From: Thiogranum sp. | GTDB taxonomy: Bacteria; Pseudomonadota; Gammaproteobacteria; DSM-19610 | Length of the DNA stretch: 35,106 nucleotides | Assembly: GCA_024636585.1 (NCBI GenBank) | Contig: JAGXGS010000086.1 | Coordinates: forward strand, 1-35,106 | Direction of reading: 5' to 3' | Notes under the pieces: generated by a model | The model's input: the letters and a program-made list of their open reading frames with translations, nothing else | Told to the model about the DNA's origin: nothing | Database searches by the model: none | Shown: positions 1 through 35,106 of the stretch, piece by piece | Position numbering within the stretch: position 1 is the stretch's first letter | Layout: each line of letters starts with the position of its first letter | Program-made: the position numbers and the translations under genes

Positions 1-1233
1 ACCGATGCTGGCCGAGATCGTCAGCGTTCGCCCTTTGATCTCAAAGGGCAAATTGATCGCGGCACGAACCTTGCCCGCGAAAAAATCAGCGGAATCCGCG
101 CCGCGAATATTGGTCAACAGTACCGTAAATTCATCCCCGCCCATGCGTCCGACGGTGTCCGACTCGCGGACGCACTGCACGAGACGCCGCGCCACCTCGC
201 GCAGCAGCAAGTCGCCGACCTCGTGGCCGAACGAATCGTTGACCTGCTTGAACTCGTCCAGGTCGAGGTACAACAGCCCCAGGCGCTCCTTGTCACGGTC
301 AGCCCGCTTGAGCGCCGTGTCGAACCGGTCGTGGAAAAGTGTCCGATTGGGGAGACCGGTCAGATCGTCGTGAAGAGCCATGTAATGCAATCGGGCTTCC
401 GCCTGCTTGCGCTCGATGGCCATGGCGATCTGGGTCGAGACGAACTGAAGAAGCTCCTTGTGCTCTTCGGTGTAACCGATATCTCCGACGTCAGTCTGCA
501 CAACCAGGGCGCCCACGACGCGGTCCTGCGAGATCAACGGCACGCCCAGCCAGTTCGCGCGATCGCCGCCCGTTTCCGGCTTCGCCGCCGTATCCGTACC
601 GGCATCTCCAGTGACCTTAAGCAGGGCCTGACCGGTGCGGATGACTTCCGCGATAGGAGTTCCCGAATCCAGGGCGGGAGGCGCGCGCCCGCGCCCGTCG
701 ACCAGATACGGAAACGACAGCGTGTCGTGGGAGTTGTCGTACAGCGCAACGAGGAAATTCCTGGCCGGAAGCAGTTCGCCGATGATACGGTGGATGTGCC
801 GGTACAGGTCGGGCAAGCCTTCGGCCGCATGCACCGCTTCAGAAATCCGGTAAAGCGAACTCTGCATGTGCTCCGCGTGCTTGAGCGCCGTGACATCGCG
901 CGCCACAGCCAAACGGATGCCGTCGGATTCCGACCAGCGGGCCGACCACATGATGTGCACGACCCCGCCATCCTTGCGCACGTACCGGTTCTCGAAATGC
1001 GTCTGCGGCTGGTCACACATGATCTCCGCGGCGGTCTTCAGGGTCCGCTCGCGGTCTTCCGGATGTACCAGCTCGATCATGTTCCTGCCGATCAGCTCTT
1101 CCCGGCTGTATCCCAAGAGGCGCTCACAGGCGGCGCTGACAAAGATAAAGCGGCCCTCGACGTCGACTACGCAGATCGCGTCAACCAGCTGGTCGATGAC
1201 TTTGCCGAGAAAGGTCGGGGAATTCGTGATCAT
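1..1233 (-). CDS. PAS-GAF-GGDEF diguanylate cyclase (partial, C-terminus beyond the left edge)
   Basis: This is a predicted cytoplasmic sensor that makes cyclic di-GMP from two GTP. Read on the minus strand from ATG at 1233, 411 codons stay open to base 1. Residues 1-118 look like a PAS domain (AICVVDVEGRFIFVSAACERL, then a VHPEDRE motif). Residues of about 125-285 look like a GAF domain. A GGDEF domain begins at about 295 with LTGLPNRTLFHDRF. The active-site GGDEF is at about 365-369, and RESD lies five residues before it, which matches the RxxD product-inhibition site. Both the catalytic and the inhibitory motif therefore look intact. An EAL domain could follow outside the window. There are no transmembrane segments at the N-terminus, so the signal is probably internal. 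The start is uncertain because no strong ribosome binding site precedes it. The gene lies just outside the left end of the integrated element. Confidence 0.88.
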   Translation of the reverse strand, partial: MITNSPTFLGKVIDQLVDAICVVDVEGRFIFVSAACERLLGYSREELIGRNMIELVHPEDRERTLKTAAEIMCDQPQTHFENRYVRKDGGVVHIMWSARWSESDGIRLAVARDVTALKHAEHMQSSLYRISEAVHAAEGLPDLYRHIHRIIGELLPARNFLVALYDNSHDTLSFPYLVDGRGRAPPALDSGTPIAEVIRTGQALLKVTGDAGTDTAAKPETGGDRANWLGVPLISQDRVVGALVVQTDVGDIGYTEEHKELLQFVSTQIAMAIERKQAEARLHYMALHDDLTGLPNRTLFHDRFDTALKRADRDKERLGLLYLDLDEFKQVNDSFGHEVGDLLLREVARRLVQCVRESDTVGRMGGDEFTVLLTNIRGADSADFFAGKVRAAINLPFEIKGRTLTISASIG

Positions 1234-1433
1234 GCAGAGCTCGCACAGAAATTTCTTTCGCCTGTCTTGATTATAATCGATGGAAATGGCATGTCCCCTG
1301 TTATTTACCTTACTCTCCCGGGAGCGCCTGGCAAAACGGGAGGACGGCGGAAGGGCGGGGTATCGAAATTACGCTGGCGGAGATGCGTGACGGCCCGTGA
1401 GGACGCTCTTATTGAATTATGCAGTTAACCAAG

Positions 1434-1482
1434 AATGGTGGCCAGGGACAGAATCGAACTGCCGACACGGGGATTTTCAGTC
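1434..1482. repeat. Left attachment site: orphan 3' fragment of tRNA-Phe
   Basis: These 49 bases are identical to 8001-8049, in direct orientation. They contain the complement of the tRNA-Phe 3' end (CCA, acceptor strand, T arm, and the anticodon arm up to the start of its 5' strand) and stop where the D-arm side would begin. Identity breaks at 1483 (G against C at 8050). This is the usual product of tyrosine-recombinase integration into a tRNA 3' end. Confidence 0.95.
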
Positions 1483-1716
1483 GGAGTAAACCAATAACAC
1501 ACAACAAACTACCATAATAAAAACAATAGGTTTTCCCGTTATCTCGCTTGCTGTTTATTGCACTTTTTGGTCATTATTTGCCAGCGAGTGCGCCGTGAGT
1601 GCGCCACGGATATACTTACCGCTATTCACTAGGAAAGAAACTCCACCACTCTGGTACTCAGCTGCCGGATGGCGACGAGACAAGACGGCCAAAGCCGCTA
1701 CGGGAGGACCACCAAG
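1483..1716. other. Element left-end non-coding region with integrase-arm-like repeat
   Basis: These 234 bases lie between the left attachment site and the first cargo gene, and I see no gene. They are AT-rich up to about 1580. A 28-bp block at 1579-1606 then matches 7906-7933 at the other end of the element (23 of 28 identical, direct orientation). The ribosome binding site for the cargo gene, GGGAGG, lies at about 1702-1707. Confidence 0.6.
1587..1604 (+). repeat. Arm-type repeat copy 1 (AKTGCGCCNNNNGTGCGC)
   Basis: The sequence AGTGCGCCGTGAGTGCGC holds two half-sites, TGCGCC and GTGCGC, about one helical turn apart. It matches 7914-7931 (direct) and 7753-7770 (inverted). Its position inside the attachment core is that of integrase arm or excisionase sites. 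The binding protein is unknown, and an AlpA operator is the alternative. Confidence 0.6.
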
Positions 1717-2394
1717 ATGATTACGTTACGCCTCATAGGACCATTGGCTGGCTGTATCCTGGCGATGGCAAGCACCACGGCTGAAGCCGCACAGGTCCGA
1801 TATGTTCTGGAAGGTGACTGGTTCTTGTTTAGCGGAACTGACGACTATAGTTTGGATGGCGCTCATTTCCTCTGGACGGTAACGGCTGATGCAGCATCCC
1901 CTCCTGTATCTACCGGAGCAGACGCATTCGGAAGTCAGATCGCCTTTTACGGACCTTTGTCCTCGCAGATAGCATTTACAAATCGAAGCAACAGCGCCCC
2001 AGATACGATCGCGACCGGCGCGTTACCGTTGCTCATAACCACGAATGCATCTGTCGGTAGCGGTCGGACGGACATATTCCAAACGGATAGCTATTACCTT
2101 GACGGAGATTTTTCTGACCTTGTAATCACCCAGTTCTCTCTCAACTTCACAGAAGACTTTTACCTTGCAGGTGGATTTGCTCCATTGCCTGAAAGCTTCG
2201 ACCTCACAAAGGCGATCAATCCCTTTTCAGGCGGGGGATCCATATTTAATCCATTCGATGACAACACAACTAAATACAGCGTGAGTTCGTGGTCAATGTC
2301 TGTGCGGCCAGTGCCCATTCCCGCAGCCGTCTACCTCTTCGGCTCCGGCTTGTTAGGACTGCTTATAGTAGCCAGAAAAGCGGGTGGATTATGA
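1717..2394 (+). CDS. VPLPA/PEP-CTERM exosortase-sorted secreted protein (element cargo)
   Basis: The protein has 225 residues. The chosen ATG is preceded by GGGAGG at good spacing and starts a signal peptide (MITLRLIGPLAGCILAMAS, then an Ala-rich cleavage region TTAEAA). The body (about 25-195) is rich in Ser, Thr, Asp and Phe, has no Cys, and resembles no enzyme I know. The C-terminus is a classic sorting signal: the motif VPIPAAVYLFGSGLLGLL, a hydrophobic helix, and a basic end (VARKAGGL). Such proteins are cut and anchored or released by an exosortase or archaeosortase-like transpeptidase and usually belong to extracellular polysaccharide or biofilm matrices. No exosortase lies in this window, so a host enzyme must serve. 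The gene overlaps the next by ATGA. Its codon use looks more AT-rich than the host genes, suggesting transfer. Confidence 0.82.
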   Translation: MITLRLIGPLAGCILAMASTTAEAAQVRYVLEGDWFLFSGTDDYSLDGAHFLWTVTADAASPPVSTGADAFGSQIAFYGPLSSQIAFTNRSNSAPDTIATGALPLLITTNASVGSGRTDIFQTDSYYLDGDFSDLVITQFSLNFTEDFYLAGGFAPLPESFDLTKAINPFSGGGSIFNPFDDNTTKYSVSSWSMSVRPVPIPAAVYLFGSGLLGLLIVARKAGGL

Positions 2395-2699
2395 AAGCAC
2401 ATGCAATTTACTCTATGAGCATTATGATTGCCCTGCTCGGCGCCGCTGTCCCCGCTTCCGGCTACTCGGAACAGCTAAATATTCTGGATCTTGCATCAGG
2501 CCGATATCACCCGGAAAGCCTCTCAGATCACCAACAAAAACGAGCCTTGGCTGAGGAATATCAACGCCAGCAAATTGAGCAAATGAAATTACAGAATCTT
2601 CTACTCAAGCAGCAGTACGAGATGGAACAACTGAAGCTACAGAATCAACGACTGAAACAACAGCTAGACGCGACAGGACTTCGCGATTCTCAGCAATAA
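2391..2699 (+). CDS. Small secreted coiled-coil protein, unknown function
   Basis: This 102-residue protein has an N-terminal signal peptide (basic start MKAHAIYSM, hydrophobic core, ALLGAAVPASG). Residues from about 45 to the end are rich in Gln, Leu, Lys and Glu, with repeated LQNxLLKQQ and LKLQNQRLKQQ heptads, and so probably form a long coiled coil. It starts inside the stop codon of the VPLPA-CTERM gene (ATGA overlap), so the two are likely made together and may act together at the cell surface or in the periplasm. I do not recognise a family. It has no cysteine lipobox. Confidence 0.7.
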   Translation: MKAHAIYSMSIMIALLGAAVPASGYSEQLNILDLASGRYHPESLSDHQQKRALAEEYQRQQIEQMKLQNLLLKQQYEMEQLKLQNQRLKQQLDATGLRDSQQ

Positions 2700-3160
2700 C
2701 CCGACTCTGATATGTCGGAAAATCCGCTCTCACCGTTACCAGAAGGTTCTTTTTTTTTTGGTTTTAACGAAACGAGCGGAACAGTATTGTTCTCACGAAA
2801 GCCATAGGGGTGGGGTGCCCCCCCCCCCTAGCTTGCCAGCGTCATCACCTTATCAAACGTCATCATTTGTCATCGTGCTATCGAATGCTGCCATGCCGCA
2901 GCTCGGGGACTCGGCCATCTAGGTAACTGGATCAGCAGCCTTGACTAGCATGAAAGGGGGAATCGCCGCCGTCATTCGCCACCAGAAATGGGCACTCCCC
3001 CATAACATGGTATAAGTGGTCCAAGTGGCATAACTGGTGAAACTCAGTAACAGCGCGGGTTCCAGAGCATTTCCGGCTGGAAAATCGCCCGTTTTCGGGG
3101 TGTCCCGATTTCAGTTTTAACCAGTTTCACCAGTTCTGCATTCATAACCAGTTTCACCAT
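2700..3160. other. 461-bp non-coding region: C11 tract, short repeats and candidate replication origin
   Basis: No gene is visible here. After the cargo genes come a small hairpin (CCGAC 2701-2705 with GTCGG 2714-2718), a run of ten T (2750-2759) that may end transcription, and a run of eleven C (2818-2828). Three direct copies of GTCATC follow at 2841, 2859 and 2869. The last 160 bases hold 9-bp periodic repeats, described separately. Lying between the convergent 3' ends of the cargo genes and the helicase gene, this is the natural place for an origin. Confidence 0.55.
3008..3159. repeat. 9-bp periodic iteron-like repeats (TGGTGAAAC family), candidate origin
   Basis: On the plus strand, four 9-mers are contiguous from 3008 to 3043: TGGTATAAG, TGGTCCAAG, TGGCATAAC, TGGTGAAAC. 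On the minus strand, TGGTGAAAC occurs exactly at 3151-3159 and 3124-3132, 27 bp (three units) apart. Each is followed by TGGTTA, giving an identical 15-base direct repeat. The two groups face each other across about 80 bp. The last copy ends two bases from the stop codon of the RepA-type helicase gene. Iterons beside a helicase-primase module are typical of small replicons. Function is inferred. Confidence 0.6.
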
Positions 3161-4243
3161 CTACTGGGGGAGCACTCGAGAGTAATCCATCCGGTTCTTC
3201 TCGAATCCTTTGCGGGCATCCCATAGCCGATCCGGCCCGGTTGCCCAGCGCTTCAGAACACTTTGGACGACTCGCCAGCCAAAGACATGATTTGCTTTGC
3301 AGTGGTCGAGAATGGCTGTCTGACTGGTGATGCCGGCATCTAAGGCTGATTCAATCGCTGCGATAACGGGCAGATCTTTTTCGCGCTGCATCTCAATCCG
3401 GTTCTGACTCGCTACGTCCACGAACTCAGGCGCCAGGGAAACATCCCGGTCTGGTGTGATATGGAACGTTATGGGACGAAATACCCCGCGCACCTTCGAC
3501 GTGGAGGAAAGCGGGTCGGTGGAAACAACCATGCTTCCGTCATCGCGCTTTTGTGGAATGAGGTATATCAGCTCATCCACGTCTGCACGCAGATCGCCGG
3601 TGCCTTCGTATACGGGCTTTCCATCTGCATCCGAATATTTGTTTGTGTGAGCCAGAAGCACAATGGTCATGCCCTTGGCGGTCAATCCTCGCAGGGTCTT
3701 GTACAGCTCCTTGGCCCGGCTCTTGTTTATCACGTCTGTCATTTTCTTCAGGGTGTCGAAGATAAACACAATATCGGAGTAATCCCCGCCTTCGTCATTC
3801 ATCTGAACCAGCTTTTGAATCACGTTATCCATTGACAGACCGGCCTTCATGTCGGGGACCAACAGCGTGTAATTTTTCGCTTCCGCCGCGATAACGGCCT
3901 GCTTCGCGTCTGTGGCTGATATATCTGCATTGACGTAGTACACGCGATAGTTGCTCGCAATCTCGCCTGAAACCCACGCCAGAATTGTTGTCTTGCCGCC
4001 ATTGGGCGGTGCAGGTATGGCTAGCAAGTGCCCCCGGATGATTAGGTTCGGATACACCCATTCCGGTGATTTGATGGCGTTCGCTTCGTCTAGGCTCATG
4101 GTGAATGCCTTTGTCCAGTCCAGATCATTTTGTTTAGCGGTTTCCAGCACCCGGCCCAGGAAACGCCGGTCAGTTCGGAAATCGTTGGGATCGTTGCCCT
4201 TATTATCGCGAGGTGAGACAGCCTCCAGAATCTTCGTCATCAT
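3161..4243 (-). CDS. RepA-type AAA helicase/ATPase (DnaB/RecA-like, AAA_25)
   Basis: This 360-residue protein is a probable replicative hexameric helicase of the element. The Walker A motif APPNGGKTT is at about 78-86, after IIRGHLLAIP. Walker B IVFIFD is at about 158-163, and a sensor-like VLLAHTNK follows near 195. The last 70 residues look like a winged-helix DNA-binding region (ITSQTAILDHCK, VVQSVLKRW). This layout is that of RepA-like ATPases in plasmids, satellites and prophage islands, which unwind the origin for a partner primase. The start ATG overlaps the primase stop (ATGA), giving translational coupling. The candidate iterons begin two bases past its stop codon. RadA- or KaiC-like ATPases are related folds but less likely beside a primase. 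Confidence 0.8.
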   Translation of the reverse strand: MMTKILEAVSPRDNKGNDPNDFRTDRRFLGRVLETAKQNDLDWTKAFTMSLDEANAIKSPEWVYPNLIIRGHLLAIPAPPNGGKTTILAWVSGEIASNYRVYYVNADISATDAKQAVIAAEAKNYTLLVPDMKAGLSMDNVIQKLVQMNDEGGDYSDIVFIFDTLKKMTDVINKSRAKELYKTLRGLTAKGMTIVLLAHTNKYSDADGKPVYEGTGDLRADVDELIYLIPQKRDDGSMVVSTDPLSSTSKVRGVFRPITFHITPDRDVSLAPEFVDVASQNRIEMQREKDLPVIAAIESALDAGITSQTAILDHCKANHVFGWRVVQSVLKRWATGPDRLWDARKGFEKNRMDYSRVLPQ

Positions 4244-5040
4244 CCGTCCTGCTCCCTGATAATCACCAGCCGTTCAGGTCGGTATACGTCGGCGATTGCA
4301 TGCGCGACTTTCTTCAGTTGTGATTTCCCGAAAGCCGCTGCACAGCAGGCGTTACCTTTGCTATGGTGAAATACGATGCTGTACGCGCTGGCCCATCCTT
4401 CGGCAACAAACCAGTTCAAATGCCTGTTCAGTGTGTTGCCCAGCAGCAGGGCGCGGGGGTGTTGGTCAGGATCGGATAGCTTGCCGAAAGTCTGTTTTTC
4501 CCCGGCAGTATTCACACATTGCACGGCGACAACGTTGTTGCCCCTGAGATTGCGGATCGGGATAACAATGCAGTCTGTGTCCTTACCTATTACCCGCCCG
4601 CTTGCAATGGCCCTTCCGGCCCCTCCGGCGCTTTCGATACCTTTTGCAAGCGCATAGGGATGACTGGTCACGGCGTCATCGCTGCAATCGGCTTTAAGCC
4701 AGATTTCAGCCGCATAGATGCCAGAATGCTGCTTCGGTGGTACCGGGCTTTTCTTCTGGATGATTGGCCGCTCTGGTGGCTTTTGGCTGGTCCTGTAGCC
4801 ACGCTCTCGGGCGATATGGAATAACGTGCCGATCTGTACAGGTCCGGCCTTGATTGATCGCCATACATCCCGGGCCGCTGTTTCGCTGTAGTTGTCGGCT
4901 GTGCTGCTCCAGTCGTCCCAAAGGGGAAAGCCTCTATCCCCGATCGCCGATTTAACCGCCATTCCAACCCGTAGCCAGATGTCTCGATCATCGGCGGGGA
5001 TGAATCGCAAAGCTTCAGCAATGTCGTTCGCCGTAGTCAT
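4240..5040 (-). CDS. PriCT-2 / toprim primase-like protein
   Basis: This 266-residue protein probably primes replication of the element. Residues 1-75 match the PriCT-2 primase C-terminal domain pattern (IAEALRFIPADDRDIWLRVG, GFPLWDDWS, TAARDVWRSI). From about 110 a toprim-like fold follows: CIVIPIRNLRGNNVVAVQCV, the conserved segment FVAEGWASAYSI near 200, and a final RPERLVIIREQDG in place of the usual acidic DxD end. The polymerase (AEP or DnaG-type) domain is not obvious, and the protein is short for a full P4-type primase-helicase. The work is therefore split between this gene and the helicase downstream. It stops right after the toprim motif, which looks like a C-terminal truncation compared with larger toprim primases; the overlap with the next gene suggests this is its natural end. 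It overlaps both neighbours by ATGA. Confidence 0.74.
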   Translation of the reverse strand: MTTANDIAEALRFIPADDRDIWLRVGMAVKSAIGDRGFPLWDDWSSTADNYSETAARDVWRSIKAGPVQIGTLFHIARERGYRTSQKPPERPIIQKKSPVPPKQHSGIYAAEIWLKADCSDDAVTSHPYALAKGIESAGGAGRAIASGRVIGKDTDCIVIPIRNLRGNNVVAVQCVNTAGEKQTFGKLSDPDQHPRALLLGNTLNRHLNWFVAEGWASAYSIVFHHSKGNACCAAAFGKSQLKKVAHAIADVYRPERLVIIREQDG

Positions 5041-5432
5041 GAGCCACCCCCCCCCTCGGCGGAAACACTGAAATTCCGCCTTGCCTGACCGCGCAGCCGT
5101 TCTAGAGTCGTTGGTGAGTAGCGTCTGCGCCTAGGAATACCCAGCAGAGAGGCCATTCCACGGACCAAACACGGTTCGTTCGTAGTTAACCATGCCTCCC
5201 CGGTCAAAACGTGAATATTGCCGTTCCAGCCGGTGTTTCTGATAGCCATAAAAAGGTTCTTCAGCTTGCAGGTTCCAATAGGCGCACGGTCCGGTTTTAC
5301 GATCCATAGATCGAAACTACCGTCGTTGTTTAAGGTGACTTCGCAAAACTTGCCAACAATTCTGGGTTCGCTGTCAGTCACCAGGAAAGCTCCCTTCGCG
5401 AAGTCATCGCCGAAAATATCATTTAGACTCAT
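5037..5432 (-). CDS. Conserved-looking element protein of unknown function (131 aa)
   Basis: I do not recognise this protein. It is soluble, starts MSLNDIFGDDFAKGAFLV, has a beta-rich middle (GKFCEVTLNNDGSFDLWIV) and a basic region near 100-118 (PRRRRYSP, RLRGQARRN) that could bind nucleic acid. Its gene starts inside the alpA stop codon and ends inside the primase start codon (both ATGA), so it belongs to the replication operon. The final residues, EGGGGS, come from a run of nine G on the coding strand (5047-5055). A slip there would change the last residues and break or shift the coupling to the primase. A role in replication or copy control is a guess from position. Confidence 0.65.
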   Translation of the reverse strand: MSLNDIFGDDFAKGAFLVTDSEPRIVGKFCEVTLNNDGSFDLWIVKPDRAPIGTCKLKNLFMAIRNTGWNGNIHVLTGEAWLTTNEPCLVRGMASLLGIPRRRRYSPTTLERLRGQARRNFSVSAEGGGGS

Positions 5433-5629
5433 GCTGCTGGCCTCCCGGTCAGCCAGCTAAAGAACCTTTCTTCATCAATCAGTACACGGCGGCCATTACG
5501 TACCAGCGCGCCGACCTGTTCCAGCCCATTATCTTTGGCGTAAAAAATCCGGTGCCGTAAGCCGCCAACCGGGAACGCTGGATGCTTTTGGTTGAACTGT
5601 TTGACAGTCAGGAGAGTGGGTATAGCCAT
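5429..5629 (-). CDS. AlpA-like / excisionase-like small DNA-binding protein
   Basis: The 66-residue protein has the pattern of AlpA/Xis winged-helix proteins: LLTVKQFNQKHPAFPVGGLR, then RIFYAKDNGLEQ, GRRVLIDEERFFSWL. Such proteins activate integrase expression or assist excision in P4-like elements. The ATG has GAGGG seven bases before it and lies just below a strong nested inverted repeat (5641-5683) in the leader. It is the first gene of the operon alpA, 131-aa unknown, primase, helicase, all with overlapping start and stop codons. Confidence 0.78.
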   Translation of the reverse strand: MAIPTLLTVKQFNQKHPAFPVGGLRHRIFYAKDNGLEQVGALVRNGRRVLIDEERFFSWLTGRPAA

Positions 5630-5640
5630 GATTGCGCCCT

Positions 5641-5683
5641 CGCAGTAATTGTGACGGTCTAGCGTATGCCGCTAGATACTGCG
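5641..5683 (-). promoter_or_regulatory. Nested inverted repeat in the alpA leader, abutting its ribosome binding site
   Basis: Outer arms CGCAGTA (5641-5647) and TACTGCG (5677-5683) enclose inner arms TCTAGCG (5658-5664) and CGCTAGA (5670-5676) around TATGC. One side has a 10-base bulge. All 14 pairs are perfect. In the alpA mRNA the last arm runs straight into the ribosome binding site (TGCGAGGG). It may be an RNA switch over translation or a DNA operator. Confidence 0.55.
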
Positions 5684-5722
5684 AAGGATTTTCGAGGATG
5701 GCTGGAGAGGATTGGCCCTATA

Positions 5723-5740
5723 GGGTTTGACCAAAAACCC
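5723..5740 (-). terminator. Weak hairpin after the 224-aa gene
   Basis: GGGTTT and AAACCC pair around a 6-base loop, nine bases past the stop codon of the 224-residue gene. No clear U run follows, so this is at best a weak terminator or pause. The neighbouring CCCTATAGGG palindrome (5716-5725) overlaps it. Confidence 0.3.
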
Positions 5741-5748
5741 AATAGTCG

Positions 5749-6423
5749 CTAACGGGTTTTGGAAAGATCCCTTGCCTCCTGCAACTTGCCTGCTATTGTG
5801 TCTTTTTTCTTCGGCAAGTCTAACCCGTGTTGCGCGCCCATTTGTTGCAAGATTTCTGCTGCTTTGGAATGCTTCTCAATAGGCAGTTTGGCCTCCGCTG
5901 CCAGTACAGCAATGATCTGTAACAGGCTGGTGCGTTCTCGTGGGTCTAAATCCGCCCCCCTGCTCTCCTGCTCGGCGGGCTTTGACGCTTCCAACAGCCC
6001 GACTAGATCCTTGGGTATATCAAAACCCTTACCCTTCGCCCATAACAGGAACTGCACGGGATACACACGCCTCTCAGGCCACGCGCGTCCATAATCCTTA
6101 CCGTCGAAGGGCTTTAAGTTTCCTGCGCCTAAAGATGTTTCTGCGCAAGCGATTGTTGTTTCGTATTGGGTTCCCTGCATACGCTTCCTAAGTACACCCT
6201 CGGGAGTTTCGGCATCTGGAACCAAACCCGCTATTAATTGACAGGCTTCCTTTACTGTCCAGAGATCGCGCAGACACCAATCCCCCAATGCTTTCCGGCG
6301 CAGCACCTCGATTCCAGAGTGCATTTCAGTTCGCATTTCTTCGAGAACTTTCCTGCCTTCTTCCTCCTGTTCTACAGTCAATCGCGCTGATTTAGGGGGC
6401 GGATCTGTAGGTCCATCGATCAT
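5749..6423 (-). CDS. Element-associated protein of unknown function (224 aa)
   Basis: Its ATG overlaps the integrase stop (ATGA), so it is made from the same message. The N-terminus is charged and probably helical (EEEGRKVLEEMRTEM). The middle has WCLRDLWTVKEACQLIAGLVP and WPERRVYPVQFLLWAKGKGFDIP. The C-terminal 60 residues (LLQIIAVLAAEAKLPIEKHS, then KAAEILQQMGAQHGLDLPKK and DTIAGKLQEA) resemble a tail seen, from memory, in many integrase-adjacent proteins of islands and prophages, probably a small helical DNA-binding module. I know no assigned function. A role in integration control fits its position only. Confidence 0.65.
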   Translation of the reverse strand: MIDGPTDPPPKSARLTVEQEEEGRKVLEEMRTEMHSGIEVLRRKALGDWCLRDLWTVKEACQLIAGLVPDAETPEGVLRKRMQGTQYETTIACAETSLGAGNLKPFDGKDYGRAWPERRVYPVQFLLWAKGKGFDIPKDLVGLLEASKPAEQESRGADLDPRERTSLLQIIAVLAAEAKLPIEKHSKAAEILQQMGAQHGLDLPKKKDTIAGKLQEARDLSKTR

Positions 6424-7514
6424 TCGACACCCCCAAAAATGCGGACGTTCATACGCGCAACCACGCTAGCCGCATGAGGCTCTGACAGGTGGCTATACCG
6501 CTTCACCATTTGCAGGGTCTTGTGTCCTAGCAGCTCAGCAATTTCGCCCAGCGAAGCCCCTGACATAAGCATGTAGCTTGCCGCCGAATGTCTCAGGTCA
6601 TGAAATTTGAGGTCTTCGATCCCTGCCGCCTTCACGGCTTCAAGCCAAGGGGCGCGGATAAACACAGGTTTCTTGGGATTCCTACCGGGGAATAACAGGT
6701 CTGTATCAATGCGGCGCACCTTTTCGTCGCGCCTTGCCTTATCTTTCGCTTTCAGCAGATCTAGCGCACGGCCGAGCAAGGGCACTACCCGCCGTTCGCC
6801 GTTCTTGGTTTCGTGCAGAATTACCCGACCATTGTTCAGATCGACGTCTGGCCAGCGCAAGTTTAGTATTTCGCCTTGCCGCATACCCGTGGATAAGGCC
6901 AACACGACAATGGTGTGCAGGTGTGGGTTATTCGATTCCTTGCATGCTTTCAACAAACGACTACGTTCACCGTCCACTTTCTTACCGTCCGGCCCCATTG
7001 AATCGTCCGACAGAAACCGCACCCGGCCCCGTGGTTCCCTAGGCTTGCTGACTTTCCGCATAGGGTTACTTTCTAGCCAGCCCCATTCGTTCACCGCCAC
7101 GGTAAACATATGCGACAGGGCAGCCATATAGCGCACTACGGTGGCGGGGCCACGGTCTTGGGCTAACTTATCGCGAGTTTCGCCCAACATCGCAGGCGTC
7201 ACGTCAGCCAGCGTATAAGGGCCGATCTCATCAGCCCACCAATTAAGCTGCGCTTCCTGTTTCTTGCCGTCCTTCTTCGCTGGAAGGACCGATTTCTTAT
7301 AGCTGGTAATCGCATCCTGCAAAGTGTGCTTTCGGGCTTCCGTGGTTTTGAAGTACCTGCCTTCTTCGATAGCAGATTCCACATGCTTGGCCCACTTCCT
7401 TGCGTCAGTCAGTCGGGAGAAGGTCGCCCGCTGTGCTGGAAAGCCTTTCAGGCGCACGTCCACGCGATAGGATACGGAATCATCCTTGTTGGTCCGCTTG
7501 CGTATGGAGGCCAT
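6420..7514 (-). CDS. int: Tyrosine recombinase / site-specific integrase
   Basis: This 364-residue integrase recombines the element with the tRNA-Phe 3' end. An N-terminal AP2/arm-binding-like region (SVSYRVDVRLKGFPAQRATF) is followed by a SAM-like core-binding domain (about 65-150). The catalytic domain has Arg212 (STGMRQGEILNLRW), His305 and Arg308 (FHDLRHSAASYM), His331 (LLGHKTLQMVKRY) and the nucleophile Tyr340, so it looks active. It lies on the same strand as tRNA-Phe, about 490 bp from it, the usual arrangement for P4-like integrases. The ATG at 7514 overlaps the stop of a 12-residue leader peptide (TGATG), with a G7 tract upstream. The next gene overlaps its stop codon. Confidence 0.95.
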   Translation of the reverse strand: MASIRKRTNKDDSVSYRVDVRLKGFPAQRATFSRLTDARKWAKHVESAIEEGRYFKTTEARKHTLQDAITSYKKSVLPAKKDGKKQEAQLNWWADEIGPYTLADVTPAMLGETRDKLAQDRGPATVVRYMAALSHMFTVAVNEWGWLESNPMRKVSKPREPRGRVRFLSDDSMGPDGKKVDGERSRLLKACKESNNPHLHTIVVLALSTGMRQGEILNLRWPDVDLNNGRVILHETKNGERRVVPLLGRALDLLKAKDKARRDEKVRRIDTDLLFPGRNPKKPVFIRAPWLEAVKAAGIEDLKFHDLRHSAASYMLMSGASLGEIAELLGHKTLQMVKRYSHLSEPHAASVVARMNVRIFGGVE

Positions 7515-7552
7515 CAGCCTGCCCCCCCGGTGATACTATTGCTGCATGCCAT
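7514..7552 (-). CDS. 12-residue leader peptide upstream of the integrase, crossing a G7 tract
   Basis: The frame reads M-A-C-S-N-S-I-T-G-G-A-G and stops at a TGA that overlaps the integrase ATG (TGATG). Its own ATG has the best ribosome binding site in the region, GGAGG with eight bases to the start codon (GGAGGTTAGGCAATG). The integrase ATG has only the G7 run and AGG. The coupling suggests that ribosomes reach the integrase by reinitiation. A -1 slip in the G7 run would fuse the leader in frame to the integrase. The frame could be chance; the signal quality and overlap argue for it. Confidence 0.5.
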   Translation of the reverse strand: MACSNSITGGAG

Positions 7553-7554
7553 TG

Positions 7555-7616
7555 CCTAACCTCCGCACAAGGTTGGTAGTGGTTAGGGCCGTTATGGTGT
7601 CTCACCACCTTGGCGG
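7555..7616 (-). promoter_or_regulatory. Structured integrase leader RNA: alternative stems over the leader-peptide ribosome binding site
   Basis: Three pairings can be drawn in the minus-strand transcript. (a) CCGCCAAGGT (7616-7607) pairs with ACCTTGTGCGG (7573-7563) with one bulge. (b) The hairpin TGGTG-AGA-CACCA (7607-7595) sits inside (a) and shares one base with it. (c) CCTAACC (7587-7581) pairs perfectly with GGTTAGG (7561-7555), which overlaps the ribosome binding site. Helices (a) and (c) cross, so they form a pseudoknot or compete. I recall an RNA class named int-alpA from integrase and alpA leaders; membership is untested. Confidence 0.5.
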
Positions 7617-7674
7617 CCTGCCCTTTTTAGGAACCTGCAAAACACAGTACAGCAAACCACCAAAAACGGCAATA

Positions 7675-7734
7675 GGGGATATATAATCCCCGTGTATAGT
7701 TATTAAATACCGAATAGATTCAATGTAGTTGAAT
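7675..7734 (-). promoter_or_regulatory. Candidate integrase promoter flanked by two perfect inverted repeats
   Basis: GGGGAT-ATATA-ATCCCC (7675-7691) and ATTCAA-TGTAG-TTGAAT (7718-7734) are perfect 6-bp inverted repeats, each with a 5-base centre, 43 bp apart. Between them on the minus strand are TTGAAT (7723-7718) and TATACA (7698-7693), separated by 19 bases, a possible promoter reading into the integrase leader. The repeats would then be operators at the -35 box and just downstream of the -10 box. Confidence 0.4.
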
Positions 7735-7752
7735 ACTTGCGCCGCCAATAAA

Positions 7753-7770
7753 GCGCACGAATGGCGCAAT
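7753..7770 (-). repeat. Arm-type repeat copy 2 (inverted)
   Basis: Read on the minus strand it is ATTGCGCCATTCGTGCGC, which equals the 7914-7931 copy at 15 of 18 positions. The three differences fall in the spacer between the two half-sites. Confidence 0.6.
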
Positions 7771-7913
7771 GAAGACGAAAAAAGTACATTTTGGGCCGCA
7801 TAGGTTCGCCGGATTTATCTACTTTAGACGGGTTTGGCGGGTGCCTTTGCAGAGGGAAACAGTCTGGGGTGGACTACTGGCAGAGTGCGCTTTGTGGTGA
7901 CTTGCTGCCAGCA

Positions 7914-7931
7914 ATTGCGCCACCAGTGCGC
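7914..7931 (+). repeat. Arm-type repeat copy 3
   Basis: The sequence is ATTGCGCCACCAGTGCGC. It lies about 70 bp inside the right attachment core, in direct orientation to copy 1 at 1587-1604. Confidence 0.6.
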
Positions 7932-8000
7932 CATTTATAATTAGAGCCAGCTGTACTTAAGAGTTAACAATCTTGATTTATAAGGATTTAAAGCAATAAA

Positions 8001-8049
8001 AATGGTGGCCAGGGACAGAATCGAACTGCCGACACGGGGATTTTCAGTC
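8001..8049. repeat. Right attachment site inside tRNA-Phe
   Basis: This 49-bp direct repeat of 1434-1482 covers the 3' part of the intact tRNA gene, including the anticodon. Crossover lies somewhere inside this identity block. Because the block restores the tRNA 3' end, integration leaves the tRNA working. Confidence 0.95.
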
Positions 8050-8078
8050 CCCTGCTCTACCAACTGAGCTACCTGGCC
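8003..8078 (-). tRNA. tRNA-Phe (GAA)
   Basis: The 76-base gene encodes its own CCA end (8003-8005). The acceptor stem GGCCAGG pairs with CCTGGCC. The anticodon stem GGGGA/TCCCC holds the loop CTGAAAA, giving anticodon GAA. The T arm has GTTCGATTC. It is the integration target of the element on its left. Confidence 0.97.
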
Positions 8079-8200
8079 TTTTCGCGGGAAGCGCGTATTA
8101 AACAGGGCGCGCCGATAACAGTCAACCCGGAAACGGGTTGCGGGGAAAAAGTCTCCTGAAAACCCGGCGACCGGGCTTGCGCAGGGCCTGAAGGCCAGCT

Positions 8201-8476
8201 CTATTTCTGGCCCGGCGGCACAAAATCCGGCGGCGCGTCGGCGCCTTCACCGAAAAAGAATTTCTCCATCTGCTCTTCCAGGAACTTGCGTGCCTTGGGA
8301 TCGATGGGCGACAGCCGGTATTCATTCAGGAGCATGGTCTGGTGCGCGACCCAAAGTTTCCAGCCTTCCCTGGAGACGTTTTCGAAGATTCTTTTGCCGA
8401 GTTCGCCCGGATAGGTGGGACGATCGAGACCTTCGGCCTCTTTACCCAGCTTTACACATTTCACCATTCGGGTCAT
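8201..8476 (-). CDS. yggX: Fe(2+)-trafficking protein, YggX family
   Basis: The 91-residue cytosolic protein is linked to iron supply for, and protection of, Fe-S clusters. The family start [20 protein letters not shown] is clear and includes the conserved Cys7. [17 protein letters not shown] and [10 protein letters not shown] are family signatures. I chose the ATG at 8476 over an upstream in-frame one because the family starts here. The gene begins inside the 3' end of mutY (35-bp overlap). The mutY-yggX pair is classic in Gammaproteobacteria: MutY carries a 4Fe-4S cluster, and the two are co-transcribed. Confidence 0.95.
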
Positions 8477-9551
8477 ACCCTGTGTCTCCCTGGTTGGATT
8501 TCTGCACACGTACCAGCAACCGTTGCACCGGTGCGGCGAGGCCCAGCGCCTCTGTTTGTGCCGTTTTATACCAGATGGCCCTGTGTGCTTCCATCACAGA
8601 AAGCATTGGGTCTTTCATGTGCACGCGGCATGGCGTGATGTCGAGATGGAAGTGGCTGAAGGTATGACGCACATCCGGCCAGCATTCAAGCGGTGCTGCG
8701 GTGCGAACCTGATTACGCTCACACCAGTCCTGCAAGGCTTCGCGATCGGCGAATTCGGGAAAGCTCCACAGGCCGCCCCAGATGCCGCTGGACGCGCGTT
8801 TTTCCAGATAGATCGCATCATCATCGGTAGTCAGCAACAGCATGTGCACGCTGCGCACCGGCAGAACGCGGCGCGGGCGTGGCGCCGGGAATTCGCGCTG
8901 GCGATTCTGGTGCCGCGCACTGCATTTCGACTGCAGCGGACAGGCACCACAGTCCGGCTTTCCGCGCGAGCAGATGGTGGCGCCGAGGTCCATCATTGCC
9001 TGATTATAGGCTGCCACTCGCCGTTGCGGTGTCGCGGCTTCGGAAAGCTCCCAAAGATGTTTTACTACCGCTGAAGTTCCCGGCCAGCCTTCCACGGCGT
9101 GGTAACGGGCCAGCACGCGCTTGACGTTGCCATCGAGAATCGCATGCCGTTGTCCGCAGGCCAGAGACAAAATGGCGCCCGCTGTCGAGCGTCCGATGCC
9201 GGGCAACTGCTGGACTGCCTCGATATTGTCCGGAAACTCTCCGCCAGATTCTTCAACAAGCTGGCGCGCTGCCCGGTGCAGGTTGCGGGCGCGCGCGTAA
9301 TAACCGAGCCCCGACCAGTGATGCAGCACGGCATCGAGCGGCGCCGCTGCCAGAGCAGCAAGATCAGGATAGGTATCCATGAACCGGTCAAAATAGGGAA
9401 TGACGGTCTTGACCTGGGTCTGCTGCAACATGATTTCCGATACCCACACCCGGTAGGGCATGGGATTCTGTTGCCAGGGCAGATCCTTGCGGCCATGTTG
9501 ATCGAACCAGCGCAGAACCCGGGCGGCGAAATCGGCGTCGCCCGAAATCAC
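8442..9551 (-). CDS. mutY: Adenine DNA glycosylase MutY
   Basis: MutY removes adenine mispaired with 8-oxoguanine. The protein has 369 residues, normal for the family. The HhH-GPD domain has [14 protein letters not shown], the helix-hairpin-helix [12 protein letters not shown], and the catalytic Asp in [14 protein letters not shown]. The 4Fe-4S loop has four Cys ([17 protein letters not shown], spacing 6-2-5). The C-terminal NUDIX-like domain (about 230-350) ends in a tail running into yggX. The ATG overlaps the epimerase stop (9548-9551), so it is coupled to the sugar-nucleotide genes upstream, an uncommon context. Confidence 0.96.
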
Positions 9552-10555
9552 TGTTGATAATAGTCCCGATACCAGTCGACGAATCTGGCCACGCCATCTT
9601 CGACCGAGGTGTCCGGCTTGTAGCCTGTGTCCAGCACCAGATCCTGTACGTCGGCATAAGTGTCCGGCACGTCGCCCGGCTGCAATGGCAACAGATTCTT
9701 CTCGGCTTTTTTACCCAGGCATTTTTCCAGCACTTCTATGTAGTGCATCAACTCGATGGGCTGATTGTTGCCGATATTATAAATCCGGAACGGCGCTGTG
9801 CTGGTGGCGGAATCCGGATTATCCCCGGTCCAGTTCGGGTTCGGCTGCGGTATGCGATCGAGCGTGCGTATGACACCTTCGACAATGTCATCGATATAAG
9901 TGAAATCGCGCCGGTGTTTGCCATAGTTGAAAACATCGATGGGTTCCCCGGCCAGTATCTTCCGGGTGAACAGGAACAGCGCCATGTCGGGCCGGCCCCA
10001 GGGACCGTAGACGGTGAAAAAACGCAGACCGGTGGTGGGCAAACGATACAGGTGACTATAGGTATGAGCCATCAGCTCGTTGGCTTTTTTGGTCGCCGCA
10101 TAAATACTCACCGGGTGATCTACATTGTCGTGCACAGAAAACGGCATCTTGGTATTAGACCCGTAGACCGAGCTGCTGGATGCATACACCAGGTGTTTGA
10201 CCTCGTTGTGCCGACAGCCCTCCAGCACATTCATGAAGCCAACGATGTTGGTGTCGATGTAGGCATGCGGATTTTCCAGCGAATACCGCACACCGGCCTG
10301 GGCCGCGAGATTGACGACACCATCGAACTTGTGGGTGGCGAAAATCTCGGCCATGACCGGCCGGTCTTCAATATTCACGTTCAGAGCGGTGAAGCCGGGA
10401 TGATCCTGGGTTCGTGCCAGGCGCGCCTTCTTCAGTTCAGGATCATAATAGTCGTTGAGATTGTCTATACCGACTACCTCGTCGCCACGCTCGAGGAGAC
10501 GCCCCGCCAGTTGACTGCCGATGAAGCCGGCGGCGCCGGTAATGAGAATTTTCAT
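9548..10555 (-). CDS. NAD-dependent epimerase, probable UDP-glucuronate 4-epimerase
   Basis: This 335-residue short-chain dehydrogenase-type epimerase is predicted to turn UDP-glucuronate into UDP-galacturonate for cell-surface polysaccharides. The NAD-binding motif [11 protein letters not shown] is at residues 7-17. [17 protein letters not shown] is typical of the CapI/LpsL branch. The catalytic centre is the SSSSVYG serine and YAATK (Tyr-x3-Lys). Substrate-binding [16 protein letters not shown] follows. It lies 29 bases after a nucleotide-sugar 6-dehydrogenase, so the pair probably makes a 4-epimerised uronic acid. The N-acetyl form (TviC-like) is possible, but the sequence looks more like the glucuronate branch. 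Confidence 0.88.
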
Positions 10556-10584
10556 ATTCTGTCCTTGGCTCTGTGCTGCAACCT

Positions 10585-11874
10585 TTACAAACGACCGTCC
10601 ACTTCATGCACAGGCAGTACCTGTCTGACGTCGTATAATATGCTGTTGTCTTTTCCGAATGCGCGAATGCCCGCCGCACCCAGTTCACGGAACTGATCGT
10701 GAGCGACGGCAATCACTATGGCATCATAACTGGCGGGCTCCGGATTCAGCAGCGACTGGATGCCATATTCACGCTGCGCTTCGGCAGGATCGATCCATGG
10801 ATCATGCACGTCCACGGAAATGCTATACCCCTGTAACTCGCGAATCAGATCGATGACCCGCGTATTACGTAGATCCGGGCAGTTCTCCTTGAATGTCATT
10901 CCCAGCACCAGCACCCGTGAATCGCACACCGGCATCCGCCGCTGCAACATCAGCTTCAAAACGCGCTCCGCAACGTACCTGCCCATGCTGTCATTGATAC
11001 GCCGGCCAGCCAGGATAACTTCCGGATGATAGCCAATCTCCTGCGCCTTGTGGGTCAGATAATAGGGGTCGACGCCAATGCAATGGCCGCCAACCAGGCC
11101 AGGACGGAACGGCAGGAAATTCCACTTGGTGCCGGCCGCCTCCAGCACTTCCACGGTATCGATACCCAGGCGATTGAAGATCAGTGCCAGTTCATTGACC
11201 AGCGCAATATTCACGTCGCGCTGGGTGTTCTCGATTACTTTGGCGGCCTCGGCAACGCGTATGCTGCTCGTTTTATGCGTGCCCGCAGTGATGATCAGGC
11301 GATATAAGTCGTCGATGAAATCCGCCGCTTCCGGCGTAGAGCCTGAAGTGACTTTCAGAATATTGGGCAGGCGGTGTTGTTTGTCGCCTGGATTGATTCG
11401 TTCGGGACTGTAGCCGACAAAATAATCTTCGTTCAACAGCAGCCCGGATTCTTTGGCCAGAAGCGGAACACACACTTCTTCGGTCGCGCCGGGATACACG
11501 GTCGATTCGAACACCACCACATCGCCACGTTTCAATAACCTGCCAACCGTTCGGGTGGCAGCCTGCAGCGGCGCCAGGTCCGGGCGCTTGTACTGATCGA
11601 TAGGTGTCGGCACGGTAATGATGAAGACATTGCAGTTTTGAAGATCTGCAGCATTGCTGGAACAACTCAGGCTGATTGCCCGCGCCAGCTCATCCGTCTC
11701 AACTTCGCGAGTGTTGTCCCTTCCGGCACGCAGTTCAGCGATACGCTCAGCATTCACATCAAAGCCCACTGTCGGTCGTATGCGCCCGAACTCTACCGCC
11801 AGCGGCAAACCCACATACCCGAGCCCGATAATGCCGATTTTTACTTTATCTGTTGTCAGCATGAGCTGCATCAT
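10585..11874 (-). CDS. Nucleotide-sugar 6-dehydrogenase, TviB/WbpO type
   Basis: This about 429-residue enzyme oxidises C6 of a UDP-hexosamine (or UDP-glucose) to the uronic acid using two NAD+. The N-terminal Rossmann motif is [30 protein letters not shown] and [16 protein letters not shown] are typical of the TviB/WbpO branch (UDP-GlcNAc/GalNAc dehydrogenases). [12 protein letters not shown] and the catalytic Cys in [12 protein letters not shown] are present. The C-terminal domain has [18 protein letters not shown]. The start lies inside the 3' end of the START-like gene. ATG 11874, 11871 and 11862 are all possible; the last begins [11 protein letters not shown]. Confidence 0.9.
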
Positions 11875-12463
11875 CACCTGTCGTTACGCGCTGTTGCAGC
11901 GCCGCATTGTGCTGCAAGGTGCCGGCATTCGCCAACCGCTCCAGATTGGCGACCGTAGCCAGTGCTTCCGAATGCAGCCGACGCATAATCAACCAGGGAC
12001 CGATCACCGGTGGAATCCAGAAATCCGGCTCCACTTCCGACCGGATCAGCACGCGAATGCCCTGCTGCTCCTGCCAGACTTCGATGCGCGCATACCCATG
12101 CTTCAGATCACTTTGCGCCGGATCGGCCATGGCGGTAATGGAGCCGTCACCGCCTTCGGTCATCGTCTGCACCTGGTTTATGCGCCGGCAGAAGAACCAC
12201 ACGCAAGCTTTGGTGACCATGCGCACCTGGTAAGCACCGGGACCACTGTGAGCGAGAATCTCGCTGAACTGAACCGCGGGATGCACACGCTCGAGGTGAC
12301 TGTAATCGGTCAATAACGCACGTACCGCGGATTCCGGCGCCTCGATCAGCGCATCCACCTCAACGCTGTAGCTCCCGGACTGATGCGTCACCACAGCCGT
12401 GTACACCTCGCCCGCACTTGCATCGGTGCCGCTCAGCAGCACCAGCACCAGTATCCAATGCAT
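11846..12463 (-). CDS. Exported SRPBCC/START-like (polyketide cyclase superfamily) protein
   Basis: The 205-residue protein begins with a short signal peptide ([18 protein letters not shown]), so it is probably periplasmic. The rest fits the START/Bet v 1 fold, which binds hydrophobic ligands: [20 protein letters not shown] at the first strand and helix, then [14 protein letters not shown], and a long C-terminal helix. Its ATG follows the AsmA stop directly (TAAATG) and its end overlaps the sugar dehydrogenase start, so it is in the same operon. Next to AsmA, a role in lipid or outer-membrane homeostasis is reasonable but unproven. Confidence 0.72.
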
Positions 12464-14575
12464 TTACTGGAACAATCCTTTCAGGCTGTCGCCGAGTTTT
12501 TTCTCCAGTTTCTCCTGGACTTTTTCTTTGACCTTTTCTTCCTGCTCCTGAACCTTTTCCTTGATCTGCGCTTCAGCAGCGCCGCGCAAAGCCTCGTCCA
12601 GTCGCACCGAATAATTCAGATCGTCGAATGTTCCGCTGATCTGCACCGGGACAGCCATACCGCGCAGGTCCTCCAGGCCCTTGCCTGTCTGGCCTTCCAG
12701 AGTGCCTACCACTTTCGTCGTCAACAGGTAATCCAGTGTCTGCTGCGGCAGGTCCACCCTGCCTTTTCCATCCACTCGCAACAGCGGACTCTTGGCGCTG
12801 AGGTCCTGATTGTTTATTACACCGTTAGTCACAGTTGCAGTTCCCGACAACTCGGTAAAGTCGGTTTGCCGGGGTTCCCCGGCATCGCCCTCCACCTCAC
12901 CCTTGCCCAGGGTTTTGGCACTGCGCAGCATGGCGGCCAGATTGAATCCCGTCACCGCGCCGTCGCTGAGGGCGAACGCGACATCTCCATTCAGATTGCG
13001 CGTCATTTCATCAGGCGTCTGCCCGGCAGTCGTCAGCTTCGCCGTGGCACGGGTACTGCCCGAGATATAGCCCTTGCCGAGCATATCCACGAGTAGCGGG
13101 CCAAGTTGCACACCGGCGAGGCGTTCATTCATGGAAATTCTCGGCTGGGCGCCGGTCACGTCGAGCGACAGGTCACCCTGGTATTCGCCTTCATACATTT
13201 TGGCGCGCGCCGGATGCACCCGCAGTATTCCATTTTGCGCCACCAGCTGAATCAGAATGTCAGTACTTCGCAGCTGGGCGGCTTTCAGCTGCCCGATCGC
13301 CAGCTTGCCATTGATGTCCAGCGTGCGCAGGGTTTCCACCGGGATCATCTGCGAACCGGCCGCAGCCGCGCCCGTCGGCGTGACCGGCGCCGCCTCTGTC
13401 TCCGGCGGCAGGTAGCGATCCACATCGATCTCATCCAGCCGCAGATCAAAGCGCACCGACATCCGCTCGAAATCCGTCACGCTCAGCTCGCCGGTGAGCG
13501 TGGAATCATCCAGCCGGACCTGCAATTGCGGCACGCTCAGGCTGTTCTTCCCGGCTACCAGTTGCAGCGTGCCATCGGCCTTGCCCAGCACCGCCGCATC
13601 CGACACCTCGAGAGGCGCCTGCCCAAGCGCCTTCAGCACCTCGCGCGGCACAAATTCGTGCAGTTCCAGCTGACCGACAAAGGCCGCGGACTCACCGAGG
13701 ATGTTTTTGCCTTGCAGCGCTCCCTCTACCTTCAGGTCCAGCACTTCCAGCACCAGTCCCGCAACATTCAGGGTCTCCTGTTCAAGATCCATTGTGCTGT
13801 TAAAAGCCAGCCGTGGCGCAATTCGACCCCCAGGCAATCCCTCGCCAGCCAGATCCGCAGTCAATCGCGCGTCGTCCATCTGTATGCGCTGCAGATCTTC
13901 GGACACCGTAACCGTTCCCTTGAAATCGAGCGGCCCGGCGATCGCGGGCTCGCTGGCAACCAGGTGCAACCGCAGGCGCACCGGAACCGCCGCACCGGAC
14001 CCGATAGCGCCGGTTTGCAGAGCGAGGTCAGTGATTTCATAGCGTGCGTTGGCCTGGCGATCATCCCAGATCAGCGCCGCATCGGTAATTTCGACTCCGC
14101 CGATTGCCATGCCCGCCAGCGCGAAATCGGCCGCGCCGGGTTCCGGCTCGGCCGCCGGTGCCGTGGGTTCGGCAGCCTGGAGTTCCGGCAGGTTGGTATT
14201 GCCCTGGGCGTCGGTTTCCAGCGAAACCCGCAGGCCCTTCAGCACCACCGTATCCATTTCCAGCGTCTTGCGCAGCAGCGGCATCAATTTCACCCTGACC
14301 TGCACTTCCTCGACGCGCGCAAACGGCCGATCCGAAAAACCACTGGCGTTTGCCAGTTCAGTCTCGCCAATCTCCACGCCCAGCCAGGGAAATACCGACA
14401 GCTCGAGATCACCCTCAATAGTCAGCTGGCGACCGGTACTCGATTCCACGGCTGAGGCGATCTGCGGTTTGAAATCGTTGGGATCGACAAGCAGCGGCAA
14501 CACTACGACTGCGACCACGATCAGCAGCACAATGACTGCCAGCCCCACTCCTGCAAAACGAATCACTTTTCCCAT
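12464..14575 (-). CDS. AsmA family protein
   Basis: This about 703-residue inner-membrane-anchored periplasmic protein is of the AsmA/TamB-like group, thought to form lipid-transfer bridges to the outer membrane. It has one N-terminal transmembrane helix (GLAVIVLLIVVAVVVLPLLV) followed by the family motif DPNDFKPQIASAVESSTGR and GDLELSVFPWLGVEIG. The long middle is repetitive beta structure. The AsmA C-terminal region is at about 470-660 (NGDVAFALSDGAVTGFNLAA, LLTTKVVGTLEG, then PVQISGTFDD). The tail is a charged helix (KEKVQEQEEKVKEKVQEKL). I chose ATG 14575 over GTG 14602 because the membrane helix follows it normally. It heads the operon running down to yggX. Confidence 0.9.
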   Translation of the reverse strand: MGKVIRFAGVGLAVIVLLIVVAVVVLPLLVDPNDFKPQIASAVESSTGRQLTIEGDLELSVFPWLGVEIGETELANASGFSDRPFARVEEVQVRVKLMPLLRKTLEMDTVVLKGLRVSLETDAQGNTNLPELQAAEPTAPAAEPEPGAADFALAGMAIGGVEITDAALIWDDRQANARYEITDLALQTGAIGSGAAVPVRLRLHLVASEPAIAGPLDFKGTVTVSEDLQRIQMDDARLTADLAGEGLPGGRIAPRLAFNSTMDLEQETLNVAGLVLEVLDLKVEGALQGKNILGESAAFVGQLELHEFVPREVLKALGQAPLEVSDAAVLGKADGTLQLVAGKNSLSVPQLQVRLDDSTLTGELSVTDFERMSVRFDLRLDEIDVDRYLPPETEAAPVTPTGAAAAGSQMIPVETLRTLDINGKLAIGQLKAAQLRSTDILIQLVAQNGILRVHPARAKMYEGEYQGDLSLDVTGAQPRISMNERLAGVQLGPLLVDMLGKGYISGSTRATAKLTTAGQTPDEMTRNLNGDVAFALSDGAVTGFNLAAMLRSAKTLGKGEVEGDAGEPRQTDFTELSGTATVTNGVINNQDLSAKSPLLRVDGKGRVDLPQQTLDYLLTTKVVGTLEGQTGKGLEDLRGMAVPVQISGTFDDLNYSVRLDEALRGAAEAQIKEKVQEQEEKVKEKVQEKLEKKLGDSLKGLFQ

Positions 14576-14657
14576 TGTCGTTCTTTGCTCCCGATTAGCC
14601 ACCGCATTGTCCGCCGCCTCGGGACTGCCTATCAGGGGCCTGTCCGGGCAAGGAATA

Positions 14658-14731
14658 TGGAGCGGGTGATGGGAATCGAACCCACGTCATCAGCTTGGGA
14701 AGCTGAGGTTCTACCATTGAACCACACCCGC
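14658..14731 (-). tRNA. tRNA-Gly (CCC)
   Basis: The 74-base gene includes an encoded CCA (14658-14660). The acceptor GCGGGTG pairs with CACCCGC, the D stem is GTTC/GAAC, and the anticodon stem TCAGC/GCTGA holds the loop TTCCCAA, so the anticodon is CCC. The T arm has GGTTCGATTCC. There is no sign of an integrated element here. Confidence 0.95.
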
Positions 14732-14878
14732 AAAGCGTTTTTATGGCGACATCTTACCGCGTTCGCCGCCGCGACGTCACCGCCAGCGGAAAAACTGACA
14801 TTCGTGCCTGAAGTCGGTGTCGATGCATCTAGCTCTCCCTCCATGCTACATTACAGACTACCGAGAACGGATGTTTGC

Positions 14879-15910
14879 ATGGACAGGTATCAATTTTTAC
14901 AGCATAGAATAAGGTTCCTCGCCCCGATTGCATTCTCCCTGTTCTGGCTACTGCCATCAGCTGTCGTTTATGCGACACCCGTCGACGCTGCCGACCCCGC
15001 CGACGTTAAGGCGCTGGAACCCGAGGCGCCGAACCGGATCGATCGGGCCCGCGACGTTGTATCAATTAATGTCAATGACGTCGCCAGATGGCTGGATTCC
15101 TTTTTTCTCGATGAGCGCTTCATCGCTGAGGAAGCCTACACGCGTATCCGTATTGGGCCGGGCGCTTTTTTCGAGCAAGGCGAGTCGCCCAAACCGAAAC
15201 TGACTTTGAACGCCAAGATCAATGTCCCCCACTTCAATGAAAGACTGAAGCTGACCATCAGCGGGGATACCGATGATCGGCCCGATGCAAGTACGGAACG
15301 TAGCTTCAATCCGGCCCGGACGAGAGAAGATGAAGCCAATATCGGCCTGGAATACACGCTGCGCGACAAGCTTAAGATCAATACCAGCATGTCGACCGGC
15401 ATAAAGTTCGGCAGGGAACATATCGTCGACATGTATGCCGGTCCGCGCCTGCGCAGAACCTTTATCCTGGATGACGCACAAGTTCGCTTCACCGAACGGA
15501 TACGCTGGTATACCGATATCGGCTGGGAGTCGATCACGCGACTCGATTATGAGCGGACACTGCCCAAAGCGTTATTTTTTCGCGGCACTATTGCCGGCCG
15601 CTGGCGTGAGGAAGATCCCGGCTACCGCTATGAGATCCGGCCGACAGTTTTTCATACCCTGCGCCGGCGTGCGGCTATCGAATACCAATGGAATACTCTT
15701 TTCGAGACGCAGCCCAGGCACCGGCTCGAGGAAACCAATCTGAGGATCCGCTACCGACAGCAGAAATGGCGCAACTGGCTTTTCTTCGAAATCAATCCGC
15801 AGATCGCATTCCGCAACGACGATGACTTCCGGCCCACCCCAGGCATTGAATTCCGGATCGAGGCGAGCTTCGGTGGTATCGACGAGCGCCCCGGCGAACC
15901 CCCGGAGTGA
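14879..15910 (+). CDS. Predicted outer-membrane beta-barrel protein, unknown function
   Basis: This 343-residue protein has a signal peptide (basic start, FLAPIAFSLFWLLPSAVVYA). A helical linker of about 60 residues (APNRIDRARDVVSINVNDVA, RWLDSFFLDERF) comes next. Alternating amphipathic strands then run to the end (PKLTLNAKINVPHFNERLKL, NIGLEYTLRDKLKINTSM, FRGTIAGRWREED and others), consistent with an outer-membrane barrel. I do not recognise a family. The start is chosen for the signal peptide. No strong ribosome binding site is visible, and ATG 14843 is an alternative. It stands alone, convergent with the acyl-CoA synthetase gene. Confidence 0.68.
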   Translation: MDRYQFLQHRIRFLAPIAFSLFWLLPSAVVYATPVDAADPADVKALEPEAPNRIDRARDVVSINVNDVARWLDSFFLDERFIAEEAYTRIRIGPGAFFEQGESPKPKLTLNAKINVPHFNERLKLTISGDTDDRPDASTERSFNPARTREDEANIGLEYTLRDKLKINTSMSTGIKFGREHIVDMYAGPRLRRTFILDDAQVRFTERIRWYTDIGWESITRLDYERTLPKALFFRGTIAGRWREEDPGYRYEIRPTVFHTLRRRAAIEYQWNTLFETQPRHRLEETNLRIRYRQQKWRNWLFFEINPQIAFRNDDDFRPTPGIEFRIEASFGGIDERPGEPPE

Positions 15911-15935
15911 CGTTTGATGTCAGCCGGATCAGCCG

Positions 15936-17780
15936 TCAGCTCTGATACAGGGCCTCGATCTGATCTGACAGCAGGCGCATGACACTGGCGCGCCTGAGCT
16001 TCAGGGTAGGTGTCATGAGACCCGCTTCGACAGTCCAGGGGTCAAGCTGCAGGGAGACTCGGCGGATTTTCGCGTAGCCGGGAAAATCCTTGAGTTGCTG
16101 CTGCACATGCTGCAATATCCGGCGCCGCAGACGTTCGTCTCGCAGGCTCGCACGGTCCATCGGATCCAGCTCAAACTCACGCGCGAAGCCGAACCAGCGG
16201 TCCGAATTCAACACGATGACTGCGCCCAGATAAGCCCTGCCTTCGCCAACCACCAGCGCCTGTTCAAACAGCGGATCGAGACAGATAGCTGATTCCATCT
16301 CAGCCGGCGGAATTTTCTCGCCGTTGGACAACACCAGAATGTCCTTGAGACGTCCAGTGATGTAAATGCGTCCATCACTGAGGCGCGCCTGATCGCCAGT
16401 ATGCAACCAGCCCTCTGAATCGATCATTTCAGTGGTCGCCGCGTGATTGTTCCAGTAGCCGATCATGATGCCCGGACTCTTTACCACCAGTTCATCCTGT
16501 TCGGCAATGCGCACCTCGATGCCGCGACAGGGTTCGCCGACACTGGCGGGATCATTGTGCGCGGGCCGATTGACGCTGATGACCGGACTGGTTTCCGTCA
16601 ATCCATAGCCCTGAAGAATCTCCAGTCCGAGTCCAATAAAGGTTCGCGCCACCGGCAGCGGCAGCGCTGCACCGCCGCTGATGGCATAGCGCAGTCGCCC
16701 CCCGAGTCGCGCGGTCACTTTATCACCGACGGCTTTTTTCAACAGCGGCCAAAGTAACAGATCGGGTGTCCAGGACGCCGCGCCCTGCCGGTACAGGAAC
16801 TGCCGCCAGCCGACCCGCACCGCGAGATCGAACAGCCGGCGTGCTGCCGGGCGCCGCTTCAGCTGGTCGTTGAGTCGTTCGTGCACGCGTTCGAAGACCC
16901 GCGGCACGGCAATCAGGATGTCGGGGCGAATAACCGTCAGGTCCTCGGCGAGTTGCGGCACCGACCGCGCATGGGCAATCACCGCACCGGCCATCATCGG
17001 CAGGTAGTAACCGCCAGTGCGTTCCAGAGTGTGCGAAAGCGGCAGAAACGACAGGAAAACTTCCTGCTGATAACAATCAACCGAAGCCAGTGCGGCGTGC
17101 GCCACCGACAGCATGTTGTAATGACTGAGCATCACGCCTTTGGGGCGTCCGGTGGTGCCGGAGGTATAGACGATCGAGGCGAGCGCGTGCGGGTCCCCGT
17201 GGCGGCGAGGCGGGGGGGTTGCCGTGTCAGGCAACCAGTCAGCGACAAAGCGCAGTCGCTTGTCGTCGCGCTCGATGTCGTGCTGCTGTTCCTGCTCGTC
17301 GGCTCCGGGCGGATCGAGGATCAGTATGCGTTTCAGGGCGGAGTTATCCCGCAGCGACGGAGCCAGCTTCCGCCACTGGGCAAGATTCTGTACCAGCAGC
17401 AGCTTGACCCCGGCATCCTTGAGTATGTAGGCGATGTTGTCCGGGCGATCCTCTACATAAAGAGGCACCGACACCAGGCCAGCGCCCAGCACCGCCTGAT
17501 CGAAACATACCCAGTCGATACTGTTGCGCAGACGAATCGCGGCGCGCTCTCCGGCAGCCAACTGCTCCGCGGCCAGTGCCGCCTGCCAGCGCGCCACGCG
17601 TTCGGACATGTCGCGCCAGCGGAAGTCCTCCCACTGGCCGGTATGCCTGCTGTAGTTGCGGTAGGCGATCAGCTCCGGAGTTCGATGCACACGCTCAAGG
17701 AACAGGCCGTCCAGTGTCCCTGCGGCCTCCGCGCCGATAAGATCTTCCTGTCGTTCGCTCATAATCCGTGGATTTGTCAT
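15936..17780 (-). CDS. AMP-dependent long-chain acyl-CoA synthetase
   Basis: The 614-residue enzyme activates fatty acids to acyl-AMP and then acyl-CoA. The AMP-binding P-loop YTSGTTGRPKGVMLSH is at about 205-220. ISGGAALPLPVARTF and GYGLTETSPVISVN form the A5 region. GWLHTGDQARLSDGRIYITG carries the conserved Asp, and RLKDILVLSNGEKIPP the hinge. The layout fits the FadD15/FAA1-like group of large bacterial ligases. It has no signal or membrane segment. The start ATG is 42 bp from the divergent thiS start, so the two promoters share that gap. The substrate cannot be read from the sequence. Confidence 0.93.
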   Translation of the reverse strand: MTNPRIMSERQEDLIGAEAAGTLDGLFLERVHRTPELIAYRNYSRHTGQWEDFRWRDMSERVARWQAALAAEQLAAGERAAIRLRNSIDWVCFDQAVLGAGLVSVPLYVEDRPDNIAYILKDAGVKLLLVQNLAQWRKLAPSLRDNSALKRILILDPPGADEQEQQHDIERDDKRLRFVADWLPDTATPPPRRHGDPHALASIVYTSGTTGRPKGVMLSHYNMLSVAHAALASVDCYQQEVFLSFLPLSHTLERTGGYYLPMMAGAVIAHARSVPQLAEDLTVIRPDILIAVPRVFERVHERLNDQLKRRPAARRLFDLAVRVGWRQFLYRQGAASWTPDLLLWPLLKKAVGDKVTARLGGRLRYAISGGAALPLPVARTFIGLGLEILQGYGLTETSPVISVNRPAHNDPASVGEPCRGIEVRIAEQDELVVKSPGIMIGYWNNHAATTEMIDSEGWLHTGDQARLSDGRIYITGRLKDILVLSNGEKIPPAEMESAICLDPLFEQALVVGEGRAYLGAVIVLNSDRWFGFAREFELDPMDRASLRDERLRRRILQHVQQQLKDFPGYAKIRRVSLQLDPWTVEAGLMTPTLKLRRASVMRLLSDQIEALYQS

Positions 17781-17822
17781 GGAATCTACGTGTTTACAAC
17801 TTTTCGGGTAGAATGCAGCAGC

Positions 17823-18038
17823 ATGGAACTCATAATCAATGGTAACCCCGAGCAGCTACCGGAAGGCATCAATGCCGCCGAACTGATCGAGCGCATGGGC
17901 CTCGGCAATGAACGCCTGGCCATGGAGGTCAACCGCGAAATCGTGCCACGCAGCAGTTTCGCCACGCACATCTTCACGGCCGGCGACCACATCGAAATTG
18001 TACGCGCCATTGGCGGCGGCAGCGCAACGCCCCGCTGA
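17823..18038 (+). CDS. thiS: Sulfur carrier protein ThiS, with residues after the Gly tail
   Basis: ThiS carries sulfur as a C-terminal thiocarboxylate for thiazole synthesis. The 71-residue beta-grasp protein starts [15 protein letters not shown] and has [16 protein letters not shown] and [13 protein letters not shown]. The normal protein ends at the glycines. Here five more codons (S-A-T-P-R) come before TGA, so the glycine is not terminal as translated. Either the tail is trimmed, or the annotation or sequence hides a change. thiG follows 25 bp downstream, as usual. No thiF or thiI is in the window. Confidence 0.9.
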
Positions 18039-18063
18039 TAGGCAGCATTTTCAGGAGCACAGC

Positions 18064-18879
18064 ATGTCAAGCGTGATGAAACCCGCCATCCCCCGTACCG
18101 CCGATCCGCTGTTGATCGACGGCGTCGAATATCAGTCGCGGCTGCTGGTCGGCACCGGCAAGTATAAGGACATGGACGAAACGCGCGCCGCCATCGAAGC
18201 CAGCGGCGCGGAAATCATTACCGTGGCGATCCGTCGCACCAACATTGGCCAGCATGCTGGTGAACCCAACCTGCTCGACGTCCTGCCGCCCGACCGCTAC
18301 ACCTATCTGCCTAACACCGCCGGCTGCTATAGCGCTGAAGACGCGGTGCGCACCTGTCGTCTGGCGCGCGAACTGCTGGATGGTCACAATCTGGTCAAGC
18401 TGGAAGTGCTCGGTGATGAAAAAACCCTGTTTCCGGATATTACCCAGACGCTCGAGGCCGCCCGGACTCTGATCAACGATGGATTCAGGGTCATGGTCTA
18501 CACCAATGACGATCCGATCATCGCCAAACGCCTGGAAGACATGGGTTGTGTCGCGGTGATGCCGCTGGCTGCTCCGATTGGATCAGGCCTGGGCATCCGC
18601 AATCCCTACAACATTCTGACTATTGTAGAGAACGCCAGTGTGCCGATCCTGGTGGATGCCGGCGTCGGCTGTGCATCCGATGCGGCGATCGCCATGGAAC
18701 TGGGTTGCGGCGGAGTGCTGATGAACACGGCCATTGCCGGTGCGCAGAACCCGGTATTGATGGCATCGGCGATGAAAAAAGCCATCGAGGCCGGACGCGA
18801 GTCATTCCTCGCCGGGCGCATTCCCCGCAAACGCTTCGCCAGCGCATCATCACCACTGGACGGCACCTTTTTCGGCTAG
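18064..18879 (+). CDS. thiG: Thiazole synthase ThiG
   Basis: ThiG joins the ThiS sulfur, deoxyxylulose phosphate and dehydroglycine to make the thiazole of thiamin. The 271-residue TIM barrel has [12 protein letters not shown], then [33 protein letters not shown], and the Schiff-base lysine region [34 protein letters not shown] and [15 protein letters not shown] form the phosphate site. About 15 extra residues at the N-terminus precede the usual start of the fold. The ATG has AGGAG upstream. It is co-transcribed with thiS. Confidence 0.97.
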
Positions 18880-18906
18880 GGACGCTCTGATAAATTCCGT
18901 TCTTTC

Positions 18907-18990
18907 CGTCATTGCGAGCGAAGCGCGGCAATCTTGTATCGCCATCAACAGGTTGAGGATTGCCGCGGCGCTACGCGCCTCGCAATAACG
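18907..18990. repeat. REP/MITE-like palindromic repeat
   Basis: The arms are 18907-18933 (starting CGTCATTGCGAG, ending GCGGCAATC) and 18958-18990 (starting GATTGCCGCG, ending CTCGCAATAACG). They are inverted around about 24 bases, and each arm has an inner GC-rich hairpin. The CGTCATTGCGAG end is common to dispersed intergenic repeats in many bacterial genomes. It sits between the convergent ends of thiG and mscS, three bases from the latter's stop, and may act as a two-way terminator or mRNA stabiliser. Confidence 0.8.
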
Positions 18991-18992
18991 AA

Positions 18993-20324
18993 TTAATCAG
19001 CGGTTCCCCAGGACTCAGCCGCAGCGGCAGGCGCTTCATGGCTGTCGGGAAGTTCCTTGAGATGCAGGTCCCGCTGAGGGAATGGAATGGTAATGCCGGC
19101 ATCTCTGAAACCTTTCCATATGGCGAGATTGACGTCAGAGCGGACACCCGCGACACCTTCCTGCGGATCGCGTATCCACACGCGCAATTCCATTTCGATC
19201 CCGTTATCGCCGAAGCCCATCAGGCGCGCAGCCGGCGCCGGATCGATCAGCACCCGGGTTGATGCCCCCGCAGCATTCAGCAGGATCTGCATGGCCTGTT
19301 CCGGATCATCGCCATAGCTGATCTGCACGGGAATCTTGAGGCGGATCTGCTCATCGCTGTAGCTCCAGTTGATCACTTCGGAGGTAATCAGGTTTTCGTT
19401 GGGAATCAGAGTCTCGACGCCGTCGCGGTCGCGCACGACTATATATCGCGCGCGCAGCTCCTGTACCCAGCCGAACCTGTCCTTGACGCTGATCACATCG
19501 CCGGGCCGAATGGACCGGTCAAACACCAGGATAAAGCCGCTGATAAAGTTGCTGGCGATGCGCTGCAGACCAAAGCCGAGACCGACACCGAGGGCTCCGC
19601 CGAATACCGCCAGCGCCCCGAGATCGATACCCGCGGTATTCAGACCAATGATCGCCGCCAGCGTATACAGGGCAAATTTACTGGTCTTGGCCAGACCGAT
19701 CTTGACCCCGGGCGTAAGGTGCGGAGAGCCAGTCAGGCCGCGCTCGATAAGTTTCGACAGCCAGGTGGCGAACACCATCAGGGCGCCAATGGCCGCAGCC
19801 AGTTGCAGACTGGTGAGTAGCGAAATGCGCAGATTGCCGAAGCTGTAACCGAAGGCATCCATTGCCCGCAGCACCTCCGGCAACCAGCCCAGCAGATGCA
19901 GCGCCACCAGAATCCAGATAGTCGTGCTGATGATATGTTCCCAGGCTTTTACTGCCGGCCCGGGGCGCAGACCCTTGCGCAACACGTACACTGCCAGACG
20001 GATGGCGCCCAGCGACACCAGCAGCGGCACCGCCAGATTCAGCACCAGAACATCGATACGCTGACTGTTCAAAACCGCACGACCGGCCAGCACCCCCAGC
20101 AGCATGCTCAGGGGGAAAACGATTCGCTGCACACTGTGCAAGGTCAGGCGGCGCATCTGACGCGGGTCGCCAAGCGTCGAGTCAAGCAGAAAACGCCCGA
20201 GGCTTCGATGCACCAGCAGCGCGGCGGTGGCCGCCATGATCAGGATTACCAGTTCCCAGCCCAGCGCCATGTAGTTGAGTTCGCCGAACCAGCTATGCAA
20301 GCTGTGCAGTGTATCGTCTAACAA
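18993..20324 (-). CDS. Mechanosensitive ion channel, MscS family
   Basis: This protein of about 443 residues is a predicted inner-membrane tension-gated channel. It has about five hydrophobic helices before the pore. The pore helix is rich in Gly and Ala (FGGALGVGLGFGLQRIASN), followed by the family motif FISGFILVFDRSIRPGDVI. The cytoplasmic beta domain has VVRDRDGVETLIPNENLITS and NWSYSDEQIRLKIPVQISYG. The size is larger than E. coli MscS (286), with extra N-terminal helices. The full frame opens with TTG at 20324, only 33 bp from the divergent trmB start. The first in-frame ATG (20270) would drop 18 residues. Confidence 0.92.
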   Translation of the reverse strand: MLDDTLHSLHSWFGELNYMALGWELVILIMAATAALLVHRSLGRFLLDSTLGDPRQMRRLTLHSVQRIVFPLSMLLGVLAGRAVLNSQRIDVLVLNLAVPLLVSLGAIRLAVYVLRKGLRPGPAVKAWEHIISTTIWILVALHLLGWLPEVLRAMDAFGYSFGNLRISLLTSLQLAAAIGALMVFATWLSKLIERGLTGSPHLTPGVKIGLAKTSKFALYTLAAIIGLNTAGIDLGALAVFGGALGVGLGFGLQRIASNFISGFILVFDRSIRPGDVISVKDRFGWVQELRARYIVVRDRDGVETLIPNENLITSEVINWSYSDEQIRLKIPVQISYGDDPEQAMQILLNAAGASTRVLIDPAPAARLMGFGDNGIEMELRVWIRDPQEGVAGVRSDVNLAIWKGFRDAGITIPFPQRDLHLKELPDSHEAPAAAAESWGTAD

Positions 20325-20357
20325 AATCGTATAATCGCCTGTTCAGGGTAGGCCAGG

Positions 20358-21068
20358 ATGAATGACGCAGAACATACCATAAACCCGCCACACCGGCGCA
20401 TACGCTCTTTTGTTCGCCGTCAGGGGCGGCTGACGGCAGGACAGCAGCGCGCGCTGGATGAACTGTGGCCGGAGTTCGGGCTCGACCCCGCTTCGGGAAT
20501 GCAGGATTTTGGCGCCGTGTCCGGGCGCCGGGCGCCGCTGACGCTGGAGATTGGCTTCGGCAACGGCAGCAGTCTGGCGGCAATGGCTGCTGCCGATCCC
20601 GCGAGTGACTTTATCGGTATCGAGGTACATCGACCCGGCATTGGTCACCTGCTCCAGAGAATCAAGGAGCAGCATCTGGGCAATGTGCGAATCTATTGCG
20701 AAGATGCAGTGGAAGTGCTGGAAAATTGCATACCTGACGCGTCACTGGATCGGGTGCTGTTATTTTTCCCTGACCCCTGGCACAAGAAAAGACACCACAA
20801 GCGGCGCATCCTGCAACCGGAGTTCATAGATCTCGTGGCGCGGAAACTGAAAACCGGCGGTCATTTCCACATGGCCACTGACTGGGAGCACTACGCTGAA
20901 CAGATGCTGAGAGCAATGGACGCCGCAGCCGGCTTCAGCAATGTAAGTGGCACCGGGAATTTCGCCGAACGCCCGCATTATCGCCCGCCAACCAAATTCG
21001 AGACGCGCGGCCGAAGCCTGGGTCACGGCGTCTGGGACCTGGTTTACCAGCGCCGTCAGGTGCCATAG
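20358..21068 (+). CDS. trmB: tRNA (guanine-N7)-methyltransferase TrmB
   Basis: TrmB methylates G46 of tRNA using S-adenosylmethionine. The 236-residue protein has the SAM-binding motif [34 protein letters not shown], and the catalytic region [31 protein letters not shown] and [20 protein letters not shown] complete the family pattern. The ATG has AGG shortly upstream. The gene ends four bases from the convergent SulP gene. Confidence 0.97.
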
Positions 21069-21071
21069 CCA

Positions 21072-22877
21072 TCAGGAAGTCTGTGGCTCCAGCCGGGTGC
21101 GGCGTGTCGACCGCACCGGACTCAACGGCGAATCGTCGATACCCTCCGCGGCAAGTTTGTCACGAGCGAACTCGATGGCATCGGTACGGGTTCGGAAGAA
21201 GTGCTCGGCTCCGACCTGCTCACGCAATCCGGAGCGTTCGAAAATCTGCATGGTCTGGCGCTTGGGCCGGGCGATCAACACCTTGATCCCGGCGTGTCCG
21301 AGGCGTTCGCATAACGCGCCGATCGCCCCTTCGCCAGTGGCATCGATTTCATTGACACCCTCCAGATCCAGGATCACGAAACGCAGATCAGGCTTCGAGG
21401 CCACGTTCCTGAGCACGCGTGTCTCGAAATAACCGGCGTTGGCAAAGTACAGTGAACCGTCGAAACGCAGTACCGAAATATAATCGCAGCGCGGCAGGTT
21501 GTGGGCCTGCGCATCACGGAAGGTTCCGTCCGGGTGAATAGACAGCTCGGCAAAGCGCGGGCGCATGCTGCGGTACAGGAATAATCCCAGCGACAGCAGC
21601 ACGCCGACGATAATGCTCTTTTCCAGGTGCGGTGCCAGGATCAGCGTCAGCCCGAAGGTGATGATAGCCACCACCCCATCGTGCTTTTGCACTTTCATGG
21701 CATGCTTGATGGGTGCAATCTTCACCAGGTTGACTACTGCCATGATGATGACTGCGGCCAGTGTCGCCTGCGGCAGGTGATAGAGCAGCGGGGTCAGGAA
21801 CAGGAGCGTGATGGCAACCACCGAACCGGTAACAATCGATGAGAAACCGGTTTTGGCGCCGGCGGACATATTGACAGCCGAACGCGAGAAGGAGCCCGAC
21901 ACCGGGTACGCACCAAACAGCCCGGCGGTCACATTCGACAAACCCTGGCCCAACAGCTCCTGATTCGTGTCGAGCCGCTGGCGCGTTTCGGCGGCCATGG
22001 CTTTGGCGATTGCGATGGCTTCCATGAAGCCGATCAGCGATATGGTTACCGCCGCCGCGCCAAGATTCAGCACCGTTGTCATATCGAATCCCGGAAGGCT
22101 GATGCCGGGCAGACCGACGGGCACTTCGCCGACCACGCTGCCGCCGAGGGACTGGTATCCAAACGCCCAGGAAAGAAGCGTCGTTATGACTACAGCAAGA
22201 AGCACATTGGGCGCTTTCGGCGCAAATTTCTTCAACAGAATCATCACTATCAGGGCAAGCATGCCCATGGCGAGCGTCAGCATATGGGTATTCTGACTGG
22301 CGGCGACCAGCACCCACCACACAGTCTGGTAATGATGATCAGCTTTTTCCACAGTGACGCCAAACAGCTTGCTCAGCTGTGAGGTGCCAATGATGATGGC
22401 GGCACCGTTGGTGAACCCGACAACTACCGGGTGCGACAGGAAGTCGACCAGCACGCCGAGGCGGAACAGACCCAGTAACATCTGGAACAGCCCTACCAGA
22501 ATCGCCAGCAGCGCGGCCAGGCCGAGATAAGTTGCGAGACTCTCCTGCGGTGACAGGCCCATGGAACTGACCATGGGTCCCAGCGCTGCCGCCGTCATCA
22601 GTGAAACCACCGCCACCGGACCGGTGGCCAGCTGCCGCGAGGAGCCCATCAATGCCGCGATCATCACTGGCACGAAAGAAGCGTACAGGCCGATATACGG
22701 CGGCAGGCCGGCCAGCTGTGCGTAAGCCATGGATTGCGGAACCAGCACCAGTGCCACGGTGACGCCGGCAATAAAATCCGCCCGTAAAGTGGCGGGATTC
22801 TTCAGTTCCCCGATCCACTCCATGAACGGCGCCAACATCCGCTGCCATCCGGCCACGAACTCTCGCACCCCTGACAT
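21072..22877 (-). CDS. SulP family anion transporter with STAS domain
   Basis: This 601-residue inner-membrane carrier belongs to the SLC26/SulP family (sulfate, bicarbonate or other anions). The transport domain has the N-terminal signature DFIAGVTVALVLVPQSMAYA, followed by GLYASFVPVMIAALMGSSRQ, GPVAVVSLMTAAAL and a dozen or so hydrophobic segments up to about residue 440. The C-terminal STAS domain (about 470-590) has LRFDGSLYFANAGYFE and VILDLEGVNEIDATGEGAIG with the usual switch region. The substrate is not decided by sequence. Next to phosphoribulokinase, bicarbonate uptake is as plausible as sulfate. The ATG has GAGG seven bases before it. Confidence 0.94.
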   Translation of the reverse strand: MSGVREFVAGWQRMLAPFMEWIGELKNPATLRADFIAGVTVALVLVPQSMAYAQLAGLPPYIGLYASFVPVMIAALMGSSRQLATGPVAVVSLMTAAALGPMVSSMGLSPQESLATYLGLAALLAILVGLFQMLLGLFRLGVLVDFLSHPVVVGFTNGAAIIIGTSQLSKLFGVTVEKADHHYQTVWWVLVAASQNTHMLTLAMGMLALIVMILLKKFAPKAPNVLLAVVITTLLSWAFGYQSLGGSVVGEVPVGLPGISLPGFDMTTVLNLGAAAVTISLIGFMEAIAIAKAMAAETRQRLDTNQELLGQGLSNVTAGLFGAYPVSGSFSRSAVNMSAGAKTGFSSIVTGSVVAITLLFLTPLLYHLPQATLAAVIIMAVVNLVKIAPIKHAMKVQKHDGVVAIITFGLTLILAPHLEKSIIVGVLLSLGLFLYRSMRPRFAELSIHPDGTFRDAQAHNLPRCDYISVLRFDGSLYFANAGYFETRVLRNVASKPDLRFVILDLEGVNEIDATGEGAIGALCERLGHAGIKVLIARPKRQTMQIFERSGLREQVGAEHFFRTRTDAIEFARDKLAAEGIDDSPLSPVRSTRRTRLEPQTS

Positions 22878-23267
22878 AGTTCGACCTCTTTAATCTCTAT
22901 GAATTTCCAAGGAAAACCGTCCAGTGCCAATCGCGTCGTCGCTATGCGGCTCGTTCTACGTGTCACCGGGAAGCGGGCTATTCTAACTGATTTAATTAAG
23001 GTTCTCTAATGTACGCTGCTGCTGTTGCTGAAGCGACCGCGCTAATGAGGCCTGGCAGCAAAAAACGTTACTTATTTACATATAGTTAGAATCCTGTTGT
23101 CGCCTGCATCTGAAAAGTGGTTCAATACGCGGTTCCGGCTGACGGCCGGTCGCCGCTGAAGTACCCGGTGTTACATTCCGTAGCCAGCAGCATAGATTCC
23201 GGCGCCTCGCCAGGGAGTTCCCGCGCGAGGCGTAAAATTTCAAGTCATAGATCGTTAGGAGATTGGC
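22878..23267. other. 390-bp divergent intergenic region between SulP and phosphoribulokinase genes
   Basis: This should hold both promoters. A 9-bp inverted repeat, ATTCTAACT (22980-22988) and AGTTAGAAT (23084-23092), encloses about 95 bases. A 26-codon open frame (23009-23089) lies inside it with a weak AAGG site. The prk ribosome binding site TAGGAG is at 23256-23261. No CbbR-type site could be called with confidence. Confidence 0.4.
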
Positions 23268-24146
23268 ATGTCCAAGAAACATCCAGTTATCGCGGTTACC
23301 GGTTCATCCGGCGCTGGTACATCCACGGTAAAAGTCGCCTTTGAGCATATTTTCCGGCGCGAAGGCGTTAATCCGTGCGTCATCGAGGGCGACAGCTATC
23401 ACCGCTACGATCGCGCCGCCATGAAGGAAGCGATGCTGAAAGCGGAAGCAGAAGGCAACACCCATTTCAGCCATTTTGGGCCGCAGGCCAATCTCTTCGA
23501 CAAGATCTCGGATACGTTCAAGCAATACGGCGACACCGGCACCTGTGACCGTCGCTATTACCTGCACAGCGACGAGGAAGCCGAACCCTTCGGCCAGAGT
23601 CCCGGCGAGTTCACGCCCTGGGAATCCATCCCGCCCGGCACCGATCTGCTGTTCTACGAAGGCCTGCACGGCGGTGTCGTGGACGGCGCCACCAATGTCG
23701 CCCAGTTCGTCGATCTGCTGATCGGGGTGGTGCCGCTCGTGAACCTCGAGTGGATCCAGAAAATCCATCGCGATTGCGCCCAGCGCGGGTATTCCGCAGA
23801 AGCAGTCACCGATACGATTCTGCGCCGCATGCATGATTACGTGCACTACATCACTCCCCAGTTCTCGCGCACTGACATCAACTTCCAGCGGGTTCCCACC
23901 GTCGATACCTCGAACCCGTTTATCGCCCGCGATATTCCGACCCCGGACGAAAGCTTTGTGGTGATACGTTTCCGCGACCCGAGCAAACTGGACATCGATT
24001 TCCCATACCTGCTGAACATGCTTCAGAATTCATTCATGTCACGGCGCAATTCCATTGTCGTGCCGGGCGGGAAAATGGGTTTTGCGATGGAAATCATTCT
24101 GGCGCCGATAATCCAGCAGATGGTGGATAACAAGAAAATCGCCTGA
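23268..24146 (+). CDS. prk: Phosphoribulokinase, class I
   Basis: This enzyme phosphorylates ribulose 5-phosphate to ribulose 1,5-bisphosphate, the acceptor for RuBisCO in the Calvin cycle. The 292-residue length is that of proteobacterial class I enzymes. The P-loop-like VTGSSGAGTSTVK is at 10-22. IEGDSYHRYDR carries the catalytic Asp region, YLHSDEEAEPFGQ and FYEGLHGG follow, and QKIHRDCAQRGYSAE and NIDFQ-like substrate segments are present. It is not next to RuBisCO in this window. A good terminator follows it. This is the best evidence for autotrophy here. Confidence 0.97.
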   Translation: MSKKHPVIAVTGSSGAGTSTVKVAFEHIFRREGVNPCVIEGDSYHRYDRAAMKEAMLKAEAEGNTHFSHFGPQANLFDKISDTFKQYGDTGTCDRRYYLHSDEEAEPFGQSPGEFTPWESIPPGTDLLFYEGLHGGVVDGATNVAQFVDLLIGVVPLVNLEWIQKIHRDCAQRGYSAEAVTDTILRRMHDYVHYITPQFSRTDINFQRVPTVDTSNPFIARDIPTPDESFVVIRFRDPSKLDIDFPYLLNMLQNSFMSRRNSIVVPGGKMGFAMEIILAPIIQQMVDNKKIA

Positions 24147-24177
24147 CCATCGACAGTTAGTTATCCGAAAATCATCG

Positions 24178-24215
24178 AGGGGGCGAGTGGCTGTCAGGCT
24201 GCCGCCCCTTTTTGC
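24178..24215 (+). terminator. Rho-independent terminator after prk
   Basis: A GGGGGCG run (24179-24185) pairs with CCGCCCC around an inner GGC/GCT stem, followed by TTTTT and then GCTTT. It starts about 35 bases after the prk stop codon and ends about 20 bases before the FIST gene. Confidence 0.75.
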
Positions 24216-24233
24216 TTTGAGGGGAAATGCATC

Positions 24234-25361
24234 ATGAATCTGCCAACCGATTTTGTTCTCGGTCACGCCCAGTCGAAAAACTGGAACAGCGCGGTGGCGG
24301 AGTGCCTGCAGCAGATCGGCAATGTGCCGGCACAGGCGAATCTCGGATTCCTGTATGTCACGGATATTTTCGCTGACCTGCTGCAGGATATCCTCACGCG
24401 CCTGCGCAGCGAAACCGGTGTCGAGCACTGGGTCGGCACGGTCGGAATCGGTATCTGCGCGGGTGATCGTGAATATCAGCAGGCGCCGGCCATTGCCGTC
24501 ATGATCGGCGCATTCCCCGACGACAGCTTCCGCATGCTGCCCTTCTACAATCGAGCCGCGGATAATCTACCGGCCAGCTGGGAAGACTGGCTGCACGGAT
24601 CAGCCAGTCAGCTGGCGGTCCTGCATGGCGACCCAGGCAACAGCAACTTGCCGCAACTGCTTATCAAGCTGAACAACGAATTGCCAAATGCCCAGCTGGT
24701 GGGCGGACTCAGTTCATCGCATGGCCGCCACCCGCAGATCGCCGACCAGCTGCTGGAAGGTGGTCTGTCGGGGGTGGTGTTCGATGATAAAGCCCCGGTG
24801 ACGACAGCGCTGACCCAGGGCTGCAGTCCGATCGCCCCCAGTCATACCATCACCGCTTGCGATGGTAATGTCATCGCTACGCTGGATGAGCGGCCGGCAC
24901 TGGATGTCTTCAATGAAGACATCGGCGAAATTCTCGCCCGCGATCTGAATCGAGCCGCCGGCTATATTTTTGCCGGACTGCCGATCGCGGGTTCCGACAC
25001 CCGCGATTACCTGGTACGCAATGTGTCCGGTGTCGACACCCAGGGCAGGCGCATCGCCATCGGCGAAATGTTGCACCCCGGTCAGCAGATTCAGTTCTGC
25101 CGGCGCGATGCCGAGACTGCCCGCCAGGACATGCAGACCATGCTCGATAACCTGAAGCAACGCCTGTCCGGCAGGCCCCGGGCTGGACTGTACTTTACCT
25201 GCCTCGGCAGAGGTGAAGCATTGTTCGGCGAAGCCTCCGGCGAACTTAAAATGATTCGTGAAACGCTGGGCGATTTTCCGCTGATCGGCTTCCAGGCAAA
25301 TGGCGAAATCTCGGGCCAACGACTCTACGCCTACACCGGCGTCCTGACTCTCTTCACCTGA
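24234..25361 (+). CDS. FIST domain sensory protein
   Basis: This 375-residue soluble protein has an FIST N domain (about 25-215: GFLYVTDIFADLLQDILTRL, GTVGIGICAGDREYQ, AQLVGGLSSSHGRHPQ) and an FIST C domain (about 215-360: GCSPIAPSHTITACDGNVIA, LVRNVSGVDTQGRRIAIGE, GLYFTCLGRGEALFGEAS, GDFPLIGFQANGEIS). FIST domains are thought to sense small ligands such as amino acids and often sit in signalling proteins; this one stands alone without an output domain. Its partner is unknown. It lies after the prk terminator with its own ribosome binding site (GAGGGG). Confidence 0.9.
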   Translation: MNLPTDFVLGHAQSKNWNSAVAECLQQIGNVPAQANLGFLYVTDIFADLLQDILTRLRSETGVEHWVGTVGIGICAGDREYQQAPAIAVMIGAFPDDSFRMLPFYNRAADNLPASWEDWLHGSASQLAVLHGDPGNSNLPQLLIKLNNELPNAQLVGGLSSSHGRHPQIADQLLEGGLSGVVFDDKAPVTTALTQGCSPIAPSHTITACDGNVIATLDERPALDVFNEDIGEILARDLNRAAGYIFAGLPIAGSDTRDYLVRNVSGVDTQGRRIAIGEMLHPGQQIQFCRRDAETARQDMQTMLDNLKQRLSGRPRAGLYFTCLGRGEALFGEASGELKMIRETLGDFPLIGFQANGEISGQRLYAYTGVLTLFT

Positions 25362-25421
25362 GCGCCCGGCGCAACAACATGCGTTACAATGGCGTTTTTT
25401 ACTGTCAGCTCGAATAATCCT

Positions 25422-26471
25422 ATGCCTCATTATGTCGATTCCATGTCCGACCGTGCCCGCCGACAGGTAGCTGCATGGCTGATACTGTGCTGCGCGATGA
25501 TTTTTGCCATGGTGGTTCTAGGCGGTGTTACCCGTCTGACCGGCTCCGGCCTTTCGATGGTGGAGTGGAATCCGCTATTCGGCTTCATACCGCCGCTCAA
25601 CGAACAGCAATGGGCGGAGGTGTTCGAGAAATACCGCGGCTCCCCGGAATATCAGAAGATCAACCTCGGCATGGACCTGGAAGGTTTCAAATCGATCTAC
25701 TGGTTCGAGTTCGGGCACCGGGTGCTGGGCCGCCTCATCGGCACTGTATTCCTGCTGCCGTTTCTGTATTTTTTGGTGCGCGGGATGTTGAGCCGGCCGC
25801 TGGTGCCACGCCTGTTTGCCGCCTTCATTCTGGGTGGCCTGCAAGGCGTGCTCGGATGGTACATGGTCAAAAGCGGCCTGATCGACAATCCACACGTGAG
25901 CCAGTATCGCCTTACCGCACACCTCACCCTGGCATTACTGATTTACGCCTACCTGTTGTGGCTGGTATTCGGCCTGCTATTCCCTGATCCGGTGCGGCGA
26001 ACCAACCCGTCCGGACTGAAGAATGGATCGCTGCTACTGCTGGTCATGGTATCCATCACCATAGTCTCGGGTGGCTTTGTTGCCGGAATCAAGGCCGGCC
26101 TGGCCTATAACACCTTTCCGAAAATGGGCGATCATTGGCTACCGCAAGGCATCTGGATGCTGGAACCCGGCTGGCGCAATCTGTTCGAAAATATCACCAC
26201 AGTGCAGTTCGATCACCGGCTACTCGCAACGCTGACGTTTTTTGCTATCGCAGCGTTCTGGTTGTATGCCGTGAAGCAGCGCCGCTCCCTGTCACCTGGT
26301 GCCCGACTGGGATCACACCTGCTGTTGTTAGCTGCCATCACTCAGGTCAGCCTCGGTATCTCCACCTTGTTGCTGCATGTGCCGGTGGCGCTCGGCGCTG
26401 CCCATCAGGCCGGCGCACTGGCGCTGCTTACGGCAGTACTGTTTTTGTACCATCGGTTCCGTTACGCATAA
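25422..26471 (+). CDS. ctaA: Heme A synthase, COX15/CtaA family
   Basis: CtaA oxidises the C8 methyl of heme O to make heme A for aa3-type cytochrome oxidases. The protein of about 349 residues has about eight membrane helices in two halves. The N-terminal half has VVLGGVTRLTGSGLSMVEWN and the heme-ligand histidine in FEFGHRVLGRLIG. The C-terminal half has FVAGIKAGLAYNTFPKMG, a second site VQFDHRLLATL, and a late His (ALGAAHQAGALALL). The start was taken at MPHYVDSMSDRARR; 25443 is possible. Its presence implies an aa3 oxidase elsewhere. Confidence 0.94.
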   Translation: MPHYVDSMSDRARRQVAAWLILCCAMIFAMVVLGGVTRLTGSGLSMVEWNPLFGFIPPLNEQQWAEVFEKYRGSPEYQKINLGMDLEGFKSIYWFEFGHRVLGRLIGTVFLLPFLYFLVRGMLSRPLVPRLFAAFILGGLQGVLGWYMVKSGLIDNPHVSQYRLTAHLTLALLIYAYLLWLVFGLLFPDPVRRTNPSGLKNGSLLLLVMVSITIVSGGFVAGIKAGLAYNTFPKMGDHWLPQGIWMLEPGWRNLFENITTVQFDHRLLATLTFFAIAAFWLYAVKQRRSLSPGARLGSHLLLLAAITQVSLGISTLLLHVPVALGAAHQAGALALLTAVLFLYHRFRYA

Positions 26472-26494
26472 AAAAACCCGGCTTGCGCCGGGTT
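26470..26494 (-). terminator. Rho-independent terminator for the cytochrome c gene
   Basis: On the minus strand AACCCGGC-GCAA-GCCGGGTT is followed by a run of T. It lies 42 bases after the cytochrome c stop, and its tail overlaps the ctaA stop codon. It lacks a T run on the plus strand. Confidence 0.85.
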
Positions 26495-26535
26495 CGCTGC
26501 TTCCACCGCGGTAACGCGGCACCGCGGCACCGCTA

Positions 26536-26841
26536 TTACTTCAAACTGGAATAGTAAGCAGCCAGATTCTCGATATCGGCATCGCTCAGCGGCTTCGCCA
26601 TCGGCGACATCATCGGATCTTTACGATCACCGGCACGAAAGGCTTTCAGCTGCTTGACCATGTAAGGGGCCTTTTGACCAGCCAGGTTCGGCCACAGAGG
26701 ATTAGCGCTCACGCCTGCGGGTCCGTGACAACCCGCACAGGTAGCGGATTTGGCTTTACCGGCCGCCGCGTCGGCGGCAAAACCGGCATTCGCGGAAACC
26801 AGCAGCAAGCTGGATATTGCAGCAACAACATATTTTTTCAT
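26536..26841 (-). CDS. Small periplasmic class I cytochrome c (c553-like)
   Basis: This 101-residue electron carrier has a signal peptide ([20 protein letters not shown], cut near FAADA). The mature protein has a single heme site CAGCH ([20 protein letters not shown]), [20 protein letters not shown], and the axial Met region [20 protein letters not shown]. It may pass electrons to a terminal oxidase. It is divergent from the HDOD gene, and an FNR-like box lies in the gap between them. Confidence 0.93.
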
Positions 26842-26912
26842 CGATCTTCACCACTCTCTTTTTAAGGGCCAGAAACTCGCTGTATTCTCGCAAACCCTCC
26901 CGTCACTGTAAA

Positions 26913-26926
26913 ATGATCTTGATCAA
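26913..26926. promoter_or_regulatory. FNR/ANR-like box
   Basis: ATGAT-CTTG-ATCAA matches TTGAT-N4-ATCAA at nine of ten fixed positions. Its centre is about 79 bases upstream of the cytochrome c ATG, so it could activate that gene. It is only about 12 bases from the HDOD start codon, where it would rather repress. Confidence 0.45.
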
Positions 26927-26937
26927 GGAAATAATTG

Positions 26938-27840
26938 ATGTACGATCAGAGCCTTAGTAAACTCGCCCAGCAGGCCCGGAACATGGATGACGTCAGATCG
27001 CTGGTTAAAGATTCCGTAGAACTGGCTTCGCTGCCTGCGGTGGTCTATCGAGCGCTCGAGCTGCTCGACGATGTGCAGGCATCGGCATCGGGAATTGGTC
27101 GGGTAATCGGTGAAGATCCAGCGCTAACCGCGCGGCTGCTGAAAATCGTCAACAGTGCCTTCTATGGCTTTCCATCCCGGATAGATACCATCTCCCGCGC
27201 CATCACCATCATCGGCACCCAGGAACTGACGGACCTGATCCTTGGCACCAGTGCGATTGATGCCTTCTCGAAATTCCCGAACCGGCTGATCAACATGCAA
27301 CGCTTCTGGGAACACAGCCTCTATACCGGCGTAGTGTCGCGTATTCTGGCGCGGCGCATGCATCGGCCCGACGCCGAACGGTACTTCGTGACGGGATTGC
27401 TGCACGACATCGGCACTCTGGTGCTGTACCGGAAACAACCCGATCTGGCGTGCCGGGCACTGCAACTTGCCATGGAATCCACACTGCCCCTGGAACTGGC
27501 CGAGGTCGAGGTATTCGGCTTTCATCACGGCACCGTGGGAGCGGAACTCATGCAGGCGTGGAAGCTGCCAGCGACTTTCGCAGAAGTCTCACAGCACCAC
27601 CACCAGCCGTCAGCCGCCGAACTTTATCCGATGGAAACCATAACCGTGCACCTCGCGGACATCGTCACCTGTATGTCACACGGCACCGCCAGCGACACCG
27701 GCGAGAGTGCAATACTGGAGCCCGGCGCCTGGGAGCTCGCCGGCCTGTCACCCGATATACTGGAATCAGTGATAGCCGAAGCCGACGCCTGTTTCGCGGA
27801 AGCGAGCGCGGTATTGCTGCCGCGCACCCGCCTCGCCTGA
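26938..27840 (+). CDS. HDOD domain signalling protein
   Basis: This 300-residue soluble protein has a single HDOD domain (about 20-225), an HD-related output module without full metal ligands. The pattern is LPAVVYRALELLDDV, IGEDPALTARLLKIVNSAFY, TISRAITIIGTQELTDLIL and YFVTGLLHDIGTLVLYRKQP, then FGFHHGTVGAELMQAWKLP. An HD pair is kept in LHDIG, but the flanking residues are those of HDOD. It probably takes part in c-di-GMP or chemotaxis-type signalling. I chose ATG 26938 (AAGGA at good spacing) rather than TTG 26935. Confidence 0.92.
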   Translation: MYDQSLSKLAQQARNMDDVRSLVKDSVELASLPAVVYRALELLDDVQASASGIGRVIGEDPALTARLLKIVNSAFYGFPSRIDTISRAITIIGTQELTDLILGTSAIDAFSKFPNRLINMQRFWEHSLYTGVVSRILARRMHRPDAERYFVTGLLHDIGTLVLYRKQPDLACRALQLAMESTLPLELAEVEVFGFHHGTVGAELMQAWKLPATFAEVSQHHHQPSAAELYPMETITVHLADIVTCMSHGTASDTGESAILEPGAWELAGLSPDILESVIAEADACFAEASAVLLPRTRLA

Positions 27841-27850
27841 TGCGGCCGAC

Positions 27851-28243
27851 TCAGCCTGCCGCAAGCTGATCGCGAACTTTTACCAGTTTGGCACGCACCT
27901 GCCCGGCCAGCTCCTCGACGCCGCTGCGATCAACCAGACCCAGCACCGCCTCCGGATCCATGAACGCGACAGTAATGCCACCGTCATCTTCTTCACGCAC
28001 CACGACATTGCACGGCAATAGCAGGCCGATGTCCGGATCGGCGGTCAACGCCTGATGAGCGAGAGTCGGATTGCAGGCGCCCAGAATTTTGTATGGCTTA
28101 TGGTCGACATCAATTTTTGCCTTCAGCGTTGCCTTGACATCAATCTCCGTCAACACTCCGAAACCTTCGGTCTTCAACGCCTCGGTAGCGCGTTCAACGG
28201 CCTCATCGAAACCGCAGGACATCCGCACATTAAATCCATACAT
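27851..28243 (-). CDS. DUF302 family protein
   Basis: This 130-residue protein has the DUF302 fold (MSCGFDEAVERATEALKTEG, FGVLTEIDVKATLKAKI, YKILGACNPTLAHQAL, IGLLLPCNVVVREEDDGGIT, VAFMDPEAVLGLV). The family is common in sulfur oxidisers, and its biochemical role is unknown. The start MYGFNVRMSC is preferred because GAGGAG lies at good spacing before it. It has no signal peptide. It is convergent with the HDOD gene (10 bp apart). Confidence 0.93.
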   Translation of the reverse strand: MYGFNVRMSCGFDEAVERATEALKTEGFGVLTEIDVKATLKAKIDVDHKPYKILGACNPTLAHQALTADPDIGLLLPCNVVVREEDDGGITVAFMDPEAVLGLVDRSGVEELAGQVRAKLVKVRDQLAAG

Positions 28244-28314
28244 GGCACTCACTCCTCTGTTAATTCATGTCATGCATTGTACCGGATCACGCCGATGCCT
28301 GTAGACTCGTTCGG

Positions 28315-28758
28315 ATGAGCAATATGCCGGTTCACTGGGCGCGGGACCCGTTATTTCTTGTTGCACTGGCAGCGGCGCTGATCTACTGGCTGAGTCTGGC
28401 GGCCTTCAACACACTACAACCTGACCTGACCTGGCCGCTCCGCGAACCGCTGCGGTTCCTGTACCCGGCGCTCCTGTATCCGATTGTGGAAGAATGGATT
28501 TTCCGTGGCTTTATTCAGGATTTTGCACACCGGCGCCTGAAGAGCTGGCAGCTCGGTCCCCTGAGCCACGCCAACATCCTCACCAGCCTGCTGTTTACCG
28601 GCTTGCACTTCTTCAGTCATCCGCCGTTATGGGCCGCCGCAGTGCTGGTACCTTCCCTGATCTTCGGGTTCTTCAAGGACCGCAGCGGTAGTCTGGGTGC
28701 GCCCATAGCCTTGCACGTGTTCTACAACGCGGGTTACTTCTGGCTTTTTACAGCATAA
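28315..28758 (+). CDS. CPBP glutamic-type intramembrane protease, resembles MrtJ of JDVT-CTERM systems
   Basis: This about 147-residue membrane protein has three or four helices. The CPBP (CAAX protease and bacteriocin-processing) motifs are EEWIFRG at residues of about 59-65, FTGLHFFSH near 100, and LHVFYNAGYF at the end. The short length and segments such as DLTWPLREPLRFLYPALLYP, GPLSHANILTSLLFTG and VPSLIFGFFKDRSGSLGAP match what I recall of the MrtJ protease that processes JDVT-CTERM surface proteins. MrtJ is my best guess; a general CPBP protease is certain. The start is open (28267, 28315 or 28324). Confidence 0.82.
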   Translation: MSNMPVHWARDPLFLVALAAALIYWLSLAAFNTLQPDLTWPLREPLRFLYPALLYPIVEEWIFRGFIQDFAHRRLKSWQLGPLSHANILTSLLFTGLHFFSHPPLWAAAVLVPSLIFGFFKDRSGSLGAPIALHVFYNAGYFWLFTA

Positions 28759-28784
28759 AAAAACGGGGCCGCAGCCCCGTTTTT
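28757..28784. terminator. Bidirectional Rho-independent terminator
   Basis: ACGGGGC-CGCA-GCCCCGT is flanked by a run of A on the left and TTTTT on the right, so it works on both strands. It lies between the convergent protease gene and the small secreted-protein gene. Confidence 0.9.
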
Positions 28785-28806
28785 ACATAACATCTCGACG
28801 GTATTT

Positions 28807-29121
28807 CTAAAATTCGCCGAGTGGTCGGACAAACGTATAGGCGGCCGGCTTTACCACCAGAGTGTTGGCCGCCTCACCTACATTGCCACCAAGCGCGCTG
28901 AAGGGCAGCGACACCACGAATGTCGCGGTAGTCAGCAGCGTACCCACCAGCATGAATGGACGCACCATCACGGCATCCGCCAGCATTTCACCCCCGCTCG
29001 GGCCGCGATCCGGACTGTAATACGGATTTTCCGCGGCACCGGCAATCGGAGCAGTCAGAGACGCGGCTGCCAGCAGACCGGCCATCAGGTAATTTGTCAG
29101 TTTCTTGCAGATCATCCGCAT
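28807..29121 (-). CDS. Small exported protein of unknown function
   Basis: This 104-residue protein starts at ATG 29121 (GGAGAGAAAGG upstream), giving a signal peptide (ICKKLTNYLMAGLLAAASLT, cut near AGAAE). The rest has ADAVMVRPFMLVGTLLTTAT, one membrane-like hydrophobic stretch, and FSALGGNVGEAANTLVVKPA, then YTFVRPLGEF. From memory this FSALGGNVGEA pattern recurs in small proteins of Gammaproteobacteria of unclear function. The frame is also open upstream, but that would bury the signal peptide. Confidence 0.75.
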   Translation of the reverse strand: MRMICKKLTNYLMAGLLAAASLTAPIAGAAENPYYSPDRGPSGGEMLADAVMVRPFMLVGTLLTTATFVVSLPFSALGGNVGEAANTLVVKPAAYTFVRPLGEF

Positions 29122-29228
29122 GACCTTTCTCTCCTGTGTTTGAGTGCCCCGTTGGGGCCGAGTAGGAATTATAGTCGGCATGCTAGCAGAAAGATTAATG
29201 AATTCATTAACGAAGTTCACAGATCCTG

Positions 29229-30137
29229 TCACTCCAGCGACCGGCCGGTGAGGCGTTTCAATGCCTCCCGGTACTTTTCTCCGGTTCTGGTGATAATCTC
29301 AGCCGGCAGGCGCGGGCCGGGCGGAGTCTTGTCCCAGTCCAGCGTTTCCAGATAATCCCGCACGAACTGCTTATCGAAACTGGGCGGACTGATGCCGACC
29401 CGGTATTCATCCTCCGGCCAGAAGCGCGACGAGTCCGGCGTCAGCACCTCGTCGATCAGCACCAGTCGCCCGGCCGCATCCAGCCCGAACTCGAACTTGG
29501 TATCGGCGATAATAATGCCCCGCTCGCGGGCATAACGGGCGGCTTCGCTATAGATGCTCAGACTCACATCGCGCACCTGGGTCGCCAGCTCGTGTCCCAG
29601 CAGCGCCACGGTCTGCGAAAAATCAATATTTTCGTCATGATCCCCGATCGCAGCCTTGGTGGAAGGTGTAAATATGGGCTCGGGTAGCTGCTCCGCCAAT
29701 TTCAGCCCGGCCGGTAGTCCGATACCGCATACGGCACCAGTAGCCTGATAGTCTTTCCATCCGGAACCGATCAGATAACCGCGCACAATTGCCTCTACCG
29801 GCAGCGCCTTCATTTTGCGCACCACCACAGCACGCCTATGCACCTGCTCGCGCTCGGCACGATCGGGCAGCACCGACTCGAGAGCGAGATCAGACAGATG
29901 ATTGGATACCGTTTCACCGGTGCGTGCGAACCAGAAGCTGGAGACTGCCGCCAGTACTGCGCCCTTGCCGGGAATCGGATCCGGCAGTACCACATCAAAA
30001 GCCGAAAGGCGGTCGGTGGTGACGATCAGCAGGTGTTCATCGCCAACTGCATAGATGTCGCGGACCTTGCCGCGCGCCACCAGCGGCAGACTGCTGAGAC
30101 TGGTTTCAAACAACACATCGAGCATTGAAGCGTCCAT
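29229..30137 (-). CDS. purC: SAICAR synthase PurC
   Basis: PurC joins aspartate to CAIR in purine synthesis, using ATP. The protein is about 302 residues, the long type (as in yeast and many proteobacteria) rather than the 237-residue E. coli type. Motifs are [68 protein letters not shown] and [13 protein letters not shown]. The frame is open for 76 codons upstream of the chosen ATG but lacks family similarity there. The gene is divergent from purE-purK, with about 100 bp between them. Confidence 0.95.
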
Positions 30138-30203
30138 GATGAAAGGGGAGCAAGGCGCATTGTACCGGCGCAATCCGCATTCGGCGATACTCAGTGGCAA
30201 TGT

Positions 30204-30209
30204 TATAAT
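30204..30209 (+). promoter_or_regulatory. Candidate -10 box for purE-purK
   Basis: A perfect TATAAT lies 28 bases before the purE start codon. No good -35 box is seen 17 bases upstream, and no PurR box is visible. Confidence 0.4.
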
Positions 30210-30237
30210 GCGCGTTTTACGGAAATCGGGGCACATC

Positions 30238-30732
30238 ATGGGAGCCATCAAAGTCGGTCTGGTCATGGGCAGCAACAGCGACTGGGACGTCATGCAGGCG
30301 GCGGCCGAACAACTGCAGCACTTCGATGTGCCGTTCGAAGCGCGGGTGGTTTCAGCACACCGCACACCGGATCTCCTGTTTGACTACGCGAGTAGCGCCC
30401 GCGAACGCGGCCTGACCTGCATTATCGCCGGCGCCGGCGGTGCTGCGCACCTGCCTGGCATGCTGGCGGCCAAGACTGCATTGCCGGTGCTCGGCGTGCC
30501 GGTCCCGTCACGTTACCTGAAGGGTCTGGACTCGCTGCTTTCGATGGTGCAGATGCCGAAAGGAGTACCTGTGGCCACTTTCGCTATCGGCGCTGCCGGC
30601 GCCGCCAATGCAGCGCTGTATGCAGTCAGCCTGCTGGCACTGAACGATCCTGCATTGGCCGCCCGGCTGGACAGCTTCCGCGCCGCGCAGACTGAGATGG
30701 CGTTGAACATGGAACTGCCGCCAGTATCGTGA
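30238..30732 (+). CDS. purE: N5-carboxyaminoimidazole ribonucleotide mutase PurE
   Basis: PurE converts N5-CAIR to CAIR in purine synthesis. The 164-residue protein has [20 protein letters not shown] at the N-terminus, [38 protein letters not shown] and [20 protein letters not shown], the conserved active-site set. Its stop overlaps the purK GTG start (GTGA), which couples the two. Confidence 0.97.
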
Positions 30733-31862
30733 TACTTCCAGACGCGACTCTCGGTGTGCTCGGCGGCGGCCAGCTGGGCCGCATGTTTGTGCAGGCCGCG
30801 CGGAGCATAGGCTATCGGGTCTGGGTTCTGGACGCCGATCCGCACAGCCCCGCCGGCAGCATCGCCGACCGGCACCTGGTTGCGCCCTACACCGAGGCGG
30901 CGGCGCTGCGCGAAATGTCCAGCCATTGCGCAGCCATTACCACCGAGTTCGAAAACGTCCCCGCCGAGACACTGGCGTTTCTCGAAGCGCGCGTACCCGT
31001 ACGGCCAGGCTCCAGTGCCGTCGCAATTGCACGCGATCGGATTCAGGAAAAAACATTCATCCGCGGCCTCGGACTTGCTACGGCGCCATTCGTCGCGGTG
31101 TGCACCAGCGAAGACCTGGCACAGGCCTGTACCCGGATCAAACTGCCGGCGCTACTGAAAACCGCGCAGCTTGGATACGATGGCAAAGGCCAGTTCCTGA
31201 TCGAAAGCGCCGCCGACGCGTTGCGCGGATTTCACCAGCTCCGGGAAGCCGCGTGCATACTGGAGGAGCGTGTCGAGCTGCAACAGGAACTCTCCGTTAT
31301 CCTGGCACGCAGCGTCGATGGAAGCATGGCCGTTTACCCGGTCGGCGAAAATGTACATGTCGACGGGGTGCTGGATACCACGAGTGTGCCGGCGCGGATT
31401 CCTCCCGCCATCGCGCAACAGGCGGTGCAGATGGCGCAGAGCCTGGCCGTCGCACTTGATTACTGCGGCGTGCTGGCAGTGGAGTTTTTTCTCACTCGCA
31501 GCGGCGAGTTGCTCATCAATGAAATGGCGCCGCGTCCACACAACAGTGGCCATTACACGCTGGACGCCTGCGTGACATCGCAATTCGAACAGCAGGTGCG
31601 CACCCTGTGCGGCTTGCCTCCGGGCGCCACGACATTGCTGTCACCGGCAGTCATGGTCAATCTGCTTGGCGATCTGTGGCGGGGCAATGCGCCGCCATGG
31701 CAACGGCTGTTTCAGCATCCGGGCGCGAAGCTGCACCTGTACGGCAAGCGTCAGGCGCGCCAGGGACGAAAAATGGGGCATTACACTTGCCTGGCTGCAC
31801 AACTTGACGATGCGGCAGCCATGGCCGAAGAAATTCGCGGCGCCCTGCTCGGCGACGCCTGA
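30729..31862 (+). CDS. purK: N5-carboxyaminoimidazole ribonucleotide synthase PurK
   Basis: PurK is an ATP-grasp enzyme that carboxylates AIR with bicarbonate and ATP. The 377-residue protein has [71 protein letters not shown], and [20 protein letters not shown]. It starts with GTG, overlapping the purE stop by four bases. Confidence 0.96.
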
Positions 31863-31875
31863 TCCACGGCCACAC

Positions 31876-32379
31876 ATGTTGCAACTCACGCTGATCCGCC
31901 ACGCCAAATCCAGCTGGCAGACTTCCGGGCTGCGGGACTTTGACCGCCCGCTGAACGCCCGCGGCTTGCATGATGCACCACACATGGGCCAGCGCATGCA
32001 TGAACACGGGCTGGCTTTCGATCGAATCGTGGCCAGTCCGGCGCTCCGCGCCATCAGCACCGCGCGTCTGATCGCACAACAGCTGGATTACCCGGAAGAT
32101 TCCATCGATACACTGCCTCCGCTGTATGAAGCCAGCGTGGATGCGCTGCTGCGATGCGTGCAGTCGTTCGATCCGCAACTGAGTCGCATCGCACTGGTAG
32201 CCCACAATCCGGGCATTACCGGGCTGTGCAACTTTCTCACTGACGCGGGAATTGGCGACCTGCCGACCGGCGCTGTCGCCGTGATCGAATTTACAGTTGA
32301 TGACTGGCAGGCGGTGAACCGCGACAGCGGCACCCTGAAAATGTTGCTGACCCCAAAACAACAGGGCGAGCGTCGCTAG
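31876..32379 (+). CDS. sixA: Histidine phosphatase, SixA-like
   Basis: This 167-residue branch-1 histidine phosphatase has the catalytic LIRHAKSSW at residues 6-14, followed by FDRPLNARGLHDAPHMGQRM, a pattern close to SixA, which dephosphorylates histidine phosphotransfer domains. The second pocket residues are in VASPALRAISTARLIAQQL and LVAHNPGITGLCNFL (His). It starts 13 bases after purK, so may be co-transcribed. Its last four bases overlap the convergent phosphatase gene. Confidence 0.88.
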   Translation: MLQLTLIRHAKSSWQTSGLRDFDRPLNARGLHDAPHMGQRMHEHGLAFDRIVASPALRAISTARLIAQQLDYPEDSIDTLPPLYEASVDALLRCVQSFDPQLSRIALVAHNPGITGLCNFLTDAGIGDLPTGAVAVIEFTVDDWQAVNRDSGTLKMLLTPKQQGERR

Positions 32380-32978
32380 TAGTCGAGGCGGGGTCGGTTG
32401 TGAAATTCCAGCAGGTTGCCGAAACGGCTGCGCCTGAAGCCGGTCAACGAGGCATTATCGATACGCGTTCGATACCAGCATGCAGGCGCCGATTGCAGGA
32501 CATAGCCAAGCGCCGCCCTGATGACACCGGCATGCGCAACTATCAGGATGTGCTCGCCCGGATGTGCCTCCAGCACTGCTTCGAACGCCTCGGCAACACG
32601 CTGTCCGAACAGCTCCAGTGGTTCCGCGCCGGGAGGACGGTTGCGACAGGGGTCCTGATAAAATGCATCGAAGCCCGAGGCGTCGCGGGCAATTATTTCA
32701 TCCGGGCTCAGGCCTTCCCAGCTTCCCAGCCCGACTTCCCGGAACCGCGCCTCGCTGGCCATCGGCAGCTCGTGCTTTTCCGCCAACGCTTCGGCAAAGG
32801 CGCTGCAACGCTGCAGCGGTGATGAGATAACGCGCCCCCAGGGAGGCCGCTCACCGACTGCCGCCCACATCTGGCTCCAGCCGTTCTCGCTCAACGGATC
32901 GTCGACGCTGTCGCCGCGATAACGCCGGCCGCCGACCGGCTCGCCATGGCGGATAAAGTCGATCAACGTATCCGACAT
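32376..32978 (-). CDS. Histidine phosphatase, CobC/phosphoglycerate mutase-like
   Basis: This 200-residue branch-1 histidine phosphatase starts MSDTLIDFIRHGEPVGGRRY with the RHG motif. ISSPLQRCSAFAEALAEKH, FREVGLGSWEGLSPDEI and LIVAHAGVIRAALGY give the rest of the active site. The shape resembles alpha-ribazole phosphatase (CobC), but no cobalamin gene is near, so the substrate is open. It overlaps the SixA-like gene tail to tail. Confidence 0.85.
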   Translation of the reverse strand: MSDTLIDFIRHGEPVGGRRYRGDSVDDPLSENGWSQMWAAVGERPPWGRVISSPLQRCSAFAEALAEKHELPMASEARFREVGLGSWEGLSPDEIIARDASGFDAFYQDPCRNRPPGAEPLELFGQRVAEAFEAVLEAHPGEHILIVAHAGVIRAALGYVLQSAPACWYRTRIDNASLTGFRRSRFGNLLEFHNRPRLDY

Positions 32979-32987
32979 GAGTCGCAA

Positions 32988-33142
32988 TTACTCTTCGTCG
33001 ACGCCCAGCTCTTCGCGTAATACAGCCTGTTCACGGCGGCGGGTTACCAGCTGCTCGCAGGCATCGGCTTTGCGCGAAACATGTCACGGACTGCCACTAG
33101 ACGAATTCGACAGCACCTGCCACCGTCAGCCTCTAGAGTCGT
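32988..33142 (-). pseudogene. Possible frameshifted small coding remnant after sat
   Basis: Minus-strand bases 33083-32988 are open for 31 codons to a TAA and read like the end of a charged protein (ADACEQLVTRRREQAVLREE, then LGVDEE), but no normal start codon lies in frame. Another frame, open from the sat stop codon to about 33060, reads LVAVRDMFRAKPM. Joining the two needs one frameshift. It may be a decayed gene, a sequence error, or chance. Confidence 0.3.
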
Positions 33143-34360
33143 CTACTTTGCCGAATGACCAGACATTTTGATTTCGACCTTCTCGTCGTCCTTCAATCCG
33201 GCGTAATAAGCCCGCAGGATATCCAGAACCTCTGGACGGGAGAACTTGGTCGAAACTTCTTCACCATCAGATAATGCCTTGCGCAGCTTGGTGCCCGACA
33301 AAAGAATGCGATCAGCTGCTTCGTGCGGACAGGTTTTCATGGAAGCCATGCCATCGCACTTGTCGCACCAGAACGTCCAGTCGATCTTGAGCGGCTGGGT
33401 TTCCAGCGCGTCAGCCGGAATTTCGTCAAAAATCTTGTGCGCGTCGAAGGGGCCGTAGTAGTCGCCGACACCGGCATGGTCGCGGCCTACGATCAGGTGG
33501 GAACATCCATAGTTCTGACGGAACAGCGCGTGCAGCAGTGCCTCGCGCGGGCCGGCATAACGCATATCCAGAGGATAACCGGCCTGAATAACCGTGTTCG
33601 GTGCAAAATACTTGTCGATCAGGGTGGAGATAGCCTTGCTGCGCACTTCGGCGGGGATATCGCCCGGCTTCAGCTTGCCCAGCAGCGAGTGGATCAAAAC
33701 GCCATCCAGTGTCTCGACCGCAATCTTGGCCAGGTATTCGTGGGAACGGTGCATCGGGTTGCGAGTCTGGAAAGCGGCGACGGTGCTCCAGCCGCGCTTC
33801 TCGAAATCTGCACGAGTCTGCTGGGGAGTCATGAACTGCTCGCCGTATTCCGCCGGGAATTCGCACAGCGACAGAACCTTGATGGCACCGGCCAGATTCA
33901 CATCGCCCTGGTCCATGACCATTTTAACGCCCGGGTGCTCGATATCGGTGGTCTTGTAGACCATCATGCACTCGTGTGCCTTGTCGATCTTGTATTTCTC
34001 GCTGACCCGCATGGTGGCGAGGATCAGGTTGCGCTCGGGATCGAACAGGGCGATGTCACTCCCTATCTCGATGGACTCTGCGCTCGCAGTATCAGTGGAG
34101 AGGGTGACAGGGATCGGCCAGAACAGGCCACTCACCATCTTCATGCCGTCGCAAACGCCGCGCCAGTCGGCTTCGGTCATGAAACCGTCGAGCGGAGTAA
34201 AGCCGCCAATGCCCATCATTATGATGTCACCCGCTTCACGAGAGGTGACATTGATTTTCGGGAGGCTCTCGGCACGATCCTGCTCGGCGATAAGCGCTTC
34301 ACCTTCAAGCAGCAAAGGTTTCAGCTTTCCGCCACCATGGGGCTTAACTAAATTGGACAT
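33143..34360 (-). CDS. sat: ATP sulfurylase, dissimilatory type
   Basis: Sat interconverts APS plus pyrophosphate with sulfate plus ATP; in sulfur oxidisers it runs toward ATP. The 405-residue homo-oligomeric type has the nucleotide motifs [19 protein letters not shown] and [21 protein letters not shown] Cys-rich site, [16 protein letters not shown], probably binds metal as in dissimilatory enzymes. [15 protein letters not shown] follows. The ATG at 34360 has AAGGAG upstream; an extra 13 codons upstream are not family-like. It is divergent from soeA-like. aprAB is not in the window. Confidence 0.96.
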
Positions 34361-34701
34361 GATTCTCCTTCCGGCACAAGAGTTTGCTCTATCATACAAG
34401 AGCTCGAAAAATCAGCGTCTGCTATGTTGAGCAGGGGATGTTACCTTAATGAAGTAAGGCGGGAATTCCAGCAGTTTTAATTTACTGCGGCATAAAAGCA
34501 CCTTATTCTTGGTTATTATAGACTCTCACCCCGACCATTCCGCATAATGTACTGAATTATCAGAAAGAAACTGGAATCTGGATTATTAGAATATAATAAT
34601 ATTTAATGCCGGTTTCAGTAACGCTGATTGGCGAATTACCGCAATACTTTAGTAAATTAGTCGGACTTTTCACGCGCCCGACCTTCGATCAGGATCACGC
34701 T
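34361..34701. other. 341-bp AT-rich divergent promoter region between sat and soeA-like
   Basis: No gene is visible. It contains ATTATA (34515-34520, a minus-strand TATAAT about 155 bases before sat) and a plus-strand TATAAT (34592-34597) about 105 bases before the soeA-like start. Matching -35 boxes are weak. The base composition is far more AT-rich than the flanking genes. Confidence 0.45.
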
Positions 34702-35106
34702 ATGTCAAACCCCGTTCACGACCCGCTGTCGAAACAGCTCGACACCGGCAGCCGCATCGAGGAAAAGAACACCACTTGCTACATGTGCGCCTGTCGCTGT
34801 GGCATCCGGGTGACCCTGCGCAACGGCGAAGTCCGCTACATCCAGGGCAATCCCGACCACCCGGTCAACAAGGGCGTGATCTGCGCCAAGGGCTCGTCCG
34901 GGATCATGAAACAATATTCGCCCGCCCGCCTCACCAAACCGCTGCTACGCAAGCCGGGCGCCGCGCGCGGCGATAATGCCTTCGAAGAAATCTCCTGGGA
35001 AAAAGCTTTCGGCCTGCTGGCCGACCGGCTGGGCGAAATCCGCTCCACCGATCCGAAAAAATTCGCCCTGTTCACCGGCCGCGACCAGATGCAGGCCCTG
35101 ACCGGC
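34702..35106 (+). CDS. soeA: Molybdopterin oxidoreductase, SoeA-like sulfite dehydrogenase (partial, right edge)
   Basis: The first 135 residues of a complex iron-sulfur molybdoenzyme are present. The N-terminal 4Fe-4S site is CYMCACRC, with the fourth Cys in GVICAKGSSGI. Then come SPARLTKPLLRKPGAARGDN, FEEISWEKAFGLLADRLGEI and KFALFTGRDQMQALTG. No twin-arginine signal is seen, so it acts in the cytoplasm, as the SoeABC sulfite dehydrogenase does. Close pairing with sat supports a role in sulfite oxidation; a formate dehydrogenase-like enzyme is the alternative. The start has AGGAT upstream. Confidence 0.75.
   Translation, partial: MSNPVHDPLSKQLDTGSRIEEKNTTCYMCACRCGIRVTLRNGEVRYIQGNPDHPVNKGVICAKGSSGIMKQYSPARLTKPLLRKPGAARGDNAFEEISWEKAFGLLADRLGEIRSTDPKKFALFTGRDQMQALTG

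Follow-up and report, generated by a model that had tools for sequence, protein, structure and literature searches.

Accounts of integrase control usually centre on promoters, repressors and excisionases. IS10, with its RNA-OUT, is another case of an antisense-controlled recombinase, and in the Inc RNA system the leader peptide is RepY. The closest described systems to the locus considered here are RepX of the IncQ plasmid R1162, SymR and FinP. According to PMC8136791, relatives of the RNA are antisense to a translation start region. SymR is characterized in PMC1891008 as unexpectedly stable and abundant, possibly with additional functions.

The window, which is the whole stretch of 35,106 nucleotides of Thiogranum sp. 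contig JAGXGS010000086.1 that was analysed, very probably contains a gene for a small cis-encoded antisense RNA of the RepX (R1162)/SymR/FinP kind, which would repress a tyrosine integrase by way of a coupled leader peptide.

The element and its integrase leader

An element of about 6.6 kb lies in the window between 52-bp direct repeats (98%), one of which falls within the 3' part of a tRNA-Phe gene. The features are as follows.

1431-1482, no strand: attR-like repeat at the far end of the element
6420-7514, minus strand: tyrosine integrase, 364 aa (PF00589, E 3e-34; phrog_1 integrase)
7514-7552, minus strand: 12-codon leader peptide MACSNSITGGAG, whose stop TGA shares one base with the integrase ATG at 7514 (TGATG)
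7522-7528, minus strand: G7 tract, about where the integrase would have a Shine-Dalgarno sequence of its own
7531-7539, plus strand: predicted antisense promoter, an extended -10 box (TG-a-TACTAT, 4 of 6) that falls within the leader peptide
about 7545-7628, plus strand: predicted antisense RNA of about 80 nt with two stem-loops and a U5 tail
7548-7583, plus strand: stem-loop 1, with a 9-bp outer stem, a bulge, a 5-bp inner stem and a 7-nt loop
7560-7564, minus strand: leader Shine-Dalgarno sequence GGAGG, covered by the predicted antisense RNA
7586-7619, plus strand: stem-loop 2, a terminator-like hairpin of 9 outer and 4 inner pairs
7624-7628, plus strand: T5 tail after stem-loop 2
7998-8049, no strand: attL-like repeat within the 3' part of tRNA-Phe
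8003-8078, minus strand: tRNA-Phe

The integrase and the tRNA-Phe gene have the same orientation. The element also encodes a PriCT_2 protein and an AAA_25 protein, and between integrase and primase lie three frames, of 224, 66 and 131 aa, none of which has a Pfam, PHROG or NCBIfam match. A PEP-CTERM-like protein is found within the element at 1669-2394, its NCBIfam matches being under the cut-off. Of the 19 integrase loci with the RNA, 10 have a tRNA gene in the same orientation at most 1.3 kb upstream, namely the window and 9 of the 18 others, which were scanned; L031, with 496 upstream bases, has too few for this to be judged.

The region upstream of the integrase has a dyad of its own, GGGGATTATATATCCCC, at 7670-7688. 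The arm at 7674-7695 (repeat I3) shows 82% complementarity with the anticodon region of the tRNA. Among the upstream regions of 81 integrases, 25 have the pattern GATTA..TC..TTG (shuffled mean 0.3), and 24 of these 25 are loci without the RNA.

The original prediction placed an RNA switch at 7514-7616, in the leader of the integrase message. The feature in fact extends past these limits, to about 7628. Stem-loop 1 spans both the Shine-Dalgarno sequence (7560-7564) and the ATG (7550-7552) of the leader peptide, and stem-loop 2 occupies the arms in which a bulged stem and an inner hairpin had been predicted.

Relatives and covariation

A scan of genome contigs returned 224 stretches encoding a relative, from which the best 80 integrase loci were kept. 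According to covariance model R2, 17 of these best 80 loci have the RNA where the integrase begins, and the other 63 have no R2 match there. The RNA is also found at the integrase start of L089, one of four viral-contig integrases searched (a fifth viral locus, L093, was left out); there it lies over the integrase's own ATG, without a leader peptide. By eye, a subset of the leaders has a common block consisting of a GGCC-hairpin-GGCC, CTRACC, AACCT...GGAGGTT and AATGGC, followed by the short frame.

Covariance model R1 was made from the leaders of nine relatives, with the window kept out of the training set. It matches the window at 7544-7625 on the plus strand with 70.6 bits (E 8.8e-17 in 876,819 bases), and also matches the repA starts of two IncQ plasmids outside the model (E 1.2e-8 and 2.8e-7 in the same 876,819 bases). 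The 17 integrase leaders, the window, L089, the two IncQ loci and two loci from L036 were combined in an alignment of 23 rows, A7. In A7, 91.9% of the 591 pair cells pair and double changes occur in 23 of the 27 pairs, figures that favour the modelled structure because A7 was fitted to that structure. Double-sided changes are present in 11 of the 14 pairs of stem-loop 1 and in 12 of the 13 pairs of stem-loop 2, where 94.8% of the cells are paired. The double-change cells number 107; shuffles give 28.6, and sliding by 1-3 columns gives no more than 24. Since the rows of A7 are related to each other and were fitted to the structure, the shuffles are not to be read as probabilities, a weakness that is met in part by the slid controls and by the folds of 18 single leaders described below. 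MAFFT with RNAalifold on 18 leaders yielded just 15 pairs, 7 of them with double changes, a poor result caused by two sequence groups being out of register, and it was therefore replaced by the nine-leader model.

On a tree of 83 integrases (the 80, the window, L089 and L090), the presence of the RNA requires 6 changes, against 17.4 when the labels are shuffled, and none of 500 shuffles is as low. The well-supported branches of this tree, its bootstrap values being provisional, force two changes only.

Several further copies are of note in their own right. The Rickettsiella locus L036 contains two, at 2182-2260 and 2722-2801, both at non-integrase genes, one being a short frame (by eye) and the other a protein with a LuxR-type HTH. 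The genome of Methylomicrobium sp. RS1 has three separate integrase loci (L156, L157 and L158), each with its own antisense RNA. A blastn search of one leader against plasmids gave a single unconvincing match. The plasmid pTcM1, a weak match to the R1162 consensus, was set aside as there is no replication gene at that place.

The strand of the structure

The antisense strand of the 84-nt core of the window folds with a z of -3.44, and none of 200 shuffles is as good. The sense leader folds no better than chance (z +0.73 for 7500-7640 and -0.97 for the 84-nt core), and its minimum-energy fold in the window contains the 7-bp stem, with the long outer stem formed only in part. All 18 leaders (17 relatives and the window) share one fold of two stem-loops on the reverse strand, which is the stabler strand in 18 of 18. 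The z values across these leaders range from -2.24 to -6.02 for the antisense strand and from -0.02 to -4.15 for the sense strand, the latter being more extreme in two of the 18, L040 (-2.66 vs -2.24) and L067 (-4.02 vs -3.10).

The pairing cells of A7 point the same way, with 543 of 591 able to pair on the antisense strand and 456 of 591 on the sense strand. The outer stem of stem-loop 1 pairs in 174 of 202 cells as antisense and in 121 of 202 as sense; the sense strand pairs in 90 of the 98 cells of the inner stem. The difference between the strands consists of G-U pairs, which form on one strand only and point to the antisense strand.

These results divide the secondary structure that was originally predicted. 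The complementary arms of the bulged stem and inner hairpin are present at 7586-7619, but the sense strand to which they had been assigned folds no better than chance. The 7-base complementarity was read correctly (CCTAACC at 7555-7561 and GGTTAGG at 7581-7587), and the 7-bp stem that was to cross the first one finds no support among the relatives. It pairs in 96 of 145 sense-strand cells of A7, and for four of the seven base pairs the counts are 12 of 22, 11 of 19, 13 of 22 and 11 of 21 rows. Covariation in related leaders, proposed as a check, is present in the 23 of 27 pairs given above, but it belongs to the opposite strand.

The coupled leader peptide

The 12-residue frame with a stop that overlaps the integrase ATG is present as predicted, and its coupling to the integrase start is borne out by the relatives. 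Of 18 integrase loci, 14 have a frame that starts in the RNA and ends -10 to +16 nt from where the integrase begins, a range picked after the data had been seen; shuffled leaders give a mean of 3.4 and a maximum of 9, and 14 is reached in none of 2000. The start codon was taken as the one with the nearest stop within 15 positions, and it coincides with the codon of the RNA's start block in 18 of 18. The one-base overlap with the integrase start occurs in six loci. The leader stop lies far from the integrase start in the remaining four (L016, L040, L059 and L067), and L016 has ACG at the expected leader ATG. L015, the tree sister of the RNA-bearing L014, has no model match, and its leader overlaps the integrase start by one base (by eye).

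The G7 tract named in the original prediction does exist at 7522-7528 but is not kept as such by the relatives, which by eye have GGAGG- or GGGG-like stretches thereabouts.

Predicted promoter and terminator signals

The best -10-like hexamer lies at an offset of -13 or -14 from the antisense 5' end in 15 of the 23 rows, an agreement that is partly due to chance because the hexamer search covered 14 positions. The hexamer is preceded by TG in 17 of the 23. The -10 columns lie outside the columns of the model, and they can be followed in 56 further loci that were found by R2 and not used in building it. The information content of the T, A, A and T columns of TAnnAT there is 1.13, 1.12, 0.47 and 0.61 bits; in the 20 integrase loci these columns are weaker, with 0.61, 0.40, 0.03 and 0.56 bits, respectively. 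No -35 box was found for the antisense promoter, and a scan for consensus promoters was empty on both strands. The tails are T-rich in most of the integrase relatives and T-poor in L007, L031, L062 and the IncQ loci (by eye).

Distribution and target genes

Model R2 has matches in 36 of the 369 genomes sampled from the class and in 39 of the 398 sampled from the phylum; three of the matching genomes, one of them that of the window, are in both samples. In the phylum of the genome of another locus it matches one of 232, a low rate that is partly an effect of size because the genomes listed there have 1.0-1.9 million bases. A start codon lies 8-9 nt inside the 5' end of the RNA in the 58 loci listed (30 main loci of the class and 28 further ones), a position given in part by construction because the model itself contains that CAT. 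Thirty-nine of the proteins that start at the RNA were scanned, a part of the start-codon frames, and ten downstream frames were scanned apart. Eight of the 39 are SymE and 25 have no Pfam match; the single targets are an ArdC-type protein, a C5 DNA methylase, Rha, a LuxR-type protein, an HNH protein and a sub-threshold HTH protein.

A second, weaker copy of the RNA is present in the host genome, on contig C55 at 26808-26886 (L127 2809-2887), with an E of 2.6e-4. It overlies a leader of 23 codons, the end of which meets the start of a 165-aa frame; this frame has no Pfam match.

Proposed mechanism

By combining these comparisons, it is possible to describe how the locus might work. The extended -10 promoter inside the leader peptide (7531-7539, plus strand) would start an RNA of about 80 nt at about 7545. 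This RNA would fold into two stem-loops and stop at the U-rich terminator at about 7628. It could then pair with the integrase mRNA over the Shine-Dalgarno sequence and the start codon of the 12-codon leader, and this pairing would stop translation of the leader. The ribosomes that end on the leader are expected to start the integrase at the TGATG overlap, so that blocking the leader would silence the integrase as well. Since the element lies 3' of tRNA-Phe with the integrase in the same orientation, the RNA may prevent integrase from being produced by transcripts that read through. As features of sequence, the conserved structure, its strand, its overlap with the start, the antisense -10 box and the coupled leader are established by the comparison of relatives, and from them we infer transcription of the RNA, repression of the integrase and the role in tRNA read-through.

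If this is true, integrase control would gain another layer, an antisense RNA of the copy-number type that acts via a coupled leader. It would also offer a testable reason for the silence of an integrase next to a tRNA gene and for a possible mutual exclusion of related elements. A more far-reaching speculation, which we consider possible but rather doubtful, is that the antisense copy-number control of plasmids has been adopted for site-specific integration. The resident RNA, recognizing its own kind through its loops, would silence its own integrase against tRNA read-through as well as the integrase of an incoming sibling, thus giving integrative elements an incompatibility system comparable with that of plasmids. 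The RNAs of R1162, SymR, the FinP-like loci and the integrases would then be one mobile antisense module, picked up repeatedly by different genes of mobile elements.

Alternative explanations

The original prediction of an RNA switch is right in that a conserved, covarying RNA overlies the start of the integrase message, but the crossing stems of an mRNA switch are unsupported, and the covariation and the G-U pairs lie on the opposite strand. A cis-acting switch in the integrase mRNA, in which alternative sense hairpins hide or expose the leader Shine-Dalgarno sequence, is thus unlikely. In its favour, mirror hairpins are possible on the sense strand (456 of 591 cells, with the inner stem of stem-loop 1 in 90 of 98), the sense fold of the window includes the 7-bp stem, the leader is coupled, and such a switch could coexist with an antisense RNA. 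The outer stem of stem-loop 1, however, loses much of its pairing on the sense strand (121 against 174 of 202 cells), the crossing helix is formed in 96 of 145 cells, the sense fold of the window is no better than its shuffles, and the antisense -10 box and the U tail would be left unexplained. The locus holds a real RNA element, most likely the gene of an antisense RNA and not a switch within the mRNA.

An antisense RNA might instead act mainly by transcription interference, or in trans elsewhere, and not on the translation of the integrase. Antisense transcription would oppose transcription of the integrase, and SymR is unexpectedly stable and abundant, with possible additional functions (PMC1891008). 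The start codon nevertheless lies 8-9 nt inside the RNA's 5' end in the 58 listed loci (the model containing the CAT), and the relatives are antisense to the translation start region (PMC8136791), so that such a main mode of action is slightly less probable still than the switch. The least probable alternative, to which we give very little weight, is an element acting at the level of DNA, such as a binding site for integrase or excisionase or a cruciform, with palindromes that merely resemble RNA stems. The location between attL and the integrase, with other dyads nearby, would fit it. The strand asymmetry of the G-U covariation, the U tail and the -10 box at a near-fixed spacing argue against it, as does the same element at the start codons of the unrelated symE, ArdC-type, DNA methylase and rha genes.

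Comparison with known systems

The locus had been tentatively linked to the int-alpA RNA class (RF02996), which by its Rfam name is connected with int and alpA genes. The locus differs from that class, and the identity is rejected, as RF02996, searched over 7350-8000 with an E limit of 10, has no match; in L098 and L100 the model of the same Rfam release scores above gathering. In these two loci the int-alpA RNA (L098 1861-1930 and L100 2122-2191) lies a few hundred bases from the antisense RNA match, and L098 also codes for a distant integrase (31% identity).

The Rfam scan, suggested as a check at the outset, points to the RepX family. RF00043 matches the window over its full length, 1-75, with 24.3 bits (E 0.069), under the gathering threshold of 55 bits. 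It also matches the leaders of five of the seven relatives scanned, not L016 and L054, with a best E of 5.6e-4 and all under gathering. With such scores, and with a place before the integrase of a chromosomal element and not at the IncQ repF-repA junction, the RNA falls outside RF00043. It likewise falls outside RF01809 (symR), which has no match in the same search of 7350-8000 (E limit of 10) and whose target, SymE, is not the target here. It does have the structure of a start-codon antisense RNA, with about 75-85 nt, two stem-loops and a U-rich 3' end, and it has the position of one, antisense to the Shine-Dalgarno sequence and start codon of the leader.

Forty of the 56 other R2 loci (among L098-L126 and L128-L154) were scanned against Rfam at E limits of 1 and 0.1. 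RF01809 matches 19 of the 40 on the strand of the RNA and RF00043 matches 15 of the 40 on the opposite, mRNA strand, in all cases under gathering. Both match at L129 1504-1581 and at L098 1504-1579, with RF00043 on the mRNA strand and RF01809 on the antisense strand. From this split by strand, it seems that the two Rfam families each represent one strand of a single type of locus. RF00107 (FinP) matches in L121 and RF01811 (PtaRNA1) in L098 and L107, again under gathering. The R2 model links RF00043 with RF01809, which have no common clan in the Rfam output, and leads to further predicted start-codon antisense RNAs, 25 of the 39 scanned targets being without a Pfam match.

FinP, which acts on traJ in F-like plasmids, has as its target a conjugation activator, and RF00107 matches the one R2 locus L121, under gathering; the host genome of the window (83% complete) has no detected ProQ/FinO-family protein. 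SymR is alike in being a cis-antisense RNA (PMC1891008), and R2 matches at the start codons of eight SymE genes. It differs in repressing a type I toxin, and RF01809 does not match the window at E up to 10. Inc RNA, of the repY/repZ system of ColIb-P9, is an antisense RNA on the leader of a replication gene (PMC9977716). Inc RNA differs in disrupting a pseudoknot needed for the translation of repZ, a replication initiator, and the likeness is one of description.

RepX of R1162 (IncQ, RF00043) shares a two-stem-loop antisense fold over a Shine-Dalgarno sequence and an ATGGC start (PMC8136791). Its loci L086 and L087, found by R1 although that model was built from integrase leaders only, are also alike in the first codons and in the -10 region. 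Among the matches listed in the open-licence literature (titles and abstract openings), none describes antisense control of an integrase. RepX acts directly on the repA gene of a plasmid, whereas the RNA of the window would act on a leader peptide coupled to the tyrosine integrase of a chromosomal element. The new part is this target, an integrase, reached through its coupled leader.
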